From Alphaproteobacteria bacterium (lineage in GTDB: Bacteria > Pseudomonadota > Alphaproteobacteria > UBA8366), in the NCBI GenBank assembly GCA_021774335.1, contig JAJFJD010000009.1:1-64000 (forward strand): a stretch of 64,000 bases of DNA, in the 5' to 3' direction. The position numbers and the translations under genes are program-made. The notes beneath the pieces were generated by a model. The model searched no databases. It saw nothing but the letters and a program-made list of their open reading frames with translations, and was not told where the DNA came from. Positions 1-64,000 of this stretch are shown piece after piece; position 1 is the stretch's first letter, and each line of letters begins with the position of its first letter.

Positions 1-1
1 C

Positions 2-865
2 CGGCTGGCCTCGGAAGACTGCGAAGTTGTCACGGTCGACCGCGCCACCGTCGATCTGCGGCGGCAGGCCGACGTCGAAACATGGATGGAAGAGACGCGG
101 CCGGCGGCGGTGTTCCTCGCCGCGGCGACCGTCGGCGGCATCCTGGCAAACGACACCCGGCCGGCCGATTTTCTCTATGACAATCTGGCGATTGAGAGCA
201 ACGTCATTCAGGCTGCGCATAAGACCGGCGTGAAAAAACTGTTGCTGCTCGGCTCGTCCTGCATTTATCCGCGGGAAGCGCCGCAGCCAATGACGGAAGA
301 CGCGTTGCTGACCGGCCCGCTGGAACCCACAAACGAATGGTATGCGGTCGCCAAGATCGCCGGGATCAAGCTGTGTCAGGCGTATCGCCGGCAGTATGGT
401 TGCGATTTCATTGCCGCAATGCCGACGAACCTTTATGGGCCAGGCGACAATTTCGACCTTGCGACCAGCCATGTCGTGCCCGCGCTCATGGCCAAGGCCC
501 ACCGGGCGAAAGCGAATGGTGCGGCTGAGATCGAAATCTGGGGCAGCGGCAAACCGCGCCGCGAGTTTCTCTATGTCGATGATGCCGCCGATGCCCTGGT
601 GCATCTGATGCGGGGCTACTCCGACGAGCAACACGTCAATGTGGGCACGGGTGAGGATCTGACGATCGATGCGCTCGCGCGGATGATCTGCGAGGTCGTC
701 GGCTACGACGGGGAATGCCGCTACGACGCGTCGAAGCCGGACGGTGCGCCTCGAAAGCTCCTCGATGTCGGACGGCTGTCCGCGTTGGGATGGACCGCGT
801 CAACACCGCTGCAAATCGGGTTGGCGCAGACCCACGACTGGTACAAAGCGCAATGTGCGGTATAG
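2..865 (+). CDS. fcl: GDP-L-fucose synthase, 5' end outside window
   Basis: Extended short-chain dehydrogenase that makes GDP-L-fucose from GDP-4-keto-6-deoxymannose, a cytosolic step for surface polysaccharide. The frame is open from base 2, so the N-terminal Rossmann GxxGxxG stretch (about 30 residues) is missing. Visible family marks are AAATVGGILAN, GSSCIYP, and the catalytic pair YAVAKIAG (YxxxK), followed by AMPTNLYGPGDNFD and a substrate-site REFLYVDD. The stop overlaps the start of the downstream amidotransferase gene by 13 bp, so the two are probably co-translated. The family call is firm; the polysaccharide it serves is not visible here. Confidence 0.93.
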   Translation, partial: RLASEDCEVVTVDRATVDLRRQADVETWMEETRPAAVFLAAATVGGILANDTRPADFLYDNLAIESNVIQAAHKTGVKKLLLLGSSCIYPREAPQPMTEDALLTGPLEPTNEWYAVAKIAGIKLCQAYRRQYGCDFIAAMPTNLYGPGDNFDLATSHVVPALMAKAHRAKANGAAEIEIWGSGKPRREFLYVDDAADALVHLMRGYSDEQHVNVGTGEDLTIDALARMICEVVGYDGECRYDASKPDGAPRKLLDVGRLSALGWTASTPLQIGLAQTHDWYKAQCAV

Positions 866-2778
866 CGGGTCTCTTGGATGCGTCGGGACGCTACGGCGAT
901 CCGGCGCAGCATGTTCAGGCCATGGCCGATTCTCTGGTCCATCGCGGACCGGACAGCAGCGGCGTCTGGCACGACCGCGACGCCGGGATCGCCTTCGGGC
1001 ATCGGCGGCTGTCGATCGTCGACCTGTCCAATGCCGGGCACCAGCCGATGGCGTCGGCGAACGGGCGATGGACGGTCACCTATAACGGCGAGATCTATAA
1101 CGCCAACGAGTTGCGCGCCGAACTGGAGGCGGGCGGCGCGCAATTCCGCGGGCATTCGGATACCGAGGTCCTGGTCGAAGCCTGTGCGCAATGGGGCGTC
1201 GAGGCCACTCTGCCGAAACTGATCGGCATGTTCACCTTCGGCTTGTGGGATTCCGAGACGCGCACCCTTTTCCTCGCGCGCGACCGGCTCGGGATCAAAC
1301 CGCTGTATTGGGGCCGCTTCGGCGACCTGTTCCTGTTCGGCTCGGAACTGAAGGCGCTGCGGGCGCATCCGGGATGGACGCCTGTGGTTGATCGTAATTC
1401 GCTGGCATCCTACATGCGGCACAACTACGTGCCGGGCCCAGGATCGATCTACCAGGATGTGGGCAAGCTGCCGCCGGGGCACCTGCTCGTGGCGAAAGCA
1501 GGGGTGGCGCCGAAGATCAGTGCCTTCTGGACCCTGAAGGATGTGGTCCGAGAATCGCAATCGCCCCGGATGTCCTTGAGCGACGAGGCGGCGACCGACG
1601 AACTCGAGAATCTGTTAAGCGATGCCGTCAAACGGCGCATGGTGGCGGATGTTCCGCTGGGCGCCTTTCTGTCCGGCGGGATCGATTCGTCGACCGTGGT
1701 GGCCTTGATGCAGGCCAACGCGAGTCAGCCGGTGCGGACATTCTCGATCGGCTTTAACGAGCAAGGCTATAACGAGGCACAGCACGCCAAGGAGGTGGCG
1801 GCGCATCTCGGGACCGACCACACGGAGCTTTACGTCGAGCCGCAGCATGCGATGGACACGATCCCCCGCATGGCCGAGATGTACGACGAACCCTTTGGTG
1901 ACTCGTCGCAGATTCCGACATTTCTCGTGTCGGAAATGACCCGGAAGCATGTCACGGTCGCGCTGTCGGGTGATGGCGGCGACGAGTTGTTCGCCGGCTA
2001 CGTTCGGTATTTTCAAGGGGTCAAACTGTTGCCGTTCATCGACCGGGTGCCGCCGCCGGTCCGGTCGGCGATTGCGGGGGCGATCCGGATGCTGCCGCCG
2101 ACCGCCTGGTCGACGCTGCTCCAGGTGCTGCCCGACCGCTGGCGGCCGCCACAGCCCGGCGACAAGATGCATAAGCTGGCCGGCGTCCTGACCGAACCCG
2201 GCGACGGCTATTACCGGTATTTGGTTAGCCATTGGACCGAACCCGACAAGCTCGTTCTTGGCGGCGAAGAAAACCGGGGTCCGCTCTGGGATCCGACGGT
2301 GCATGACATCGTGCCCGATGCGATCGAACGCATGCAGTATCTCGACACGATTACTTACCTGCCGGACGACATCTTGACCAAGGTCGACCGCGCCTCGATG
2401 GCGGTGTCGCTGGAGGCGCGCGTGCCGCTTATCGATCATCGCGTCGTCGCCTTCGCCTGGTCGTTGCCGCCGCATCTCAAGGTGCGCGACGGCAACGGGA
2501 AATGGCTGTTGCGGCAGGTTCTTGAACGCCACGTTCCGCGGCGGCTAATCGACCGTCCGAAAATGGGCTTCGGCATTCCCATTGATTCATGGCTGCGCGG
2601 TCCGCTGCGCGATTGGGCCGAAGATTTGCTATCGGAGAAACGTCTGCGCGAAGACGGATATTTCGATCCGCAGCCGATCCGCGAGAAATGGCAGGAACAT
2701 CTGGGCGGAACCCGCAACTGGCACTACCTTCTTTGGGATGTGCTGATGTTCCAGCTTTGGAAGGAACGCTGGCTGTAA
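853..2778 (+). CDS. asnB: Asparagine synthase (glutamine-hydrolysing), AsnB type
   Basis: A 641-residue class II glutamine amidotransferase. I chose ATG 853 because it gives Met-Cys-Gly-Ile-Ala-Gly, so that Cys2 becomes the N-terminal nucleophile after Met removal; a longer frame opening at 715 would bury this Cys. The N-terminal domain shows HRGPDSSG, GHRRLSIVDL and YNGEIYN. The C-terminal synthetase domain carries the ATP pyrophosphatase loop LSGGIDSS and LSGDGGDELFAGY. Its place directly after fcl suggests amidation of a sugar or EPS component (WbpS-like paralogues exist) as much as asparagine synthesis. Overlap with fcl supports one transcript. Confidence 0.92.
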   Translation: MCGIAGLLDASGRYGDPAQHVQAMADSLVHRGPDSSGVWHDRDAGIAFGHRRLSIVDLSNAGHQPMASANGRWTVTYNGEIYNANELRAELEAGGAQFRGHSDTEVLVEACAQWGVEATLPKLIGMFTFGLWDSETRTLFLARDRLGIKPLYWGRFGDLFLFGSELKALRAHPGWTPVVDRNSLASYMRHNYVPGPGSIYQDVGKLPPGHLLVAKAGVAPKISAFWTLKDVVRESQSPRMSLSDEAATDELENLLSDAVKRRMVADVPLGAFLSGGIDSSTVVALMQANASQPVRTFSIGFNEQGYNEAQHAKEVAAHLGTDHTELYVEPQHAMDTIPRMAEMYDEPFGDSSQIPTFLVSEMTRKHVTVALSGDGGDELFAGYVRYFQGVKLLPFIDRVPPPVRSAIAGAIRMLPPTAWSTLLQVLPDRWRPPQPGDKMHKLAGVLTEPGDGYYRYLVSHWTEPDKLVLGGEENRGPLWDPTVHDIVPDAIERMQYLDTITYLPDDILTKVDRASMAVSLEARVPLIDHRVVAFAWSLPPHLKVRDGNGKWLLRQVLERHVPRRLIDRPKMGFGIPIDSWLRGPLRDWAEDLLSEKRLREDGYFDPQPIREKWQEHLGGTRNWHYLLWDVLMFQLWKERWL

Positions 2779-2789
2779 GGGCGGGCGAT

Positions 2790-3506
2790 ATGGTCACGGA
2801 TAGCGAAGAACCAACTCAAGCCCTCGTGCTGTGTGCGCATGGTAGCGGCGGCGGTAGTGCGACAGCCGAAAGTCTTGCGACCGCTATCAGAAATCGGAAT
2901 GAGTTCGACCGCGTGGAAGTCTGCTGTCTGAAAGGCAGCCCCGGTGTCGCGGATGCCTTGCAGGCCGTTGCGGGGCTCGACACCGTGCTCGTGCCGTTGC
3001 TGATGGCGGAAGGATACACCTACGACGTGCTGCTGCGCGGCCAGCTTTCGGACGCCGGCACGGCGGCGGATCGAGTCCGCCTGTCGCGCCCGGTCGGCGT
3101 GCATCCACGCCTTGCCGATATAGCCGTGGCGCAGGCGCGGGACGAATGCGTGCGCCAAGAGTGGCCGTTGAATGACGTGAACGTCGTGGTTGCGGCGCAT
3201 GGCACGCTGAAGCATCGTGCGACTGGCGACTCGGCACGGGCGTTGGCGGCGGGGATCGATGCGCAAACCGTCTTTAGCACTGTGCAGGTGGCGTTCCTTG
3301 AGAATCCGCCGTCGCTAGCGGATGCGTTGCGGGCGGTGGCGCCGGATCCATGCGTGGTCGTCGGGTTTTTCCTCGATGCCGGGGATCACGCGGAGGCCGA
3401 TGTGCCGGCGGCGATGGCGGGGGCGCACCCCGCAGCCGGCTACACTGGTGCGATCGGTCGCGAGCCGGCGCTTGCCGATATCATTGTGGATCTTGCCCGC
3501 CGATAG
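2790..3506 (+). CDS. CbiX/SirB-like chelatase-family protein
   Basis: A 238-residue soluble protein with two similar halves, each starting with a His-Gly motif: LCAHGSGGG near the N-terminus and VVAAHGT near residue 135. This two-half pattern is that of sirohydrochlorin cobalto/ferrochelatases (CbiX family), where the histidines hold the metal. The start is ATG 2790, 11 bp after the asnB stop; upstream in-frame Met codons lie inside asnB. No cobalamin or siroheme genes are nearby, and the position behind fcl-asnB is odd. The family call is reasonable, the substrate unknown. Confidence 0.7.
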   Translation: MVTDSEEPTQALVLCAHGSGGGSATAESLATAIRNRNEFDRVEVCCLKGSPGVADALQAVAGLDTVLVPLLMAEGYTYDVLLRGQLSDAGTAADRVRLSRPVGVHPRLADIAVAQARDECVRQEWPLNDVNVVVAAHGTLKHRATGDSARALAAGIDAQTVFSTVQVAFLENPPSLADALRAVAPDPCVVVGFFLDAGDHAEADVPAAMAGAHPAAGYTGAIGREPALADIIVDLARR

Positions 3507-3526
3507 CTCGGTGGTTTCGCTCAATG

Positions 3527-3973
3527 TTACCGGAGGACCAGCACAGGTATCTTGCTGAGCGCGAGCACTTTCGACGTCTGGCTGCCGAGCAGGGCGAGGT
3601 TTATGCCGCGACGGCCATGCGACGCCATGACGATGAGATCGCATCCTTTCTCGTTCGCGACGTCGATGATGCCGTCCGCAGGGGAGCTATCGCTCACGTG
3701 GTGCGTCTCGCAGTCCATACCGGCTGCATCGGCGGCACTTTTCGCATCGGCGAGGATTTTATCCGCCACGGCAGCGACCATCTCCTCGTAGTTCTTCATC
3801 GGGTTCTCTACCCCTCGGACGGACTCCGTCGCCATTTCCACCGACGACCACATATCCGTCACCGTGACGAACAGAACCGAGGCGCCTATTCCTTTTGCCA
3901 ACATCAATCCATGGTCCACGGCCCTACCGGCCAGGTCCGACCCGTCGGTGGCGATCAGTATATGGTTGTACAT
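3527..3973 (-). CDS. Universal stress protein (UspA family)
   Basis: A 148-residue single Usp domain. It begins MYNHILIATDGSD (nucleotide-binding aspartate in ATDGS) and ends with the ATP-binding signature ASHG-x9-GS (ASHGRRGINLALLGS) followed by the terminal strand VLVLR. It is therefore likely an ATP-binding Usp. A good Shine-Dalgarno (AGGAG) precedes the ATG. It sits 56 bp downstream of ftsH on the same strand and is probably the third gene of the glycine-zipper/ftsH/uspA operon; a weak FNR-like box at 4054-4067 could give it a separate promoter. Confidence 0.92.
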   Translation of the reverse strand: MYNHILIATDGSDLAGRAVDHGLMLAKGIGASVLFVTVTDMWSSVEMATESVRGVENPMKNYEEMVAAVADKILADAKSAADAAGMDCETHHVSDSSPADGIIDVANEKGCDLIVMASHGRRGINLALLGSQTSKVLALSKIPVLVLR

Positions 3974-4029
3974 TTCAATCTCCTGCGCTTCGGCGGAATG
4001 AGGTCCGTCAATCGATTCACGAAGGAGTG

Positions 4030-5910
4030 TCAGGCATCTTGGCCATGTCCGCCCTGACTTGAATCAATCGGTTGTGGGCTCGGTGCGCCGGCGGGTTGGT
4101 CCGGCATGTTGGATTGAATCGGCGGGAAATCGTCCGCTGTCAGAACTTCGTTCTCCAAAAGCAAGGCCGCCCCTTCGTCCAGATCGGCCTTGCGCTTTTC
4201 CAGGATTTCCGTTGCGACGGTCAAGGCGTGGTCGACCAGGATGCGAATCTCACTGTCGATAAGCTTCGCGCTGTGCTCGCTATACTCGCGTTGTTGCGAG
4301 ATGCCGTAGATGGAATCGCCGAGGAATGCCTGTCGTTGCGGCTCGTACACCATCTGCCCGGCCTCTTCCGACATGCCGAACCGGGTCACCATGTTCCGGG
4401 CGATTTCCGTCGCCTTGTCCAAATCGTCGTTGGCGCCGGTGGAGATTTCGCCGAATACCAGGGCTTCCGCCGCACGGCCGCCGAGCAGCACTGTCATCTT
4501 GTCCTTGAGTTCGCGACGGGTCATCAGAAACCGGTCTTCGGTCGGGCGCTGCATGGTGTATCCCAACGCGCCGATGCCCCGAGGAATGATCGATACTTTA
4601 TGGATTGGGTCCATGCCGGGAAGGGACGCGGCGATCAACGCATGCCCCATCTCGTGATATGCAACGGTCTTGCGCTCACGGGGATTGAGGACGCGGCTTT
4701 TCTTTTCGAGTCCGGCGACGATTCTTTCGATGGCGACGTTGAAGTCTTCCATGGTGACGGAATTGCTGTTGCGGCGTGTCGCCGCCAGCGCGGCCTCGTT
4801 TATCAGATTGGCGAGGTCCGCGCCGGAGAAGCCGGGCGTCATCGCGGCGATCTGGTCCGGGTCCACGTCGTCCGCCAAAACAATCTTCCGCAGATGGACC
4901 TTGAGGATCGCGCTGCGGCCAAGCTTATCGGGCCGATCGACGAGCACCTGACGGTCGAACCGGCCGGCGCGGAGAAGGGCGGGGTCAAGGATTTCCGGAC
5001 GGTTCGTGGCCGCCAACAGCACGATGCCCTGGCTCGTGTCGAAGCCGTCCAACTCGTTTAGAAGTTGGTTCAAGGTTTGCTCTTTTTCATCGTAACCGCC
5101 CATGGGCATGACGCCGCGGGCGCGGCCCAGTGCATCCAACTCGTCGATGAAGATGATGGACGGCGCGGCTTTACGGGCCTGTTCGAAAAGGTCGCGGACC
5201 CGGGCTGCACCGACGCCCACGAACATCTCGACAAACTCGGCGCCGGAGATCGAATAAAACGGAACGCCGGCCTCTCCAGCCACGGCGCGTGCCAGTAATG
5301 TCTTGCCGGTGCCCGGAGGACCGACCAGCAAAACCCCCTTGGGGATTCGCGCGCCGAGCCGTCCATAGCTATCGGGATCGTTCAGGAAGTTCACGACCTC
5401 CTGCAGTTCGGCCTTCGCTTCATCTACGCCGGCCACGTCTTCGAAGGTTACTTTCGTGTCGGTCTCGACGTAAACCTTGGCCTTGGATTTGCCAATTGTG
5501 GTCATGCCGCCGAATCCTTGTTTTTCCGCCATCTTTCGAATCAGGAACATCCACACGCCGAGAAAGAAGAGCATGGGGAGAATCCAGGAAAGGATATCCC
5601 GGAGCCAAGTGTTTTGGATCGTGCCTGTAAAGTTGACGCCGTATTTTGAAAGTTGCTCCGCCATGTCCGGCTCGACGCGCACGGTTACGAAATACTGTCG
5701 CCCGTCCGGCAATGGGGTTCGGAGTTTTCCTTCCAGATGTTTCTCTTTGACCGAGACTTCCTCGATTTCGCCTTGCCGCAGGAGGTCTTCGAACTTGCTA
5801 TACGAGATCGGCTCGACCTGACGGTGGGTCGCGTACCAACCTTGAAACAGGAATATCAGGAAGAACGCCAAGAGGGCGTAGAAGATATTTATCTGGTTCT
5901 TCTTGTCCAT
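4030..5910 (-). CDS. ftsH: ATP-dependent zinc metalloprotease FtsH
   Basis: A 626-residue inner-membrane AAA+ protease degrading misfolded or short-lived membrane and cytosolic proteins. Two membrane segments (about residues 9-26 and 105-125) flank a short periplasmic FtsH_ext domain. Walker A GPPGTGKT is at 197-204, Walker [10 protein letters not shown] at 252-260, the second region of homology TNRPEILDP with arginine fingers near 302-320, and the zinc site HEMGH at 419-423. Length is normal. An AAGGA ribosome site precedes ATG 5910. Its company (UspA, glycine-zipper lipoprotein, FNR boxes) suggests a stress-dedicated paralogue rather than the housekeeping copy; that needs the rest of the genome. 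Confidence 0.97.
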
Positions 5911-5935
5911 GGCGATTCCTTTCGCGGCCCGTCAC

Positions 5936-6427
5936 CTATTCCTTGACGATGCGCCAGCTTCCGTCCGGCTGACGGCAGGCGACGCCGTATCCCTGCTGCG
6001 TTTTTCCGGCGATCGTGACGCTCTGCTGAAACTCGCGGCAGTAGCGGCCGCTGGACGACATGCCGTCCCGGGTGGGGGTTACGGTGCCGCTGTTGCCGGA
6101 CTTGGGATTGTTCCAGGCGATTGTCTCGCCCAATGGGGCGGCATGGGCCTTGCTAACGGCGCGGTTGGCGCTCAGGCGGTCCGCCCTGTCGAGGCTTCGG
6201 CCGACTTCGCTGCCGGCGAGCGCGCCGATGAGGACGCCGACGGCCGTTGCCGCAAGCTTCCCGGTGCCGGATCCGAATTGCGCACCGAGAAGGCCGCCGA
6301 GCGCGGCACCGCCCAAGGTTCCGAAGGTTTCCTTCTGTCCTGCCCGGTCGATGCCGGAACACGCGCTGCCGATCAGCGCCGTCGCCACCAGGACGGCGGT
6401 GAAACGGTTGGAGAGCCTCGCCATCAT
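5936..6427 (-). CDS. Glycine-zipper 2TM outer-membrane lipoprotein (17 kDa antigen-like)
   Basis: A 163-residue exported protein. The N-terminus (MMARLSNRF, then a hydrophobic stretch ending GSAC) looks like a lipoprotein signal with a slightly atypical lipobox and Cys23 as the acylation site. Residues about 36-75 form a glycine zipper (GTLGGAALGGLLGAQFGSG, then GVLIGALAGSEVG), as in the Rickettsia 17-kDa antigen and SlyB families. The C-terminus holds a small domain with CREFQQ and GYGVACRQPDGSW. A strong ribosome site AAGGAG precedes the doubled ATG. It is the first gene of the ftsH-uspA operon (25 bp gap). Confidence 0.85.
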   Translation of the reverse strand: MMARLSNRFTAVLVATALIGSACSGIDRAGQKETFGTLGGAALGGLLGAQFGSGTGKLAATAVGVLIGALAGSEVGRSLDRADRLSANRAVSKAHAAPLGETIAWNNPKSGNSGTVTPTRDGMSSSGRYCREFQQSVTIAGKTQQGYGVACRQPDGSWRIVKE

Positions 6428-6547
6428 CTTTCTCCTTTATAGTGCCGCTTTCGGTGTGCGTATTCGCAGGTCACCGGCTGGCGGCATGAATCGATTTCGA
6501 TCGCCTACACTGCGGTTAGTTAGAGCCTGCTTGGCAGGTAGTCCGCA

Positions 6548-6561
6548 TTGACATCGCTCAA
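6548..6561. promoter_or_regulatory. FNR/FixK-type box upstream of the glycine-zipper-ftsH-uspA operon
   Basis: TTGACATCGCTCAA, an exact TTGA-N6-TCAA core. It lies 121 bp before the glycine-zipper gene start on the minus strand. The spacing to a minus-strand start near 6513 fits class II activation, with a weak TCTAAC as -10. Inferred from sequence only. Confidence 0.5.
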
Positions 6562-6588
6562 GCCATACTGGCGAGTGCGGAATTCCGG

Positions 6589-6602
6589 TTGACCCAAATC
6601 AA
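6589..6602. promoter_or_regulatory. FNR/FixK-type box upstream of the antiporter gene
   Basis: TTGACCCAAATCAA, one mismatch from TTGAT-N4-ATCAA. If used at -41.5, transcription would start near 6637. That would exclude the ATG at 6621 and favour the one at 6645 as the antiporter start. Confidence 0.55.
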
Positions 6603-6644
6603 GGACGCGGCCGGGCGTAGATGGCCGATTGTCGGGTGATCGAT

Positions 6645-7814
6645 ATGGAAATTCATTTCACATTTCTCGCCCTTGGTGGACTCTTGCTTCTCGGGATGTT
6701 CGCCGACGAGCTTGGCCGGCGAACCCGTTTGCCCCGGGTCAGCCTCATGATTCTATTCGGCGTCGCTGTTGGCGGGGCCGGCTTCGACGTATTGCCGAAG
6801 GAGGTTTACGGCTGGTTCGAATTTCTTGCGGCTGCCGCCCTGACGATGGTGGCTTTTCTGCTCGGTAGCCGATTCACGCATTTGATGATGCATGATCAGG
6901 GAAAGGCGATCTTCGTGATTTCGCTCTCGGCGGTGATCGTCACGGCGATGACGGTCGGGATCGGCTTGGTCCTCGTCGGCGTGCCGCTGGTCGTCGCACT
7001 GTTGTTGAGTGGGATCGCGACGGCGACCGCCCCCGCTGCAACGCAGGACGTCGTCAAGCAAACGCAAGCGAGTGGGCCGTTTACCGACACGTTGCTGGGC
7101 GTCGTTGCGATCGACGACGCTTGGGGGCTAATTCTGTTCGGTGTTCTGTTGATAACGGCGAAGGCAATCATGGGTGACGGCGGGGCCGACATCCTGACCC
7201 AAAGCCTCTGGGAACTTGGCGGTGCGGTGGCGGTCGGGACCGCTGTCGGATTACCGGCCGCCTTTCTGACCGGCCGTCTGCAGCCCGGGGAGCCGATTCA
7301 GGCTGAAGCGATCGGCGTCGTGTTCCTGTGTGCCGGATTGGCGTTGTGGCTCGAGGTTTCGTTCCTGTTGAGCGGTATGGTTGCCGGTGCGCTCATCGTC
7401 AACCTGGCGCGGCATCATAAGCGGACATTCCATGAGATCGAGCGCATCGAATGGCCGTTCATGGTGCTGTTCTTCGTGCTGGCCGGCGCGTCCTTCGATC
7501 CGGGGGCTTTGAAAGAAATCGGTGTAATCGGCGTTGCCTATTTGGGGCTTCGGGTGGTCGGGCGGATCGTTGGTGGCTGGGCCGGAGGCGCGGCTTCGGG
7601 TGTGCCGTTACTCCATCGGCACTGGATCGGATTCGCGTTGTTACCACAGGCGGGGGTCGCGCTCGGCATGGCGCTGGTTGCGGCAATTCATTTTCCGGAA
7701 CTTGGGAAAACGCTGCTCGCCGTGACGATCGGGTCGACCATCGTGTTCGAGCTGTTCGGGCCGCTGTTCACGCAAGCCGCGCTTCGAAAGAGCGGGGAGA
7801 CGCGCGCACCCTAG
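6645..7814 (+). CDS. Cation:proton antiporter, KefB/CPA2-type membrane domain
   Basis: A 389-residue inner-membrane protein of about 12 hydrophobic helices with no C-terminal TrkA-N domain, unlike full-length KefB/KefC. The N-terminus (LLGMFADELGRRTRLPRVSLMILFG) and the later ATAPAATQDVV and VVAIDDAWGLILFG segments (acidic pair IDD in the ion-binding helix) match the Na+/H+ exchanger fold. I prefer ATG 6645 over 6621 because of the FNR-type box at 6589-6602. The stop shares CTAG with the convergent CBS-BON gene. The likely role is pH or K+/Na+ homeostasis under stress; the ion is not determinable. Confidence 0.85.
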   Translation: MEIHFTFLALGGLLLLGMFADELGRRTRLPRVSLMILFGVAVGGAGFDVLPKEVYGWFEFLAAAALTMVAFLLGSRFTHLMMHDQGKAIFVISLSAVIVTAMTVGIGLVLVGVPLVVALLLSGIATATAPAATQDVVKQTQASGPFTDTLLGVVAIDDAWGLILFGVLLITAKAIMGDGGADILTQSLWELGGAVAVGTAVGLPAAFLTGRLQPGEPIQAEAIGVVFLCAGLALWLEVSFLLSGMVAGALIVNLARHHKRTFHEIERIEWPFMVLFFVLAGASFDPGALKEIGVIGVAYLGLRVVGRIVGGWAGGAASGVPLLHRHWIGFALLPQAGVALGMALVAAIHFPELGKTLLAVTIGSTIVFELFGPLFTQAALRKSGETRAP

Positions 7815-8506
7815 TCCAGCGTCTCCGCCAAGTCCGGCGAAACCTGCAGGTGATTTTGCAGTGCCGTGACGGTCGGGATGTTTTCGACCGCGACCTGGAC
7901 GGCATCTTTATGGGCTGGTGATTGCGCGAGGCCCCAAAGGTGCACGACCCCGTCCTTAACCAAAGTGTTGATGTAGCCGCTGGATCGCCCGTCAACCTCG
8001 CGAATGGCGCTCATGACCGATTCCCGCAGCGCCAAATCGTCCTCCGCCGGTACAGTAACCGGAACGTGGCGCACCGCGAGCATTCGGATGATGTCGGCCC
8101 GGCTGACGATACCGACAAGACGATCGCCGCGCAGGACGGGAACCCGTTTGATCCGGTTTTCTTCGATGATGCCGGCGATCTCCGAGACCGGCGTTTCTTC
8201 ACCGATCGTGATCACGTTTTTCGTCATGACGTCCCGGACATGCACGGCATGACTTTTGAGGTAATCGCGTGACTTTTCCTCGGTCGACACCAGCATATCC
8301 AACCACCAGGATTGCTTCCGCTCCGTCCCGGTTTCGACCCGCCGCAACAGGTCGCCTTCGCTGATGACGCCGATTAGGCAGCCGTCATCGTCGACCACGG
8401 GCAGCGCGCTGACCGACCGTTCCAACAGAATGCGCGCGACGTCGTGGATCGACTGATCGGCCTTTGCGCAAGCGACGTTGGTTGTCATGATTTCCTTCGC
8501 CAGCAT
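7811..8506 (-). CDS. CBS-pair and BON domain protein
   Basis: A 231-residue cytosolic protein. Residues about 5-60 (MTTNVACAKADQSIHDVA, then SALPVVDDDGCLIGVISEGDL) and about 88-145 (MTKNVITIGEETPVSEIA, then VPVLRGDRLVGIVSRADI) form a CBS pair, which senses adenosine nucleotides in other proteins. Residues about 160-225 (ALRESVMSAIREVDG, then VVHLWG) form a BON domain. The start ATG 8506 has AGGAGAG just upstream; the frame is open further but overlaps the preceding gene. It is second in an operon with the HicA-like gene, under the box at 8900-8913. Confidence 0.88.
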   Translation of the reverse strand: MLAKEIMTTNVACAKADQSIHDVARILLERSVSALPVVDDDGCLIGVISEGDLLRRVETGTERKQSWWLDMLVSTEEKSRDYLKSHAVHVRDVMTKNVITIGEETPVSEIAGIIEENRIKRVPVLRGDRLVGIVSRADIIRMLAVRHVPVTVPAEDDLALRESVMSAIREVDGRSSGYINTLVKDGVVHLWGLAQSPAHKDAVQVAVENIPTVTALQNHLQVSPDLAETLD

Positions 8507-8528
8507 CTCGCTCTCTCCTGACCTGCGG

Positions 8529-8795
8529 TCACAACGGGTAATCACGCTCCGGGTCGATGCCGGCATCCTCTATGAACTTCCGCATCTTTCGGACGTGGGC
8601 CGGTTGCAGGGAATGGGTGTCGTGGGAAAATTCCGCGAAGTGACCATTGAGATGGATTCCCAGTCGGCCGCCGTGGCGCTGCTCGATTTCCCCGCCCAAC
8701 TCTTTCAACACGGACTCGATGGAGCGGCTGGAAATGTTAGCGCTCACCGGATGGGCGAATAGGGCATGCAGGGTCTTGCGGTGTTTGTGGTTCAT
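8529..8795 (-). CDS. HicA-like (YcfA family) small protein
   Basis: An 88-residue protein whose middle (SRSIESVLKELGGEIEQRHG, then a LGIHLNGHFAEF strand) follows the double-stranded-RNA-binding-like fold of stand-alone HicA-family proteins that start with HKTLHALFAHPV. The canonical toxin has a catalytic His in a G-S-H-x context; here the equivalent strand reads HFAEFSHDTHS. No HicB antitoxin gene is adjacent, so a toxin role is not supported. A GGAG site precedes the ATG, and the gene is 22 bp upstream of the CBS-BON gene. Candidate regulator or RNA-binding protein of the low-oxygen island. Confidence 0.6.
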   Translation of the reverse strand: MNHKHRKTLHALFAHPVSANISSRSIESVLKELGGEIEQRHGGRLGIHLNGHFAEFSHDTHSLQPAHVRKMRKFIEDAGIDPERDYPL

Positions 8796-8871
8796 GAGGC
8801 TCCGCCGAACTGTGTTGGACTATGACCGAGTCCGCGCTGCCCTTTGTCAGAGCGTGCGCGTCGTCCCAACC

Positions 8872-8913
8872 ACTATGCTGAGATGCACGGGGAACGGCCT
8901 TGACGTGGATCAA
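8872..8913 (-). promoter_or_regulatory. FNR/FixK-type promoter of the HicA-like/CBS-BON operon
   Basis: The box TTGACGTGGATCAA (8900-8913) is one mismatch from consensus. On the minus strand a -10-like CATAGT occupies 8877-8872, at the distance expected when an FNR-family activator sits at -41.5. The predicted start near 8865 leaves a 70-nt leader before ATG 8795. Confidence 0.6.
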
Positions 8914-8979
8914 ACGCCGACGGTTTGGAAAGTCGATACAGCTAATAATCCGGGGTGCCGGTAGGGCGTGGCGACGCCG

Positions 8980-9705
8980 TCAAGAGTCGGGTGCCACGCA
9001 ATCCTTCGCACCGCGCAGCGTGCAGAACTCATACCGCTGGCGCTTCGACCAGAAAGCGATTGCGTCGTTCACCGTCTGCCAATCGTCGAACAGGTCGGCC
9101 GAAATGTTTTTGGACCCGAGCCGGCGGTCGACGGACGCGATCAGGATATCGTCGGACACTGCATCGGTAACCCGCGTCTCCATGGTGATATCGCCGCTGA
9201 ACCCGGGATGGTCCGCCGCGTAACTCAGGAGAGACGATGCCACCAATGTGGTCGGCAGAATGGTCGACGCGGCGTCCAGCACCGCGACGTCTTTCTCCGC
9301 ATTCGTAATGACCACGGTCAGGCGCAGCGTGCCGGGCCCTGCCTTGCCAACGATCCGGTAGTCCTTCTTTAAGTTGTCGGCGAGCATCGCGTGAAAATTA
9401 TTGGCAACACTGTCGAGGTCCTTACGGGCCATCTTGTCCTTGTCCTTCGGGTCCCGATAGATCGTCACCGGGTCGATCAGGATATTCCTGTAAGAGCTGA
9501 ACGCCGTTTTGTTCTTTGCCGCGGCGCTGCGGTAGACCCGATTGGCCTCGCCGGTCATGCCGGGCATCAAATTCGAATAATCGGCCAGGAATCCGGAAAA
9601 TTCGACGTTCCGAGCCTGCCGGCTGGCGGCGCAGGCCGTGAGGCCAAGCGCGCACACGATGATGATGAGCCCGGTTGAAATGCGGCTCCGCGTTATTGTT
9701 TTCAT
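8980..9705 (-). CDS. DUF3313 family lipoprotein
   Basis: A 241-residue exported protein. The N-terminus MKTITRSRISTG is followed by a hydrophobic run ending in the lipobox LTAC, giving a lipidated Cys24. The mature part begins with SGFLADYSNLMPG, characteristic of the DUF3313 family of secreted lipoproteins of unknown function. A later stretch, TRVTDAVSDDILIASVDRR, resembles the typical turn near the end of that domain. GGAG lies 7 nt before the ATG. It stands alone between two FNR-box regions; function unknown. Confidence 0.78.
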   Translation of the reverse strand: MKTITRSRISTGLIIIVCALGLTACAASRQARNVEFSGFLADYSNLMPGMTGEANRVYRSAAAKNKTAFSSYRNILIDPVTIYRDPKDKDKMARKDLDSVANNFHAMLADNLKKDYRIVGKAGPGTLRLTVVITNAEKDVAVLDAASTILPTTLVASSLLSYAADHPGFSGDITMETRVTDAVSDDILIASVDRRLGSKNISADLFDDWQTVNDAIAFWSKRQRYEFCTLRGAKDCVAPDS

Positions 9706-9952
9706 TTAAGGCTCCAAATTCAAAGACCGTGGTTCGGCGAACCGATCAGAAAGCGACGGTATTTATAGGGCAGGAACCGGCCTCGAAGCAGGACATATCG
9801 GCGCAAATCCTCGTGAGCGAACCGAGACCGTGACGGACCATATTGGCCTGATCAGAGGATGATTTCCCGGCTGGTTCCGCCGGGTTTGGCCATTTGACCT
9901 TCCAGTGACTGGATGTTTTAGCGTGCGGCCTTAGTCGGCGAATGGAGCGGCA

Positions 9953-9966
9953 TTGATCAATCTCAA
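9953..9966. promoter_or_regulatory. FNR/FixK-type box at the cytochrome c' gene
   Basis: TTGATCAATCTCAA, one mismatch from consensus. It ends 3 bp before the cytochrome c' ATG at 9969. A TAGAAT at 9989-9994 sits exactly where the -10 of a class II FNR promoter would be (start near 10001), but that lies inside the signal-peptide codons, so the meaning is unclear. Confidence 0.5.
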
Positions 9967-9968
9967 GG

Positions 9969-10451
9969 ATGTACAGCGTGTTGCAGACTAGAATTCGGAT
10001 CGGGCTCGGGGCTGTGTGCCTCATGGTGGCGATTCTCGCTGGGGCGGGTGTCGCGGTATCGCACGGCGGCGCCACTGGCGTGGTCAAGGAACGCATGGAC
10101 GCCATGAAGGACATGGGCGGCCGTATGAAAGCGATGGCCGCGATGGTGCGAGGGCGCACACCGTTCGATGCTGCGTCGGCCAAGGAAGCGGCGGACGCGA
10201 TCGCGGCGCATGCGCGCGATGTTCCGCGCCTGTTTCCGAAAGGCAGCCGCCATGGTCCATCGGAAGCGATCGAGAAGATATGGATCGAATGGCCGCAATT
10301 CGTGGCCGAGGCGAAAGCTCTTGAAGACCGCGCCGATGTTCTTGGACGCCAGACCGTGACCGCGAAATCCGGGGCGGATCTAGGGCGCGCCTTCGGTGAC
10401 ATCGGACGAAGCTGTAAGAGCTGTCACGGCAGATATCGAGAGAAAAAGTAG
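9969..10451 (+). CDS. Cytochrome c' family periplasmic protein
   Basis: A 160-residue protein with an N-terminal signal (QTRIRIGLG followed by a hydrophobic run to about residue 31) and a single heme-binding motif C149-K-S-C152-H153 at the extreme C-terminus. This is the hallmark of the four-helix-bundle cytochromes c'. These bind NO and are linked to NO resistance in denitrifiers and methanotrophs. Alternative starts are GTG 9978 and ATG 10023; only the upstream ones keep a proper charged signal peptide. The gene ends 10 bp before the multicopper oxidase gene, and nnrS follows. Confidence 0.87.
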   Translation: MYSVLQTRIRIGLGAVCLMVAILAGAGVAVSHGGATGVVKERMDAMKDMGGRMKAMAAMVRGRTPFDAASAKEAADAIAAHARDVPRLFPKGSRHGPSEAIEKIWIEWPQFVAEAKALEDRADVLGRQTVTAKSGADLGRAFGDIGRSCKSCHGRYREKK

Positions 10452-10461
10452 AGAGGCCGCC

Positions 10462-11916
10462 ATGAACCTACATTCCGTTTCTCGAATGGGCATGAACCGT
10501 CGTCACATTCTCCGGGGGCTTATGGCAACGGCGGCGGTCGTGTCTTTGCCGCCACAAAGCATCGCCGCGACCAGTGGTACGGATCAATGGCGCACGATCA
10601 CGGCCAAGCCGGGCGACGCGAGGCTTCTCGACGCGGCACAGTCCGTCCGAACCAAGATTTGGGGGTATGACGGGAGCGTTCCAGGACCGCTTCTGCGCTA
10701 CCGGCAGGGCGATACCGTACGGGTGCGGTTGGAGAACCAGTTGCCGGATCCGACCAGTATCCATTGGCATGGCGTTGCAATCGATAATCGGATGGATGGT
10801 GTGGTCGGGTTGACCCAGGCAGCCGTTGGGCCGGGCGAGCAGTTCGACTATGAATTCACCCTGCCCGATCCCGGCACCTTTTGGTATCACACGCATAATC
10901 AATCGTGGGAGCAGATGGCCCGCGGTCTTTACGGTGTTCTCGTCGTCGATGAACGCGATGCTCCGGCGGTCGATCAGGATCTGCTGTTCGTCATCGACGA
11001 TTGGCGATTGCGGCAGGATGGTCAGATCGATACCGGTTCGTTCGGCAATATGCATGATTGGGCGCATGCGGGCCGGCTCGGGAACTGGTTGACGGTGAAC
11101 GGCGCCGACCGGCCGCAGATTTCCGTTAAGTCCGGCGAGCGTATCCGGCTACGGCTCGTCAACACTGCCAACGCCCGGATCTTCCGCTTGGATCTTCGGT
11201 CGCCGGCTCATGCCGCGTCGATGATCGCCGTCGATGGGTTTCCGCTGGCGTTGCCACAGGAACTTCAGGAAGCCATCGAACTTGCGCCGGGCCAGCGGGT
11301 GGACGTGATCCTCGACATGACAGGGGATCCCGGTGGGCGGGTCGCGATCCGCGAAACCAGCACCGGTAAGCCGGTCGACTGCGCTCATTTTGTATATGAC
11401 AAAACTGGCGGCAAAAAGCCGCGAACGAACCGTCGCATTGCGGCCCTGCCGACCTGGGGTAACCACGCGCCTGTCGACATCGCGGCTGCCCGCGAGATCG
11501 ACCTTCATATGACCGGCGGGGCAATGGGGATGATGTCCGGCGCCATGCATCGCGGGCGAATGATGCCGATGGGTGATCTTGTCGACGCGCGCAAGGTATG
11601 GGCATTCAATGGTGTAGCCGGCGATTTGGACAGGCCGCTCGCGCAACTGCGGCGCAACGAACACATTCTCATCAACATCAAGAACGACACGCGATGGCCG
11701 CATGCGATGCATCTGCATGGTCACCATTTCCAGGTCGTGCGGCGTAACGGCACGCCGGTATCGGGTACACCCTGGCGGGACACCGAATTGGTGCGCCCGA
11801 TGGAGCAGGTGACACTCGGCCTCGTTGCGGACAATCCTGGGAAATGGCTATTCCATTGCCATATGCTCGAACATCAGGCCGGTGGCATGAAGACCTGGAT
11901 CGATGTCCGAGCCTGA
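10462..11916 (+). CDS. Tat-exported multicopper oxidase (CueO/CopA-like)
   Basis: A 484-residue periplasmic three-cupredoxin enzyme. The start ATG 10462 follows AGAGAGG and gives MNRRHILRG, a twin-arginine signal, so it is exported folded with copper. Copper ligands are visible as SIHWHG, FWYHTHNQSW, HAMHLHGHHF and WLFHCHMLEHQAGGM; the last supplies the type 1 site Cys-His-Met. A Met-rich insert (GGAMGMMSGAMHRGRMMPMG, about residues 352-371) resembles the cuprous-ion-binding region of CueO. The likely reaction is Cu(I) or other metal oxidation coupled to O2 reduction. It lies directly after cytochrome c' and 61 bp before nnrS. Confidence 0.92.
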   Translation: MNLHSVSRMGMNRRHILRGLMATAAVVSLPPQSIAATSGTDQWRTITAKPGDARLLDAAQSVRTKIWGYDGSVPGPLLRYRQGDTVRVRLENQLPDPTSIHWHGVAIDNRMDGVVGLTQAAVGPGEQFDYEFTLPDPGTFWYHTHNQSWEQMARGLYGVLVVDERDAPAVDQDLLFVIDDWRLRQDGQIDTGSFGNMHDWAHAGRLGNWLTVNGADRPQISVKSGERIRLRLVNTANARIFRLDLRSPAHAASMIAVDGFPLALPQELQEAIELAPGQRVDVILDMTGDPGGRVAIRETSTGKPVDCAHFVYDKTGGKKPRTNRRIAALPTWGNHAPVDIAAAREIDLHMTGGAMGMMSGAMHRGRMMPMGDLVDARKVWAFNGVAGDLDRPLAQLRRNEHILINIKNDTRWPHAMHLHGHHFQVVRRNGTPVSGTPWRDTELVRPMEQVTLGLVADNPGKWLFHCHMLEHQAGGMKTWIDVRA

Positions 11917-11945
11917 ACGCCGCGCCAGCTGAGAGTAAAAAGCGG

Positions 11946-11959
11946 CTGATCTGAATCAA
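11946..11959. promoter_or_regulatory. FNR/NnrR-type box before nnrS
   Basis: CTGATCTGAATCAA, one mismatch to TTGAT-N4-ATCAA. It ends 18 bp before the GTG of nnrS, with a TATAGT between (11968-11973). NnrS was named for regulation by the FNR-family regulator NnrR, so the context supports function, although the spacing to the start codon is short. Confidence 0.5.
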
Positions 11960-11977
11960 AGGCGTTCTATAGTAGCT

Positions 11978-13186
11978 GTGGAACGCTGGTCCGGTTCGGA
12001 ACGCGAGGGGGAGTTGGATTTGCTGCGCGAGGGATTTCGCCCGTTCTTTCTTGGTGCGGGGCTCTTCGCCGTCCTGGGGATGATCCTCTGGTTCGGCTAT
12101 TTCCAGTTTGGTTGGTCCTTACCGGTCGCCGCGGCGCCGGCGTTGTGGCACGGGCACGAAATGATTTTCGGCTTCGTCGCGGCTACCATCGCCGGCTTCA
12201 TCCTCACTGCCTTGCCGAATTGGACCGGGACCGCGCCGATGGCCGGCCGGTGGCTTGCAGCGTTGGTGGTGCTTTGGGTGCTGGGCCGCCTTTTGCTTGC
12301 GACAAGTGCGATATGGCCAGCCGGGTTGGTCGCCATTATCGATGTCGCATTTCTGGTGAGTTTAGCGGGGTATGTCGGCTGGGCGCTGATCGAGTCGCAA
12401 AACTGGCGCAATTTGGTGTTCTTGATAGCGCTTTCCGTGGTTATCGGCGGCAATGTGTTGTTCCATGCCGAGCAGCTTGACCTAGCTGAAGACGGTGGCT
12501 CGGACGGCCTTCGTCTCGCGTTGAACGGCATCGTGCTGTTGATCACCATAATCGGGGGGCGGATTGTTCCGGCCTTTACGCGAAACGCACTCGAACGCGA
12601 AGGGATCGCGCACGATATCAAACAGCGGAAGTGGCTCGACGCGGCCGTGATTATTGCGGTCTTTGCGATCATTCCGGCAGACCTGTTCGCACGCGGTACA
12701 TTCACGGCGGCGGCTGTTACGTTGGTTGCGGCGATCCTCAGTGCCCTGCGATTCCTGACCTGGCAGAGCGAACGAACCCTGGGCATGCCGATCGTGTGGT
12801 CGCTGCATCTTGGGTATCTCTGGCTGATCCTTGGACTGCTCCTGAAAGGACTCGCCGCGTCGCTGCCGTCACTGGCGGGGATCGTTTGGATCCACGCGAT
12901 CACAATCGGCGCGGTCGGAACGATGATCCTGGCGGTGATGACGCGCGCCACCCTCGGCCATACCGGGGGCGCTCTTGTCGCCAGCCGGACGACCGCGATT
13001 GCCTACGGGGCGGTTTCGGTCAGCGCTGTCGCCCGCATCATCGCGCCGGAGGTGCCGGACGCCCTTTACCTGTTCTTCCTTGGGCTGTCCGCTGTTGCCT
13101 GGATTGCCGTCTTTACGACCTTCGTGGTGGAGTTCTGGCCGCGATTGACCGGTTCGCGCGATGCCGGCCCGCAGGCCGACGGGTAG
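11978..13186 (+). CDS. nnrS: NnrS family heme-copper membrane protein
   Basis: A 402-residue integral membrane protein of about 12 helices. It has the family opening LREGFRPFFLGAGLFAVL, conserved WHGHEMIFGFVAATIAGFILTA (histidine-rich helix, 22 residues split here as WHGHEMIFGF plus VAATIAGFILTA) and the later VMTRATLGHTG. NnrS proteins carry heme and copper and protect against NO-derived iron-nitrosyl stress. The GTG start at 11978 is the only reasonable one upstream of the conserved opening apart from a TTG at 12018. Its 3' end is covered on the opposite strand by the tail of the endonuclease III-like gene. Confidence 0.92.
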   Translation: MERWSGSEREGELDLLREGFRPFFLGAGLFAVLGMILWFGYFQFGWSLPVAAAPALWHGHEMIFGFVAATIAGFILTALPNWTGTAPMAGRWLAALVVLWVLGRLLLATSAIWPAGLVAIIDVAFLVSLAGYVGWALIESQNWRNLVFLIALSVVIGGNVLFHAEQLDLAEDGGSDGLRLALNGIVLLITIIGGRIVPAFTRNALEREGIAHDIKQRKWLDAAVIIAVFAIIPADLFARGTFTAAAVTLVAAILSALRFLTWQSERTLGMPIVWSLHLGYLWLILGLLLKGLAASLPSLAGIVWIHAITIGAVGTMILAVMTRATLGHTGGALVASRTTAIAYGAVSVSAVARIIAPEVPDALYLFFLGLSAVAWIAVFTTFVVEFWPRLTGSRDAGPQADG

Positions 13187-13903
13187 TCCGTTCCCGGCGA
13201 TTGCGACAGGGAGGTTGCGTGACGCCATCGGGCAAAGATGCCTCAGGGGACAACCGTGACAAGCCGGCGCATGGCTCCGGCATCGCCGTTGCCCGTGATG
13301 TTTCATCAGCGTGTGGTGCGTGTCGAAATCGGTCGCTGTCCAGGCATCGGGCAGTTGCCGTGTCAGCATGCGCGCCGCGGCCGGGATCAGGGTATCCGGC
13401 GGCACGATGCCGAGGCGCCGTGCCACGCGCAGATGATGGGTATCGACGACCAGCGCACGCATTTGAAGCCGGCTGAAGTTCAAGACGGCGGCACTGACCT
13501 TGGCGCCCACGCCGGGCAACTTCTCAAGCCACGCTAGGGCATCGTCGACTGGCCAATCTTTTAAGAAGTCCAGGTCCAGGCTGCCGCGCCGGGCATGGAT
13601 TTGCCGGAGTGCAGCCGGCAAGTGCACCGCCTTCCGTTCGGCGAAAGTGAGCGGTGCAAGAAATGGTGCCAAGTCGTCCGGTGTCGCATCGCGGACGGCT
13701 TCCCAGCTTCCAAATCGCTCGATTACGGCCTCGAATACCCGTTTCGAGACCGCGGTTTGCGTCCGCGTGCCCAAAAGGGCGAGCACCAACTGGCTTATCG
13801 GGGGCGGGCGTAGCCATGTAGGGGCAGGCCCATAGTGACCTACCAAAATCTGATGTATTTCCGCGAGCCGCGTCGGCGGCAGGGTCGGAAGCGAGTATTG
13901 CAT
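12869..13903 (-). CDS. Endonuclease III-like DNA glycosylase with antisense C-terminal tail
   Basis: HhH-GPD base-excision enzyme. The helix-hairpin-helix LPGVGAKVS keeps the catalytic lysine, VVDTHHLRV keeps the catalytic aspartate, and the iron-sulfur motif C-x6-C-x2-C-x5-C is complete (CRSHAPACHGC, then PLRHLC). It should therefore be a bifunctional glycosylase/lyase. I chose ATG 13903; a TTG at 13921 adds six residues. The recognisable domain ends near 13230, but no stop occurs until 12869, so about 105 residues are simply antisense to nnrS. That tail is probably not conserved and may reflect a lost stop. Confidence 0.8.
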   Translation of the reverse strand: MQYSLPTLPPTRLAEIHQILVGHYGPAPTWLRPPPISQLVLALLGTRTQTAVSKRVFEAVIERFGSWEAVRDATPDDLAPFLAPLTFAERKAVHLPAALRQIHARRGSLDLDFLKDWPVDDALAWLEKLPGVGAKVSAAVLNFSRLQMRALVVDTHHLRVARRLGIVPPDTLIPAAARMLTRQLPDAWTATDFDTHHTLMKHHGQRRCRSHAPACHGCPLRHLCPMASRNLPVAIAGNGLPVGLRAGIARTGQSRPELHHEGRKDGNPGNSGQPKEEQVKGVRHLRRDDAGDSADRNRPVGNRGRPAGDKSAPGMAEGGARHHRQDHRSDRADCDRVDPNDPRQ

Positions 13904-14011
13904 AATTATATTTTCGAACAAAACGGGAACATTTCAAGTGATAATTGAACCAATTTCCCAGAAAGTCGCGGGAAGATTAACAAATCTGCATCTTCAGCCT
14001 GTTTCGAAATT

Positions 14012-14025
14012 TTGATAGCGATCAA
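14012..14025. promoter_or_regulatory. Perfect FNR/FixK-type box in a gene-poor spacer
   Basis: TTGATAGCGATCAA is an exact match to TTGAT-N4-ATCAA. It is 109 bp before ATG 13903 (minus strand, with CAGATT near the expected -10) and about 300 bp before the plus-strand gene at 14323. The spacer 13940-14322 is AT-rich on its left half and holds no gene I can support; a short transcript is possible. Confidence 0.6.
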
Positions 14026-14289
14026 TAATTGTTAAACAGAGAATTTTACTCGTAATGGTGTTGGTCGCTTTGGCCTGTCGCATCGTGTGATGCGGACCGT
14101 CAGTCCGTATCCCGGCGACCGCACCTGCATCGAGATTGCGCCGTGCATCAAAGAAGCCTTCGGCGTATTCCAGCCACCTCCGGATTTTGCAGGCTGAGCG
14201 CGTGCTGTCAGTGGGTGAAAGCTCCGGGTTGGAATTTTATCCTGTTCTGTTAGTGTCATCGAAAATTACGCAAGGTTCGGGAGATTGAC

Positions 14290-14317
14290 CCTCCGTCTCA
14301 TGTTTCATGATTGGAGG
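14290..14317 (+). promoter_or_regulatory. Possible hairpin masking the ribosome-binding site
   Basis: CCTCC (14290-14294) can pair with the Shine-Dalgarno GGAGG (14313-14317), with CATG repeats (14299-14302 and 14306-14309) closing an inner stem. The GGAGG is 5 nt before ATG 14323. This could limit translation of the secreted protein, but it may be chance. Confidence 0.3.
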
Positions 14318-14322
14318 ATTGA

Positions 14323-14877
14323 ATGAAAAGAACCACGTATTTTACCATCGGCCGTTTAGGCGGCCTTGCCATGGCGGGGTTTGTTTTGCTGGGCTCCGTG
14401 CCGGCCGATGCCGTAAGCGCCGTGCAGGGCGTTGAGACATACAAGAATATCGAGGTCAAGTTCACTAAGAACGCTCGGAAATGCGATTTCCAGAGCCTGG
14501 GACCATTCGAGCGCTATCTTACGAATAGCCTGAAAAAGGTCGGCCTGCGCAAAACACGCAGCAGCATCGTCACGGTGTCGCTGGAGATCGGCGGCATTCC
14601 GTTCGGCGCCTTCGAAACGCAGTGCGCCGTCGAGGCGAACCTGCATTTCCGGACGATGCTGCGGTCGGACAACATCGTGACCGACAATCTGGCGGTTCGG
14701 GAAACCATAAACCGCCTGCAGGTTTTTCCGATCTCGCTGTATTCGGTTGGCGCGTTCGGAGTCGATACCACGCTGTATACCTACGCGGACGGCCGGAACA
14801 TCACCAAGGCGGAAAAGAAAGTTTTGGATATGATCGACCGGCTTGTCACGCGGTTCGACAAGGCGCGAGGTAATTAG
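14323..14877 (+). CDS. Secreted hypothetical protein
   Basis: A 184-residue protein not assigned to a family. It has a signal peptide (MKRTTYFTIGRLGG, hydrophobic run, cleavage near VPADA-VSA). The mature part contains KCDFQSLGPFERYLTNSLKK and a pattern of alternating beta strands (SSIVTVSLEIGGIPFGAF, then a single CAVEANLHF). Two cysteines, in RKCDF and TQCAV, could form a disulfide. A strong GGAGG precedes the ATG. It runs convergently against the membrane protein at 14886, with an 8-bp gap. Probably periplasmic; role unknown. Confidence 0.75.
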   Translation: MKRTTYFTIGRLGGLAMAGFVLLGSVPADAVSAVQGVETYKNIEVKFTKNARKCDFQSLGPFERYLTNSLKKVGLRKTRSSIVTVSLEIGGIPFGAFETQCAVEANLHFRTMLRSDNIVTDNLAVRETINRLQVFPISLYSVGAFGVDTTLYTYADGRNITKAEKKVLDMIDRLVTRFDKARGN

Positions 14878-14885
14878 CGGTTGGC

Positions 14886-16712
14886 CTAGCGGCGCACCGT
14901 GTAGACCCGGAAGCCGCTCGTCGCGTCGCGGTCGGTCGGGACCGGCGTGAGCCAGTCCGGCGGCGTGTCGGCAAGCAAACGGTTATAGAGCCGGTCGGGC
15001 TGCTTGTCGTCGAGATAGAAGCGGCGTTCCGCGACCGACGGACAGATCACGATGATGCCGATGTTGCGGCGTTGCGCGATTGCTTGGCTTTCCGTGTCGT
15101 CCGTCGCCGCGAGCAGCCGGTAGCTGTCCCAAATTCCGTCACCGTTGCGATGGTAGGGTGCGCCGACCACCGAATGGCGGGTGCGGTACAGGATTTCCGG
15201 TCCATGGTCGAGCAAGCCGCCGACAACTGTCGGCTTCGCGCCAAGGCCGCCTGGGTCGTTCAGAAGCCCGGCGATGTCAGCGACCTCACATTGGAGTCGT
15301 GCTGTGTCGATCGCCTTGTCCGGCGTCACCGCCAGGACGAAAGTTCCGGACATGAGCGCGCCAAGGATGATGAAGAAGGTCGCGCCGCATTTAACGGCAA
15401 ACTGCCGCGCGCCGGTCAGGACATGTTCGCTCCATGCCATAAGCCGGCCAACCATCTCGGCGAGCGCCCAGACGCTGGCGATTTCGGCGAAGGGGGCGAA
15501 GCGCAGATGCTTTAGCGATAGGACGAAGTAGACGCCGAGCACGAGTGTCAGAAAGGCCCAACGAAGCGTCGCCGGGTGTGTGCGCTCACGCCACAAGATG
15601 AAGCCCAAGAAGATTAGGCAGGGCAGTCCCGCACCGATGAAGAACAAGAAGCGGCCGAACGATTTCATATCGGTCGGCACCAGGGGCTTCAGCTCGGCAA
15701 CCTGCTCGTGCCAGATCGGTATGATCCGGGGGTCAACCGTAGCGAACGGTCCGGCGAAGAAATCCGGGAAGAGGATGCCGAATATGCCGAAGCTAGCGAT
15801 ACCCGCGATTCCGGCCGTCGTCATGCGGGTGCGCAGCGTCGCGTCGGCGCTGCGGTGCCCGTTCTGGTAGAGCGCCAGCCAGAAGCCGGTCACGATAGCG
15901 GCAAGCGCCAAATGCACGACGGAAAGACGGTCATACTCGATATCGAACCAGCCGCTGATCGGGCGTTCGATGATCAAGGATACGAGCGTTGTCGCCAGGA
16001 ATGCACCGCCCACGATGATCTGGTTTCGGGTGAACAGACGGTCACGCCACAACCAGACAACGGCGAGCGTCGCCTGGCATAACCCGACCAACAGCAACAG
16101 TTCGATGCTGACCCAAAGCGCGCCACCATAGCTGATGCCTGCGACGACGGCGCTCCGGACCGACCGCCGGTCGGCCAGTAGACGCAGGGTCGCCCCGATG
16201 CACAGGATGAAGGCGACGAATTGCAGGCTGTGATGATCGGCGCGGCCGAGCATCGTGTAACTCAGAACGCCCGGCTGCAGCAGCAGGATGAAGACGGCCA
16301 GGATGGCGCGGTCGCGGCCGAGCACGGGCCGGGCTGCCCATGCCATTGCGATGCAAGCGAAGAAGGCGACGATCGGCGACGTTACCGCGCCCGCGAAGAA
16401 CAAGGCCTGAGCATCGTCCGCAAAGGGAGACGCCAAGGTCGCGACCATCAGGATGATCACGTCCATCGGCCGCGTCCAATGCAGCGCGTCGCCGTAGGGC
16501 GCATTGCTGCGCGCGATCAACGATTCATGCCAGCCGGTGCCGCCTTGCAGCTCCCCGATGCGGACCAGCCGCATATAGCCGTCCGGCCCCAGCAGGGCGC
16601 CGTCGAAAACCGGCGCGGCCACGGTCTGCCCCAACAAGGCATGCAAAACCGCCCATAAGCCGAAAATGATCAGCCATGGTATAAAGGTACTGGTTCTGCC
16701 CAAAGCGGCCAT
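14886..16712 (-). CDS. Multi-pass membrane protein, STT3/GT-C-like
   Basis: A 608-residue protein with about 11-13 hydrophobic helices and a soluble C-terminal part of roughly 130 residues. After the first helix comes LLGPDGYMRLVRIGELQG, an acidic loop followed by aromatic and basic residues. A later loop reads YTMLGRADHHSLQ. Together these resemble the first loop and DxD/DH features of STT3-like oligosaccharyltransferases and other GT-C enzymes. ATG 16712 begins just before the first helix; a TTG at 16763 opens the frame earlier. The C-terminus ends in FRVYTVRR. It is likely a lipid-linked sugar transferase; the exact reaction is not supported. Confidence 0.65.
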   Translation of the reverse strand: MAALGRTSTFIPWLIIFGLWAVLHALLGQTVAAPVFDGALLGPDGYMRLVRIGELQGGTGWHESLIARSNAPYGDALHWTRPMDVIILMVATLASPFADDAQALFFAGAVTSPIVAFFACIAMAWAARPVLGRDRAILAVFILLLQPGVLSYTMLGRADHHSLQFVAFILCIGATLRLLADRRSVRSAVVAGISYGGALWVSIELLLLVGLCQATLAVVWLWRDRLFTRNQIIVGGAFLATTLVSLIIERPISGWFDIEYDRLSVVHLALAAIVTGFWLALYQNGHRSADATLRTRMTTAGIAGIASFGIFGILFPDFFAGPFATVDPRIIPIWHEQVAELKPLVPTDMKSFGRFLFFIGAGLPCLIFLGFILWRERTHPATLRWAFLTLVLGVYFVLSLKHLRFAPFAEIASVWALAEMVGRLMAWSEHVLTGARQFAVKCGATFFIILGALMSGTFVLAVTPDKAIDTARLQCEVADIAGLLNDPGGLGAKPTVVGGLLDHGPEILYRTRHSVVGAPYHRNGDGIWDSYRLLAATDDTESQAIAQRRNIGIIVICPSVAERRFYLDDKQPDRLYNRLLADTPPDWLTPVPTDRDATSGFRVYTVRR

Positions 16713-16832
16713 GGGTGCGCGGTCCGTTGTGGATTGGGTCCCGCGGCAAGTCTTAATTAACAATGGTTACCAAAAGGTTGCCTGCGGTCCGACAAGAGTC
16801 CGCTGGCCCGCATAAAAGAAGGAGTGCGAAGA

Positions 16833-17885
16833 ATGCCGACATTGCCTGCCGATCGATTGGAAAAGATTGCCGCCACGCTGCTACAGGGTGCGGGCGCCAG
16901 CGAGGAAGAGGCCACGATCACCGCCCGACACAGCATCGGAGCCAATCTGGCCGGCCATGATTCGCACGGGATTATCCAAATCCCGGTCTATATCGACCGG
17001 GTGAACAAGGAGCATATCGTTCCCGGCGCGCCCTTTGACATCATCCGCGAAAAGCCGACCACGACCGTGATCGACGGTAATTGGGGGTTCGGCTATGTGG
17101 TCTCAGAGCGGGCGATGCAGATCACCATCGACAAGGCCAAGAAGAACGGTGTCGCCGCGACCACCGTCTTCCGACAAAGCCATGTCGGCCGGGTCGCCGA
17201 TTATCCGCTCATGGCGGCGCAAGAAGGCCTGATCGGTATGATGACCGCCGATTCCGGCCGTTCCCCCAAATCGGTCGTGCCGTTCGGCGGGCGCGAACCC
17301 CGGCTCGGCACCAATCCGATCAGCATCGCCATGCCGTCGAATCTGGATGGCCCCTTCCATATCGATATGGCGACATCGGCGGCCGCGGCCGGCAAGCTCA
17401 AGGTCGCGCAGACCCGCGGCACCTCGATTCCCGAAGGCTGGGTGCTCGACAAGGACGGCAATCCGTCGACCGATCCCTTCGCGTTGAAAAAGGGCGGTTC
17501 GGTGCTGCCGCTCGGCGGCCCTGAGGGCCACAAGGGATACGGCCTATCCGCGATGGTCGAGGTATTCTCCGGCATCCTGACCGGGCTGGGCTTCGGGGTC
17601 GAACCCAGCGGGCGGCACAACGACGGCGTCTTCATGGCGGCGTTCCAGGTCGATGCCTTTAAGGACCTGGAAGAATTCAAACAGGAGGTCACCGAATTCG
17701 CCGCCTATCTGAAAGACACGCCGAGGGCCGCGGGTTTCGATGAAATCTTCTATCCCGGCGAGTTGGAGTATCTGCGGACCCAGAAAGGACTGGTCGAGGG
17801 CATCGCCGTCGAAGACGGGACATGGGAAAAGCTGGTCGCGTTGGCGAAGGAATACGGTGTCGCAGAGCAGCTCGAGATGAGCTAG
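16833..17885 (+). CDS. Malate/L-lactate/ureidoglycolate dehydrogenase family (Ldh2-type)
   Basis: A 350-residue NAD(P)-dependent oxidoreductase of the non-Rossmann YlbC/AllD family that reduces or oxidises 2-hydroxy/2-keto acids. Family marks are HDSHGIIQIPVY near residue 50, VIDGNWGFGYV, SHVGRVADYPLMAA, and the nucleotide site FGGREPRLGTNPISIAMP, then DMATSAAAAGK. ATG 16833 lies 9 nt after AAGGAG; the GTG at 16824 is a weaker choice. A small cupin gene follows on the same strand after 27 bp and is probably cotranscribed. The substrate cannot be fixed from sequence. Confidence 0.9.
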   Translation: MPTLPADRLEKIAATLLQGAGASEEEATITARHSIGANLAGHDSHGIIQIPVYIDRVNKEHIVPGAPFDIIREKPTTTVIDGNWGFGYVVSERAMQITIDKAKKNGVAATTVFRQSHVGRVADYPLMAAQEGLIGMMTADSGRSPKSVVPFGGREPRLGTNPISIAMPSNLDGPFHIDMATSAAAAGKLKVAQTRGTSIPEGWVLDKDGNPSTDPFALKKGGSVLPLGGPEGHKGYGLSAMVEVFSGILTGLGFGVEPSGRHNDGVFMAAFQVDAFKDLEEFKQEVTEFAAYLKDTPRAAGFDEIFYPGELEYLRTQKGLVEGIAVEDGTWEKLVALAKEYGVAEQLEMS

Positions 17886-17912
17886 CGCGGCACTGTAATA
17901 GGAGACATTGGT

Positions 17913-18248
17913 ATGGCGGAGAAAGAGAGCCGTTACGTCTTCCGCGCGAGTGCGGCGGCACTAACCGAGGCCAGCCCGACGCTTAAAATTAAGGAAGCAC
18001 ACATGCTCGACGGCATGGTGCTGCGGTATCAGGAGCGCAGCCCCGGCGGTCCGCCGGGTGACTCCTGGTGCGAAACCGGGCATAGCGCATATATCCTGTC
18101 CGGCCGGCTGCGGTATGAATTTCCTGATCATACGGTCGAGATCGGCCCGGGGGATATGGTCCATATCCCGGCAGGATACGATCATCGCCATCGGCCCAGC
18201 GCCATCGGCGACGAGCCGGTGCGGTATTTTATTACCGAGTTCGAGTGA
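17913..18248 (+). CDS. Small cupin-domain protein
   Basis: A 111-residue single beta-barrel. Motif 1 is degenerate (GDSWCETGHSAYILSGRLRY keeps one histidine); motif 2 reads GPGDMVHIPAGYDHRH with its PxG and histidines. Such orphan cupins bind a metal and a small acid or act as sensors. GGAG-type sequence (ATAGGAGACATT) precedes the ATG. It pairs with the upstream Ldh2-type dehydrogenase, suggesting a shared substrate, but nothing more specific can be said. Confidence 0.82.
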   Translation: MAEKESRYVFRASAAALTEASPTLKIKEAHMLDGMVLRYQERSPGGPPGDSWCETGHSAYILSGRLRYEFPDHTVEIGPGDMVHIPAGYDHRHRPSAIGDEPVRYFITEFE

Positions 18249-18335
18249 CTTGGGCCGGGCGGGGTCGCCTGGCGATACAATTGAAACAAAGTCGGGCCGA
18301 TTCTGACATCGGGCCGAAAAGTGGACCGTTTAAAA

Positions 18336-18366
18336 CCCGGCGCTATGGAAACTCCATGGCGCCGGG
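18336..18366. terminator. Strong inverted repeat, terminator-like on the minus strand
   Basis: A 14-bp stem with a 3-nt loop: outer arms CCCGGCGC (18336-18343) and GCGCCGGG (18359-18366), inner arms ATGGA and TCCAT. Read on the minus strand it is followed by TTTTAAAC, a short U-run. Both neighbouring genes are on the plus strand, so it would stop antisense transcription; on the plus strand no U-run follows. Confidence 0.5.
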
Positions 18367-18440
18367 ATCGTATCTGCCTCTTCCCAATGCTGCCGTGGCA
18401 TTCGTCCGAACAATGAATTTTGGGAACAGGAATTACCGCT

Positions 18441-19457
18441 ATGAAATCCGTCATTTTCGGCGCTACCGTGCTGATGGTGGTCTTGGCGAGCGCGGCGGAA
18501 GCGCGCAATCACCTGCGCATCGTCAGTTCGCCCGGGGACTTTGTCTACACATCGAAGGTCGCGGAGAGTTTCTCCCGCGAGTACCGTCAGCCGGCGCCGG
18601 TGATCCGGCGCACCGGATCGCGGACCACGATCCAGATGTTCTGCGCCGGCATCGGCGTCGACCACCCCGACATCGTCAGCCTGCCACGGCCCATGCAACA
18701 GGCGGAAGTCGATCAATGCCGGGGCAACGGCGTCAAGCGCATCACGCAGATCAAGGTCGGGTATGAAGCCGTCGTCCTGGCGCGCCAGCGCGGCGCCTTT
18801 CGCTTCGACGTGAACAAGGTGCATCTCTTCAAAGCCTTGGCCAAGGACGTCCCAATCCACGGCCGTATTGTTCCGAATCCCTATAAGAAATGGAGCGATA
18901 TCGACCCGTTCCTGCCGCCGATACCCATTCGGGTCATCGCGCCGCGGGCAGATACCGATATCCGCAAAGCGTTCATGAAACTGGTGATGGACGAGGCCTG
19001 CCGCACCCTGCCGGCGCTGACGGCTCTTGATCCGCAGCGCCGGGACAGAATCTGCACCACGTTCCGCAGCGACGGCGCGTTCCGGGCGGTGGCGCGGGGT
19101 TATCGCGATACGGTCCGAATGTTGGAACGTGATTCCTCGCGCATCGCGATCATGCCGTACTCGGTGTATGAGGAATGGGACGAGGTGCTGGCGGCCGTGC
19201 AGGTCGATAGTGTCGCCCCCAATCCATCGACGGTCGCGCGCAGCGAGTATCCGATCATTTGCCCGCGCTTCGTCTACGTAAAGACGCAGCATTACGACCG
19301 GGTGCCGGGACTCCTAGAATTCGTTGTGGAGTATACGAGCGATCGGGCCTGGGGACCGGACGGATATCTGATCGATGACGGCCTTATTCCCATGACTGAA
19401 CGGGACCGCCGGTGGCAACGCGCCAACGCGATCGGCTTCACGCCGATGCAGCGATAG
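18441..19457 (+). CDS. PstS-like periplasmic substrate-binding protein
   Basis: A 338-residue exported protein. The signal peptide runs MKSVIFGATVLMVVLASAAEA. Mature sequence LRIVSSPGDFVYTSKVAESF and TGSRTTIQMFCAGIGVDHPDI (phosphate-loop-like Ser-Arg-Thr) matches the PstS/PBP_like_2 fold that binds phosphate-type oxyanions, and a terminal TSDRAWGPDGYLIDDGLIPM is the usual C-terminal helix. No permease or ATPase genes are adjacent, so it may be an orphan binding protein or a regulator of phosphate sensing. ATG 18441 is preferred over a frame opening at 18420 because the signal starts there. Confidence 0.8.
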   Translation: MKSVIFGATVLMVVLASAAEARNHLRIVSSPGDFVYTSKVAESFSREYRQPAPVIRRTGSRTTIQMFCAGIGVDHPDIVSLPRPMQQAEVDQCRGNGVKRITQIKVGYEAVVLARQRGAFRFDVNKVHLFKALAKDVPIHGRIVPNPYKKWSDIDPFLPPIPIRVIAPRADTDIRKAFMKLVMDEACRTLPALTALDPQRRDRICTTFRSDGAFRAVARGYRDTVRMLERDSSRIAIMPYSVYEEWDEVLAAVQVDSVAPNPSTVARSEYPIICPRFVYVKTQHYDRVPGLLEFVVEYTSDRAWGPDGYLIDDGLIPMTERDRRWQRANAIGFTPMQR

Positions 19458-19501
19458 GGCTTGGCGGTCGCCCGCAACTTGAAAGGCGACTTCCTTCCGA
19501 T

Positions 19502-20275
19502 TTACCGGCCCTTGCGCTTGATGAAGTCGGGGAAGGCGTCCTCGGCCTTGGCGCCGGGCAGCACGTGCTTGGCGTAATCCTTCTCCATGGTCCATTGGTC
19601 GATCAGGCTACGGCCCTTCTGCTGCAGCATCAGCGATTTGATGCCCATGATCGATTTGCGGTCGTTCGCGGCGATCTGTTTGGCCAATTCCATGGTCTTG
19701 TCGCGCAGCTCGGCGCTCGGCACCAGGTGGTTCAGCAGGCCGATACGGTAGGCTTCCTCGGCCTTCTCGATGCGGGCGCTGAACAGCAGTTCCTTGGCCA
19801 TCGGCCAGCCGACCTGGTTCGGCAGGGTCCAGGTGCTGTTGATCCGGCCGTAGGCCGCGGCAAGGAAGCGGAACTGAGTCCGTTCGCAACCGATGCGCAT
19901 ATCGACTGACGACGCTAGAACCGCGCCGCCGCCATAGGCGAGACCGTTCATCATGCCGATGGTCGGCTTCAGGCAGGCGCTGACCTCGTAGCCGCTGAGC
20001 GCGCGTACCGTGGCGCTGCGGTCGAGCTTGCCTTCCTTTTCCAGATCGTCGTTCGCGCGCTGTTCGTGGATGTCGCCGCCGGCGGTAAAGGCGCGGTCGC
20101 CGGACCCGGTGATGACGATACAGCTGACCTCGTCGTCCTCTTCCGCGCGCAGCACGGCTTTCTGCAGCTCGGCATTGAGCTTGTTGTTCATGGCGTTGAG
20201 GACTTCCGGACGGTTCAGCGTTACGACCGCGACACCGTCTTCTTTGTCCACCAGGATATGTTCATAGTCGCTCAT
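19502..20275 (-). CDS. Enoyl-CoA hydratase/isomerase family protein
   Basis: A 257-residue crotonase. It shows VAVVTLNRPEVLNAMN, the oxyanion loop ITGSGDRAFTAGGDIHE and GMMNGLAYGGGAVLASSVDM. In this copy the position of the first catalytic glutamate (normally near the second glycine-rich loop) reads as AYGRINSTW, so hydratase activity is not assured; some paralogues are isomerases or dehalogenase-like. It closes a minus-strand group with the MBL hydrolase and the acyl-CoA carboxyltransferase upstream. AGGAAG precedes the ATG. Confidence 0.88.
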   Translation of the reverse strand: MSDYEHILVDKEDGVAVVTLNRPEVLNAMNNKLNAELQKAVLRAEEDDEVSCIVITGSGDRAFTAGGDIHEQRANDDLEKEGKLDRSATVRALSGYEVSACLKPTIGMMNGLAYGGGAVLASSVDMRIGCERTQFRFLAAAYGRINSTWTLPNQVGWPMAKELLFSARIEKAEEAYRIGLLNHLVPSAELRDKTMELAKQIAANDRKSIMGIKSLMLQQKGRSLIDQWTMEKDYAKHVLPGAKAEDAFPDFIKRKGR

Positions 20276-20383
20276 CGGGGGCGCTTCCTTTCGTAAAGAT
20301 CAGATGGCCCGGCAGGTGCGGGCGCTTTTCCCGATCATACCGTATGCGGGCGCCGGAGCGCGATTCGGGTGGAGTGGGGCAGG

Positions 20384-21250
20384 TCAGACCTCGAAGCGAT
20401 AGGCCTTGCCGTCGCGGCGGATATGCCCGGCCGTCGGGGTCGCGAAATGCGTGCCGATGACGAGCACGGGCGTGTCGGCATAGCGATCCAGCAGCTTTTC
20501 CCGTGTCGCTCGCGCCGCCGTCGAATCCGTGTCGGCGCTGCTGACCCAATCCGGCCGCGCCATCTGACAGGGGTGGTGCATGACGTCGCCGGTGATCAGT
20601 GCTTCCTCGTCCTTCGACGAGATGCGGACGCTGACATGGCCCGGGGTGTGGCCCGGCGTCGGTTCCAGGCGAACTTCGTCGCAGATTTCCGCGTCCGACG
20701 CGACGAAATCGACCAGGCCCGCATCGAAGACCGGTTTGACCGAATCCGAAAAGCAGTCGTCGCCGCGCCGGTTGGGGCTGCTATGGGTGTGCCAATGATC
20801 CCATTCGGCTTGGCCGATCAGATAGCGCGCATTGGGGAAAGTCGGCACCCACTTGCCCCCTACCATCATGGTGTTCCAGCCCACGTGATCCACATGCAAA
20901 TGCGTGCACAGGACCGTATCGATGGACTCGCGCGGGTAGCCGGCGGCGGCGATGTCGTCGAGGAAGGGGCCCGTGCGCATGTTCCAGCCGGGGATGGCGC
21001 GTTGCTTGTCGTTGCCGAGGCAGGTGTCGACCATGATGCGCCGCGTGCCGGTATCCACGATCAGGGCATGGATGCTCATGATCAACCGTCCGTCCGGGTC
21101 CATGAAATGCGGCGCCAGCCAGTCGATATCGACGACATTCTCGCGCGTCGCGTCGGGCAGGATGAACTTGGTGCCGCCGGTCACCTGTATCTCGATGACC
21201 CGGGTGACTTTGACGTCGCCGATCTGCCACGGCTCCATGATTCGCTTCAT
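20384..21250 (-). CDS. MBL-fold metallo-hydrolase
   Basis: A 288-residue enzyme with the complete zinc-binding signature THLHVDHVGW (HxHxDH), a later PGHTPGHVSV with the third-site histidine, ALITGDVMHHP with the bridging aspartate, and IGTHFATPTAG near the end. The opening MKRIMEPWQIGDVKVTRV with VDTCLGNDK places it in the AHL-lactonase/methyl-parathion-hydrolase-like branch. Context between a carboxyltransferase and a crotonase suggests a thioester, lactone or ester substrate in a catabolic pathway. An in-frame ATG five codons later is an alternative start. Confidence 0.88.
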   Translation of the reverse strand: MKRIMEPWQIGDVKVTRVIEIQVTGGTKFILPDATRENVVDIDWLAPHFMDPDGRLIMSIHALIVDTGTRRIMVDTCLGNDKQRAIPGWNMRTGPFLDDIAAAGYPRESIDTVLCTHLHVDHVGWNTMMVGGKWVPTFPNARYLIGQAEWDHWHTHSSPNRRGDDCFSDSVKPVFDAGLVDFVASDAEICDEVRLEPTPGHTPGHVSVRISSKDEEALITGDVMHHPCQMARPDWVSSADTDSTAARATREKLLDRYADTPVLVIGTHFATPTAGHIRRDGKAYRFEV

Positions 21251-21274
21251 CGGGCGGTTTTCCTCTTGCAGGTC

Positions 21275-22822
21275 TCAGGCGCGGTAGGGGAACGACGTCG
21301 GGCCGAGTAGGTCGGGCAACAGCGGCTGCGTCCATTCGATCCAGCGGCACAGCAGAGGCCGTGTCTCGCGCGGGTCGATCAGGTCATGCATCGAGAAAGA
21401 TTCGGCGCGCGCGGCGGGCGATTGCTTGCGCGCCAGCATCTCTTCCAGTTCCAATCGCCGGGCATCCGGGTCGGGGGCGGCGGCAATTTCGCGGCCATAG
21501 GCAACGGCGACGCCACCTTCGACTGGCAACGCGCCCATTTCCGCCGAGGGCCAGGCCAGGACATAGGCATCGGGGCCGTAATGCGCTGCCTGTGCCACAC
21601 CGAATGATTTTCGCACCACCACGGAAGCCCAGGGCACCGAGCAATCAGCGACGGCGAGCACAGCGGCGGTGCCGTAGCGGATCGTGCCCATGCGTTCGGA
21701 CTCGCTGCCGATCATAAAGCCTGGTTCGTCGACGAAACTGACGATGGGCAGGTGAAAGGTCTCGCAGATCTCCACGAAGCGGCGCACCTTCATCGCGCCG
21801 TTCGCGCTCATCGCGCCCGCGTAGTAACGGCAGTCGTTGCCGATCACGCCGACGGGCTGACCGTTCAGCCGCGCGAAGGCGGTGATTTGGCCGCGGCCGA
21901 ACCCACGGGTCATCTCGAAGTAGCTGTCGCTGTCGACCACATGGGCGATGGTCTTGCGCATGTCGAAAATCTTGCGCCGGTCGCGCGGCACGATGCCCGC
22001 CAGTTCTTCGTCCTGCCGATTCGGATCGTCGTCGGTCTCGGCAACCGGCGGGAGTTCCCAGACGTTGGGCGGCAGATAGCTCAGGAACTGGCGGATTTGG
22101 TCGAAGGCATCCGCGTCGTCCTTGGCGATATTGTCGGAAACACTATTCCGGCCGTGGACTTGCGCGCCGCCGAGCTCCTCCTTCGTGACCTTCTCCCGCA
22201 ACGCGCGTTCCACGACTGCCGGGCCTGCGATGAGGATCTGCGCCGTTTCCTTGGTCATGACGGAGAAATGCGATGCGACGAAGCGTGACGCCGGCAAACC
22301 GGCGACCGGGCCGAGTGCCGCGGTCACGACAGGCACGCTGGCGAGCGCACGGGCGACGGAGCGGAATCTTGGCGGGGAGTAAGGTGGCGTGCCGACGGTC
22401 TTGGAGCCGGTTCCGGCGACACTGCCGCCCCCGCCCTCATGGATGCGAATCAGCGGCACCTTGTACTGACAAGCCAGTTCTTCCGTATAAATGCTCTTGC
22501 GTAATCCGGCTTCGTTGGGGGAGCCGCCGCGCAGCGTGAAATCCTCGCCGCCGATGATGCAACGCCGTCCATCGACTTGGCCGAAACCGAGAACGAAATT
22601 CGCGGGTGAGAAGGAGTCGAGCGTGCCGTCCTCGTTCCGTTCGGCGGCCCCGGACGCACCGCCCAACTCGTCGAAACTAACGGCATCCAGCAGCCCGTCG
22701 ATTCGTTCGCGGACCGTCTGGCGGCCTTGCGCATGCTGCCGGGCCACGCCGTCCTCGCCGCCCAACTCCTTGGCGAGGGCGCGCTTGTTCTCGATATCCG
22801 CAATTTCCTTGTCCCAACTCAT
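21275..22822 (-). CDS. Acyl-CoA carboxylase, carboxyltransferase (beta) subunit
   Basis: A 515-residue subunit of a biotin-dependent propionyl/methylcrotonyl-type carboxylase, transferring CO2 from biotin to an acyl-CoA. It has two crotonase-like halves: N-terminal VRERIDGLLD, GGSPNEAGLRKS and GGGGSVAGTGSKTVGTPPYS; C-terminal FGRGQITAFARLNGQPVGVI and SFVDEPGFMIGSESERMGT. ATG 22822 follows AAGGA; the frame opens earlier at 22864. No biotin carboxylase or biotin carrier gene is in the window, so the partner is elsewhere. First gene of the group with the MBL hydrolase and crotonase. Confidence 0.9.
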   Translation of the reverse strand: MSWDKEIADIENKRALAKELGGEDGVARQHAQGRQTVRERIDGLLDAVSFDELGGASGAAERNEDGTLDSFSPANFVLGFGQVDGRRCIIGGEDFTLRGGSPNEAGLRKSIYTEELACQYKVPLIRIHEGGGGSVAGTGSKTVGTPPYSPPRFRSVARALASVPVVTAALGPVAGLPASRFVASHFSVMTKETAQILIAGPAVVERALREKVTKEELGGAQVHGRNSVSDNIAKDDADAFDQIRQFLSYLPPNVWELPPVAETDDDPNRQDEELAGIVPRDRRKIFDMRKTIAHVVDSDSYFEMTRGFGRGQITAFARLNGQPVGVIGNDCRYYAGAMSANGAMKVRRFVEICETFHLPIVSFVDEPGFMIGSESERMGTIRYGTAAVLAVADCSVPWASVVVRKSFGVAQAAHYGPDAYVLAWPSAEMGALPVEGGVAVAYGREIAAAPDPDARRLELEEMLARKQSPAARAESFSMHDLIDPRETRPLLCRWIEWTQPLLPDLLGPTSFPYRA

Positions 22823-23026
22823 GCGCAGTTCCTTAGGTCGAAAAATGACGATTCCAAATGGCAATCCGAGGTCGCCGCCCTAGTTATTGTGACCAGGGGG
22901 ATTATCACCGCCACGGCGACTTTCCGATTGCCCATTTTGCACGATACCCGTTCCGTCAATTACACGGGCGAACCGTTGCGAGCGCAAGTTTGTCAGTAGT
23001 CATGGCGCTGCCGTCGAGCCGATAGT

Positions 23027-23054
23027 TTGTGACTGGCGCTACTGCTGCTATAGA
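23027..23054 (+). promoter_or_regulatory. Candidate sigma-70 promoter of the selenium operon
   Basis: TTGTGA (23027-23032), 16-nt spacer, TATAGA (23049-23054). It lies about 50 bp before the binding-protein ATG at 23105 and is followed by a GGGAGAG ribosome site. It is the best match in the 282-bp divergent spacer after 22822. Confidence 0.45.
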
Positions 23055-23104
23055 GTCCCCCAACGTGAATTGCGAACGACAATCGACGAGGGAGAGTACC
23101 AACG

Positions 23105-23962
23105 ATGCTAAAACGACTTTTCGCCATGTTGATCCTGGTTTTCGGATGTGGATCGGCTGTTGCCGGCGAGACATTCGTGTTTACCGCTATTCCCGATCAA
23201 GACGAAAGCCGCTTGCAAGAGCGCTTTGGGAAAATCGCGGGCTATTTGTCCAAGGAACTGAATACGACGGTCAAATACGTCCCGGTAAAAAGCTATGCGG
23301 CGGCGGTGACGGCCTTTAAGAACAATCAGGTGCAACTTGCCTGGTTCGGCGGCCTGTCCGGCGTGCGCGCGCGCGCTTCGGTGTCCGGATCGGAAGCGAT
23401 TGCGCAAGGCTACGAGGACCAGTTCTTCGAGACCTATTTCATCGCGAACGAAAAGGCCGGCCTCGCGTCCACTAAAGAGTTCCCGAAGGCTATCGCCGGT
23501 AAGACCTTCACCTTCGGCTCCAAGGGGTCCACGTCGGGCCGGTTGATGCCGGAATTCCACATTCGCCGTAATCTCGGGAAAGCGCCGGACAAGGTGTTCG
23601 AACGGGTCGGCTTCAGCGGCGACCATTCGCGCACGATCGCGTTGGTGCAGTCCGGCGCGTATCAGGTCGGCGCGGTAAACTTCAAGGTCTGGGAAAAGGA
23701 ACTGAAGGCCGGCAAGATCGATCCCAAGAAAGTATCGATCATTTGGAAAACGCCGCACTATCCCGACTATCAGTGGAGCATCCGCGGCGACGTGGACAAA
23801 AAATACGGCGCGGACTTCAAGAAAAAGGTGACGGCGGCGTTGCTGAATATGAAGGACCCGGATCTCCTACAGTCCTTTCCGCGCAGCAAGTTCATTCCGG
23901 CGACCAACGACGACTACAAGATGATCGTGGATACTGGAAAGGAAATCGGTCTGATCGACTGA
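23105..23962 (+). CDS. Periplasmic binding protein of a putative selenate/selenite ABC importer (PhnD family)
   Basis: A 285-residue exported protein. The signal MLKRLFAMLILVFGCGSAVAG is followed by the typical PhnD-family opening FTAIPDQDESRLQERFGK and YLSKELNTTVKYVPVKSY, a binding-site loop AWFGGLSGVRARA, and FGSKGSTSGRLMPE. The family resembles phosphonate-binding PhnD, but the group coupled to selD is predicted to carry a selenium oxyanion. Here the TGA stop overlaps the ATPase ATG (TGATG), and the whole importer leads into SelD, which supports the selenium reading. Substrate inferred from context, not proven. Confidence 0.8.
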   Translation: MLKRLFAMLILVFGCGSAVAGETFVFTAIPDQDESRLQERFGKIAGYLSKELNTTVKYVPVKSYAAAVTAFKNNQVQLAWFGGLSGVRARASVSGSEAIAQGYEDQFFETYFIANEKAGLASTKEFPKAIAGKTFTFGSKGSTSGRLMPEFHIRRNLGKAPDKVFERVGFSGDHSRTIALVQSGAYQVGAVNFKVWEKELKAGKIDPKKVSIIWKTPHYPDYQWSIRGDVDKKYGADFKKKVTAALLNMKDPDLLQSFPRSKFIPATNDDYKMIVDTGKEIGLID

Positions 23963-24618
23963 TGGCTCTTGTCGACCTCAATCTCGCGACCGCGGGCTAT
24001 AACGGCGCGACCGTCCTGCATGACGTGTCATTGTCGATCGAGCGGGGTGAGAAGGTTGCATTGGTCGGCCGAAGCGGGGCGGGAAAATCCACCCTGCTTC
24101 GGCTGATCTTCGAGCGCGTCGACGGAGAGGCTGCCATGGTTCCGCAGGAACATGGCCTCGTTCGCGCGCTCACCGTGTTCCACAACATCTATATGGGCCA
24201 GCTCAACCGCCACAGCACCTGGCGCAACGTGGTCAATCTGGTGCGGCCGATGCAACAGGAAGTCGCGAATGTCCGTGGCGTCGTGGAGAGTCTCGGCCTG
24301 GAGGACGATCTATTTTCTGCCGTCGGGGCGTTGTCTGGCGGTCAGCAGCAACGGACGGCGGTCGGCAGGGCCCTGTATCAGCAGTGCGATATCCTGCTCG
24401 GTGACGAACCCGTGTCAGCGGTCGATGAATATCAGTCCAGGTCAATCCTGAAGAACATTGCCGAGTCCAAGAATACTGTGATTCTGGCAATGCACGATAT
24501 CGATCTGGCGCTCACCTTTTCCGATCGCCTCATCGGGTTGGATGCCGGCCGGATCATCATGGACGAGCCGACGGCGGGCATGAAGGCGTCCGACCTCGAT
24601 CATCTCTATCAAGGCTGA
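23962..24618 (+). CDS. ABC importer ATPase, selenium module
   Basis: A 218-residue ABC ATPase. Walker A GRSGAGKST, signature LSGGQQQR, Walker B DILLGDEP and the H-loop MHD are all present. The Q-loop region (MVPQEHGLVRALTVFHNIYMG) resembles PhnC. The start is the ATG overlapping the binding-protein stop. It follows PhnC-like importers in size and sequence rather than exporters. It is 5 bp ahead of the permease gene; energises uptake across the inner membrane. Confidence 0.88.
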   Translation: MALVDLNLATAGYNGATVLHDVSLSIERGEKVALVGRSGAGKSTLLRLIFERVDGEAAMVPQEHGLVRALTVFHNIYMGQLNRHSTWRNVVNLVRPMQQEVANVRGVVESLGLEDDLFSAVGALSGGQQQRTAVGRALYQQCDILLGDEPVSAVDEYQSRSILKNIAESKNTVILAMHDIDLALTFSDRLIGLDAGRIIMDEPTAGMKASDLDHLYQG

Positions 24619-24623
24619 GCGGC

Positions 24624-26120
24624 ATGCAGGCGGTTTGGCGCTATTCCCCGTCCGTCCGGACCAGCCTGATATTTCTCGGTATCGCGCTTCTATGCCTGAT
24701 CTTCGCGGACATCTCGATCTCGACGGTGAACCCCTGGACCGAGATGGGCCGGCTGCTGCTCGGCATCGTGACGCCGGATTTCCTGGCCACGGACAGCCTG
24801 CTCAACGCGGTGCTGCAGACCATCGCCTTTGCGATCCTCGGTGTGGTCGTCGGAAATATCGCGGGATTTTTCCTGGCGCTGGTGTTTCATCTTCGCGCCG
24901 TGCGGGTCGGTTGCGCCTTCGTGCGCGCGATCCACGAGTTGTTCTGGGCGCTGATCTTCCTGCAGATCTTCGGGTTGTCGCCGATCACCGGAATCCTGGC
25001 CATCGGCATCCCCTATGCGGGGATCATCGCGAAGGTATATGCCGAGATCATGGAGGAGGCGGACACGACGCCGCTAAAATCGGTGCCGCCGGGCAGCACG
25101 GCCGCCTCCGTTTTCATTTTCGTGCGGCTGCCGGATGTCTGGGCGCATTTCAAGACCTACTCGCTTTACCGGCTCGAATGCGGTTTGCGGTCGAGCGCGA
25201 TCCTCGGTTTCGTCGGCCTGCCGACACTTGGTTATTATCTGGAGACGGCGTTCCGGCAGGGCCAGTATTCCGAAGTCTCCGCGCTGCTGATCCTCTTCTA
25301 CATCGTGATCGCAACCATGCGGGTGTGGATGCATCGCAACCTGTTGCCGCTGTATGTGTTGGCGGCGATCCTGCTGTTGCCCTGGGGCGCCAGTGAAATC
25401 TATGCCGACAATATCGTCCGGTTCTTTACCCAAGACATCGTTCCGCAGCCGCTCCGCGAGGGCGTATTCGATGCCACTGCGCTGGCCGGGTTCTGGGATT
25501 GGCTGTCCGTGCTGTTCGTCGAACAGGCGCTGCCCGGCGCGATCGATACGCTGCAACTGACGATGATCGCGCTGGTCGCGACCGGCGTCCTGGCGCTGAT
25601 CTTCTTTCCGCTGCTGTCACCGTTGTTCTTCGGCCGTGGCGGCAGACTAGGCGGGCATGTGTTCCTGGTCATCGTTCGGTCCACGCCGGAATACATCTTG
25701 GCCTATGTCTGCCTGCAGCTCTGGGGTCCGTCGATGCTGCCCGCGATCATCGCGCTATCGCTGCATAATGGTGCGATCATCGCGCACCTGATCGGCCGCT
25801 ATACGGAACATATGAAAGTCCGGGTCGATGCGCCGCGCGGGCTCAATCTCTACTTCTATGAATCGGTGCCGCGCGTCTACGGACAGCTTCTGGCGTTTCT
25901 GTTCTATCGCTGGGAAGTGATTTTACGCGAGACCGCGATTCTGGGCATGTTGGGCATCGCAACGCTTGGCTTCTATGTCGACAGTGCCTTTGCGGATATC
26001 CGGCTCGACCGCGCGTTGGTGCTGATTTTGTTTACGGCCGGCCTGAATATCTGCGTCGATGCGTTGTCGCGCCATATTCGTGCTCGGCTGCGTCTTAAGA
26101 CCACCATCGAACATGGGTGA
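24624..26120 (+). CDS. Double-length ABC importer permease (two fused PhnE-like domains)
   Basis: A 498-residue membrane protein in which two BPD-type permease domains of about 250 residues are joined. Half one has LLNAVLQTIAFAILGVVVGN, an EAA-like cytosolic loop (GIPYAGIIAKVYAEIMEEAD) and GLRSSAILGFVGLPTLGYYL. Half two repeats the pattern with LPGAIDTLQLTMIALVATGV, a loop at SLHNGAIIAHLIGRYTEH, and RETAILGMLGIATLGFYVDS. One chain therefore provides the whole channel. Its stop is overlapped by the GTG of the selD fusion (GTGA), implying translational coupling. Confidence 0.88.
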   Translation: MQAVWRYSPSVRTSLIFLGIALLCLIFADISISTVNPWTEMGRLLLGIVTPDFLATDSLLNAVLQTIAFAILGVVVGNIAGFFLALVFHLRAVRVGCAFVRAIHELFWALIFLQIFGLSPITGILAIGIPYAGIIAKVYAEIMEEADTTPLKSVPPGSTAASVFIFVRLPDVWAHFKTYSLYRLECGLRSSAILGFVGLPTLGYYLETAFRQGQYSEVSALLILFYIVIATMRVWMHRNLLPLYVLAAILLLPWGASEIYADNIVRFFTQDIVPQPLREGVFDATALAGFWDWLSVLFVEQALPGAIDTLQLTMIALVATGVLALIFFPLLSPLFFGRGGRLGGHVFLVIVRSTPEYILAYVCLQLWGPSMLPAIIALSLHNGAIIAHLIGRYTEHMKVRVDAPRGLNLYFYESVPRVYGQLLAFLFYRWEVILRETAILGMLGIATLGFYVDSAFADIRLDRALVLILFTAGLNICVDALSRHIRARLRLKTTIEHG

Positions 26121-28390
26121 TCCTCGTGCAATCAACGACACCGATCATTAAAGATCTCGTTCTCGTCGGCGGCGGACACAGTCATGTCGGCGTGCTGCGG
26201 TCCTTTGGCATGAAGCCGATACCGGGCGTCCGCCTGACGGTCCTCTGCCGTGATGTGGATACGCCGTATTCCGGCATGTTGCCCGGGCTGGTCGCGGGGC
26301 ATTACACCTTCGAGGAAACCCATATCGACCTTGGCCCGCTGGCCCGCTTCGCCAATGCGCGGTTCTACAACGACGATGTCATCGGCATCGATCCGCGGCA
26401 GCGGCTGGTGATGTGCAAGGACCGCCCGCCGGTTTCCTATGATCTGCTGTCGATCAACATCGGCTCGGCCCCGGCAACCTGGGAGACGCCAGGCGCCGAA
26501 GGCAATGTGGTGCCGGTGAAGCCGATCAATCGGTTCGTCGCGCATTGGGAACGCTTGCGCGAACGCATTCTGCTGCGCGAGGACCCGGTGCGGATCGGCA
26601 TCGTCGGTGGCGGCGCGGGTGGCGTCGAACTGCTGCTCGCCATCCAGTTCCGGCTGAAGACGCTGTTGGCTGAACAGGGACGGACCGACGCGCATCTGGA
26701 CTATCACCTGATCAGCGAAGAGCCGGACATTCTGACCACGCATAACCCGCTCGCCCGCTCCAAGTTCCGGCGCATCTTCGGCGAACGCGGCATCAACTTC
26801 CATGCGGACACACGGATCGAGTCCGTGGCGCCCGGCAAGGTCCAGGCTGCCAACGGCGAGACCATCGCATTGGATGAAATCCTGTGGGTGACGCGGGCCG
26901 GCGCGGCCTCTTGGATCAAGGAATCGGGGTTGGCCGTCGATGACTACGGCTTCATGCAGGTCGGCGACACGTTGCAATCGACGTCGCACCCGGAAATTTT
27001 CGGCGCGGGCGATATCGCAGCGATGGTGAACCATCCGCGCCCGAAAGCCGGCGTCTTCGCGGTGCGGCAAGGGCCGCCGCTGACCCGCAACCTGCGGCGC
27101 TTGCTGGTCGGCAAGTCGGCCCGGCCGTTCACGCCGCAGCGTGAATTCCTCAGCCTGATCAGCACCGGTGACAAATACGCCGTGGCGTCGCGCTCCAAAT
27201 GGTCGGTGGAAGGCAAGCTGGTGTGGCGCTGGAAGGATTGGATCGACCAGCGGTTCATGAAGAAATTCAACGAACTGCCGGAGATGGAGACGGAGGAGAA
27301 GTCCGACATTCCGCATGGTTTGGCCGGCGAAGAGGTGATCAAGGAAATCTCCGCCGTCGCCATGCGCTGCGGCGGATGCGGCGCCAAGGTTGGCGCGACG
27401 GTGTTGCAGCGGGCGCTGTCGCAATTGAAGCCGGTGGCGCGCGACGACGTGCTGATCGGATTGCACGAACCGGACGATGCGGCCGTGGTCGAGGTGCCGC
27501 CCGGCAAGGTGATGGTGCACTCGGTCGATGCGTTCCGGGCGATCGTCGACGATCCCTATCTGTTCGGCCGCATCGCCGCCAACCACAGTCTCGGCGATAT
27601 CTATGCGATGGGTGCGGACCCACAGACCGCGCTCGCCATCGCCACCGTGCCCTATGGGTTGGAAGAGAAGGTCGAGGATGTGTTGTCGCAGATGCTGACC
27701 GGCGCGATGGAGGTGCTGCAGGAGTCGAACACGTCCCTGGTCGGCGGCCATACGAGCGAGGGCGCGGAGCTTTCGCTCGGTTTCTCCGTGAACGGCTTGA
27801 TCGACCGCGAGAAGGTCCTGCGCAAGGGCGGTATGCAGCCGGGCGACCGGCTGGTGCTGACCAAGGCGATTGGCACGGGCACGCTGTTCGCCGCCGACAT
27901 GCGGTTGAAGGCCAAAGGCCAGTGGATCAAGGACGCAACCGCGTCGATGGTGCAGTCGAACTACAAGGGCGCGCAATGTCTGTCCGACCACGGGGCCCGC
28001 GCCTGCACCGACGTGACCGGATTCGGGTTGCTGGGTCATTTGGTCGAGATGACCAAGCCCTCCGGCGTCGATGTGGAACTCGATCTTGGCGCCATCCCGT
28101 ATCTCGACGGCGCCCGCGAGACGGTGGCGGCCGGCATCACCAGCACCTTGCAGCCGCAGAACCTACGGCTCCGTCGCGCCATATCGAACGTTGCCGAGAT
28201 GGGCGAGGACCCGCGCTTTCCGCTGATATTCGATCCACAGACGGCCGGGGGCCTGCTGGCCAGCGTGCCGCAGGATCGGGCCGAGGATTGCGTCGGCGCA
28301 TTGCGCGACCTGGGGTATGACCGGACGGCGATCATCGGCACCGTGTTGCCCGAGGGCAATCAGCTCGAACCGATTACGGTGCGCGGCTGA
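26117..28390 (+). CDS. selD: NADH-dehydrogenase-like / selenide, water dikinase (SelD) fusion
   Basis: A 757-residue two-domain protein. Residues 12-390 form a FAD/NAD(P) oxidoreductase (LVLVGGGHSHVGVLR at the FAD site, IGIVGGGAGGVELL at the second dinucleotide site, EIFGAGDIAAM). Residues about 410-757 are SelD, which makes selenophosphate from selenide and ATP. Its glycine-rich loop R-C418-G-G-C421-G-A-K424 holds the catalytic Cys and Lys, and HSVDAFRAIVDDPY, VGGHTSEG and CTDVTGFGLLGH follow. No in-frame TGA suggests selenocysteine at Cys418. GTG start overlaps the permease stop. The oxidoreductase may reduce the imported selenium oxyanion or deliver selenide; that is inference. Confidence 0.93.
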   Translation: MILVQSTTPIIKDLVLVGGGHSHVGVLRSFGMKPIPGVRLTVLCRDVDTPYSGMLPGLVAGHYTFEETHIDLGPLARFANARFYNDDVIGIDPRQRLVMCKDRPPVSYDLLSINIGSAPATWETPGAEGNVVPVKPINRFVAHWERLRERILLREDPVRIGIVGGGAGGVELLLAIQFRLKTLLAEQGRTDAHLDYHLISEEPDILTTHNPLARSKFRRIFGERGINFHADTRIESVAPGKVQAANGETIALDEILWVTRAGAASWIKESGLAVDDYGFMQVGDTLQSTSHPEIFGAGDIAAMVNHPRPKAGVFAVRQGPPLTRNLRRLLVGKSARPFTPQREFLSLISTGDKYAVASRSKWSVEGKLVWRWKDWIDQRFMKKFNELPEMETEEKSDIPHGLAGEEVIKEISAVAMRCGGCGAKVGATVLQRALSQLKPVARDDVLIGLHEPDDAAVVEVPPGKVMVHSVDAFRAIVDDPYLFGRIAANHSLGDIYAMGADPQTALAIATVPYGLEEKVEDVLSQMLTGAMEVLQESNTSLVGGHTSEGAELSLGFSVNGLIDREKVLRKGGMQPGDRLVLTKAIGTGTLFAADMRLKAKGQWIKDATASMVQSNYKGAQCLSDHGARACTDVTGFGLLGHLVEMTKPSGVDVELDLGAIPYLDGARETVAAGITSTLQPQNLRLRRAISNVAEMGEDPRFPLIFDPQTAGGLLASVPQDRAEDCVGALRDLGYDRTAIIGTVLPEGNQLEPITVRG

Positions 28391-28395
28391 CGGTT

Positions 28396-29361
28396 CTAGG
28401 TGAGCGTCGTTAGGAGCGACCGCCAAGCCGCTTCTTCATGCTCCGGCTTGAACAATTCCGCCCGCGCGCGGCATTGCCGCGTCAGCGTCTTCAAATAGTC
28501 GCGGTCGTGTTCGACCCGGTCCAGGCGGTTTGCGAGGGCGGCCGTGTCGCCGACCGGGTAGTAGCCTGCATAGTCGTCGCCGAGCAGGCCGATCGATCCT
28601 GAAATGTCCGATGCAATGACCGGCACATCCGCCGCGACCGCTTCCGACAGTACATTTGCACCGCCTTCCATGACCGAACTCAACACCATCGCGTGCGACG
28701 AATCGAAAAGCCGACGTACCTGCCATCCCGGCGCCTCGCCGCGCCAATCGTATCGTGGGTTGGCGGCCATTTCTTGCCGTGCGCGCTCGGCCCAGCTTTC
28801 GTCATGCGCCTTGCCGAGATGCACGATGCGAATACGGGAATCGGCGGGCAACTGCCGCGCGGCCTCGGCGGCGCGCAGCGGATCTTTCTCCTCGCGCAGA
28901 TGGCCGATAACGCAGATATCGACAGTGCGGCGGGACGGGCGGCGCGTTCGGTTGAGCGGCAATGCCGATTGATGGACGACATGAAGCTTGTCATGGAACC
29001 GGTCCGGAATATCCCGATGCACCAGACCGTGCAGGCAAACCAGTGCGTCGGCGATATCCATCGAGTGATGGGTCTCTTCGGGATGACTTTGCTGGAATTT
29101 GTAAATGTCGGTTCCCGCCAGCAGGATGATCAGCGGCCGATCCGGATACCGTTCATGAAACCGGACAATCGATTCGGCGCTGCGCCAAGCGTGGACGGCG
29201 ATCATCGCGTCGACCGGTTCGTTCTCATACTCGGTGGCGACGATAACTTGATGCCCCAAACGGCGTAGGATGTCGTGCCACCGCACCGCGGTCGTTCGGT
29301 TGCCGTTGCGCGACTGTTTGCCCGCGGGCGTGATAAGACTAATCTTCAGGCTGTTTCGCAT
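28396..29361 (-). CDS. senB: Selenosugar synthase SenB (GT-B glycosyltransferase)
   Basis: A 321-residue GT4-like protein. Its opening, ISLITPAGKQSRNGNRTTAV with RWHDILRRLGHQV, is the signature of the selenoneine-linked glycosyltransferase family, which joins selenophosphate to a UDP-sugar to give a selenosugar. The donor half shows ICVIGHLREEKDP and the acidic catalytic motif SSVMEGGANVLSEAVA. It lies 6 bp from the selD stop (convergent) and has its start codon only 14 bp from senA's. Read with SelD and SenA, the assignment is strong although substrate use is taken from the family. Confidence 0.87.
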   Translation of the reverse strand: MRNSLKISLITPAGKQSRNGNRTTAVRWHDILRRLGHQVIVATEYENEPVDAMIAVHAWRSAESIVRFHERYPDRPLIILLAGTDIYKFQQSHPEETHHSMDIADALVCLHGLVHRDIPDRFHDKLHVVHQSALPLNRTRRPSRRTVDICVIGHLREEKDPLRAAEAARQLPADSRIRIVHLGKAHDESWAERARQEMAANPRYDWRGEAPGWQVRRLFDSSHAMVLSSVMEGGANVLSEAVAADVPVIASDISGSIGLLGDDYAGYYPVGDTAALANRLDRVEHDRDYLKTLTRQCRARAELFKPEHEEAAWRSLLTTLT

Positions 29362-29375
29362 TAGATGGTTTGCCC

Positions 29376-30689
29376 ATGACTGAACCCGTCTCCACGTCCC
29401 GCCTTATCGACATGATGACGAGCGCGCGCCGCCGCACACTGGAGTTGGTCCAGGGGCTGACGCCGGACCAGTTCATTGGCCCGAAACTGCCGACGCTGAA
29501 TCCGTTGATTTGGGAAATTGGGCATGTCGGCTGGTTCTATGAAAATTTCATCCTGCGGCGATTGTACAACCAAGAGCCCATGCTCGCGACAGGAGATGCG
29601 CTTTATGACTCCATCGCGATTGCGCATGAAACGCGGTGGGATTTGCCGGTTCTGCCGCTGAGCGAGATTCTCGCCTATATGCAGGACGTGGAGGATGCGT
29701 TGATCGACCGCCTGGGCAACAAGGACATGGCGGACGAACGGCACAGCTATCTGTATCAGTTCACGGTCTATCATGAAGACATGCACACCGAGGCCTTTAC
29801 CTGGGCGCGGCAAACGCTGAGGTATCCGACGCCGGTTTTCGAAGGCGGCCCCGTCGATCGGGGTGTGCCGGACACCGGGTCGTTGGCCGGCGATGTCGTG
29901 ATCATGGGCGGCACATTCCGGATGGGCGCCGAGAAGGACGCGCCCTTCCTGTTCGACAACGAGAAATGGGCGCGCCCGGTGACGGTCGCGCCGTTCAAGA
30001 TGGCGCGGGCGCCGGTCACGAACGGCGAATTCGCTGATTTCGTCGCGGACGGCGGCTATCAGAAGGAAAAATTTTGGGACGCGGATGGTTGGGCATGGCG
30101 GCAGGAAGCGGCGGCGGAGCATCCGATCTACTGGGTTCCGGACGAGCACGGCGGATGGGGCGTTCGGCGGTTCGATCAAATCGCGGACCTGCCGCTCGAC
30201 CAGCCGGTCATCCATGTCTGCTGGCACGAGGCAAACGCCTATTGCCGTTGGGCCGGGCGGCGTTTGCCGACCGAGGCGGAATGGGAATTGGCCGCGACCA
30301 CGGTGCCGGAAACGACCGACGGTGTCTTGCAGAAGCGTCGCTATCCCTGGGGTGACGAGGAACCAACCCCCGACCGTGCCAATCTCGATGGGTTCGCGCT
30401 CGGCTGCGTCGACGTCACGGCGCATCCGGCAGGTGACAGCGCCTATGGCTGCCGTCAGATGGTCGGCAATGTTTGGGAGTGGACGGAAGACGTCTTCAAG
30501 CCGTTCCCCGGTTTCGCGCCGGACGACTACAAGGAATACTCCCAGCCGCTGTTCGATTCGACGCGTGTGTTGCGGGGCGGCGCGTGGACGACGCGCGGGC
30601 GGATGGTCAGCGCCCTTTACCGCAACTACTTCGGCCCGGACCGCCGCGACGTGTTCGCCGGGTTCCGGACCTGCGCCGCGACAGACTAA
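29376..30689 (+). CDS. senA: Selenoneine synthase SenA (EgtB-like)
   Basis: A 437-residue non-heme iron enzyme joining hercynine to a selenosugar. An N-terminal DinB-like domain supplies the iron ligands His50 (IGHVGWF), His133 and His137 (YHEDMHTEA), numbers almost identical to those of the sulfoxide synthase EgtB. The C-terminal formylglycine-generating-enzyme-like domain begins VVIMGGTFRMGAEKDAP and ends VLRGGAWTTR and NYFGPDRRDVFAGFR. The frame opens at TTG 29370; I use ATG 29376. The TAA shares CTAA with the convergent acyl-CoA synthetase. No EgtD (hercynine) gene is in the window, so hercynine must be made elsewhere. Confidence 0.87.
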   Translation: MTEPVSTSRLIDMMTSARRRTLELVQGLTPDQFIGPKLPTLNPLIWEIGHVGWFYENFILRRLYNQEPMLATGDALYDSIAIAHETRWDLPVLPLSEILAYMQDVEDALIDRLGNKDMADERHSYLYQFTVYHEDMHTEAFTWARQTLRYPTPVFEGGPVDRGVPDTGSLAGDVVIMGGTFRMGAEKDAPFLFDNEKWARPVTVAPFKMARAPVTNGEFADFVADGGYQKEKFWDADGWAWRQEAAAEHPIYWVPDEHGGWGVRRFDQIADLPLDQPVIHVCWHEANAYCRWAGRRLPTEAEWELAATTVPETTDGVLQKRRYPWGDEEPTPDRANLDGFALGCVDVTAHPAGDSAYGCRQMVGNVWEWTEDVFKPFPGFAPDDYKEYSQPLFDSTRVLRGGAWTTRGRMVSALYRNYFGPDRRDVFAGFRTCAATD

Positions 30690-32851
30690 CCGGCGTCGCG
30701 TTTCACGATCAAGGCATCGACGATCGATACGCCTTCGCCGGCCGGGTGAACCAGCACCGGATTTAGGTCGATCTCCGCGATCGTGTCGGCATGATCGGCG
30801 GCGAGCTGCGAGAGTTTGACGATCAGGTCGAGCAGCGCATCGATGTCGGCGGCCGGCGCGCCGCGCACCCCATCCAGTATCTTCCGGCCTTTCAGCCGGT
30901 CCAGAACCTGCGCCGCACCGTCGGTGGTCAACGGTACCGGCGAGAAGGCCACATCGCGCAGTACTTCCACGTGAATGCCGCCGAGCCCGACCATGAGCAT
31001 GGGGCCGAAGGCGTCGTCGTGATTGATGCCGAGGATGATTTCCTGGCCGCGTTTCGCCATCGGCTGCACCAGCACGCCGTGGATGTCCGGGCTGCCGCTG
31101 TTGGTCTTCTTGTGGTAGGCGGTGGCGTTCTCGGTCAGTGAGGAGAAGGCCGCGCGGATTGCCGGTGCATCATTTAGGCCGAGGGCGACGGCGCCCGCAT
31201 CGGTCTTATGCAGCACGTCCGGCGATTGAACTTTGAGGGCGATCGGTCCGCCGATTTCATCGAGGGCTGCTGCCGCATCGTCGGGCGTCGCCGCCAATCG
31301 GCTGTCCGGCACGGCAATGCCATAGGCTGCGAGAACCGGCGTCGCCTGATACTCGCACAGCACGGCGTCGGCGTCGGCGAGTAGTTTTGCGGCCTTTTCC
31401 TTAGTGCCGCCGGCCGTTGTCGTGATCTCTGGCGTCTTGAGAAACCGGTCCCGAAAGGCCTGATAGTCGGCCATCGCCGCCATCGTGCGGGCGCAGTTCC
31501 GCATGTTGGTGTAGAGCGGATAGCCGGCGCGGTTCAGCAATTCCATCGCCGAGCCGCGTGTCAGTGTGTAGGAGCAAAACAGGATCGGCTTGTCGCTTTC
31601 CGCGGCGACCTGTTTCAAGTTCTCCTCTTCCCGCTCATAGCCCGCAGCATTGCGGGCCGAGGTGACCACGATCACCGAATCCACTTCCGGAGATTGCGCG
31701 ACCATCCCTGCCATCCTTCCGTAACCGACCTGCCGAATCGCTTGTGCGGTTCCGTCGACCGGGTTCTGCGATGTGCCGTAGGGCGGCAGAAATTCATCGA
31801 TGACCGCCCGCGTTGCGGCATCCAGCGGCGGAACTTCAAGGCCAGCCGCCTCGCATGAATCGGCCATCCATCCGCCGCCGCCGCCCGATCCGGTGGCGAT
31901 ACCGACGCGTTTTCCCCGCGGCAGCTTGTTGCGATACCGCGAAAACCCGGCGGCGACGTCTACGATGTCCTCGATGTCGTAGCCTTCGATCACCCCGTAC
32001 CGGTCGAACATCGCCTTATAGGCGGAATAGGCGCCGGTCATCGCCGCGGTGTGCGAGGCGGCGGCGCGTTGTCCGGCCTCTGAGCGGCCGATCTTGGTCA
32101 GGATGATCGGTTTGCCGGCGCGCAGCGCCTTCTCCGCGATGGGGGCGAATCGTTCCGGGTTCTTGATGTCCTCCATGAACATCAGGATCACTTCGGTCTT
32201 GCCGTCGTCCAGCATGTAGTCGACGAAATCGAGCCCGGAGAGGCAGGCTTCGTTGCCGGTGGTCATCACATAGCTGAACGGCAATTCCTTGGGCCGTCCC
32301 CGGTCATAGAAGGAAAAACCGATACCGCCGCTTTGCGCCGTGACGCCGATATACCCGTCGGACCGATGCGGCGGGACGAGCGGTAGGTCGGGATTGTCCA
32401 CGGTAGCACTGAAGGTCGCGCAAAGCGGCGCCAGCATGTTGGCGAAGCCTTCGGAATTGGGGCCGCCGACCGCGAGGTCGTATTTCTCGGCGACCGCGCG
32501 GATTTCGTCCTGCAGGGCATCCCCGGCCTCGCCGGATTCTTCCGCGAAGCCGGAACTGATGATCATCGCCGCGCGCACGCCCGCCTCGCCACAGTCGGTC
32601 AACGCGTCCGCGACGTTTTCCGCCGGGATTACCAGGATAGCAAGATCGACCTGCTCCGGGATGTCGGCGACCGATCGGTAGGCCTTCAGGCCGTTGATCT
32701 CGTCGTTGCTGCGGCTGACAGGATAGATGTTTCCAGGAAATTTGTGGCAGCCGAGGACATGCATGATGCGGCCCCGAATGATATGCGCATTGGGCGAGGC
32801 ACCGATGACGGCCACGGATTTCGGGGATAGAAGCGCAGAGATGTCGGGCAT
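30686..32851 (-). CDS. NDP-forming acyl-CoA synthetase, CoA-binding domain first
   Basis: A 721-residue ADP-forming acetate/acyl-CoA ligase. Order: CoA-binding Rossmann domain (LSPKSVAVIGASPNAH, residues about 7-130), succinyl-CoA-ligase-like domain with the phosphohistidine region (VTAQSGGIGFSF and AASHTAAMTGAYSAY), then ATP-grasp (AAYGIAVPDS, GPIALKVQSPDVLHKTDAGA, VHPAGEGVS). It lies immediately behind acyl-CoA dehydrogenase 1 on the same strand. Compare the permuted paralogue at 46342. Substrate could be a short-chain or branched acid. Confidence 0.93.
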   Translation of the reverse strand: MPDISALLSPKSVAVIGASPNAHIIRGRIMHVLGCHKFPGNIYPVSRSNDEINGLKAYRSVADIPEQVDLAILVIPAENVADALTDCGEAGVRAAMIISSGFAEESGEAGDALQDEIRAVAEKYDLAVGGPNSEGFANMLAPLCATFSATVDNPDLPLVPPHRSDGYIGVTAQSGGIGFSFYDRGRPKELPFSYVMTTGNEACLSGLDFVDYMLDDGKTEVILMFMEDIKNPERFAPIAEKALRAGKPIILTKIGRSEAGQRAAASHTAAMTGAYSAYKAMFDRYGVIEGYDIEDIVDVAAGFSRYRNKLPRGKRVGIATGSGGGGGWMADSCEAAGLEVPPLDAATRAVIDEFLPPYGTSQNPVDGTAQAIRQVGYGRMAGMVAQSPEVDSVIVVTSARNAAGYEREEENLKQVAAESDKPILFCSYTLTRGSAMELLNRAGYPLYTNMRNCARTMAAMADYQAFRDRFLKTPEITTTAGGTKEKAAKLLADADAVLCEYQATPVLAAYGIAVPDSRLAATPDDAAAALDEIGGPIALKVQSPDVLHKTDAGAVALGLNDAPAIRAAFSSLTENATAYHKKTNSGSPDIHGVLVQPMAKRGQEIILGINHDDAFGPMLMVGLGGIHVEVLRDVAFSPVPLTTDGAAQVLDRLKGRKILDGVRGAPAADIDALLDLIVKLSQLAADHADTIAEIDLNPVLVHPAGEGVSIVDALIVKRDAG

Positions 32852-32913
32852 GATGTCGGGTGTCCTGAGCGGACCTTTTGTTGTTTCAGAAGATAGCGTC
32901 CGGATTTAGTGGT

Positions 32914-34074
32914 TCAGCGAAGCCCCAGGCCGCGGGCGATGATGCCGCGCAGGATTTCCCGCGTGCCGCCCTGGATGGTGAGTTTCGGTGCGATCAGCGT
33001 GGCGAAGCGCATCAGTTCGTCAAAATCGGCACGGTTGCCGGGATCGGATTGCGCGAAAGCGGACAGTTCGCGCGCCTTTGCCGGCAGCGCCTGTTCCCAG
33101 TTCGTGCCGAGGTCCTTGACCACCGAGCCTTCGAGCACCGGTTCCTTGCCCGCGGCGAGCATGCCGTTCACCGAAATCGACATACGGCGCAACGTATGAA
33201 GCTGCGCGACGAGGCGGCCGATGCCTTCGGCGCCGCGCACGTCCGGCTCCTTGCCGAGCACGTTGACCAGTTCCGGCAGGATATAAATGGTTTCGAGAAA
33301 ACGTTCCGGCCCGCTGCGCTCATAGGCGAGTTCGCTGGTCGCCTGCTTCCAGGCGGAATCGACTTCGCCCAGGACGGCGTTCTCCGGCAACAGCGCGTCT
33401 TCGAAGATTACCTCGTTGAACTCGTGATTGCCGGTCAGGTGCAGGAGCGGCCGCACGGTGATGCCCGGCGTGCTCATGTCCACCAGGAACTGCGTCAGAC
33501 CATGCCGGCGGTTGTCGTCGGTCGCCGACGACGTGCGGAACAGGCCGATCATGTAGTGCGAGCGATGCGCGTTGCTGGTCCAAACCTTGCGGCCGTTGAT
33601 GCGCCAGCCGTCTGCCGTCTTCTCCGCTTTCGTCTTGGCGGCGAACAGGTCGGAGCCGGAATCCGGCTCGCTCATCCCGATGCAGAAATAGCATTCGCCG
33701 CGGGTAATGCGCGGCACGATGTCCTGCTTGACCTCGTCCGGCGCGTATTTCAGCAGCATCGGGCCGCTTTGCCTGTCAGCCGTAAAATGCGCCCGGGCCG
33801 GCGCACCGGAAACCCGGAATTCTTCGGTTACCACGTAACGCTCCAGGAAACTGCGCTCCTGGCCGCCGTATTCCTTGGGCCAGGTGAGGCCGATCCAGCC
33901 GCGTTCGCCGACCTTCCGACTGAATTCGGGATTGAAACTTTTGCCCAGATGCGCGGAATGCGGATCGAAGGTACCGGCGGCGATTTCTTCCTTGAGAAAG
34001 GCGCGGACTTCCTTGCGGAGCTCCTCTGCTTCGGGCGGAAGACGGATAGGGTCGAATTCGATGCTGCTCGACAT
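32914..34074 (-). CDS. Acyl-CoA dehydrogenase 1
   Basis: A 386-residue FAD enzyme with the usual N-, middle- and C-terminal domains: LTWPKEYGGQERSFLERYVV, CYFCIGMSEPDSGSDLFAAK (FAD and substrate contact), GWRINGRKVWTSNAH, and the terminal PKLTIQGGTREILRGIIARG (the end of the FAD-binding helix). The gene is 62 bp ahead of the NDP-forming synthetase, suggesting activation and oxidation of the same acid. A second acyl-CoA dehydrogenase gene diverges from it; the 176-bp spacer 34075-34250 holds the shared promoter region. Confidence 0.94.
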   Translation of the reverse strand: MSSSIEFDPIRLPPEAEELRKEVRAFLKEEIAAGTFDPHSAHLGKSFNPEFSRKVGERGWIGLTWPKEYGGQERSFLERYVVTEEFRVSGAPARAHFTADRQSGPMLLKYAPDEVKQDIVPRITRGECYFCIGMSEPDSGSDLFAAKTKAEKTADGWRINGRKVWTSNAHRSHYMIGLFRTSSATDDNRRHGLTQFLVDMSTPGITVRPLLHLTGNHEFNEVIFEDALLPENAVLGEVDSAWKQATSELAYERSGPERFLETIYILPELVNVLGKEPDVRGAEGIGRLVAQLHTLRRMSISVNGMLAAGKEPVLEGSVVKDLGTNWEQALPAKARELSAFAQSDPGNRADFDELMRFATLIAPKLTIQGGTREILRGIIARGLGLR

Positions 34075-34250
34075 GGTTGCGCGCGTCTCCGTTGGATTGA
34101 TCGGCCCTCCGGCATTTGCAGGCGTGGCGCCGATGGCGGTAAGTGTAGAATAAGAAATTGCCGATCCGCTGCTCGCGGGATCGCCTCGAATACTATCCGT
34201 AGCCCGGCAGTCTTGTCACATTGGCCGTGATTTCAAAGGACTAGGAGACC

Positions 34251-35315
34251 ATGAGCGACACCGACAACATCATTGTCGATACCACGACGAAGATTTTCCA
34301 GGACCTTTGCGATCCGCAGACGGTGAACAACGCCGAAGACGAGTCCTGGCGCCAACCGCTCTGGACGGCGCTGCAGGAGTCGGGCCTGACGCTGACCTGG
34401 GTGCCGGATACGCTGGGTGGCGCCGGGGCGGAGATACAGGACGGGTTCGATGTGCTTCGCGTCGCCGGGTCCTATGCGGTGCCGGTCCCATTGGCCGAAA
34501 CGCTGTTGGCCGGATGGCTGTTGTCGCAGGCCGGCCTCGAATCGCCGATGGAGGCGATGACCGTGGCGCCGGTTCGCAAGGGCGACGCACTATCCATCGG
34601 CGACGATGGCACGCTATCCGGGACGGCGCATCAGGTGCCCTTTGCCCGGGATGCCGATCATATTGCGGTCGTTGCGCGGCAGGGCGATGCGATCAAAGTT
34701 GCGTTGGTTGAACGATCCCAGGGCGCCGTCGCGGAAGGGCGCAGTCTCGCGGATGAGCCGAAAGACGATATTACCTTCGACAGCGCGGCAATCGTCGCTG
34801 TCGCGGATGCGCCGGATGGGATCGACGAGGATGCGATTTTCCTGATGGGCGCGGCGGTACGGTCGGTGCAGATGGCCGGGGCGCTGCAGGCGATCCTCGA
34901 CGTGTCGGTGGAATATTCCAAGGACCGGCTCGCCTTCGGGCGGGCAATTTCTAAGTTCCAAGCGGTGCAGCACAATCTTGCCCGGCTCGCCGGCGAGGTC
35001 TCGGCTGCAATTGCCGTCTCGGCGTCGGCCGCCGATGCTATTCGGCGCAGCGATGGGTTCGACGAGCATGTGGTGCTAGAGGTGGCCTCGGCGAAAATTC
35101 GCGTTGGCGAGGCGGCCGGTGAGGGTGCAGCCATCGGTCATCAAGTGCACGGCGCGATCGGATTTACGATCGAACATATTCTGCATCGCTATTCGCGCCG
35201 GTTGTGGTCGTGGCGTGACGACTTTGGTAGCGAAAGCGAATGGGCCGTCCGTCTCGGCACAATGATCGCGGCGAAAGGCGGCGACGAGTTGTGGCCGACG
35301 CTGACGGCGGGCTAA
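34251..35315 (+). CDS. Acyl-CoA dehydrogenase 2
   Basis: A 354-residue short acyl-CoA dehydrogenase, less conserved than its divergent partner. Recognisable are TLGGAGAEIQDGFDVLRVAG near residue 55, an FGRAISKFQAVQHNLARLAG helix (substrate/FAD contact) and the terminal HQVHGAIGFTIEHILHRYSR. Such divergent pairs often form alpha2beta2 acyl-CoA dehydrogenases in sterol or aromatic side-chain breakdown, which fits this arrangement by analogy. AGGAG precedes the ATG. The stop shares CTAA with the next gene on the opposite strand. Confidence 0.9.
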   Translation: MSDTDNIIVDTTTKIFQDLCDPQTVNNAEDESWRQPLWTALQESGLTLTWVPDTLGGAGAEIQDGFDVLRVAGSYAVPVPLAETLLAGWLLSQAGLESPMEAMTVAPVRKGDALSIGDDGTLSGTAHQVPFARDADHIAVVARQGDAIKVALVERSQGAVAEGRSLADEPKDDITFDSAAIVAVADAPDGIDEDAIFLMGAAVRSVQMAGALQAILDVSVEYSKDRLAFGRAISKFQAVQHNLARLAGEVSAAIAVSASAADAIRRSDGFDEHVVLEVASAKIRVGEAAGEGAAIGHQVHGAIGFTIEHILHRYSRRLWSWRDDFGSESEWAVRLGTMIAAKGGDELWPTLTAG

Positions 35316-35689
35316 CCGAGCGCTTCGAAATCGTCCTTGCTCAGTAGGACGGTGCCGTCGGGCTGTAACACCCAAAGCTCCTTGGTAATCACGCCTTGCG
35401 CGTTATTCATTCGCCAATCGGACGAAAGGATGGCGGACTGTGCGTCGACGATCTCGATTTTCGGGTCTACATACTCAACGCCGGTGAAACCGCTTTCGAT
35501 AAGCTTTGTCCAGAACGCGTGGATTTGTTTATGTCCCGTAAAAGTGCCGAAGGGCTCTGCGTTCATCACGGCGTCTTTTTCGTAGGCGGCCGTGCAACCG
35601 TCGGCGTCGCCGGCATTGAAGGCGGCGATCCATTTCGCGCTCGCGGCCTGGATGGTGGTGATCAGCGTGTCGTTGTTGTCTTCCGTCAT
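35312..35689 (-). CDS. SnoaL/DUF4440-like NTF2-fold protein
   Basis: A 125-residue protein with the NTF2-like start ASAKWIAAFNAGDADGCTAAY, the loop NAEPFGTFTGHKQIHAFW and three final strands (ILSSDWRMNN, GVITKELWVL, DGTVLLSKDDF). Such proteins are ketosteroid-isomerase-like or act as ligand binders. ATG 35689 is chosen because it starts the domain; the frame is open to 35734. The gene is convergent with acyl-CoA dehydrogenase 2. Function unknown. Confidence 0.75.
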   Translation of the reverse strand: MTEDNNDTLITTIQAASAKWIAAFNAGDADGCTAAYEKDAVMNAEPFGTFTGHKQIHAFWTKLIESGFTGVEYVDPKIEIVDAQSAILSSDWRMNNAQGVITKELWVLQPDGTVLLSKDDFEALG

Positions 35690-36016
35690 GGCAGTGCCTC
35701 CGGTCGTCTGGCTTGATAGTCGGTACGGCGTCAATCAGCCGAGATCAGAATCCTTCGGCCATTGGTCAGATGCGGCGGTAAGCGCGGCGGCGAATGTCTG
35801 AGGGCTCGTGACGGTAAGGGCTGTATTTGGCATTACGACCCGACCCTATGAAATCGTGGTGCCGGTCGCAAGCCGCTGGCGATGGGTGCGCCGGCGGATC
35901 AAAGCGGATCGGTCCTTGCACCTCGGCGCGATATGCATTGAAATGTGACGAACTCGGGAATAGTCCCGAATCTAGATTTAAACGTGCCGAATACTCAATT
36001 CGACGCTACTTTTCTG

Positions 36017-36172
36017 AACCCGGTGGACCCACCACCGGGCTGTGCTTTTCATCCTCGGTGTGTCGACGCAATGCCGATATGCAGCAAGACGCAACCGGAG
36101 CCGATCGAAATCGACGGCGCCCGCGTTGAATGTCATTTGTTTTCCGATGCTGCGTTGAAGCAGGCGTCCTAA
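36017..36172 (+). pseudogene. Remnant of an oligopeptide ABC transporter ATPase (DppF/OppF C-terminus)
   Basis: The last 51 codons match only the conserved tail of DppD/DppF-type ATPases: NPVDPPPGCAFHPRCVDAMP (NP-DPP-GC-FHPRC) followed by ICSKTQPEP and VECHLF. The ATPase domain, with Walker A, signature and Walker B, is absent upstream. The in-frame sequence before 36017 (from GTG 35945) has no ABC similarity. The spacer 35735-36016 holds nothing else I can name. This looks like a deletion scar of a peptide transporter that once stood before the peptidase operon. Confidence 0.75.
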
Positions 36173-36215
36173 CGCGCCAAAATCCGTTTGGCCGGTCTAA
36201 CAATCAGCAGGAGCG

Positions 36216-37643
36216 ATGACGATGGACGTCACCAAAATTTTGGGCGAGTGGGCTGCGGAGTCACCGCCAACCACGTCGGAGGTCGCGCTGACGCGCGCCC
36301 GGCATGCGATCCATGACGTGATCGCCTGCATGGTGGCTGGCGCCGGCGACGAAGGATCGGCACGAGTGCGCGCGACGATCGCGCCGTATGGCGGCGGGCG
36401 CTGCACGGTGTTTGGGTCGACCGCGAAGGCGGCGGCGCCCTGGGCCGCGCTGGCCAACGGCATGGCGGCGCATGCATTGGACTTCGACGATAACTATATG
36501 CCGGGCCTTACGCATGCCAGTGCGGTGCTGATTCCCGCCCTGCTGCCGTTGGCCGAGGAAATCGACGCTACGGGCAAGCAACTCATAGACGCCTATATCG
36601 TCGGCCTGGAAATGCATGGCGCCATCGGGCGCGGTGTCAATCGGGCGCATTACGACATGGGCTGGCACGGTACATCGACGGTTGGCTGCATCGGAACCGC
36701 CGCGGCTTGCGGCCGGCTTCTCGGCCTGGACCGGGACGCGATGGTCAACGCGATCAGCCTGGGCGTCAGTATGGCGTCGGGGCCGAAGGTGCAGTTCGGC
36801 ACGATGGGCAAGCCGTATCACGCGGGCATGGCGGCCAAGAATGCAGTGCTGGCGGCGCAGCTTGCGGCGAACGGATTTCAGGCCCGCGATGTGGCGCTCG
36901 AGGGGCCGCTTGGGTTCCGTGATCTCTATGCGGGGCCGGATGAAAACGCGTGGGACCATCTGAAGGGAACGCTGGGCGATCCACTGGCGATCGAAGAATT
37001 CGGCCTGTCGCCGAAGCTTTATCCGTGTTGCGGCTCGACGCACCGGGTGCTGGATGTCGTGCTGGCGCTGCGCGCCGAGCATGAGTTCGAGGCCGAGGAT
37101 GTGGCCAAGGTCGACGCACTGGTCGGCTTCGGCAACAAGCGGAACCTGATGTATGACAACCCACAGCAGGAGATGGAAGCGCGTTTCTCGATGAACTACT
37201 GCATCGCGCTGGCCTTGAAGTTCGGCCGCCTGTCGCTGTCCGACTTTACGCCCGATGCGGTACAACGCGCCGAGGTGCGGGAGCTGATGCCGCTGGTGAC
37301 GATGGAGGCCTATGACAAGGATGCCGAGGGGGACGATCCCACCTTCCGGTTGCCGCATGTCGTTAAGGTCGAACTGAAGGACGGCCGGGTTTTCGAGGAC
37401 GAGTCCCAGTGGGCGCGCGGCACGATCCATAACCCGTTCGATGAGGCGGACCTGACGGCGAAGTTTCGCGATTGCTGCGAAGGGTTCCTTGAGAAGGGCG
37501 ATTACGACGCGGCGGAGCGAATTCTTCTGGACCTGGGGTCACTCGGGTCCGCGCGCGGACTGACGCAGCATCTGGTCTTCGAAGCGGGATCCGATCACGG
37601 CGAGCGGTTCGCCGACCGGTATGACACGATGGCGGCCGAATAG
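36216..37643 (+). CDS. MmgE/PrpD family protein
   Basis: A 475-residue member of the family that includes 2-methylcitrate dehydratase (PrpD) and cis-aconitate decarboxylase. It shows ALTRARHAIHDVIACMVAGA, then HALDFDDNYMPGLTHASAVL, a catalytic-site region, and SPKLYPCCGSTHRVLDVVLA. AGGAG precedes ATG 36216. No PrpC or PrpB gene is near, and it leads an operon with two M20 and one M81 peptidase genes, so it is more likely to act on an unusual acid or amide than in propionate metabolism. Confidence 0.9.
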   Translation: MTMDVTKILGEWAAESPPTTSEVALTRARHAIHDVIACMVAGAGDEGSARVRATIAPYGGGRCTVFGSTAKAAAPWAALANGMAAHALDFDDNYMPGLTHASAVLIPALLPLAEEIDATGKQLIDAYIVGLEMHGAIGRGVNRAHYDMGWHGTSTVGCIGTAAACGRLLGLDRDAMVNAISLGVSMASGPKVQFGTMGKPYHAGMAAKNAVLAAQLAANGFQARDVALEGPLGFRDLYAGPDENAWDHLKGTLGDPLAIEEFGLSPKLYPCCGSTHRVLDVVLALRAEHEFEAEDVAKVDALVGFGNKRNLMYDNPQQEMEARFSMNYCIALALKFGRLSLSDFTPDAVQRAEVRELMPLVTMEAYDKDAEGDDPTFRLPHVVKVELKDGRVFEDESQWARGTIHNPFDEADLTAKFRDCCEGFLEKGDYDAAERILLDLGSLGSARGLTQHLVFEAGSDHGERFADRYDTMAAE

Positions 37644-37668
37644 CGGCCGCATAGGGGAGTGGACGACG

Positions 37669-39069
37669 ATGACGCGTGAAGACGCCGTTGAAACGGCGCT
37701 GACGTATTATGACGACGGCAAGTATTTCGATGAACTTCGCCGCCGGGTGGCGATCCCAACCGAATGCCAGGACCCGAAACAGGTTCCGGAACTCTATCGA
37801 TACTTGCGGGACGAGATGACGCCGGCTTTCGAGGCGATGGGCTACAACTGCCGGATATTCGACAATCCGATGCCAGGGCTAGGCCCGTTCTTTCTCGCGC
37901 ATCGGTTCGAAAGCGAAAGCAGTCCGACGATTCTCGGCTACGGCCATGGCGATGTCGTATTGGGCCAGGAAGGTCAGTGGCTCGAAGGCCTGTCGCCTTG
38001 GGAGATGACCGAACGCGGCGACAAGATTTATGGCCGCGGTATCGCCGACAACAAAGGGCAGCACACGCTGCACATGAACGCGTTGGAAGCGATTATCGAG
38101 ACGCGCGGCAAACTCGGGTTCAATCACAAATTCCTGGTCGAGACCGGTGAGGAAAACGGATCGAAAGGGCTCGACGAGTTCGTCGCCGCGAACAAGGACG
38201 CGCTATCCGCCGATGTCTTCCTCGCGTCCGACGGGCCGCGGGTCGATATGGATAGTCCGAATCTGGTGCTTGGCAATCGCGGCATCTTCGGCTTCGAATT
38301 GTCCTGCGAGTTGCGTGATGGCGGGCATCACTCGGGAAACTGGGGCGGGTTGCTGGCCAACCCCGCGATCATCCTTGCGCATGCGGTATCCAGCCTGATC
38401 AACGCCAAAGGCAAGATCCTGGCGCCGGACCTGCTGCCCGCACCGATGCCAAACTCGGTGCGCGTCGCGCTCAAGGACGTCAAGCGTAACGGCGGCGGCG
38501 AAGCGCCAGAGGTCGACGAAGACTGGGGCGAGCCGGGGCTCACCACCGCCGAACAGGTGTATGGCTGGAACAGTCTCGACATACTGGCAATGAAGACCGG
38601 CAATCCGGATAATCCGGTCAACGCCATCCCGCCGAAAGCCTGGGCGCTGTGTCAGATCCGCTATGTCGTCGGGTCCAAGGACGACGACTTCATGGCGACC
38701 ATCCGCAAGCATCTCGATACGCATGGATTCGACATGGTCGAGATCAAGAAGCCGTCGGGCAGCAACGCGCCCGAGTTCAAGGCCGCGCGGACGGACCCGG
38801 ACAATCCGTGGGCGCGCTGGGCGGCGCAGGCGTTGGAAAAAGGATGGGGCAGCAAGGTCGCCGTTCTGCCCAATTCCGGCGGATCGATCTGTAACCACAC
38901 TTTCCAGAACCATCTCGGCACACCGACGATCTGGATTCCACTGTCCTATTCGGCCTGTTCGCAGCATGCGCCGAACGAACACATCCTCAAAAGCCTGACC
39001 CGTCAGGGCATGGAACTGGTGACCAGCGTTTACTGGGACCTCGGCGAAAATGCCCCCGCTAAATCTTAA
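37669..39069 (+). CDS. M20 family metallopeptidase, copy 1
   Basis: A 466-residue zinc amidohydrolase/peptidase. Zinc-site motifs are GYGHGDVV (histidine and acid), GIADNKGQHT (bridging aspartate), ETGEENGS (catalytic glutamate pair) and the terminal SQHAPNEH (histidine). A dimerisation domain lies between about residues 210 and 350 (GHHSGNWGGLLANPAII). ATG 37669 follows GGGGAG. It is followed by a clear paralogue (copy 2), 55 bp on. Likely removes or transfers amino acids from small peptides or N-acyl amino acids. Confidence 0.93.
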   Translation: MTREDAVETALTYYDDGKYFDELRRRVAIPTECQDPKQVPELYRYLRDEMTPAFEAMGYNCRIFDNPMPGLGPFFLAHRFESESSPTILGYGHGDVVLGQEGQWLEGLSPWEMTERGDKIYGRGIADNKGQHTLHMNALEAIIETRGKLGFNHKFLVETGEENGSKGLDEFVAANKDALSADVFLASDGPRVDMDSPNLVLGNRGIFGFELSCELRDGGHHSGNWGGLLANPAIILAHAVSSLINAKGKILAPDLLPAPMPNSVRVALKDVKRNGGGEAPEVDEDWGEPGLTTAEQVYGWNSLDILAMKTGNPDNPVNAIPPKAWALCQIRYVVGSKDDDFMATIRKHLDTHGFDMVEIKKPSGSNAPEFKAARTDPDNPWARWAAQALEKGWGSKVAVLPNSGGSICNHTFQNHLGTPTIWIPLSYSACSQHAPNEHILKSLTRQGMELVTSVYWDLGENAPAKS

Positions 39070-39124
39070 CGCCAAATCCTAATATGCCGGACGCTACCAA
39101 CATCGACCGATAAGCGAGAGTGCA

Positions 39125-40528
39125 ATGAACAGGGAAGATGCCGTCGCCGCCGCGACCGCCTATTTCGATCAAGGTGACTTCGAGGCCGAACTGGCCCGGC
39201 GCGTGGCGATCAAATCCGAAAGCCAGAATCCGGACGCTGGAGCCGAGATCGACCGCTACCTCTCCGCCGAAATGGAGCCGTCGCTAACGGCGCTGGGGTT
39301 TACCTGCCAGATCCTGGAAAACCCCATGGAGGGCGGCTGGCCGATGTTGGTGGCCGAGCGGATCGAAGATCCGTCCCTGCCGACGCTGCTGACTTATGGC
39401 CACGGCGACGTGGTGCTGGGGCTGCCGGAGGAATGGCGCGAAGGTCTAGACCCTTGGGAATTGAAGCGCGAGGGCGACCGGCTCTATGGCCGCGGCACCG
39501 CTGACAACAAGGGGCAACACACGATCAACATGGCGGCATTGCGGGCGGTGTTGGAGTTGCGCGGCAAACTCGGCTTCAATTGCCGCTACCTGATCGAGAT
39601 GGGCGAGGAAACCGGCTCTCCCGGCTTGGGCGAGTTCTGCGAAAAGCATAAGGACCTGCTCGAGGCGGATGTGCTGATCGCCTCGGACGGGCCGCGGTCG
39701 AGTCTCGACCGGCCGACGCTGTTCCTCGGCGCGCGCGGCGGCTTCAACTTCAACATGGATGTGGATCTGCGCGAGGGCGGGCATCACTCTGGAAATTGGG
39801 GCGGCCTGCTCGCCAATCCGGCGGTCATTCTGATGAACGCGATTGCGACGATCACCACGGCGAAGGGAAAGATCCTGCTTCCCGACCTGCTGCCGCCCGG
39901 CATCCCGGACTCGGTAAAACGCGCGCTTGAGGATATCGAGCATGACGGCGGCGAAGACGCGCCGGAGATCGATTCCGATTGGGGCGAGCCGGGACTGAGC
40001 ACGGCGGAACAGGTGCATGCCTGGAACAGTTTCGAGGTGTTGGCGTTCAGCACGGGCAACCCGGACAGTCCGGTCAACGCCGTGCCGCCGAAGGCGCGGG
40101 CGACCTGTCAGATTCGCTTCACGGTCGGCGTCGACCCGACGACATTTCTCGACACCGTGCGCAAGCATTTGGACGACAAGGGATTCCCGATGATCGAACT
40201 CAGCATGGCGCGGAAGAATTACGCCAATGCGACACGGCTCGATCCCGATCATCCCTGGGTGCGGTTCTGCGAATCGTCGCTGGCGCGCACCACCAACAAG
40301 AAGACCGCGGTGTTGCCGAGCCTTGGTGGAACCCTGCCGAACGATGTGTTCGCAGACGGCTTAGGACTGCCCACGGTCTGGGTGCCGCATTCCTACACCG
40401 GCTGCTGCCAGCATGCGCCGGACGAGCATATGCTGGTCTCGGTGGCCCGTGAGGCATTGCGTCTGATGGCCGGTCTATTCTGGGATCTGGGTGATCCTGA
40501 AATTGCCGACAAACCGCAGAAGGCATAA
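39125..40528 (+). CDS. M20 family metallopeptidase, copy 2
   Basis: A 467-residue paralogue of the preceding gene. The same zinc-site motifs occur: TYGHGDVVLG, GTADNKGQHT, EMGEETGS and CQHAPDEH, and the middle domain again holds GHHSGNWGGLLANPA. The two proteins share blocks of near-identity with diverged loops, so this is a tandem duplication that has since specialised. Stop and M81 start are 5 bp apart. Substrate unknown. Confidence 0.93.
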   Translation: MNREDAVAAATAYFDQGDFEAELARRVAIKSESQNPDAGAEIDRYLSAEMEPSLTALGFTCQILENPMEGGWPMLVAERIEDPSLPTLLTYGHGDVVLGLPEEWREGLDPWELKREGDRLYGRGTADNKGQHTINMAALRAVLELRGKLGFNCRYLIEMGEETGSPGLGEFCEKHKDLLEADVLIASDGPRSSLDRPTLFLGARGGFNFNMDVDLREGGHHSGNWGGLLANPAVILMNAIATITTAKGKILLPDLLPPGIPDSVKRALEDIEHDGGEDAPEIDSDWGEPGLSTAEQVHAWNSFEVLAFSTGNPDSPVNAVPPKARATCQIRFTVGVDPTTFLDTVRKHLDDKGFPMIELSMARKNYANATRLDPDHPWVRFCESSLARTTNKKTAVLPSLGGTLPNDVFADGLGLPTVWVPHSYTGCCQHAPDEHMLVSVAREALRLMAGLFWDLGDPEIADKPQKA

Positions 40529-40532
40529 CGAC

Positions 40533-42035
40533 ATGGCGCGGATTGCGGTCGGTGGAATGCAGCATGAAACCAATACCTTCATGCCGACACTGACGGATTA
40601 CGCGTATTTCTGCACCCATCGTGATCGGCCACCGCTTGTGCGCGGGGCAGATGTGACGGAATGGCTCGACGGTGGCAGTTTCGGGCTGTCGGGCTTTCTC
40701 GCTGAGATGGCCGACCGGCACGACCTGGTGCCGATGGTTTGGGCTGGCGGCGGGGCCGGCGGCATGGTGACCGACGATGCCTTCGAACGAATTGCTGGCG
40801 AGTTGATCGCGGCGTTATCGCAGGCGATGCCGGTCGACGCGGTGTATCTGGATCAGCATGGCGCGATGGTGACGGCGGGGTATCAGGACGCGGATGGCGA
40901 GTTGCTGCGCCGCGTGCGCGCTTGCGTCGGCCCGGACGTGCCGATCGTCGCCAGCCTGGATTATCACGCCAACATATCGCCTGAGATGGTGGCGCATGCG
41001 GACGCGCTGATCGCCTACCGGACCTATCCGCATGTGGACCGGCGCGAGACCGGCGCGAGGGCCGCGGCGGCGATCGAATTGATGTTGGAGCGCGGTCGTC
41101 CCGCCGGCCGAGCCTTTCGCAGCTTGGGCTTCGTCGTCCCGTCGCATCAGCAACCGACGGGGATGGAGCCGACGAAGAGTTTTGTCGACGCGTGCATCGA
41201 CGGGGAAGCCGGCGACGTGTTCAACCTGTCCTATCTCGGCGGGTTCCGGTTGTCGGACATCCATCATTGCGGCGTATCGGTGGTTGCCAGCGCGTGGACG
41301 CAGGTGGCGGCCGATGCCGCTGTCGATGCCGTGGCCGAGAAAATTCTGCGACGTGAGGCGGAATTCGACGAGCCGATGCTGATGCCCGACGACTGCGCGC
41401 GCGAGGCCATGTCGATTGCGGCGAAATCATCCAAGCCGGTCCTGATATGCGATCCGCAGGATAACCCCGGCGGCGGCGGTAGCGGCGACACAACGGGAAT
41501 GCTGGCGGCCCTGGTCCGGAACGGAGCGGAAGACGCCGTTGTCGGCACGATGCATGACGCCGACGCGGCTGTGGCGGCCCATGCGGCGGGTATCGGCGCG
41601 GAACTGACGCTCGATATTGGCGGCAAGGCGGATTTGCCGGACAACGAACCCTTTCATGGCCAATTTACGGTCCTGGCACTCGGTGACGGAAGAATGCGGA
41701 CCACCGGGCCGGTGGTCGGCGGACGGGATATCGACATCGGCGCGACCGCTTTGCTCGGCATCGGCGGTGTGAAGGTGCTGGTGACGGAGAAACGGGTGCA
41801 GGCCTACGATCAATCCTTGTTCCGGCATGTCGGTGTCGAACCCAAAGATCAGAAGATACTGGGCCTGAAAAGCGCCGTGCATTTCCGCGGCGATTTTGGA
41901 CCGCTTGCCGAAAAAGTTCTGGTTATCAAGGCGCCTGGCGGTTGCCCGGCCGATCCACGCGACCTTCCCTACAAGAATCTGAAGCTGGGTACCCGGCTTG
42001 GTCCTAAGGGCCCGCCGTTTCTCCCAAATCGGTAG
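40533..42035 (+). CDS. M81 family metallopeptidase (MlrC-like), copy 1
   Basis: A 500-residue member of the microcystinase-C/DUF1485 family. Conserved pieces are GGMQHETNTF at the start, the metal-site segment ASLDYHANISPEMV, then YRTYPHVDRRETG, and GGGGSGDTTGMLAAL in the second domain. MlrC hydrolyses a linear tetrapeptide in microcystin degradation; other family members are uncharacterised. ATG 40533 is preferred to an ATG at 40491 that lies inside the M20 gene; AGAAGG precedes it. Co-operonic with two M20 enzymes and PrpD. Confidence 0.9.
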   Translation: MARIAVGGMQHETNTFMPTLTDYAYFCTHRDRPPLVRGADVTEWLDGGSFGLSGFLAEMADRHDLVPMVWAGGGAGGMVTDDAFERIAGELIAALSQAMPVDAVYLDQHGAMVTAGYQDADGELLRRVRACVGPDVPIVASLDYHANISPEMVAHADALIAYRTYPHVDRRETGARAAAAIELMLERGRPAGRAFRSLGFVVPSHQQPTGMEPTKSFVDACIDGEAGDVFNLSYLGGFRLSDIHHCGVSVVASAWTQVAADAAVDAVAEKILRREAEFDEPMLMPDDCAREAMSIAAKSSKPVLICDPQDNPGGGGSGDTTGMLAALVRNGAEDAVVGTMHDADAAVAAHAAGIGAELTLDIGGKADLPDNEPFHGQFTVLALGDGRMRTTGPVVGGRDIDIGATALLGIGGVKVLVTEKRVQAYDQSLFRHVGVEPKDQKILGLKSAVHFRGDFGPLAEKVLVIKAPGGCPADPRDLPYKNLKLGTRLGPKGPPFLPNR

Positions 42036-42177
42036 CGTGCGATTTTGACGCATCAGGGATTGGCAAATGCGTCCAAGGATTGCCATATTCTCTACATATA
42101 GGGGCACTACCATTGAACCCGCCCATCATTGATCCGGCGTTGAACAGTCGGACAGGGTTTGGCGGAGTGGAGGTATT

Positions 42178-43668
42178 ATGAAGTACGACCGCAGGCATTT
42201 TTTGGCCGGCGCGATGGCCAGCACGGCACTCGTCGGATTGCCGGGATGCACCACCGTCAATCAGGCCACCGGCCGGTCCAGTTTCACGGGCATGTATTCC
42301 GTCGAGGACGACATCAAACTCGGCAGCCAGGAGCACCCGAAACTGGTCGAACAATTTGGCGGCGAGTATGAAAACCCGCGGCTGCAGCGCTATGTTGCCG
42401 AGACCGGTAAAAAACTGGCGCGCGGCACCGAATACCAGCAGTTTCCCTATCAGTTCACCTTGCTCAATACGCCGATCGTGAATGCGTTCGCGCTACCGGG
42501 TGGTTATGTCTACCTGTCGCGCGGATTGATGGCGCTTGCCAGCAACGAGGCGGAAATGGCCGGTGTTCTGTCGCACGAGCTCGGTCATGTGAATGCGCGC
42601 CATACGGCGGAGCGGTTGAGCGCGGCGCAGATGGCGCAGCTCGGCATGGTGCTGGGTGCGGTCGGTGGGGCGGCGCTGGGATTGGGGTCGGGGGCGGCCC
42701 AGCTCAGTCAGCAGATCGCCATGCTGTCGATCCAGAGCTATTCTCGAAAACAGGAATTCGAGGCTGATACGTTGGGCGTCCGGTATATGAGCCGGGCCGG
42801 GTATGAGCCCGATGCTATGGTGACGTTTCTTAGCACGCTACGGGAACAAAGCGTCGTCGACGCCAAGATGCGCGGTCTGCCGGCGGGCAGTGTCGATCAA
42901 TTCAACATGATGTCGACGCATCCGCGAACCAAGGATCGCGTCGAGAAGGCCATCCAGGCCGCCGCCGTGGCCCGGCCGAAGAACGCACGCATTGGCCGCG
43001 AGACCTATCTCGCCAAGATCGACGGCATGTTGTTCGGCGACGATCCGAACCAGGGCTACGTCAAGGGCCGGTTGTTCCAGCATCCGGGGTTGCGGTTCCA
43101 GTTCCAGGTGCCGGAAGGTTTCCGGCTGATGAATGGCCGGGACCAGGTTGTCGCGCAGAATCAGAGTGGCGCGGCGATCATCTTCGATACCGGCAAGATC
43201 CAACGCAGCCGCGACATGTCTTCGTATCTGCAGGATGAGTGGACACCGAAGACACCGCTCAAGGATGTCGAGCGTATCATCATCAACGGCCAGGAAGCCG
43301 CAACCGGCTGGGTGCGCGGCCAAAGCAAGAATGGCGGTACGGTCGACCTGCGCGGCGTGGCCATCCGGCGCAATGCGCAATCGGTTTACCGCATGTTGTT
43401 CGTCAATCCGGCAAAGGATTCGGCACAACTGGCGCAAGGATACAAGCAGACGACCTATAGTTTCCGGCGGTTAAGCCAGGCGGAAGCGAGCAAGATCAAG
43501 CCGCTGCGCCTGCTGCTGGTTCCTGCGAACAAGTCGGATTCGATTGGTGGATTGTCGAAGACCTTGCCCTACGGCAAGTACAACGAAAGCTGGTTCCGGG
43601 TGCTCAACGACATGAAGCCGAACGAGCGCTTACCGCGAAACCGGCGCCTCAAGGTGGTCGCTACCTAA
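42178..43668 (+). CDS. M48 family zinc metalloprotease, Tat lipoprotein
   Basis: A 496-residue periplasmic protease. The N-terminus KYDRRHFLAGAMAS is a twin-arginine signal that runs into the lipobox LPGC (acylated Cys23 or so). The zinc site is LSHELGHVNARHTAE (HELGH) with the third ligand in QEFEADTLG. The C-terminal 200 residues hold a PDZ-free region that resembles BepA/YfgC-type chaperone-proteases, which assist outer-membrane protein assembly, though without clear TPR repeats. A 142-bp spacer precedes it; the next gene is convergent. Confidence 0.87.
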   Translation: MKYDRRHFLAGAMASTALVGLPGCTTVNQATGRSSFTGMYSVEDDIKLGSQEHPKLVEQFGGEYENPRLQRYVAETGKKLARGTEYQQFPYQFTLLNTPIVNAFALPGGYVYLSRGLMALASNEAEMAGVLSHELGHVNARHTAERLSAAQMAQLGMVLGAVGGAALGLGSGAAQLSQQIAMLSIQSYSRKQEFEADTLGVRYMSRAGYEPDAMVTFLSTLREQSVVDAKMRGLPAGSVDQFNMMSTHPRTKDRVEKAIQAAAVARPKNARIGRETYLAKIDGMLFGDDPNQGYVKGRLFQHPGLRFQFQVPEGFRLMNGRDQVVAQNQSGAAIIFDTGKIQRSRDMSSYLQDEWTPKTPLKDVERIIINGQEAATGWVRGQSKNGGTVDLRGVAIRRNAQSVYRMLFVNPAKDSAQLAQGYKQTTYSFRRLSQAEASKIKPLRLLLVPANKSDSIGGLSKTLPYGKYNESWFRVLNDMKPNERLPRNRRLKVVAT

Positions 43669-43683
43669 ACCGGCGATCGCCGT

Positions 43684-44388
43684 TCAGCCGTAGGTCAGCC
43701 AGTCACGCATCAATGCGGTAACCGCTTCCGGCTGTTCGATCGTTGATAGATGGCCGCAATCCTCGACGACGCAGAGCCTCGCGTTCGGGATGGCTTCGGC
43801 CATTTCCTCGCTGACTTCCAGCGGCGTGCCCTGATCCTGCCGGCCGCAGATCACCGTCGTCGGCGTATCGATATCGCCCAGGATGGGCCGGCTGTCGCGC
43901 CGGTTCATGATCGCGGTCATCTGCTGGATGAAGACCTTCGGGCCAATTCGGTCCGCCATGCCGCACGCAATTCCGGCGTAAACCGGGTCTTCCACCCGAT
44001 CCGGATGCAACAGGATCGGCAGGGAATTTTTCTTTACCGTCTCGTAGTCGCCCGCTTCGGCAAGTCCGATCATTTCCTTCCGGATTTTGGTGCGTTCCGG
44101 CGGATCATCGCGCGCCGAGGTGTCGAGCAACGCCAGTTTGGTCACGCGTTCCGGCGCCAGCCGCATCATCTCGAAGGCCATATATCCGCCCATCGACAGC
44201 CCGGCATAGGCGAATGTGGGCGGGGCCGTGTCGAGCATGCGCGTCGCCATGTCGACCAGCGAGTTGTCGCGGGTCGTGTCCGCCATCGTCATATCGGCGA
44301 TGTCCGCGAGATGTTCGAACTGATGCTCCCAGAGCCGTTTGTCGTTCATAAGGCCGGGGCCGAGGACGAGGGGAATGCGGTCGGGCAT
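43684..44388 (-). CDS. Alpha/beta hydrolase
   Basis: A 234-residue single-domain hydrolase. LVLGPGLMNDKRLW gives the oxyanion region, AGLSMGGYMAFEM the nucleophilic serine elbow (G-L-S-M-G), ICGRQDQGTPLEVSEE the aspartate loop, and VEDCGHLSTIEQP the catalytic histidine. The triad is therefore complete. ATG 44388 is chosen because homology begins there; the frame opens at 44445. Divergent from the nitroreductase gene with a 93-bp spacer. Substrate unknown. Confidence 0.88.
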   Translation of the reverse strand: MPDRIPLVLGPGLMNDKRLWEHQFEHLADIADMTMADTTRDNSLVDMATRMLDTAPPTFAYAGLSMGGYMAFEMMRLAPERVTKLALLDTSARDDPPERTKIRKEMIGLAEAGDYETVKKNSLPILLHPDRVEDPVYAGIACGMADRIGPKVFIQQMTAIMNRRDSRPILGDIDTPTTVICGRQDQGTPLEVSEEMAEAIPNARLCVVEDCGHLSTIEQPEAVTALMRDWLTYG

Positions 44389-44481
44389 GGGGTTTCCGCC
44401 TAAGGTGTTGCAGTTGCCGATAGTGTACCTTGTGTGCGAATACACGAGTCAACTGAGGATCGAACGGAGAGGCGACGACCG

Positions 44482-45318
44482 ATGAGCAGTTTGAAGGAAC
44501 TCGTGGCGGGACGGTACGGAATCGAACTCGATTGCGGCGCGGACATGGCGGCGGAAGGCACCTTGGCGCAGATCTTGAGCCGGGGCTCGCAGCGTCATTA
44601 CACCGATGAACCGGTCACCGACGATCTACTGCAGGTCCTGCTCGCCTGCGCGCAATCGGCGCCGACGAAATCCGATCTGCAGCAGTATTCGATCATCGTG
44701 GTCAAGGACGGGGCTCTGCGCCAGAAGCTGAGCGATCAAGGCGGCGGCATGGACTGGCCGCCGAAAGCGCCGGTCTTCCTGGTTTTTTGTGCCGACATCC
44801 ACCGAATTCGCCAACTCGCGGGCGTTCGGGGGCACGATCATCAGAACGATAATGTCGATACCTTCATGAACGGCATCATCGACGCCGCCGTCGCGATGCA
44901 GTGTTTCATCAACGCGGCCGAAGCGGCGGGGCTTGGCACCTGTCCGATCAGCCAAATCCGCAACAAGATCGACGAGACCTGCGAATTGTTGGGCTTGCCC
45001 GAAGGTGTTTTCCCGATTGCCGGGTTGGCGGTCGGCTGGCCTCAGTTTCCGACGCCACGCATCTCGCTGCGCCTGCCGCAGTCGGTCGTCGTCCATACCG
45101 ACCGATATGACGAGAGCAACATGCCGGCTAACGTGGAGGGTTATGACCAGCGGCGGCACGCGCATACGCCGCTGCCGGAAGCCAAGCAGCGTCACGTGGA
45201 TAAATATGGCGCGCTCGACTACTGCCCCTGGTCGGAAAATGTGACCCGCCAGCTTTCCCACCCGGAACGGCCCGGATTCCGGGATTTCCTGAACAAACAC
45301 GGTTTCAAGCTGGGCTAG
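44482..45318 (+). CDS. Nitroreductase family protein
   Basis: A 278-residue FMN enzyme. The start LSRGSQRHYTDEPVTDDLLQ is the FMN-binding opening (R-x-R-like), then CAQSAPTKSDLQQYSIIVVK, an AVAMQCFINAAEAAGLGTCP helix and GLPEGVFPIAGLAVGWP. The extra C-terminal part (HVDKYGALDYCPWSENVTRQ) is longer than in NfsA/NfsB. ATG 44482 follows GGAGAGG. Likely uses NAD(P)H to reduce nitro, quinone or enone substrates. Confidence 0.89.
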   Translation: MSSLKELVAGRYGIELDCGADMAAEGTLAQILSRGSQRHYTDEPVTDDLLQVLLACAQSAPTKSDLQQYSIIVVKDGALRQKLSDQGGGMDWPPKAPVFLVFCADIHRIRQLAGVRGHDHQNDNVDTFMNGIIDAAVAMQCFINAAEAAGLGTCPISQIRNKIDETCELLGLPEGVFPIAGLAVGWPQFPTPRISLRLPQSVVVHTDRYDESNMPANVEGYDQRRHAHTPLPEAKQRHVDKYGALDYCPWSENVTRQLSHPERPGFRDFLNKHGFKLG

Positions 45319-45405
45319 GCCCACTGGACCTATGGGCGGCGGACCGCTAAAAATCGGTGCCGACGGTCGATGACGGACACTAAGAATGCGTGGGAGAATG
45401 AGGAC

Positions 45406-46191
45406 ATGACGGACAAGATGCTGGCGGAGAAAACACCGCCTGTCGCCACCATGACCTTCAACAATCCGGCCCGTCACAACGCGGTTTCGAGTGATATGTG
45501 GGCCGCTGCGGCTGAGATCATGACCGATTTCGTTGCCGACGATGCGGTCCGCGCCATCGTTGTGACCGGCGCGGGCGGCAAGGCCTTCGTGTCCGGGGCC
45601 GATATCTCGAAATTCGAGGATGAGCGCGCCAATGCTGAGGCGGAAGAGCTGTATCACGCCCGTACGACGGAAGCGCGGGAGAAGCTGATCAATGCGCCGA
45701 AGCCGACGATCGCCAAGATCCGTGGTTATTGCATCGGCGGCGGCGTGGCGACGGCGCTGGCCTGCGATATCCGCATCTGTTCGGATAATGCGCGCTTCGC
45801 GATTCCGGCGGCGAAGCTGGGGCTTGGCTATGACTATGCGGGCATCCGCCGGCTGGTCGATGTTGTCGGCCCATCCTTCGCGAAGGAAATCTTTTATACC
45901 GCCCGCCAGTTCTCGGCCGAGGAAGCCCGCGACATGGGCTTGGTCGATCAGGTGGTGCCGGCGGACGAATTGGACAGTTACGTCCAGGAGTATGCGGAGA
46001 CCATCGCCGGGAACGCCCCGATGACCATGCATGCGTTGAAGACGAGCGTGGCTGAATTGGTGAAAGATCCCGCCGACCGCGACCTCGATCTGTGTGATGA
46101 ACTGGTAGAAGCCGCCAATCACAGCCAAGACTATGAAGAGGGCCGCGCGGCCTTCATGGAGAAGCGTAAGCCCAATTTCGCTGGGCGTTAA
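45406..46191 (+). CDS. Enoyl-CoA hydratase family protein, copy 2
   Basis: A 261-residue crotonase. It carries PPVATMTFNNPARHNAVSS, the oxyanion loop VTGAGGKAFVSGADISKFED and AKIRGYCIGGGVATALACDI, then KLGLGYDYAGIRRLVDVVG. The usual first Glu of hydratases is replaced in this loop (GYDYAG), so it may be an isomerase or thioesterase-like paralogue. I use ATG 45406 (GAGG before it); an in-frame ATG at 45370 lengthens it. It precedes the permuted acyl-CoA synthetase gene by 150 bp. Confidence 0.85.
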   Translation: MTDKMLAEKTPPVATMTFNNPARHNAVSSDMWAAAAEIMTDFVADDAVRAIVVTGAGGKAFVSGADISKFEDERANAEAEELYHARTTEAREKLINAPKPTIAKIRGYCIGGGVATALACDIRICSDNARFAIPAAKLGLGYDYAGIRRLVDVVGPSFAKEIFYTARQFSAEEARDMGLVDQVVPADELDSYVQEYAETIAGNAPMTMHALKTSVAELVKDPADRDLDLCDELVEAANHSQDYEEGRAAFMEKRKPNFAGR

Positions 46192-46341
46192 CGCCCGCCG
46201 CCGCGACTCGCCCTGCCGTCGGGCTATGTGTATGATCCGGCCCGTTGCCATCCGACTGTTACAGGTTCGGCCCCGCCCGCGGAGCGCATTTCACTCGGAC
46301 CTGGCTCTCCTTCACCCGATCCCACTGCGAGAAGAATAAGA

Positions 46342-48507
46342 ATGGACGCCAAATCGATCATTGCGGATGCCCGGCGCGACGGCCGTCAGGCGCTGGACGA
46401 GGAAACAGGAAAGCAACTTCTGGCCGGGTGCGGGATCGCCGTGCCGCAGTCCGTTGTGGTTGCCGACGGGGCGGCTGCAGCGCAAATCGAGGGGCTGTCG
46501 TTTCCGGTCGTCGCCAAGGTGATGTCCGAGGAAATCCTGCATAAGAGTGATGCGGGCGGGGTGCAGATCAATCTTCAATCGGCCACCGACGTAAAGGCGG
46601 CAATCGACACGATGGCGGCAGCACCGGGGATTAAGGGCCGCAAGATCGACTGCTACCTGGTCGAGGAAATGGCGCCCAAGGGACAGGAAGTTGTGGTCGG
46701 CGCGGTGCGTGACCCGCAGTTCGGGCCGATGATCATGGTTGGCCTTGGCGGCATCTTCGTCGAAGTGTTGGCCGATGTCGCTTTCCGGCTGTGCCCGATC
46801 ACCGAGCAGGACGCCGTTTCGATGCTCGATGAGCTTCGCGGCAGCGCCATACTCGACGGCGTGCGCGGACAGGCCGCGGTGTCTCGGCAGGCCATCGTCG
46901 ACGTGCTGCTCAAACTCGGCGGAGAGGGCGGATTGCTTATGGCATTGCGCGACGATCTGGCCGAAGTGGACGTGAACCCGCTGATCGTCTCGGCGAACGG
47001 GGCGGTCGCGGTCGATGCGCGGTTCATCCTCTGCGAAGAAGATAGCGAGACGTCGCAGGATGGCGCTGCGGTCGAGACCAGCGATTTCGAAAAGCTGTTC
47101 GCACCCGAAGCGATCGCGGTGGTCGGCGCATCGAGTACCAGCGTCACTATTGGCAACACTTTTATTCAGCGCATGCGCAATTACGGGTTCGACAAGCCGA
47201 TCTATCCGATCCATCCCAAGGCGGACGAAGTCGAAGGCCTGAAGGCGTATCCGTCTTTCGCCGATATGCCGACGGCGGCGGACTATTGCTACATCGCCGT
47301 GGGCGCGGCGAACGTGCCGCCGGTTCTGGCTAGCATGGAGAACCGGGTGCGGTTTGCGCAGGTGATTTCCAGCGGCTTCGCCGAGGTTTCGCATGGCGTG
47401 GACCTGGAAGCGGACCTGGTTGCGTCGGCCCGCAAGGGCGGCGTGCGGGTGCTGGGACCGAACTGCCTCGGCATGTATTCGCCGCGCGGCAAGGTGACAT
47501 TTCCAGTGAATCCGTCGAAGGAACTCGGCACGGTCGGTGTCATTTCACAGAGCGGCGGGCTCGGCACCGACATCATCACGCGCGGCGAGCGCCGCGGCAT
47601 CCGCTTCAGCGGCCTGGTCACCGTCGGCAACAGCGCGGACCTGGGGCCGAATGACCTGCTCGAATTCTATCTGGCCGATTCCGAGACCAAGGTCGTCGGC
47701 ATGTATGTCGAAGGCATCCGCGACGGCCGCCGCTTGTTCGATGTGCTGCGGAAGAACAACGCCGATAAGCCCGTCGTGATCCTCAAAGGTGGCCGCACGC
47801 AAAAGGGGCTTGCGGCAGCAGCATCGCATACGGGGTCTCTGGCGGGCGACGACCGGGTCTGGGTCGCGCTGTCGCAGCAGACCGGCTGCGTGCTGGCGGA
47901 AACCCTGGACGAGTTCCTCGACATTTTGCTGGCGTTCCAGACGATGACGCCGCGCCGCGACAAGGCTACGTCGCAGGTTGCGTTGTTCGGCAACGGCGGC
48001 GGCACCAGCGTGCTGGCGACCGATTTCTTTTATCGTCATGGCCTCGACATCGATCCGTTCGGAGAGGCGGCCTTTAAGGGGCTGGAGGCGCTGGAATTGC
48101 CGCCCGGCACCAGCATTGCCAACCCGGTCGACGCGCCGGTCGGCACCATGCAGCAGGAAGAAGGCCGGATCGCCGAGAAGATCCTCGACGTGATCTACGC
48201 AAATGCGAGTCCCGAGGCGCTGGTGATGCATCTCAACCTCGCTGCTTTCGTCGGGCGCGGGCCGATCGATCCGCTCGACAACTTGATCACCGCGGCGGAG
48301 CGGGTGCAGGAGAAGTATCCCGGACAGGCGCATTTCGCGCTGGTGCTGCGGTCCAGCGGCGCGCCGGACATCGAGGAAAGCAAACAGAAATACCGCCAGC
48401 GCGCACTCGACGTGGGCATTCCCGTCTATGACGAGTTGAGCAACACGGCCTTTGCGCTTGCCGCGGTCAGCCGCTACGAGGCCTTCGTCGCCGCCCGGAG
48501 CACATGA
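46342..48507 (+). CDS. NDP-forming acyl-CoA synthetase, ATP-grasp first (permuted)
   Basis: A 721-residue ligase whose domain order is the reverse of the one at 30686-32851: ATP-grasp first (GCGIAVPQSVVV, FPVVAKVMSEEILHKSDAGG, residues about 20-235), then CoA-binding domain (LFAPEAIAVVGASSTSVTIG, about 250-375), then the ligase/flavodoxin part with GVISQSGGLGTDIITRG, AAASHTGSLAGDDRVW and GNGGGTSVLATDFF. Homology starts at ATG 46342; the frame opens at 46228. Equal total length but different order marks two subfamilies. Follows a crotonase gene. Confidence 0.92.
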   Translation: MDAKSIIADARRDGRQALDEETGKQLLAGCGIAVPQSVVVADGAAAAQIEGLSFPVVAKVMSEEILHKSDAGGVQINLQSATDVKAAIDTMAAAPGIKGRKIDCYLVEEMAPKGQEVVVGAVRDPQFGPMIMVGLGGIFVEVLADVAFRLCPITEQDAVSMLDELRGSAILDGVRGQAAVSRQAIVDVLLKLGGEGGLLMALRDDLAEVDVNPLIVSANGAVAVDARFILCEEDSETSQDGAAVETSDFEKLFAPEAIAVVGASSTSVTIGNTFIQRMRNYGFDKPIYPIHPKADEVEGLKAYPSFADMPTAADYCYIAVGAANVPPVLASMENRVRFAQVISSGFAEVSHGVDLEADLVASARKGGVRVLGPNCLGMYSPRGKVTFPVNPSKELGTVGVISQSGGLGTDIITRGERRGIRFSGLVTVGNSADLGPNDLLEFYLADSETKVVGMYVEGIRDGRRLFDVLRKNNADKPVVILKGGRTQKGLAAAASHTGSLAGDDRVWVALSQQTGCVLAETLDEFLDILLAFQTMTPRRDKATSQVALFGNGGGTSVLATDFFYRHGLDIDPFGEAAFKGLEALELPPGTSIANPVDAPVGTMQQEEGRIAEKILDVIYANASPEALVMHLNLAAFVGRGPIDPLDNLITAAERVQEKYPGQAHFALVLRSSGAPDIEESKQKYRQRALDVGIPVYDELSNTAFALAAVSRYEAFVAARST

Positions 48508-48550
48508 CCGGACATTCGGTGTCACGTGGCCGTCAACCAGCTCCTGGACT

Positions 48551-49345
48551 TTACTTGAGCTTGTCCGGAATGGGACCGTCATTCGTGGTTGGACTGTTGA
48601 TGAAAACCAATAAGGTTTCCACTGCCGGGAGGTCGGCGGCCTCGACACCATCCACTTCGAAGGTGGTGTACCCTCGGCCCATGCCATAGGCCTGAGAAAT
48701 GAATAGACGGCACCGCTTGTCGTAGGCGCTAATTTTCACCTTCCAGTGTTTGTTTGCGATCGTTTTTTGCCCGAATAACCGCTTCTCGGTGCGGAACCAA
48801 CGGGGAGTCCATTTAAACCCGTTGGCATCGATAGGGGCGATGTACCGCCCGGCGGATTGAAGCCTAAGGCGTTCCCGCGCCTCCCAGCAAACGACGTGGA
48901 TCAATTCATCAGTGTGTTCGCGTTCTTCCAACGTCTCGAGCCGTGTTTGATAGAGGTTCCGGTACAGCGCCTCCAGTCGGTTCAGATGCTCCTTGCGTGG
49001 TATAACCTGCTCAACCGTGAAATCGCCATTGTCATCGACCAACGGTTCGCCAGTATCGGTGAGGTAGGTATTCACCTGACCTCCGAAGTAATCGCGGATC
49101 GAAACAGATTTTACGATGGCGCGCAGCTTCGCTTTTCTCCGGTTCCGTTCCTTTCTGGGGAATGAGGAAAATGTACGCGGGCGCGGATTTGCCGTCCGCC
49201 GTGGTTGCCGGACCCGGCCACCGTCCTGATTAGGGTCATCGGCTACCCATTCCATGCCCAACCCGTTGCACATGATGCACGTTCCGGCGCCGCTAACCGC
49301 GTCCCGTCCGGACCCTGAACAGTAGCTGCACATGACTTGTCCCAT
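48551..49345 (-). CDS. Hypothetical protein with DnaJ-like zinc-finger N-terminus
   Basis: A 264-residue protein that I do not recognise. Residues 6-30 hold two CxxCxGxG-type knuckles (CSYCSGSG and CIMCNGLG), as in the cysteine-rich domain of DnaJ. A basic linker (RRTANPRPRTFSSFPRKERN) follows, then a mixed domain ending in a strand-rich part (FISQAYGMGRGYTTFEVDGV). The DNA looks more AT-rich than its neighbours, which may mean recent transfer. A GAGGGTGG ribosome site precedes ATG 49345. No phage or IS hallmark is seen around it. Confidence 0.65.
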   Translation of the reverse strand: MGQVMCSYCSGSGRDAVSGAGTCIMCNGLGMEWVADDPNQDGGRVRQPRRTANPRPRTFSSFPRKERNRRKAKLRAIVKSVSIRDYFGGQVNTYLTDTGEPLVDDNGDFTVEQVIPRKEHLNRLEALYRNLYQTRLETLEEREHTDELIHVVCWEARERLRLQSAGRYIAPIDANGFKWTPRWFRTEKRLFGQKTIANKHWKVKISAYDKRCRLFISQAYGMGRGYTTFEVDGVEAADLPAVETLLVFINSPTTNDGPIPDKLK

Positions 49346-49372
49346 GAAGCCACCCTCTTCGTTTCAAGCGGC

Positions 49373-50755
49373 TTACTCGGCTGCCGCCGGCCGCGCGGCG
49401 AGCGAACTCGACGCCGAGAAATCGATATCCTCGGGATAGCCGGCGACCGCACGTTTCAGGGCGGTTTCCAGCCGGCCGACCACGTCATCGATCTCCGCCT
49501 CGGTGATGATCAGCGGCGGTGCCACGCGCATGTAGTTCTTCACGCAGATCGTGATCACGCCTTCCATCGCCGCGTTGTAGCGGAACCGCTCGGCCATGGC
49601 GTAGTCGGGCGTCTTGCTTTTCTTGTCGGTGACGATGTCGAGCATCTGATAGAGGCCCTTGCCGCGGATATCGCCGATGCACTCGTAGCGCTCCTTCAGG
49701 CCGTCCAGCTTTTCGCGCAGGATGATGCCGAGCTTTTCGGCGCGCGCCGGAAGGTTGTCGCGCAGCACGATCTGCAGACTCTTTAGTGCCACCGCCGACG
49801 GCAGTGGGTCGGCGGGATAGGTGCCGGCCCAGGGCAGGCCCGCATCGCCCGCGACTTCCTCGGCGATTTCTGGCGTGGTGACGGTGCCGCAGATGGCGAG
49901 GCCAACCGACATGCCCTTTGCGAAGGTGACGATGTCGGGCATCACGTCGTTATGCTCGAAGGCCCAGAGCTTACCGGTGCGCGCGGGCGCCAGTTGCGCC
50001 TCGTCCAGGATCAGCAGCGAGCCCCAGTCGTCCGCCAGCTTCCGCATGCGCGGCAGCCATTCGTCCGGCGGCACGATCATGCCGCCCGGCACCAGGATCG
50101 ATTCGGCGATGATCGCCGCAACCGACTTGCTGGTCATGTGTTCCATCATGTCTTCGCTGAGCTTCAAGCAATCGATGTCGCAGGAGGGATATTCCAGGTT
50201 CACCGGGCAGCGGAAACAGAAGGGCGCCAGGATCGCGTTGGACCGTGCCGGCATCATCAACGGGCCGAGCCCGCCCTTGCGCTCGCCGCCGACGCTGGTC
50301 ACGGCCTCGACCGCGAGCGACCCGCCGTGCAGCCCGCGAAGCACCGAAACGATGTCATGCTTGCCGGTCTTGGCGATCGCCATGCGCATGGCGATTTCGT
50401 TGGCTTCCGACCCTGTGACCGCGAAGTTCACGACTTTCAGGTTGCCGGGCAGGGTGCTGGTGATCAGTTCCGCGAACTCGATGGCCCACGGGTTCGAGTA
50501 CCAGGACGATTCATGCACCAGCTTGCCGGCCTGTTCGCGGATCGTCTCGGTCAGTTCCGGATGCGAATGGCCGAGCACCATGCACATCATGCCGGCGGTC
50601 AGGTCGTAGTAGTCGTTGCCGTCCACGTCGGTGACGAAAACGCCTTTGCCGCTCTCCAGGATGATGCGCGGTTCATAACGCCAGCCGAACACGGTCTTGG
50701 CATCGCGCTCCATCAAGTCGATATGCCGGTTGGAAAACGAGAAATCCTTGCTCAT
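49373..50755 (-). CDS. Class III aminotransferase (PLP)
   Basis: A 460-residue fold-type I transaminase. It contains the cofactor region VTGSEANEIAMRMAIAKTG, the aspartate DEAQLAPARTGKLWAFEHND and the Schiff-base lysine in DIVTFAKGMSVGL. The tail holds PPLIITEAEIDDVVGRLETA. It resembles omega-amino acid or 2,2-dialkylglycine-type enzymes. It is directly followed (upstream on the minus strand) by the second M81 gene, 50 bp away; the two probably share a transcript and could process an N-acylated or cyclic amino compound. Confidence 0.9.
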   Translation of the reverse strand: MSKDFSFSNRHIDLMERDAKTVFGWRYEPRIILESGKGVFVTDVDGNDYYDLTAGMMCMVLGHSHPELTETIREQAGKLVHESSWYSNPWAIEFAELITSTLPGNLKVVNFAVTGSEANEIAMRMAIAKTGKHDIVSVLRGLHGGSLAVEAVTSVGGERKGGLGPLMMPARSNAILAPFCFRCPVNLEYPSCDIDCLKLSEDMMEHMTSKSVAAIIAESILVPGGMIVPPDEWLPRMRKLADDWGSLLILDEAQLAPARTGKLWAFEHNDVMPDIVTFAKGMSVGLAICGTVTTPEIAEEVAGDAGLPWAGTYPADPLPSAVALKSLQIVLRDNLPARAEKLGIILREKLDGLKERYECIGDIRGKGLYQMLDIVTDKKSKTPDYAMAERFRYNAAMEGVITICVKNYMRVAPPLIITEAEIDDVVGRLETALKRAVAGYPEDIDFSASSSLAARPAAAE

Positions 50756-50805
50756 CGCCGTACCCTTTCCGAATACCCTATCGGGTATTGGAACGCGGAT
50801 CGGCG

Positions 50806-52296
50806 TTACCTGTCCAGCGGGAAGAGTCCGGCGCGCGCGTTTCGGTAGGGCAGGGTCGTCAGATCGGCGGGTCCCCAGTCCGGCGTATCGACCACGATGA
50901 TCTCCTCGGCGATGTCCTCGTAGACCGCGCGGAAATGCGTCTTCGACCGCAACAGGACGATGTCGAAGTCGTCAATGTCGTAGCCAAACTGTGTGAATGG
51001 ATCGAGGTCGATGGCGAATACGTAACGCGAGACGATGGAGACGACGACGTCGCCGGTGTCGATCACCGCGGCGGGGCCGAGGCGGATTTCGTAGCCATTC
51101 CACATCTTGCCGGTGCCGCGGTAGGACTTATCCCCGGCATAGACGATGCGGCCGGTGAGCGTGACCGGCGACCCGGCGCGGTCCGATGACCATCCGCCGA
51201 CCGGCAGCGTGATCTCCGCCCCTTCGCCCGCGGCGATCGCCTTTTCGGCGGCGGCCGCGTCCCATAGGTAGGGGACCATGATGCGCGGTCCGGGATATTT
51301 CGTGATCTCGTGCAATATATGCGTCGAATCGTTCATCCGGTCTGCGTGCTCCAGCAGGACGATCGGCCGGGACGCCGTGCGCGATAGATCGATCGCCCGG
51401 GCGACGCCGTCTGGCAGGCCCGACACCATGTCCTCGTGCAGCAAATCCTCTCGGATAGTCCAGATCTTATCGGCAAGGCTCTCCGCAGCGCGGTCCGCAA
51501 GGGCCTGATCGCCGTCCGCCACTACGACGACGCTGAACCCGACCTGCGGCACGTCCGCATAGGCAAAGCCGCAGAAGATCGAGACATCGACGATGGCGTC
51601 GTGGTCGCGTTCCCAGGCGAAACCCTCGGCGACGATATCGGAAAGCGGCGGGATCGATGTGGCGGTGAAGATGCTGGGCAGCATCACGTCGGGTTTGCGG
51701 ATCGCCATCACCGGCGATACGTCGCCGCGCAGCATCCGCACCAGCGCGCGGGCGGCCCGCCGGCCCGTTTCGTCCATGTCCGTATGCGGCGAATAGTGAT
51801 ACCCGAACAGTCCGTCCGCCAGGTCGCCGAACCGCGCGTCGATATTGCCGTGCAGGTCGGACGCCACCATTACCGGGAGATCAGGTCCGAGGATGTCCCG
51901 CACCGCCTGCATGAATTCCTGCTCGGGATCGGTCCGCGTGGGCGTCGTCATCGCGCCGTGCAGGAACAACGCGACGCCGTCGATGCCGTCTCGAACGTCC
52001 GCTAATCCGGCGCAGATTTCATCGCGGAAGTGGACGAAGGCCTCGTCCGACGCATTGCCGCCGGCACCGAGGTCCGCATAGGTCAGCGGCACGATCTCGA
52101 CTCTTTCGGCGTCGAGCACGTCGATGAACCCGCCGCCCGGTGATTGCGATCCGCGCAGTCCGTCGGTCAGGCCATCGCCGCGATAGGTAACAGCCTCGAA
52201 ATCGGCGATGCTCGCCGCCCCCGGCAGGAAGGAAACGGATTCAAGCGCAAAACCGGCGATGGCAACGCGCAAGGGTTTCTCAGAATCGGCGGGCAT
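50806..52296 (-). CDS. M81 family metallopeptidase (MlrC-like), copy 2
   Basis: A 496-residue paralogue of the M81 protein at 40533, but far diverged. Metal-site pieces are VASDLHGNIDARFGDLADGL and YHYSPHTDMDETG, matching DYHANI and YPHVD of the first copy. The second domain shows VVLLRSKTHFRAVYEDIAEE near its end. It stands in front of the aminotransferase gene on the minus strand. A dipeptide or other small amide is the likely substrate. Confidence 0.88.
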   Translation of the reverse strand: MPADSEKPLRVAIAGFALESVSFLPGAASIADFEAVTYRGDGLTDGLRGSQSPGGGFIDVLDAERVEIVPLTYADLGAGGNASDEAFVHFRDEICAGLADVRDGIDGVALFLHGAMTTPTRTDPEQEFMQAVRDILGPDLPVMVASDLHGNIDARFGDLADGLFGYHYSPHTDMDETGRRAARALVRMLRGDVSPVMAIRKPDVMLPSIFTATSIPPLSDIVAEGFAWERDHDAIVDVSIFCGFAYADVPQVGFSVVVVADGDQALADRAAESLADKIWTIREDLLHEDMVSGLPDGVARAIDLSRTASRPIVLLEHADRMNDSTHILHEITKYPGPRIMVPYLWDAAAAEKAIAAGEGAEITLPVGGWSSDRAGSPVTLTGRIVYAGDKSYRGTGKMWNGYEIRLGPAAVIDTGDVVVSIVSRYVFAIDLDPFTQFGYDIDDFDIVLLRSKTHFRAVYEDIAEEIIVVDTPDWGPADLTTLPYRNARAGLFPLDR

Positions 52297-52382
52297 GGCG
52301 GTGGGACTCCGGATGGCGGGGCGATCCGATCATAGCCGCATGGCTCACAGTCGCCAGTATTTCGTTGCCAAATATTACCACC

Positions 52383-52450
52383 GTCGTTCCCGCGAAAGCG
52401 GGAATCCAGTTTCGCCGTCAATCGTGGATTCCCGCTTTCGCGGGAATGAC
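52383..52450. repeat. REP-like inverted doublet
   Basis: Two facing copies of a 26-bp element. Copy one at 52383-52408 has the core TTCCCGCGAAAGCGGGAA; copy two at 52425-52450 is its reverse complement, differing only at the fourth base of the outer arm. Each copy is itself a palindrome (arms TTCCCGC/GCGGGAA, GAAA loop). Only one pair is seen in the window, between the metZ stop (52467) and the second M81 start. The same core is common as an extragenic palindrome in many proteobacteria. Confidence 0.85.
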
Positions 52451-52466
52451 ATCGAATTTGGTGTGT

Positions 52467-53660
52467 TTACGCCGCCAGGGCGCGGGCCAGGTCCTCTTTG
52501 AGGTCCTCGACGTCCTCCAGTCCGACCGACAGCCGCAACAGCCCTTCGGTAATGCCGAGGCGTTCGCGCTCCTCTTCCGGCAGGCGTTGGTGCGTGGTTG
52601 TGGCCGGGTGGGTGACGATGCTTTTCGTGTCGCCGAGGTTGTTGGAGATGTCGATGATTTCAAGCGCATTCTGGATGCGATAGGCGCGTTCCTTGCCGCC
52701 ATCGATTTCGAAGGCGAGGACGGAGCCGGGCTTTTTCATCTGCCATTTCGCCAGCGTGTATTGCGGATGGCTTTCCAGGCCCGGATAGATCACGCGATCC
52801 ACGCCGGGCTGCGTTTCAAGGAATTCGGCGATCGCCTGCGCGTTCTGGCAATGCCGCTCCACGCGCAGGTCCAGCGTCTCCAATCCCTTCAACAACACCC
52901 ACGCATTAAACGGGCTGCAGGCGGGGCCGGTATGGCGGATCAGCTGTTGCAGGTTGTCGTCGTAAAAGCTCTGCGGCCCCAGGATCGCGCCGCCGAGCGC
53001 ACGGCCCTGTCCGTCGATATGTTTGGTCGCGGAATAGACGATGATGTCGGCACCGAAATCCAGCGGATGCTGCAACACCGGCGTCGCCAGCACGTTGTCG
53101 ACCACCAGCTTGCCGCCCGCCGCATGGGTCAGTTCGGCGATCTTGCCGAGGTCGATGATCTCCAGCGTCGGGTTGGATGGCGTTTCCAAAAAAACGCAAT
53201 CGGTCGGTTTGGAGAGCGCCTTTTCCCACTGGTCCAAATCGGTGCCGTCGACGAATTCCGTCTCGACGCCATAGCGCGGCAGCAGTTCGGCGATGATGTA
53301 ATGGCATGACCCGAATAGCGCCCGCGAGGCGACCAGCCGGTCGCCCGCCTTCAGCAAGGCGAGCAAGGACGTGAACACCGCCGACATGCCGCTTGCGGTG
53401 GCGGTGCAGGACTCCGCGCCTTCCAGCAGGCGCAAGCGTTCCTCGAAGGCGGCGACCGTCGGGTTGCCGTAGCGGGAATAGATGTAGCGGTCGGTCTCGC
53501 CCTTGAAGGCGGCCTCGGCATCCTCCGCCCGGTCGTAGACGAAGCCCGAGGTCAGGAACAGCGCCTCGGCGGTTTCCCGATGCGGGGATCGATCGAGCCC
53601 GCCGCGCACCAAATTGGTCTGCGTCCGGTAGGTCCGTTTCGATGATTGCGATCCGTCCAT
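52467..53660 (-). CDS. metZ: O-succinylhomoserine sulfhydrylase MetZ
   Basis: A 397-residue PLP enzyme of methionine biosynthesis: it adds sulfide to O-succinylhomoserine to give homocysteine. The Cys/Met-family core runs YIYSRYGNPTVAAFEERL (substrate-binding Tyr/Arg), ATASGMSAVF, FLETPSNPTLEIIDL (aspartate/proline loop), VVDNVLATPVLQHPL and the lysine motif VYSATKHIDGQGRALGG. AGGAGG lies before ATG 53660. Control: a SAM-II riboswitch at 53740-53800 on the same strand, which supports the methionine role over the cystathionine-cleaving paralogues. Confidence 0.93.
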   Translation of the reverse strand: MDGSQSSKRTYRTQTNLVRGGLDRSPHRETAEALFLTSGFVYDRAEDAEAAFKGETDRYIYSRYGNPTVAAFEERLRLLEGAESCTATASGMSAVFTSLLALLKAGDRLVASRALFGSCHYIIAELLPRYGVETEFVDGTDLDQWEKALSKPTDCVFLETPSNPTLEIIDLGKIAELTHAAGGKLVVDNVLATPVLQHPLDFGADIIVYSATKHIDGQGRALGGAILGPQSFYDDNLQQLIRHTGPACSPFNAWVLLKGLETLDLRVERHCQNAQAIAEFLETQPGVDRVIYPGLESHPQYTLAKWQMKKPGSVLAFEIDGGKERAYRIQNALEIIDISNNLGDTKSIVTHPATTTHQRLPEEERERLGITEGLLRLSVGLEDVEDLKEDLARALAA

Positions 53661-53692
53661 TGCGTCCTCCTGCGCCGGCTCCCGGCGCCATG

Positions 53693-53708
53693 AAAAAACC
53701 CCGACCGG
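53693..53708 (-). terminator. Possible riboswitch-linked terminator arm
   Basis: On the minus strand CCGGTCGGGG is followed by six T (plus-strand A-run 53693-53698). The arm can pair with CCCGACCGG inside the SAM-II aptamer, about 70 nt upstream. This would terminate transcription or compete with the aptamer fold. The long loop makes it less certain than a usual hairpin. Confidence 0.4.
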
Positions 53709-53739
53709 TCAAATAGATCAGGGCTTCCAACGGACGCTC

Positions 53740-53800
53740 CGACCTTTTAGCTGAGTTCTTTACCGTGGCCGCAAGCCGGTCGGGCCAAATCACCACGTGG
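53740..53800 (-). promoter_or_regulatory. SAM-II (metA-type) riboswitch upstream of metZ
   Basis: Read on the minus strand from about 53800: CCACGTGGTGATTTG, then CCGACCGGCTTGC, then GGCCACGGTAAAGAACTC and AGCTAAAAGGT. These are the invariant blocks of the SAM-II pseudoknot (TGGTGATTTG; CGGCTTGC; GCCACG-TAAA-AACTC-GCTAAA), in order and spacing. SAM-II elements occur in Alphaproteobacteria and switch off methionine genes when S-adenosylmethionine is plentiful. The metZ start is about 80 nt further downstream. Confidence 0.9.
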
Positions 53801-53909
53801 CCAAACTTTGGGCGGATCGAAGGAAATTGTCAACAGAATCTTCCATCGGCGGCTCGGCAGGATACACTCATCGGTGGGGACGCAGACCGAGTTTTGGAGA
53901 ATACAGGCA

Positions 53910-54962
53910 ATGAGAGCTTTTGTTTTGGGATTGGCGGCGTTGGCCGTCTTCTTCGCGCCGGCATCGCTGGCACAGGACGTCTACGACGCGCCGTTGACCG
54001 AGAAATGGGCACCGAGCGAGTGGGGGGCAGACGACAAGGCGGGGGCGGTTAACCGGACGACGCCCGCCATGGTGCTCAAGGCGGTTGGCCTGGTGAAGCG
54101 CGGCAAGGTGGCCACCCTCGGCAAGGTCTATGCGCAGGATGCGCCGGCCTTCGGGACGCGCGGTTGGCGATTGACCATCCCGGGACTGCCAACGGGCGGT
54201 CCGTTCGGCGGACAGAAGCTGGTCTATAACGACGAGTTCGTCTCGACCGAGTTGGGCCAAATTGGCACGCAGTTCGATGGGCCAGGGCATATCGGCATCA
54301 AGACGTCGAAAGGCCACTACTTCTATAACGGGCGTTTCCTGGAGGACGCCAACATCGGGACTTATGGGCTCGGGCCGCTCGGCGTGGAGCATGTGGCGCA
54401 AAAAGGCTTCGTCTGCCGTGGCGTTCTGCTCGATGCGGTGGCGTTGCGCGGTGGCACGCTGCCCGTGCCGAAGAAGGCCGGGCGCGACGATCCGGGCATC
54501 GTGACCGACGATGACGTGAAGGCGATGGTCAAACGCCAGGGTATTGCACCGATCGGAGAAGGCGACTGCGTCTTCCTCTACACCGGGCATGGTGACCTGT
54601 GGCATCCGAAGGATTGGGACACGTTCGATGCCGCCGAAAAGAAACGGCGGGTCGCAGCCTTCAATGCCGGTCAACCGGGCTTCGGCCTCTCCGCCTGCGA
54701 GTATATGGCATCGCGCAAGATCATCCTGACCGGGGCCGACAGTTGGGGAACCGAGGCCGCTGGCCCGGGGTTCGCGGGCGAACGCCAGCACCCCTTCGAA
54801 TGCCATATCCAACTTCAGACGCGGCGCGGTATCTGGAATATCGAAAACCTCGACCTCTCGCAGCTTGTCGCCGACAAGGCGTATGAATTCCTGTTCGTCT
54901 GGTCGCCGTTGAAGATGAAAGGGGCGACCGGGTCACCGGGTAACCCGGTGGCCCTGTACTAA
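53910..54962 (+). CDS. Cyclase family protein (kynurenine formamidase-like), exported
   Basis: A 350-residue protein. Signal: MRAFVLGLAALAVFFAPASL-AQ. The metal-site motif appears as QIGTQFDGPGHIG, where the usual HxGTHxD reads Q-x-G-T-Q-x-D, a replacement seen in one subgroup of the family; PKKAGRDDPGIVTDDDVKAM and CVFLYTGHGDLW follow, with a final HPFECHIQLQTRRGIWNIEN. GGAGA lies 9 nt before ATG 53910; the frame opens earlier at 53808, where the start would lie in the riboswitch leader of the opposite strand. Signal peptide and metal-site change suggest a periplasmic hydrolase of unknown substrate. Confidence 0.85.
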   Translation: MRAFVLGLAALAVFFAPASLAQDVYDAPLTEKWAPSEWGADDKAGAVNRTTPAMVLKAVGLVKRGKVATLGKVYAQDAPAFGTRGWRLTIPGLPTGGPFGGQKLVYNDEFVSTELGQIGTQFDGPGHIGIKTSKGHYFYNGRFLEDANIGTYGLGPLGVEHVAQKGFVCRGVLLDAVALRGGTLPVPKKAGRDDPGIVTDDDVKAMVKRQGIAPIGEGDCVFLYTGHGDLWHPKDWDTFDAAEKKRRVAAFNAGQPGFGLSACEYMASRKIILTGADSWGTEAAGPGFAGERQHPFECHIQLQTRRGIWNIENLDLSQLVADKAYEFLFVWSPLKMKGATGSPGNPVALY

Positions 54963-54984
54963 GCAACGAAATGGAGAGTGGGTG

Positions 54985-55371
54985 ATGTCTGATAAACCGG
55001 TTATCAAAGACGCGGTTGCCATCGTTCCGGTGCGCGACGTCGTCGAGACGATCCGATTCTATACGGACATTCTCGGTTTCGAAGGTCAGGTGCTGGCAGA
55101 GGACAACAGCTATGGCAGCGTCCGGCGCGGCGGTGCCGCAATGGACCTGCTCGCGACCGATGACGCCGACGCGCTCAAGGCGACGGCGACGAATATCGCC
55201 TTGGCGGTTTGGGTGGAAGGCCTCGACGACCTGTATGCGGAATTGAAACCGAAGCTGGATACGCTACCCAAGGGAAGGGTGCGGCCGCCCTTCGATCAGC
55301 CCTATGGCGTCCGCGAATTCCATGTGAAGGATCCGGACGGCTGCCTGTTGTTCTTCGCGGAGCGGGACTAG
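54985..55371 (+). CDS. VOC-superfamily protein (glyoxalase/bleomycin-resistance fold)
   Basis: A 128-residue single-module protein of two beta-alpha-beta-beta-beta units: AIVPVRDVVETIRFYTDILG is the classic opening, followed by MDLLATDDADALKA, then YAELKPKLDT and REFHVKDPDGCLLFFAERD, where the glutamate is the usual metal ligand. It lies 22 bp after the cyclase-family gene and is probably in its operon. ATG 54985 chosen (GTG 54982 adjacent). Confidence 0.85.
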   Translation: MSDKPVIKDAVAIVPVRDVVETIRFYTDILGFEGQVLAEDNSYGSVRRGGAAMDLLATDDADALKATATNIALAVWVEGLDDLYAELKPKLDTLPKGRVRPPFDQPYGVREFHVKDPDGCLLFFAERD

Positions 55372-55576
55372 CGTCGCGGCAATTGTCGTGGTTTGCGCCC
55401 CGGCGCGGCAAATGATGTAAACTCGGAAGGTTGACGTGCCGGACGCAATGTTCCGCTGGCCCGCATAAGCATATCCGTCGAGGCATCCCATCGCCATAGC
55501 AGCGCTCGCGCCGTTCAAGATCCGCAGTTTTCGATTCCAATGGCCGGCCGACCTGCTGACCGCCTGGGCTTTCGAG

Positions 55577-56725
55577 ATGGAGACGCTCATCCTCGGCTGG
55601 TACATCCTGGTCGAGACGGACTCCGTCATACTGCTGACCGTCTTCGCGTCGCTGCAATATTTCGGCACGCTGGTAGCACCCATGCTGGGCGCTTTCGCGG
55701 ACCGGTTGGGACGGCGCACCCTGTTGTGCCTGATGCGCGGATTCTACGCGGTGATGGCGACGGTCGTCATGGCGCTCGGCCTGACCGATCAGCTCAACCC
55801 GGTTTACGTCTTCATCACGGCAGCCTGTATGGGGATGGTGCGGCCCTCCGACCTGGTGATGCGGAACACTCTGGTTGCCGACACTATGCCGCCGGATCGG
55901 CTGGCCAACGCGATGGGACTTTCGCGCGCGACGCAGGACTCGGCCCGGATCGCCGGGGCGCTGGCCGGTGCGGGACTGTTCTCGGTCCTCGGAATTGGCG
56001 TTGCCTATATTTTCGTCGCGGCGTTTTACCTTATGAGCCTGGGGTTGACCTTCGGCGTCTCGCGCGTCCGGCCAGGGCAGGAGGAACAGGCCGCTCATGC
56101 CCGAACGCTGCCGCGGCAGCGTTTTCCGATCTGGCGTGAATTGCGGGAAGGGATCGCCTACATCTGGGCGACGCCGCGCGTGTTGGCCGTTATGTGTCTC
56201 GCCTTCATGGTCAACCTGACCGCGTATCCTATCTCACACGGCTTGCTGCCCTTCGTCGCCAGAGAAGTTTATGCGCTCGACGAGAATGGGCTCGCCCAAC
56301 TCGTCGCCGGGTTCGGCGCCGGCGCGTTGACCGCGTCGATGCTGATGGCCTTCGTCGGCGGCTCGCGCCGTCCGGTGCGGTTCATGCTGGTCTGTATCGT
56401 GCTGTGGTATTCGACGCTTCTGCTCTTCGGACAGGCAACCGACAAGGTTATGGGCCTGCCGGTCCTGTTCCTGATCGGTATCACGCAAGGCGTCGCCATG
56501 CTGTCGATGTCCGTGGCGCTGCTCAGCATCGTGACGCCGTCACTGCGCGGCCGGATCATGGGAGTTCGGTCGATGGCGATCTACGGCCTGCCCATCGGGT
56601 TGGTAGGGTCGGGCGCGATGATTGAATGGATTGGCTTTACCGCCACGGTCAACACTTACTGTGCCGTGGGGCTATTCTTCACCGTGCTGGTCGGCGTCAA
56701 ATGGCGTGATGCGATCTGGCGGTAG
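55577..56725 (+). CDS. MFS transporter (N-terminus probably longer)
   Basis: A 382-residue protein of about 11-12 membrane segments with the major-facilitator loop AFADRLGRRTLLCLMRG between helices 2 and 3. The same frame is open back to 55469 and reads PFKIRSFRFQWPADLLTAWA before ATG 55577, which is the expected start of helix 1 in this family. No ATG, GTG or TTG occurs there, so translation may begin at ATC 55490 (6 nt after GAGG) or ATA 55496, or the true start codon was lost. Exporter-like; substrate unknown. Confidence 0.82.
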   Translation: METLILGWYILVETDSVILLTVFASLQYFGTLVAPMLGAFADRLGRRTLLCLMRGFYAVMATVVMALGLTDQLNPVYVFITAACMGMVRPSDLVMRNTLVADTMPPDRLANAMGLSRATQDSARIAGALAGAGLFSVLGIGVAYIFVAAFYLMSLGLTFGVSRVRPGQEEQAAHARTLPRQRFPIWRELREGIAYIWATPRVLAVMCLAFMVNLTAYPISHGLLPFVAREVYALDENGLAQLVAGFGAGALTASMLMAFVGGSRRPVRFMLVCIVLWYSTLLLFGQATDKVMGLPVLFLIGITQGVAMLSMSVALLSIVTPSLRGRIMGVRSMAIYGLPIGLVGSGAMIEWIGFTATVNTYCAVGLFFTVLVGVKWRDAIWR

Positions 56726-56760
56726 GGCGCGGCGACGGTAAAGTGCCGCCGCGCTTGCAA

Positions 56761-57543
56761 TTACGCTCCCGCGCCGGGCTTACTTTGCTGATACGCATCC
56801 GGACTGCGCTTGGCGAGCAGGCTCGGGTCCGATCCTGGCCGATCGCCGGGCACGCCGAACTGCAGGCAAAGGACTTCGGCACCATCGGGTCCGGCGGTCA
56901 TCTTCAGGGTTTCTTCACCGCGATCGACCCGAATGACCGAGTCCGCCGGTAGTTCCTTGCCGTCCTGGATGAGCGATCCGCCGCAGACGAGATAATACTG
57001 ACCGCCGCTGTCGGACGGCAGGCCATCCAACACCGCGTTGCTGCCCATCCGGAATCCGACGGCGTCCACGTTGTCGTCTTGCCGCTCCATGAGGGGTTCC
57101 CGTTCCGTCTCGCCCGCCGCGATAGGACGACCAAGCTCGAAGGTGCCCGCAAGGTTGCGGCCGGCACGGCACGGCATATTGTGCTTATTGCCGGGCATCG
57201 ACCAGTGGCCGCCGCTTGCGGCATTGCGAAGCGTGAAGAAGGAGAACCCATTCTCGCGGCCGACGATCGGCCCGTAGGGCGTGTAGGCGTCGGCATATTG
57301 GAAGGTGATCGGGCGAATTTCTTTCTTGCCGATGCGGCCATCCCCGGCCACGACGACCTGGAATTGGTCGACATCGTGGAAATGGGGGTCTACTCGCGCG
57401 CCGGCATAGGGCCGCACCACCAAAAACGCCTGCGGATCTGCGTTAATCATGCCCGGGGAGCCGATATAATCATGACGGGCGCCCGTCCCGCCTTTACGTT
57501 CCGTGATTTTGACGTCTGCTTCGCTGGTGGCGACTGCTTGCAT
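56761..57543 (-). CDS. Hypothetical protein, cupin-like
   Basis: A 260-residue protein with one likely beta-barrel: YAGARVDPHFHDVDQFQVVV (a histidine-rich motif 1-like stretch) and, later, a second set of strands FRMGSNAVLDGLPSDSGGQ and GVPGDRPGSDPSLL. Its overall size suggests a two-domain (bicupin-like) fold. GAGGAAAGG precedes the ATG. It stands alone between the MFS gene and the TVP38 region. No enzyme assignment can be defended. Confidence 0.7.
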   Translation of the reverse strand: MQAVATSEADVKITERKGGTGARHDYIGSPGMINADPQAFLVVRPYAGARVDPHFHDVDQFQVVVAGDGRIGKKEIRPITFQYADAYTPYGPIVGRENGFSFFTLRNAASGGHWSMPGNKHNMPCRAGRNLAGTFELGRPIAAGETEREPLMERQDDNVDAVGFRMGSNAVLDGLPSDSGGQYYLVCGGSLIQDGKELPADSVIRVDRGEETLKMTAGPDGAEVLCLQFGVPGDRPGSDPSLLAKRSPDAYQQSKPGAGA

Positions 57544-57822
57544 AATGCGGCCTTTCCTCTGAATCGATCCTTGGTTCGTAAGGCCGTTTTACAACATTTT
57601 CACAACTGTGTCTTCTCGCTGGGCGCATGGCGCGGCCAGGGCCATCGACGCCAAAGTCTTCCGGATGGTAGGGGGGTACGCGAATGGCGGTTCGGCTCAT
57701 CGTTTTCAGTGATATTCCATCAACCTTCTGTGAACCAAGCACTTTTCCCGCCGTGCCTGCGATACGGTCAGACCGTCGCCGCGATCGATTCAAGTCTGGA
57801 GAGGCTTTGGGGAGAAGCATCG

Positions 57823-57930
57823 ATGTGGGATTTTCGCAGAAACATTACGGTTGGCGGTATAGCAATTCGTTTGCTCGCCAGTTTCGGCGCGGCGGCGTCT
57901 GCTGCCCGTATGAAGGTGTCGGCACGATGA
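57823..57930 (+). CDS. Candidate 35-residue leader ORF
   Basis: ATG 57823 follows GGGGAG by 8 nt and encodes a short, basic then hydrophobic peptide (MWDFRRNITVGGIAIRLLAS). Its TGA overlaps the ATG of a second mini-ORF (57927-57998, 23 codons: MTIKPASKTDRRFTLEGDLF...), which ends 3 bp before the TVP38 GTG. It may be a chance ORF; the rest of the spacer 57544-57822 holds nothing I can support. Confidence 0.3.
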   Translation: MWDFRRNITVGGIAIRLLASFGAAASAARMKVSAR

Positions 57931-58001
57931 CAATCAAACCTGCGTCGAAGACCGACCGCCGGTTCACGCTCGAAGGCGATTTATTCTCGGCGAAATAGCG
58001 G

Positions 58002-58751
58002 GTGACCATCAGCGACCGTCAGAACGTCGCGGAAAGCGAACGGGTGGCCGGGATCTTCGGAAAGCAGGCAAAGGCTGTGATCTGCGCAGCGGCGGTTGCC
58101 GGAGCGGTAACGATCGGCGTTGTCGCAGTCGTCAATACGGACTTGGACATTTCCGCTCATGGTTTTAAGGAGGCAATCCGCGCACTCGGCATGTGGGGCG
58201 TACTGGCCTCGATCGGGTTCATGGTGTTGCATTCCTTCGTCCCGTTCCCGGCGGAGCTCGTCGCCATCGCAAACGGGATGGTGTACGGCCCGGTTGTGGG
58301 CACGCTTATCACATGGACGGGCGCCATGCTGGGGGCGTCCATTGCGTTCTGTCTGGCGCGGACCCTGGGACGGCCTTTCGTCGAGCGCATGGTCTCGCGC
58401 AACAATTGGCAGCGCTTGGATGACTGGGCGGCGCAGGACGGCTGGCGGGTCGTTTTGGTCAGCCGTCTGATTCCGGTGATCGCCTTCAACATGGTCAACT
58501 ATGCCGCCGGACTGACACGCCTGACCTGGTGGCAATTCCTTTGGACCACCGGCATCGGAATCCTGCCGCTCACCCTGCTCATGGTGATCATGGGCGACAA
58601 TATCGAAATCCTGGGTTGGGGGGCGTGGCTCCTGATGCTCGCAGGCGGCGTTGCGCTGTGGTTCGTGGTGCGCCGCAAATTGCAGCCACCGGCCATTGCT
58701 GAGCCAATAGACGCTGAGCCAATAAAAGAAAAACCGCCCGCCGGCGTCTAG
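58002..58751 (+). CDS. TVP38/TMEM64 family membrane protein (DedA-like)
   Basis: A 249-residue inner-membrane protein with 5-6 hydrophobic helices. The family block is FVPFPAELVAIANGMVYGPVVG followed by AFCLARTLGRPFVERM, then VSRLIPVIAFNMVNYAAGLT. It has the SNARE-associated (VTT) core found in DedA and TMEM41-type scramblases. Translation begins with GTG 58002. The C-terminus is proline-rich and charged (PIDAEPIKEKPPAGV). Probably lipid-related transport or envelope maintenance; not tied to a neighbour. Confidence 0.87.
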   Translation: MTISDRQNVAESERVAGIFGKQAKAVICAAAVAGAVTIGVVAVVNTDLDISAHGFKEAIRALGMWGVLASIGFMVLHSFVPFPAELVAIANGMVYGPVVGTLITWTGAMLGASIAFCLARTLGRPFVERMVSRNNWQRLDDWAAQDGWRVVLVSRLIPVIAFNMVNYAAGLTRLTWWQFLWTTGIGILPLTLLMVIMGDNIEILGWGAWLLMLAGGVALWFVVRRKLQPPAIAEPIDAEPIKEKPPAGV

Positions 58752-58752
58752 A

Positions 58753-59691
58753 TTACCCGCCGAGCGATCCGCGCAGTTTCGCCATGATTTCCAGATTACG
58801 TTCGTGATCGCCGGCGAAGCGCAGCACGAGATGCTGCGCGCCTGCGTCCACATAGCCTTTCAGCCATTCGAGCGCGCCTGCCGCCGAACCGCCGAAACAG
58901 GCCTGACGTTTCTTCAGCAGGCCCGGCCGCTGGCCATAATACTGCTGCAGAAACTCATCGATCCGAGCATCCGCCTTAGCCGCGTCGTCGTCGATGGCCA
59001 ATGTCAGGTAGATCGCCGGCGTCACGTCGGCTGGGTCGCGCCCGGCGTCGCGCGCATGGCCTTGTACTTCAGTCAATTGTTCCGACCAGCGGGCCGCGTC
59101 GGGTCCGGTCGGGAACCAACCCTCGAAATACCGCCCGGCGCGTTTCAGGGCCGCTGGCACCGATCCGCCACCCCAGATCGGCGGTCCGCCCTTGCGGTGC
59201 GGTGTCGGGCCGAGTGTGCCGTCGGTGACTTTCCAGCGGCCGTCCCAGTTTACCGGCTCTCCGCTCCACAAGGCGCGGCAGAGGCGCAATTGTTCGAGCA
59301 TGCGGCCGACGCGTTTTTCGAAGGGGACCCCGGCCGATTCGAACTCGGCGCGGATATTGGGCACGTCGCTGGCGATCCCGACGCCGAGGATGACCCGGCC
59401 TTCGCTGATCTGGTCCAGCGTGGCGACCTGATGCGCCAACAGCACCGGATTGCGCAGGGTCGGCAGCAATACGGCGGTGCCAAGTTCGACAGATTTCGTG
59501 CGTCCCGCGACGCCGGCCAGCAGCGTGATCGGTTCATGCCGGGGCCGCGCAAGCAGGGAATCACCGACCCAGACCGAGTCATATCCCAGATCCTCGGCTC
59601 GCTCGGCCAGCGCCAGCAATGGTGCGGCTTCCGGGCGGCCCTCCATGATCTGTTCACGGGTGGGCAGCAGATATCCAATCTTGGGCGCCAT
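58753..59691 (-). CDS. LLM-class flavin-dependent oxidoreductase
   Basis: A 312-residue TIM-barrel protein of the luciferase-like monooxygenase/F420-type family. It shows ALAERAEDLGYDSVWVGDSL, LAGVAGRTKSVELGTAVLLP, HQVATLDQISEGRVILGVGI and KRAGRYFEGWFPTGPDA. The last block resembles N5,N10-methylenetetrahydromethanopterin reductase-like members. AGAGGAAA precedes ATG 59691. It is 27 bp from the neighbouring VOC gene and probably in one transcript. Confidence 0.9.
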   Translation of the reverse strand: MAPKIGYLLPTREQIMEGRPEAAPLLALAERAEDLGYDSVWVGDSLLARPRHEPITLLAGVAGRTKSVELGTAVLLPTLRNPVLLAHQVATLDQISEGRVILGVGIASDVPNIRAEFESAGVPFEKRVGRMLEQLRLCRALWSGEPVNWDGRWKVTDGTLGPTPHRKGGPPIWGGGSVPAALKRAGRYFEGWFPTGPDAARWSEQLTEVQGHARDAGRDPADVTPAIYLTLAIDDDAAKADARIDEFLQQYYGQRPGLLKKRQACFGGSAAGALEWLKGYVDAGAQHLVLRFAGDHERNLEIMAKLRGSLGG

Positions 59692-59718
59692 GGCCGGTTT
59701 CCTCTAGGTCGTGTTTTC

Positions 59719-60105
59719 TTATTTTCGTTCGACGAGCTGATACAGCACGCCGTGACTGTCGCGCGGATGGACGAAGATCATGTTGCCGGATTCGATGAGC
59801 TGCGCGCCATTGGCTTTCATGTCGGCCGCTGCCGCCTCGAGATTCTCGACCGCGAGGGCGACCAGATGCAGTCCTTCGCCGTGGCGTTCGAGCGATTTGC
59901 CGATTGCGCCGCCGTCGCCCAGCGGTTCGGCGAGTTCGATGAAGCTGCCGTCGGGGCCGATCGGAAAAACCGCGCGCTTCATGCCGAGATGCGGCAGGTC
60001 CTCGGGCCCCTTGCTCGCCGTCATGCCGAGCTTGTCCTGATAGTCCTTCATGCCCTGGTCGAGGTCTTTGACCCGAACCACCATGTGATCGATGCGCTTA
60101 AACAT
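59719..60105 (-). CDS. VOC-superfamily protein (methylmalonyl-CoA epimerase-like)
   Basis: A 128-residue protein. MFKRIDHMVVRVKDLDQGM is the first metal-ligand module, GPDGSFIELAEPLGDGG carries the glutamate, HLVALAVENLEAAAADMK the second histidine, and NMIFVHPRDSHGVLYQLVE the last. This ordering and length are those of methylmalonyl-CoA epimerase, but no propionate genes adjoin it. ATG 60105 chosen; the frame opens at 60153. Confidence 0.8.
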   Translation of the reverse strand: MFKRIDHMVVRVKDLDQGMKDYQDKLGMTASKGPEDLPHLGMKRAVFPIGPDGSFIELAEPLGDGGAIGKSLERHGEGLHLVALAVENLEAAAADMKANGAQLIESGNMIFVHPRDSHGVLYQLVERK

Positions 60106-60232
60106 TGGCCGGTTCCCTCCTGTTCGTGCCCTAGTGCAGGGCAATGTCGTCATCGGTCACTGTAGCGCCGAAACTCCAGGAGGCAAAAACATGCCTATGG
60201 CGTGGCTGGGCCATGCTGCGTCAGCTCATGCG

Positions 60233-61411
60233 CTACGCGCTTGCCGTCGATGTCTTTCCATCGCATATCCAGCGGAGAACCGCATACCCCAGAAGCGCCG
60301 ATATTAGCGAGCCGGTCAGGACTCCGTAACGAACCTGTGCCATCAGCTCCGGGCCGGCAAACGCCAATGTGCCGATGAACAGGCTCATCGTGAACCCGAT
60401 GCCGGCAAGGCAGGACAATCCATAAAGCTGCAACCAGGTGACACCGTCGGGCCGACGGGCGATGCCGAATTTCACCGCGAGCACGATACTGCCGAATACG
60501 CCGATCTGCTTGCCGACGAGAAGTCCGGCGGCGATGCCCAACGGGAGCGGTTCCAAGAGTGAGGATAGCGAGAATCCATCCAGCGAGACACCGGCATTTG
60601 CGAAGGCAAAGGCGGGCAGGACACCATAGGCGACGTATGGATGCAGGCTATGTTCCACGGCGCGCAGCGGTGACGCTTGGTCGCCGGCGCGCAGCGGTAT
60701 TGCCAAAGCCAGGACCACTCCCGCCAACGTCGCATGCACGCCGGATTTAAGTACGAAGACCCACAACACGACGCCAACCATGATGTAGGGCGCAATCCTG
60801 AGTACGCCGGCCCTGTTCAGGGCGATCAATCCGGCGATGGCGACGGCCGCCCCGGCCAGTGACGGGAAGGACAAATCGGCGGTGTAGAAGGCTGCGATGA
60901 TGATGATCGCACCGAGATCGTCGAAAATTGCAATTGCCAGGAGCAGTGTCTTGATCGCCGTCGGAATACGGTTCCCCAACAAGGCCAGCACGCCAAGCGC
61001 GAAGGCAATATCAGTCGCCGCCGGGATGGCCCATCCGTTGGCGAGATTGGAGTCGATGCCGGTAACCGACAGAAAGATGACTGCCGGTATCGCCATGCCG
61101 CCGACGGCGCCGATGGCGGGTAAGATGATCTGCTCCTTGCTCGAAAGTTGTCCTTCGATCACCTCGCGCTTGATCTCCAACCCGACCAGGAAGAAGAACA
61201 CGGCCATGAGGCCGTCGTTGATCCACAGTAGGAGCGGTTTGTCGATGGATAGCGCGCCGATGTTGACGGAGACGGGAAGAGTCAGGAGCTGGTCGTAGAT
61301 ATAGGCCAGGCTGGAGTTTTCGAAGGCCAGCGCTAATGCGGCGGTCGCCATCAAAATCAGACCACCCTTGGCTTCGCTGTCGATAAATCGCTTTAGTGCG
61401 CGTACCGGCAT
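60233..61411 (-). CDS. nhaA: Na+/H+ antiporter NhaA
   Basis: A 392-residue inner-membrane sodium/proton exchanger with about 12 helices. It begins with the helix after RFIDSEAKGGLILMATAALA and carries the diagnostic GWAIPAATDIAFALGVLALL and AIFDDLGAIIIIAAFYT, where the paired aspartates (here D-D-L in IFDDLGA) bind the ion. GGGAGGGG precedes ATG 61411. It stands alone, with a 126-bp spacer on the left and 155 bp of AT-rich leader on the right. Confidence 0.95.
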   Translation of the reverse strand: MPVRALKRFIDSEAKGGLILMATAALALAFENSSLAYIYDQLLTLPVSVNIGALSIDKPLLLWINDGLMAVFFFLVGLEIKREVIEGQLSSKEQIILPAIGAVGGMAIPAVIFLSVTGIDSNLANGWAIPAATDIAFALGVLALLGNRIPTAIKTLLLAIAIFDDLGAIIIIAAFYTADLSFPSLAGAAVAIAGLIALNRAGVLRIAPYIMVGVVLWVFVLKSGVHATLAGVVLALAIPLRAGDQASPLRAVEHSLHPYVAYGVLPAFAFANAGVSLDGFSLSSLLEPLPLGIAAGLLVGKQIGVFGSIVLAVKFGIARRPDGVTWLQLYGLSCLAGIGFTMSLFIGTLAFAGPELMAQVRYGVLTGSLISALLGYAVLRWICDGKTSTASA

Positions 61412-61566
61412 CGCTGCCCCTCCCTTGCCAACCCGGATGCTAGGTTGGGGCGGGGCTCTTAGTTTTCAATAGTTAGACGCAATTGCAACCGATGAATTTT
61501 TGCGATTTCCTGCGCTACGACGCAAATTTTTTCACAGACGGGTGATGTTCGGACAGATGCCGTGTC

Positions 61567-61986
61567 TTAGACACCATGCCGCCGCCGCATATCATCGACG
61601 GAGTGCCGGATGAGTTCCTCCAACGTATTAAGATTCACGTCATCGAGTTTGTTGATGTAGAGACATGACTTCCCGGTCTTGTGCTTGCCGAGTTTGTCCA
61701 TCAGCCTGCCGTACTTGCTGAAACCCGGCATGATGTAGACCGACAGGGCGGATTTCCGCGGCGAAAAGCCCGTCAGAAAGAGGTCGCCTTCGCGGCCGCT
61801 CTCGTATTTGTAGTGATACCGTCCGAAACCAACCAAGCTCGGGCCCCACATCTTCGGCTCGAAGCCTGTGACCCGTTGCATCAATTCGCACAAAACTTGG
61901 CCGTCCCGTTTCCGTCGTTCGGGTTGGACAGTGTCGAGAAAGGCATCGACACTCGCGTCGGTTTCTTTTGTCTTCATTTCCGCCAT
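61567..61986 (-). CDS. DUF1801 domain protein
   Basis: A 139-residue protein with the DUF1801 core RKRDGQVLCELMQRVTGFEPKMWG and the middle strands GFGRYHYKYESGREGDLFLTG, then FSKYGRLMDKLGKHKTGKSC. These domains are small alpha-beta folds of unknown function, sometimes linked to antibiotic or stress genes. ATG 61986 is likely (15 codons of extra frame lie upstream). Neighbouring NhaA is on the same strand but 155 bp away. Confidence 0.8.
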   Translation of the reverse strand: MAEMKTKETDASVDAFLDTVQPERRKRDGQVLCELMQRVTGFEPKMWGPSLVGFGRYHYKYESGREGDLFLTGFSPRKSALSVYIMPGFSKYGRLMDKLGKHKTGKSCLYINKLDDVNLNTLEELIRHSVDDMRRRHGV

Positions 61987-62051
61987 GACGCTGCAACGGT
62001 ATCCGCACGACCGGGTCATTCACAAGCGGTTGTCGTGTTACAAACGCCGCG

Positions 62052-63593
62052 TTAGGCGTCGGCGGTTCGGCGGGGCCGCACGGCCCAGGCGCAGACCAGG
62101 GTCAGTACGGCCAGGAAGGCGGTCGCCGCCGCGTAGGTGAAGAACGCCGCGGCGATCAGTGCTGCCGCACTGGCCCAGAAGATCGACGAGAGTGCTTCCG
62201 CCAGGGTCGCCAGGCGCGACGACGTCTGACGACGCCGGAAATCACTGCGTTTGGCCTGAGCGCGAAACCATATCTGGATCATCGTTGCCGAGCAGGCCGA
62301 GACGACGATGCCTGCGGCGGTGATCGCGGCGAGTTTCAGCGACGCCAGCGCGAGCGCGGCAAGCAGCGGCAGCACGACAATCAGGACCGATCCGAGGACC
62401 GCCTCGATCTTGGCGCCCATGATCATACGCGCGGACACGGGGGCCGACGACATCAGGTCAGGCGCGTCCTCGCCGGAAACGGCCAGCCAGGCGAGTCCGC
62501 CTGCAAGCTGGCCCGACGCCATCACCAGGACAGGGGTCAGGATAACCAACGGTCCGACGCTGTCGCCGAAATTGCGCCACAGCAAAAGTGCCGGCGGGAA
62601 CAAGTAGAGAATCTGCATCAGGGTCTGCGACATCAGCCACGGATCGCGCCGCAGCAGCGTCCATTCCTTGCGGCGCAGCGTGCGTTTCACCGACCCTTGG
62701 CGGAAGGCCGACAGGCGGGGGCGGTTCGTGGACGATTCGAAGGCCACGCCGGATGCCGCAACCACATGGTCGCCGAAATTCTTGGCGCAGAGCAGAATGG
62801 TCAGGGCCAGGGCCGCGAGACCGACCCCGATCAGGCTAAGCAGTGTCGGGATATCGCCGGCTGCGGCATAGGCCGGCCACCACACCCAACTGGTCAGCGG
62901 CGGCACGGTGTCGACGATCCGTTCCGAACCGAGGAAGGAAAAGCGCGAGAGGTTGCCGGTCGAGAGAATGGCGGCGGCCTGGATGCCGATGACAAAGGCT
63001 GCGCCGATTACCGCCGACACGACCTGCGAGATCAGCCGCGTGCGCTTCGGTCCGAGTGTGCGGAAGAGCCCGACGGTCAACAGCACGGCGAAGGCGGTGC
63101 ACAGGCCCGCCAGCCCGAATATGACGCCGTAACCCGCCAACCATCTCGGCCCGTCGATATAGGCGAAGGCATTGATGAACGGCCCGGCCAGTATCGTGGT
63201 CAACAGGACCGTCGCGACGGCGATGGCAAGGATGCGAACGGTGAAGATGCGCCGCGCCGAAATCGGCGACGATAGGATCAGATCCAGGTCGGACCGCGCA
63301 TAGAAGGCGCGGGTCACCGATTCCATCGCCTGCGAGATCATCATCGTGCAATAGAGGAACACGCTGGCGGTCACGAAGATCATCGTTGTCTTGTCGAGGA
63401 GCACGCCGTCCTGGGCCAGCGGCGAGACGAGATAATGCGCCAGCAGATGCACGAAGATCAGGAAGGCGATTGCCATCACGCCGATCAGTGACTCGCGTTT
63501 GCGCTTGCCGGCGGTAAGCATGGCGATCCAATCCCGCCAGAACAGCCGGATTTCATGCCGTGCGAACCAAGACAGGGTGGCGGGTTGGCTCAT
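62052..63593 (-). CDS. ABC exporter membrane subunit
   Basis: A 513-residue protein with about 10-12 membrane segments and little similarity to the short ABC-2 permeases; the N-terminus SWFARHEIRLFWRDWIAMLT is followed by paired helices, and a second set appears after residue 300 (LSAFRQGSVKRTLRRKEWTL, repeated basic loop before the helix). The overlap of 4 bp with the ATPase stop (ATGA) shows coupling. Substrate unknown; the family is close to those exporting bacteriocin, lipid or unknown compounds. Confidence 0.8.
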   Translation of the reverse strand: MSQPATLSWFARHEIRLFWRDWIAMLTAGKRKRESLIGVMAIAFLIFVHLLAHYLVSPLAQDGVLLDKTTMIFVTASVFLYCTMMISQAMESVTRAFYARSDLDLILSSPISARRIFTVRILAIAVATVLLTTILAGPFINAFAYIDGPRWLAGYGVIFGLAGLCTAFAVLLTVGLFRTLGPKRTRLISQVVSAVIGAAFVIGIQAAAILSTGNLSRFSFLGSERIVDTVPPLTSWVWWPAYAAAGDIPTLLSLIGVGLAALALTILLCAKNFGDHVVAASGVAFESSTNRPRLSAFRQGSVKRTLRRKEWTLLRRDPWLMSQTLMQILYLFPPALLLWRNFGDSVGPLVILTPVLVMASGQLAGGLAWLAVSGEDAPDLMSSAPVSARMIMGAKIEAVLGSVLIVVLPLLAALALASLKLAAITAAGIVVSACSATMIQIWFRAQAKRSDFRRRQTSSRLATLAEALSSIFWASAAALIAAAFFTYAAATAFLAVLTLVCAWAVRPRRTADA

Positions 63594-64000
63594 GCGGCGG
63601 CGCTCTGCTCCGCCACCAAATCAAGAAAGACGTCTTCGAGGCTCGTATCGGTCTGGCCCGCCTGACGCCGCAACTCGTCGAGCGTGCCTTCCGCGATCAG
63701 CCGGCCGGCGTCGATAACGCCAATGCGTTCCGCCATACGCTCCGCGACCTCCAGGATATGCGTGGTCATGATGACGGTGACGCCGTCGCGGACGCGTTCG
63801 GCGAGCACAGTCTTGACCTGGCGTGAGGAGCCCGCGTCAAGACCGGTCAACGGTTCGTCGAGGATCAGCAGCCGCGGTGAATGTACCAGCGCCCCGGCGA
63901 GCGCCACTTTCTGGCGCATGCCCTTGGAAAAGCCGTTGCAGCGTTCGTGGGCGTGTGGCCCCAGACCCAGGATGTCGATGATCTCGGTGGCCTGGGTTTG
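63590..64000 (-). CDS. ABC exporter ATPase, 5' part outside window
   Basis: The frame is open to base 64000, so only the last 136 codons are seen. Visible are the signature FSKGMRQKVALAGAL, Walker B RLLILDEPLTGLDAGSS and the H-loop TTHILEV, followed by a DLVAEQ tail. The Walker A lies beyond the window. It belongs with the membrane subunit just downstream; overlap 4 bp. ABC-2/Type-II-like export function inferred from the pair. Confidence 0.87.
   Translation of the reverse strand, partial: QTQATEIIDILGLGPHAHERCNGFSKGMRQKVALAGALVHSPRLLILDEPLTGLDAGSSRQVKTVLAERVRDGVTVIMTTHILEVAERMAERIGVIDAGRLIAEGTLDELRRQAGQTDTSLEDVFLDLVAEQSAAA

Follow-up and report, generated by a model that had tools for sequence, protein, structure and literature searches.

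A cluster of FNR/FixK-type boxes in an alphaproteobacterial genome and a predicted low-oxygen stress module with an accessory membrane protease

Genes and boxes of the cluster

The window (the whole stretch of alphaproteobacterial DNA analysed, 64,000 nucleotides) carries, near one end, a run of FNR/FixK-type boxes, here called exact when they read TTGA-N6-TCAA and strict when they read TTGAY-N4-RTCAA. The genes and sites concerned are as follows; conservation was judged against the genome of one sister species, and boxes are given without strand.

3527-3973, minus strand: usp, universal stress protein (Pfam Usp, 9.5e-32; 84% identical in sister), last gene of the putative ftsH operon
4030-5910, minus strand: accessory ftsH, membrane AAA+ protease (Pfam Peptidase_M41, AAA and FtsH_ext; NCBIfam FtsH above cut-off)
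5936-6427, minus strand: glycine-zipper lipoprotein-like gene (Pfam 17kDa_Anti_2, 1.1e-12; 92% identical in sister), first in the putative ftsH operon
6519-6524, minus strand: candidate -10 TCTAAC of the ftsH operon, 33 nt from the centre of box 6548; TGTAAC in sister
6548-6561: FNR/FixK box, exact by pattern match; 14/14 bases in sister
6589-6602: FNR/FixK box, strict form; 14/14 in sister; no clear -10 on the antiporter side
6645-7814, plus strand: cation:proton antiporter (Pfam Na_H_Exchanger, 2.4e-29)
7811-8566, minus strand: CBS-BON protein gene (Pfam CBS, 7.9e-33; BON, 5.8e-10)
8529-8795, minus strand: 88-aa gene 5' of CBS-BON; 88% identical in sister
8872-8877, minus strand: -10 CATAGT, 32 nt from the centre of box 8900; CATAAT in sister
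8900-8913: FNR/FixK box, strict form; 14/14 in sister, flanks 39%
9953-9966: exact box; TAGAAT at 9989-9994 in exact register
9969-11916, plus strand: cytochrome c' (9969-10451) and multicopper oxidase (10462-11916) (Pfam Cytochrom_C_2, Cu-oxidase)
11946-11959: one-mismatch look-alike 5' of nnrS (11978-13186); 7/14 in sister; overlaps a -35
14012-14025: exact box; absent in sister; no -10 in register

The start of the antiporter gene was placed at 6645 rather than 6621 because the sister carries a stop codon between the two ATGs. The 88-aa gene found no family match in searches with Pfam and NCBIfam-type profiles.

A pattern count over the 64,000 bases returned exact boxes at 6548, 6589, 8900, 9953 and 14012 and no others; these five fall within 7.5 kb, and the rest of the window has none. 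The expectation for the whole window is 0.38 from half-site counts or 0.29 from base composition, and the same half-sites at the 15 other spacings within 0-15 give four matches in total. One-mismatch sites, to which 11946 and 4054 belong (CTGA...TCAA), are another matter: the window holds 21 against a shuffle mean of 13.95, with at least 21 in 5 of 100 shuffles, so that taken alone they hardly exceed chance. Box 4054 sits within the ftsH coding sequence, at its 3' end, and was set aside. A further one-mismatch site, absent from the earlier list, lies at 12477, within nnrS.

Genome-wide (5.41 Mb), 94 exact sites were counted against 21 for a control pattern, and 45 strict sites against 3, although with a bin contamination of 6.98% part of both sets may be foreign; the sister genome likewise gives 45 strict sites against 3. 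The expectation for five of the 94 exact sites inside 7,478 bp is 0.13, and a cluster of five anywhere in the genome arose in a fraction of 0.001 of 20,000 random placements. Three of the 45 strict sites inside 7.4 kb is by comparison unremarkable (0.071 genome-wide). The cluster is genuine and its density above chance. All positions claimed for the palindromes in an earlier note on this DNA were confirmed as well; their placement in spacers holds for 6548, 6589, 8900, 11946 and 14012, while 9953 stops two bases short of the initial ATG in the cytochrome c' frame.

Promoter register, sister conservation and the extent of the regulon

Across the 45 strict sites of the genome, TATAAT-like -10 elements show a peak at exactly 32 nt from the centre of the box (z = 6.0), a spacing that is the class II FNR/FixK layout. 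Within the window, the -10 of box 8900 stands at 32 nt and that of box 6548 one base off; between box 6589 and the antiporter gene no clear -10 could be made out. All three boxes keep 14 of 14 bases in the sister, amid flanks merely 39-56% identical; the TTGA-N6-TCAA box in the promoters at 6548/6589 and 8900 is both above chance and conserved. The proposal of an FNR/FixK regulon that includes a membrane-protease operon is supported for the part from 3.5 to 8.9 kb, where the three boxes are fully kept and the -10 is right at 8900 and nearly right at 6548.

The earlier note had gone further and drawn the entire run from 6548 to 14025 into a single low-oxygen or nitric-oxide block, with cytochrome c', multicopper oxidase, nnrS and endonuclease III among its members. 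Every one of the window's five exact sites does fall in that span, TAGAAT is exactly in register at box 9953, and PMC2908626 gives NnrS among the predicted DNR targets of other alphaproteobacteria. Upon comparison with the sister, however, the single block failed for nnrS and the endonuclease III region. Site 11946 keeps only half of its bases there, coincides in part with the -35 of a sigma-70-like promoter that is itself conserved, and has no -10 in register; we consequently rejected nnrS as an FNR/FixK/DNR regulon member, and by its sequence 11946 is most likely no site but a chance or decayed match. The endonuclease III region was rejected as well, with box 14012 missing from the sister and lacking a -10 in register, and this box is most likely a chance, young or decayed one. 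Since both sites are unconserved and badly placed, a block including these two genes is unsupported.

Box 9953 is more ambiguous. TAGAAT matches a -10 at five of six positions and would put the transcription start near 10001, inside the cytochrome c' frame, the only one that yields a good signal peptide; the box is oddly positioned as a site. The cytochrome c'/multicopper oxidase segment is missing at this place in the sister, and relatives of the multicopper oxidase had neither an exact box nor an adjoining cytochrome c' in their fetched flanks at 14 of 14 loci. Membership of these two genes in the regulon is doubtful, and we regard the one-block reading as a whole as improbable.

Candidate regulators and a possible mechanism

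We consider it very probable that boxes 6548, 6589 and 8900 are sites of an FNR-family activator placing a small stress module in the low-oxygen regulon. The module would consist of a lipoprotein-ftsH-usp operon, the Na+/H+ exchanger-family antiporter and an 88-aa/CBS-BON operon. The genome encodes an FnrL-like and a FixK-like protein, whose best-matching models are FnrL and FixK, yet with scores below the equivalog cut-offs, and a kinase-regulator-receiver-FixK locus of the fixLJK type with a box of its own. Strict sites also lie upstream of genes for a COX1-family oxidase subunit, HemN, two Usp proteins, Hsp20 and a CBS protein. Judging from these sequences, the regulator at the three boxes would be the FnrL-like protein, the FixK-like protein or both. 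A drop in oxygen would lead FnrL, via its iron-sulphur cluster, and/or FixK, made via FixLJ, to bind at about -41.5, overlapping the -35, and to recruit RNA polymerase. The accessory FtsH might then serve membrane-protein quality control, the antiporter ion balance, and Usp and CBS-BON the energy-stress response.

Perhaps the same boxes are instead used by a nitric-oxide or another Crp/Fnr regulator, such as an FtrB-type protein or an unassigned member of the family, rather than by an oxygen-responsive one. According to PMC2908626 the box cannot separate FNR, FixK and DNR, and two strict boxes precede the FtrB-type gene of this genome. The genome-wide targets, however, are the classical oxygen set (HemN, oxidase subunit), and FnrL-like and FixK-like proteins are at hand. 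The nitric-oxide signal envisaged in the earlier note found no backing: a search of the genome with the PF13545 profile only, which a nitric-oxide regulator may have escaped, identified none of that type, and the two best candidates match the FnrL and FixK models best. We hold this alternative to be very unlikely. That the boxes are functionless chance palindromes is hardly credible: one-mismatch matches barely exceed shuffles and conservation fails at two of the six boxes named, but three boxes are intact amid diverged flanks, the -10 register is genome-wide, and five exact sites stand against 0.3-0.4 expected.

Relation to known regulons and to accessory FtsH proteins

The FNR/FixK/DNR regulons of alphaproteobacteria (PMC2908626, PMC6515984, PMC7713065) share with this locus the box and its class II position, and common targets include Usp, a CBS-domain protein, Hsp20, HemN and a cbb3-type oxidase. 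Usp and CBS genes are already published members of FNR/FixK regulons. In Dinoroseobacter shibae, FnrL controls several Usp genes and a Dnr regulator a Na+/H+ antiporter (PMC5398030); this antiporter is the multi-subunit phaACEFG, in contrast to the single Na_H_Exchanger protein of the window. Particular to the present locus are the accessory ftsH operon and the single-gene Na+/H+ exchanger-family antiporter, neither of which appears in the available part of the PMC2908626 target table. For FtsH in FNR/FixK regulons, the literature searched, with most subscription journals outside reach, contained nothing relevant, and in PMC7078487 ftsH appears solely as a knockout. The cluster is mostly a known type of low-oxygen stress regulon, with the membrane protease its least expected member. 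Respiration and heme are well charted in FNR/FixK regulons, stress genes less so; the evidence extends this stress branch by the accessory FtsH protease and the antiporter. Box, -10 register and sister footprint together offer a sequence-only route to sorting likely sites from look-alikes inside one cluster.

The genome holds two FtsH proteins, the accessory and a housekeeping copy, 51% identical, and 38 accessory and 16 housekeeping FtsH proteins split cleanly into separate clades. The FtsH of the window is ~64% identical to plasmid-borne FtsH and groups with alphaproteobacterial plasmid copies; in two of three fetched cases these plasmid copies are flanked by Hsp20 and DegQ genes. An accessory FtsH beside the housekeeping copy is a feature that this genome would share with tLST and FtsH_GI-like systems. 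Unlike a stress island, the window has no Hsp20 island; its neighbours are usp, the lipoprotein, antiporter and CBS-BON genes and the FNR/FixK boxes.

In other genomes, a strict box lies anywhere within 1.5 kb at 10 of 29 accessory ftsH loci against 0 of 16 housekeeping loci, and wider accessory ftsH stretches (33 loci, 440 kb) hold 21 strict boxes against 0 for the control. Several of the accessory-locus boxes sit close to the 3' end of the protease gene, and their probable target is the gene that follows. An exact box within 1.5 kb upstream of accessory ftsH was present at 6 of 29 loci (none in 23), and the idea that accessory ftsH is generally under FNR/FixK control is not supported. A mobile stress-island-type FtsH may nevertheless have been taken into the FNR/FixK regulon with the Na+/H+ exchanger and CBS-BON, as a hypoxia-induced module for membrane quality control and ion balance, here and in several other alphaproteobacterial lineages; we offer this only tentatively, at somewhat less than even chances. 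Were induction by low oxygen demonstrated, the accessory FtsH clade would gain a testable condition. Of 29 CBS-BON loci elsewhere in the class, 13 have an exact box upstream at a distance below 1 kb.

Extent of the cluster and box density

On the evidence of the sequence and its sister comparison, we regard ~3.5-8.9 kb as a genuine low-oxygen FNR/FixK cluster of known kind, in which the accessory membrane protease FtsH and the antiporter are the less usual members. The window holds five exact sites (TTGA-N6-TCAA), all where the earlier note had placed them, and no others across 64 kb, with a chance expectation of 0.29-0.38 per 64 kb. One-mismatch matches number 21 (shuffle mean 13.95; at least 21 in 5 of 100 shuffles), and because this is near background, boxes 11946 and 4054 weigh little on their own.

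Throughout the genome (window G000:C62:1-64000; 5.41 Mb, 63 contigs, 96.66% complete, 6.98% contaminated), exact sites number 94 versus 21 for the reversed control pattern and strict sites (TTGAY-N4-RTCAA) 45 versus 3. In 20,000 random placements, a cluster like that of five of the 94 exact sites inside 7,478 bp arose anywhere in 0.001; for three of the 45 strict sites inside 7.4 kb, the frequency anywhere in the genome was 0.071. The sister genome of the same genus, G001, has a denser cluster, with six strict boxes in 9.6 kb of one contig (L231, G001:C33:4000-23900, at 5210-14767).

Boxes as likely promoter elements

A TATAAT-like hexamer with hand-set weights was scored at every distance from the box centre at all 45 strict sites, the better strand being taken and z calculated against distances 40-89. 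The mean score was highest at 32 nt (z = 6.0), the second-highest between 14 and 59 nt being z = 2.2. This spacing is that of the class II layout, with the box at about -41.5; in a Sphingopyxis study, Fnr boxes of regulated operons are mostly listed at -40.5 to -42.5 (PMC7713065).

Boxes of the window and their candidate -10 elements
6548: toward lipoprotein-ftsH-usp (minus strand); TCTAAC at 33 nt, TGTAAC in G001
6589: toward the antiporter (plus strand); no clear -10 found
8900: toward the 88-aa/CBS-BON operon (minus strand); CATAGT at exactly 32 nt, CATAAT in G001
9953: TAGAAT exactly in register, yet predicted start inside the cytochrome frame
11946: nnrS; its first half coincides with the -35 of a sigma-70-like promoter that has a conserved -10 (TATAGT; TATACT in G001)
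14012: no -10 in register

The earlier note had read 6548-14025 as a single low-oxygen or nitric-oxide regulon. For its left part, protease included, the low-oxygen reading is supported: boxes 6548, 6589 and 8900 are each identical at 14/14 bases in the G001 counterpart (L041), where their aligned flanks have diverged to 56% (91 columns) and 39% (64 columns) identity. The right half is not supported, as box 11946 keeps just 7/14 bases and box 14012 is missing from G001; cytochrome c' is possibly the sole exception. The DUF3313-cytochrome c'-multicopper oxidase segment (8980-11916) is missing at this locus in G001, which has a different gene there, leaving box 9953 without a sister footprint; the segment would have been inserted, or have replaced what stood there, after the two species diverged. 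Compared by eye with the sister's intact amidase gene (L041, ~14440-15895), 14112-14197 looks like a 3' amidase remnant.

The 88-aa protein (8529-8795) overlaps the CBS-BON start and is 88% identical in the sister; it had zero matches in Pfam or NCBIfam.

Regulators and targets elsewhere in the genome

Genes downstream of other strict sites encode a COX1-family oxidase subunit, HemN, two Usp, Hsp20, a CBS-domain protein, a host-attachment protein, an MFS transporter and a Crp/Fnr protein. These named targets cover part of the 45 sites; some sites within predicted frames are probably chance occurrences. A PF13545 search gave six matches over cut-off: an FnrL-like protein with a CX2CX7C motif and a FixK-like one (both under equivalog cut-off), an FtrB exceeding the cut-off of one FtrB model, two of Crp/Fnr type without finer class, and one (L028) that looks like an AsnC-type protein. 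In L046 (5066-8576), a strict box precedes a PAS histidine kinase, a response regulator, a single receiver and the FixK-like gene, which we read as a fixLJ-fixK arrangement; the single receiver, we presume, might be a FixT-like feedback protein.

Published work lists similar genes: predicted targets include Usp and NnrS (DNR), Usp (FNR), and Hsp20 and CBS proteins (FixK) (PMC2908626); Usp, CBS and host-attachment proteins are among those that differ in microoxic Bradyrhizobium (PMC6515984); and in Dinoroseobacter FnrL controls Usp genes and a Dnr a Na+/H+ antiporter (PMC5398030).

Cluster members beyond the genus

The genome has two FtsH copies. In the class search, full-length relatives of the window FtsH scored 712-944 bits and the next 611 and lower, and in a tree the 38 accessory proteins separated cleanly from the 16 housekeeping ones. 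Of 29 accessory loci, 10 have a strict box no more than 1.5 kb away, versus 0 of 16 housekeeping loci (Fisher p = 0.008), 14 of the latter 16 coming from genomes that also gave accessory loci. Our literature search found no paper linking accessory FtsH with FNR/FixK; the island system tLST carries an accessory FtsH_GI, according to PMC8290217.

CBS-BON matches at 1e-40 occur in 29/289 class genomes, own genome counted. Among 29 loci from 28 other genomes, an exact box lies less than 1 kb upstream in 13 and a strict one in 11, and the same 104 kb contain no copy of the reversed pattern. Most hexamers at 32 nt from these boxes score poorly, so the -10 result is not repeated there. For the antiporter, 14 loci were compared, sister left out (one, L066, with just 143 bases upstream); in 7 of them an exact box stands 1.2-1.4 kb upstream, close to where the preceding gene starts. 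In L063-L069 and L075 (~7300-11200), several antiporter relatives have neighbours that resemble genes for Na+-translocating NADH:quinone reductase (nqr), with boxes in between.

Follow-up and report, generated by a model that had tools for sequence, protein, structure and literature searches.

A probable selenium import-to-selenoneine module in an alphaproteobacterial genome

Six adjacent genes in the draft genome of an alphaproteobacterium probably make up a module that leads from selenium import to selenoneine, an antioxidant. The genes lie in the window, the whole stretch of 64,000 nucleotides that was analysed, and encode a three-part ABC importer, a selenophosphate synthetase (SelD) fused to an NDH domain, and the two selenoneine enzymes SenB and SenA. 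Their identities are clear, their linkage is conserved in related genomes, and the genome also encodes EgtD. The original prediction had named these six genes, and all are present exactly where it placed them or a few bases off:

23105..23962, + strand: periplasmic substrate-binding protein of the importer, PhnD-like (TIGR04553, 382 bits against a cut-off of 250)
23962..24618, + strand: ABC ATPase, PhnC-like (PF00005; TIGR02315, 171 bits, below 266)
24624..26120, + strand: double permease, PhnE-type (two TIGR01097 stretches, 204 bits, below 216.7)
26117..28390, + strand: NDH-SelD fusion (TIGR03169, 496 above 310; TIGR00476, 306 above 125)
28396..29361, - strand: SenB, selenosugar synthase (TIGR04348, 422 above 300)
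29376..30689, + strand: SenA, non-heme iron selenoneine synthase (NF041186, 485 above 420; TIGR04373, 85 above 71)

The first four genes form a tightly coupled run on the + strand (23105-28390). The stop of the binding protein and the ATG of the ATPase overlap in the string TGATG, with one base common to both, the gap between ATPase and permease is 5 bp, and the fusion begins with a GTG at 26117 in a 4-base overlap with the permease stop (GTGA). SenB and SelD converge, with stop codons 5 bp apart, while the start codons of SenB and SenA diverge across 14 bp; the best start for SenA is the ATG at 29376, and a TTG at 29370 is open too. The start/stop coupling first reported for the locus therefore holds for these four genes and not for the inverted senB, whose orientation had gone unmentioned. 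Because senB lies on the opposite strand, the locus is not a single operon, and would comprise about three transcription units. An Rfam search gave no match within or near the module.

This arrangement is more than chance, since gene order and strands recur wherever importer and SenB occur together in a survey of 385 genomes of the class. The importer binding proteins separate cleanly in this survey (at least 359 against at most 222 bits): the family is found in 18 genomes, SenB in 14 and both in 11, and all 11, from five families, share the locus (co-occurrence p=1.8e-14; p=1.0e-5 when counted by family). SelD is present in 17 of the 18 importer genomes as against 83 of the 385 overall (p=1.7e-11). 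When the listed positions were read through, no weaker PhnD-type paralog of a SelD-bearing genome was seen within 20 kb of a SelD. SenA occurs in the same 14 genomes as SenB, and all 14 also carry EgtD, with egtD joined to senA in G187, G359, L156 and L161. The idea of a freshly transferred cassette finds no support: a sister genome (L115, identical to G412) is colinear with the window beyond the module, at 86-88%.

In the proposed pathway, the binding protein would capture an oxyanion of selenium, with selenite the most likely, for transport into the cell by the ATPase and double permease. Reduction to selenide would follow, by cellular thiols and/or by the NDH domain in what we infer to be its role, and the fused SelD would then make selenophosphate. 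SenB would transfer the selenium onto a UDP-sugar, and SenA would join the resulting selenosugar to hercynine made by EgtD (G000:C4:57435-58337; 412 bits, above 291), yielding selenoneine. Much of this scheme has a precedent in the sen cluster of Variovorax paradoxus, which consists of senA, senB and senC/selD (Kayrouz 2022, as cited in PMC9814287 and PMC10891094). Both loci bring SelD, SenB and SenA together with conserved catalytic residues, and both have EgtD as the source of hercynine. The window's locus differs in three ways: three importer genes precede selD and are joined to it, the SelD protein carries an NDH domain, and senB is turned around in its place between selD and senA.

The fusion itself has long been known (COG1252-COG0709; PMC1273633, PMC2432076). 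The window's protein has the same two-domain order, with an FAD/NAD(P) oxidoreductase domain at about residues 13-384 and a selenophosphate synthetase domain of the Cys type at about 416-757, but differs in being joined to importer and sen genes and in falling outside the 'fusion_not_SelD' family (TIGR04369, 480 against 700). Its Cys421 and Lys424 align with Cys17 and Lys20 of E. coli SelD, and the DD, GDIYAMG and TDVTGFG segments are kept. A genome-wide search, proposed with the original prediction, found egtD, selA and selB; the genome also carries tRNA-Sec and a second SelD, elsewhere, with an in-frame TGA. The genome is a draft (97% complete, 7% contamination), but contamination is an unlikely source of the second SelD, given that the sister genome has the same SelD pair and selA. 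This separate SelD, together with the joining of egtD to senA in some relatives, supports the original view that the SelD at this locus would serve more than selenocysteine. Six relatives have selA, but no SelD other than the fusion was found in them, so that there it must supply selenocysteine as well.

Which of the SelD-dependent pathways does the importer serve? Among the 80 best named relatives, 53 have on the fetched stretch a known selenium gene or an NDH/SelD gene: SenB occurs in 27 (together with SelU in 2 of these), SelU without SenB in 17, selenocysteine genes in 2, and SelD/NDH alone in 7. SelD lies elsewhere in the genome in 22 of the remaining 27, and was not found in the other 5 of these genomes, which are probably small or incomplete MAGs. 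Apart from its place next to sen genes, the relatives' importer adjoins selD-selU or selA-selB, or stands alone. These other settings, and the presence of SelD in all but one of the 18 importer genomes, favour reading it as an importer that supplies selenium for general use and that here would feed SelD, SenB and SenA. The earlier suggestion that the locus makes its own selenium supply for selenoneine is thus borne out in so far as uptake, activation and synthesis form a conserved unit, which several relatives keep without selA; the expected constancy of the neighbourhood holds for all genomes with both importer and SenB, but the importer elsewhere keeps other company and is not specific to selenoneine.

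It might be argued that the importer works mainly for selenocysteine synthesis and only happens to lie beside the sen genes. The window's genome does have selA, selB, tRNA-Sec and a SelD with a selenocysteine position, and the importer adjoins selA-selB in G007 and, as a plasmid copy next to fdnG-fdxH-fdhE-selA-selB, in Paracoccus marcusii. On the other hand, selA is absent from 11 of the 19 named genomes with sen genes and importer; Marinobacter algicola DG893 (L187) has importer and senB, with no selA found and no senA inside the 20 kb that were read; in G124, where importer, SelD, SenB, SenA and EgtD are all present, selA, selU and a strong tRNA-Sec were not found; and in the window the importer overlaps the SelD fusion and faces senBA. 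We consider such a restricted role unlikely. Considering that the family serves other SelD-dependent traits elsewhere, the importer probably also feeds selenocysteine synthesis in this organism, via the second SelD.

The substrate is a separate question, which the name of the family does not settle. RefSeq calls relatives on Paracoccus plasmids 'putative selenate ABC transporter', and the window's binding protein is well over the cut-off of the corresponding model, TIGR04553. This model is a hypothetical equivalog for which no supporting experiment was found in the literature, and the PhnD1 proteins of Synechococcus and Prochlorococcus, which bound phosphite and phosphate in experiments (PMC5700983, PMC10284923), also pass it, at 297-334 bits. 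TIGR04553 alone therefore cannot establish a selenium substrate, and we rejected the name as proof. The importer shares its three kinds of component with the PhnCDE phosphonate transporter but misses the NCBI equivalog cut-offs for PhnC, PhnD (TIGR03431) and PhnE (171 against 266, 132 against 261 and 204 against 217). Its ATPase has a GRSGAGKS Walker A motif and an LSGGQ signature, and its permease is duplicated, with two PhnE-type membrane domains in one chain whose halves align at a score of 153 (shuffled maximum 55).

Could the importer then carry phosphite or phosphate, or a simple phosphonate, and merely lie beside selenium genes? The binding protein resembles picocyanobacterial PhnD1 (PDB 7s6g and 5lq5; 42% and 40% identity) in every ligand-contacting residue: Y64, S142-T143-S144, H174, D221 and the capping Y222 are identical, as are D31 and N192, and the pocket Y, STS, H, D and capping Y are kept in 96-98 of 98 aligned sequences. 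Yet K140 and G141, beside the STS motif, replace the Glu and Ser/Asn of PhnD1. PhnD1 is a reported phosphite/phosphate binder, but its own role is unexplained, since strains that bear it are unable to grow on phosphite (PMC10284923). Moreover, the importer is nearly confined to SelD-bearing genomes and is repeatedly linked, in differing arrangements, to three SelD-dependent traits, and no phosphorus genes were recognised by eye in ten stand-alone neighbourhoods. A phosphorus transporter is accordingly quite improbable, and genome context makes it very probable that the importer is for selenium. The make-up of the pocket favours a ligand with three oxygens, as in selenite, over the selenate of the family name, and by its similarity to PhnD1 selenite is the most likely candidate.

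The last steps of the pathway would fall to SenB and SenA. SenB conserves the equivalents of N20, T23 and K158 (aligned with 8jjn) and the EGGA(H/N)V motif, the H of EGGAHV being N in the window. SenA has the Fe triad H50/H133/H137, H84/R87/W88, the NxF motif and the SenA-type HExMH, here HEDMH; with this in place of the Gln of HExQH, and with 339 bits against 360 in TIGR03440, it does not qualify as EgtB. The NCBI name for SenA was rejected as proof of selenoneine, because OvsA passes the same model (NF041186, 436 above 420). An OvsA-type enzyme making another selenometabolite, such as ovoselenol, nevertheless seems unlikely: OvsA is the best PDB match (308 bits, then Variovorax SenA with 211) and a tree with one OvsA sequence leaves the two unseparated, but TIGR04373 (cut-off 71) gives 85 for the window, 94 for Variovorax SenA and 57 for OvsA, the HExMH and NxF residues agree with SenA and not with the one OvsA sequence compared, egtD accompanies SenB throughout and adjoins senA in several relatives, and the expected kind of methyltransferase gene was not noticed beside senA. 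Nor does SenB without an adjacent SenA in G210, G378 and G300 point to a different compound, as SenA lies elsewhere in each genome; no methyltransferase-like neighbour was noticed in these three.

The original prediction held the unit to be undescribed. SelD-SenB-SenA, the NDH-SelD fusion and the name of the binding protein were already known; the attachment of the importer to the published sen cluster is the new element, and an earlier mention of the importer in Kayrouz 2022 or in the ovoselenol paper is possible. A bolder proposal, to which we give a real though somewhat less than even chance, is that the dedicated, high-affinity importer of selenium (selenite) so far missing from bacteria is the TIGR04553 transporter, which would be common to the selenoneine, selenouridine and selenocysteine traits and may include picocyanobacterial PhnDCE. 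Picocyanobacteria are reported to have an NDH-SelD homologue and ybbB (PMC1273633). If the proposal is true for PhnDCE, its measured phosphite affinity would be a by-product of the like shape of selenite.

The module recurs in many related bacteria, and its importer is a strong candidate for a specific bacterial selenium importer. To our knowledge, such an importer has so far been said to be lacking in bacteria. The occurrence of a single transporter family follows that of SelD from lineage to lineage, and its genes are physically linked to those of three pathways that use selenium, so the question is open to direct testing. In many cases a cluster for selenoneine synthesis comes with a candidate supply line of its own, and selenium may be handled by proteins that now bear the label of phosphonate or phosphite binder.

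The six genes of the predicted selenium and selenoneine module are real and lie at 23105-30689 of the window, as originally proposed. The encoded proteins and domains match NCBIfam models as follows:

Binding protein (SBP): TIGR04553, "putative selenate ABC transporter", 382 bits (cut-off 250)
NDH domain of the NDH-SelD fusion: TIGR03169, 496 (cut-off 310)
SelD domain of the fusion: TIGR00476, 306 (cut-off 125)
SenB: TIGR04348, 422 (cut-off 300)
SenA: NF041186, 485 (cut-off 420)

The ATPase and the permease, a single protein with two PhnE-like halves, are PhnC/PhnE-like, yet fall below the NCBIfam PhnC/PhnE equivalog cut-offs. The catalytic Cys and Lys of SelD (C421/K424) are conserved, as are the SenB residues of demonstrated importance (PMC10891094) and the iron triad of SenA, whose other key residues are of the SenA/OvsA type, not the EgtB type. 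The original prediction of start/stop coupling holds for the first four genes, all on the plus strand: the ATPase start shares one base with the SBP stop, the permease starts 5 bp after the ATPase, and the fusion begins with a GTG in a four-base overlap with the permease stop. SenB is on the minus strand, with 5 bp between its stop and that of SelD; SenA is on the plus strand, with 14 bp between its start and the SenB start. Because of these gene strands, the locus would contain at least three transcription units. A SAM_alpha riboswitch at 53727-53806 on the minus strand (Rfam RF00521, 62 bits) is unrelated to the module.

The locus is a conserved module and a variant of the already known selenoneine (sen) cluster; its new element is the attached transporter, a strong candidate for a selenium importer. 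The proposed mechanism is inferred from families and context, with both transport and product predicted. In a survey of 385 genomes of the class, 18 had an SBP-family protein above its cut-off, cleanly separated in score from the rest, and 14 had SenB. The two lie a few kb apart, with the same strand arrangement, in all 11 genomes that have both (in one, G306, the locus reaches a contig edge at its SenB end, and complete SenB and SenA genes lie at the end of another contig). The probability of their co-occurring by chance is 1.8e-14 when counted by genome; since related genomes are not independent, we also give 1.0e-5 by family. Among 21 genomes searched, SenA passed its cut-off in exactly the 14 with SenB, and egtD directly follows senA in G187 and G359. 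In Gammaproteobacteria the parts are joined in other orders, with the importer after senA (fetched stretch L143), after senB with egtD beside senA (L156, L161), or beside senB (L162, L172, L187). Counting well supported branches, the sen label must have changed at least five times across the SBP tree, and therefore the link has been repeatedly gained or lost. At L147:12508 and L169:17802, SelU (selenouridine synthase) is encoded no more than about 2 kb from senA, so sen genes, SeU genes and importer can occupy one locus.

In some relatives an extra, unrelated gene, different in each (PEP-CTERM, TPR, DUF4019-like or unknown), separates selD from senB:

L075:1215-1922
L083:281-1393
L071:6427-8128
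L073:14670-15563

In three genomes of one genus (G210, G378, G300; L071-L073), SenB is in line with an amidohydrolase gene, close to a molybdenum hydroxylase large subunit and an AllG-like protein, and SenA is elsewhere (L101-L103), adjoining genes judged by eye to be CoxG-/CoxL-like.

Is the importer specific to selenoneine? It is not. Among the best 80 named relatives, with genes counted on the fetched stretch, SenB accompanies the importer in 27, SelU without SenB in 17, selenocysteine (Sec) genes in 2, and SelD or NDH only in 7. The other 27 show no recognised selenium gene there; 22 of these 27 have SelD elsewhere in the genome. G007 has a consecutive SBP-ATPase-permease-selA-selB series, G123 has selA-selB about 6 kb upstream, and a plasmid copy of the importer in Paracoccus marcusii adjoins formate dehydrogenase, fdhE, selA and selB. 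Four other plasmid copies examined have no selA/selB nearby, and one of them adjoins a glutathione peroxidase gene. Moreover, SelD occurs in 17 of the 18 importer genomes and in 83 of 385 overall (p=1.7e-11); SelD is the common denominator of the importer contexts, hence selenium.

A genome-wide search recovered the following in the window's genome, where SelU was not found:

selA, selB: contig C4
tRNA-Sec: C4:182778
egtD: C4:57435
EgtB-like protein: contig C55
Second SelD: C38:4650-5579 (L004, L088), TGA at the catalytic position (HGGG-TGA-GCK)

The second SelD is probably a selenoprotein, judging from this in-frame TGA. The sister genome (L115) has the same pair of SelDs and selA; the class survey contains eight TGA-type SelDs, all in importer-carrying genomes. 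With two SelDs present, the work may be shared out between the Sec-type enzyme and the fusion close to the sen genes, which is of the Cys type. Such a division does not hold throughout: in G210, G378, G300, G104, G113 and G306 no SelD other than the fusion was found and selA is present, so the fusion must serve Sec too. The claim that SelD is not solely for selenocysteine is supported, as selA was not found in 11 of 19 named genomes with sen genes and importer, one of them that of the isolate Marinobacter algicola DG893. Draft MAGs make up many of these genomes, so that single absences are weak and the overall pattern is stronger than any one. In G124, one of the 11, neither selA, selU nor a strong tRNA-Sec was found.

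SenA is close to OvsA, the ovoselenol-type selenoxide synthase. OvsA passes the NCBI SenA model (436, cut-off 420). It falls short on the TIGR04373 signature (57, cut-off 71), which the window SenA (85) and Variovorax SenA (94) pass. The tree does not separate OvsA from SenA; both the motif residues and the linkage to egtD speak for selenoneine, rather than ovoselenol, as the probable product. A SenA/EgtB-like paralogue at L108:4960-6300 (G104, C15) has R and L in place of two iron-binding histidines.

What would the importer carry? The solved structures closest to the SBP are those of picocyanobacterial PhnD1, a phosphite/phosphate-binding protein. Selenite is trigonal, whereas selenate is tetrahedral. 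Given that PhnD1 requires of its ligand three or more trigonally arranged oxygens (PMC10284923), selenite would by analogy be favoured over selenate. PhnD1 binds its ligand through Tyr, Ser-Thr-Ser, His, Asp and a capping Tyr (PMC5700983, PMC10284923), equivalent to Y64, S142-T143-S144, H174, D221 and Y222 in the window SBP and found in 96-98 of 98 aligned sequences. In selenium-linked proteins the residues beside the STS motif are K140-G141; PhnD1 carries Glu and Ser/Asn at these positions, a difference that may alter specificity.

PhnD1 itself exceeds the TIGR04553 cut-off of 250 (PDB 7s6g and 5lq5, 334 and 297 bits), and therefore this model does not separate selenium from phosphorus binders; this points either to an overly broad model or to selenium handling by PhnD1. 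The literature gives no agreed physiological role for PhnD1, which binds phosphite in strains that cannot use it (PMC10284923). Because an NDH-SelD homologue has been reported in Prochlorococcus and Synechococcus, and ybbB in cyanobacteria (PMC1273633), a candidate selenium role for picocyanobacterial PhnDCE deserves a test.
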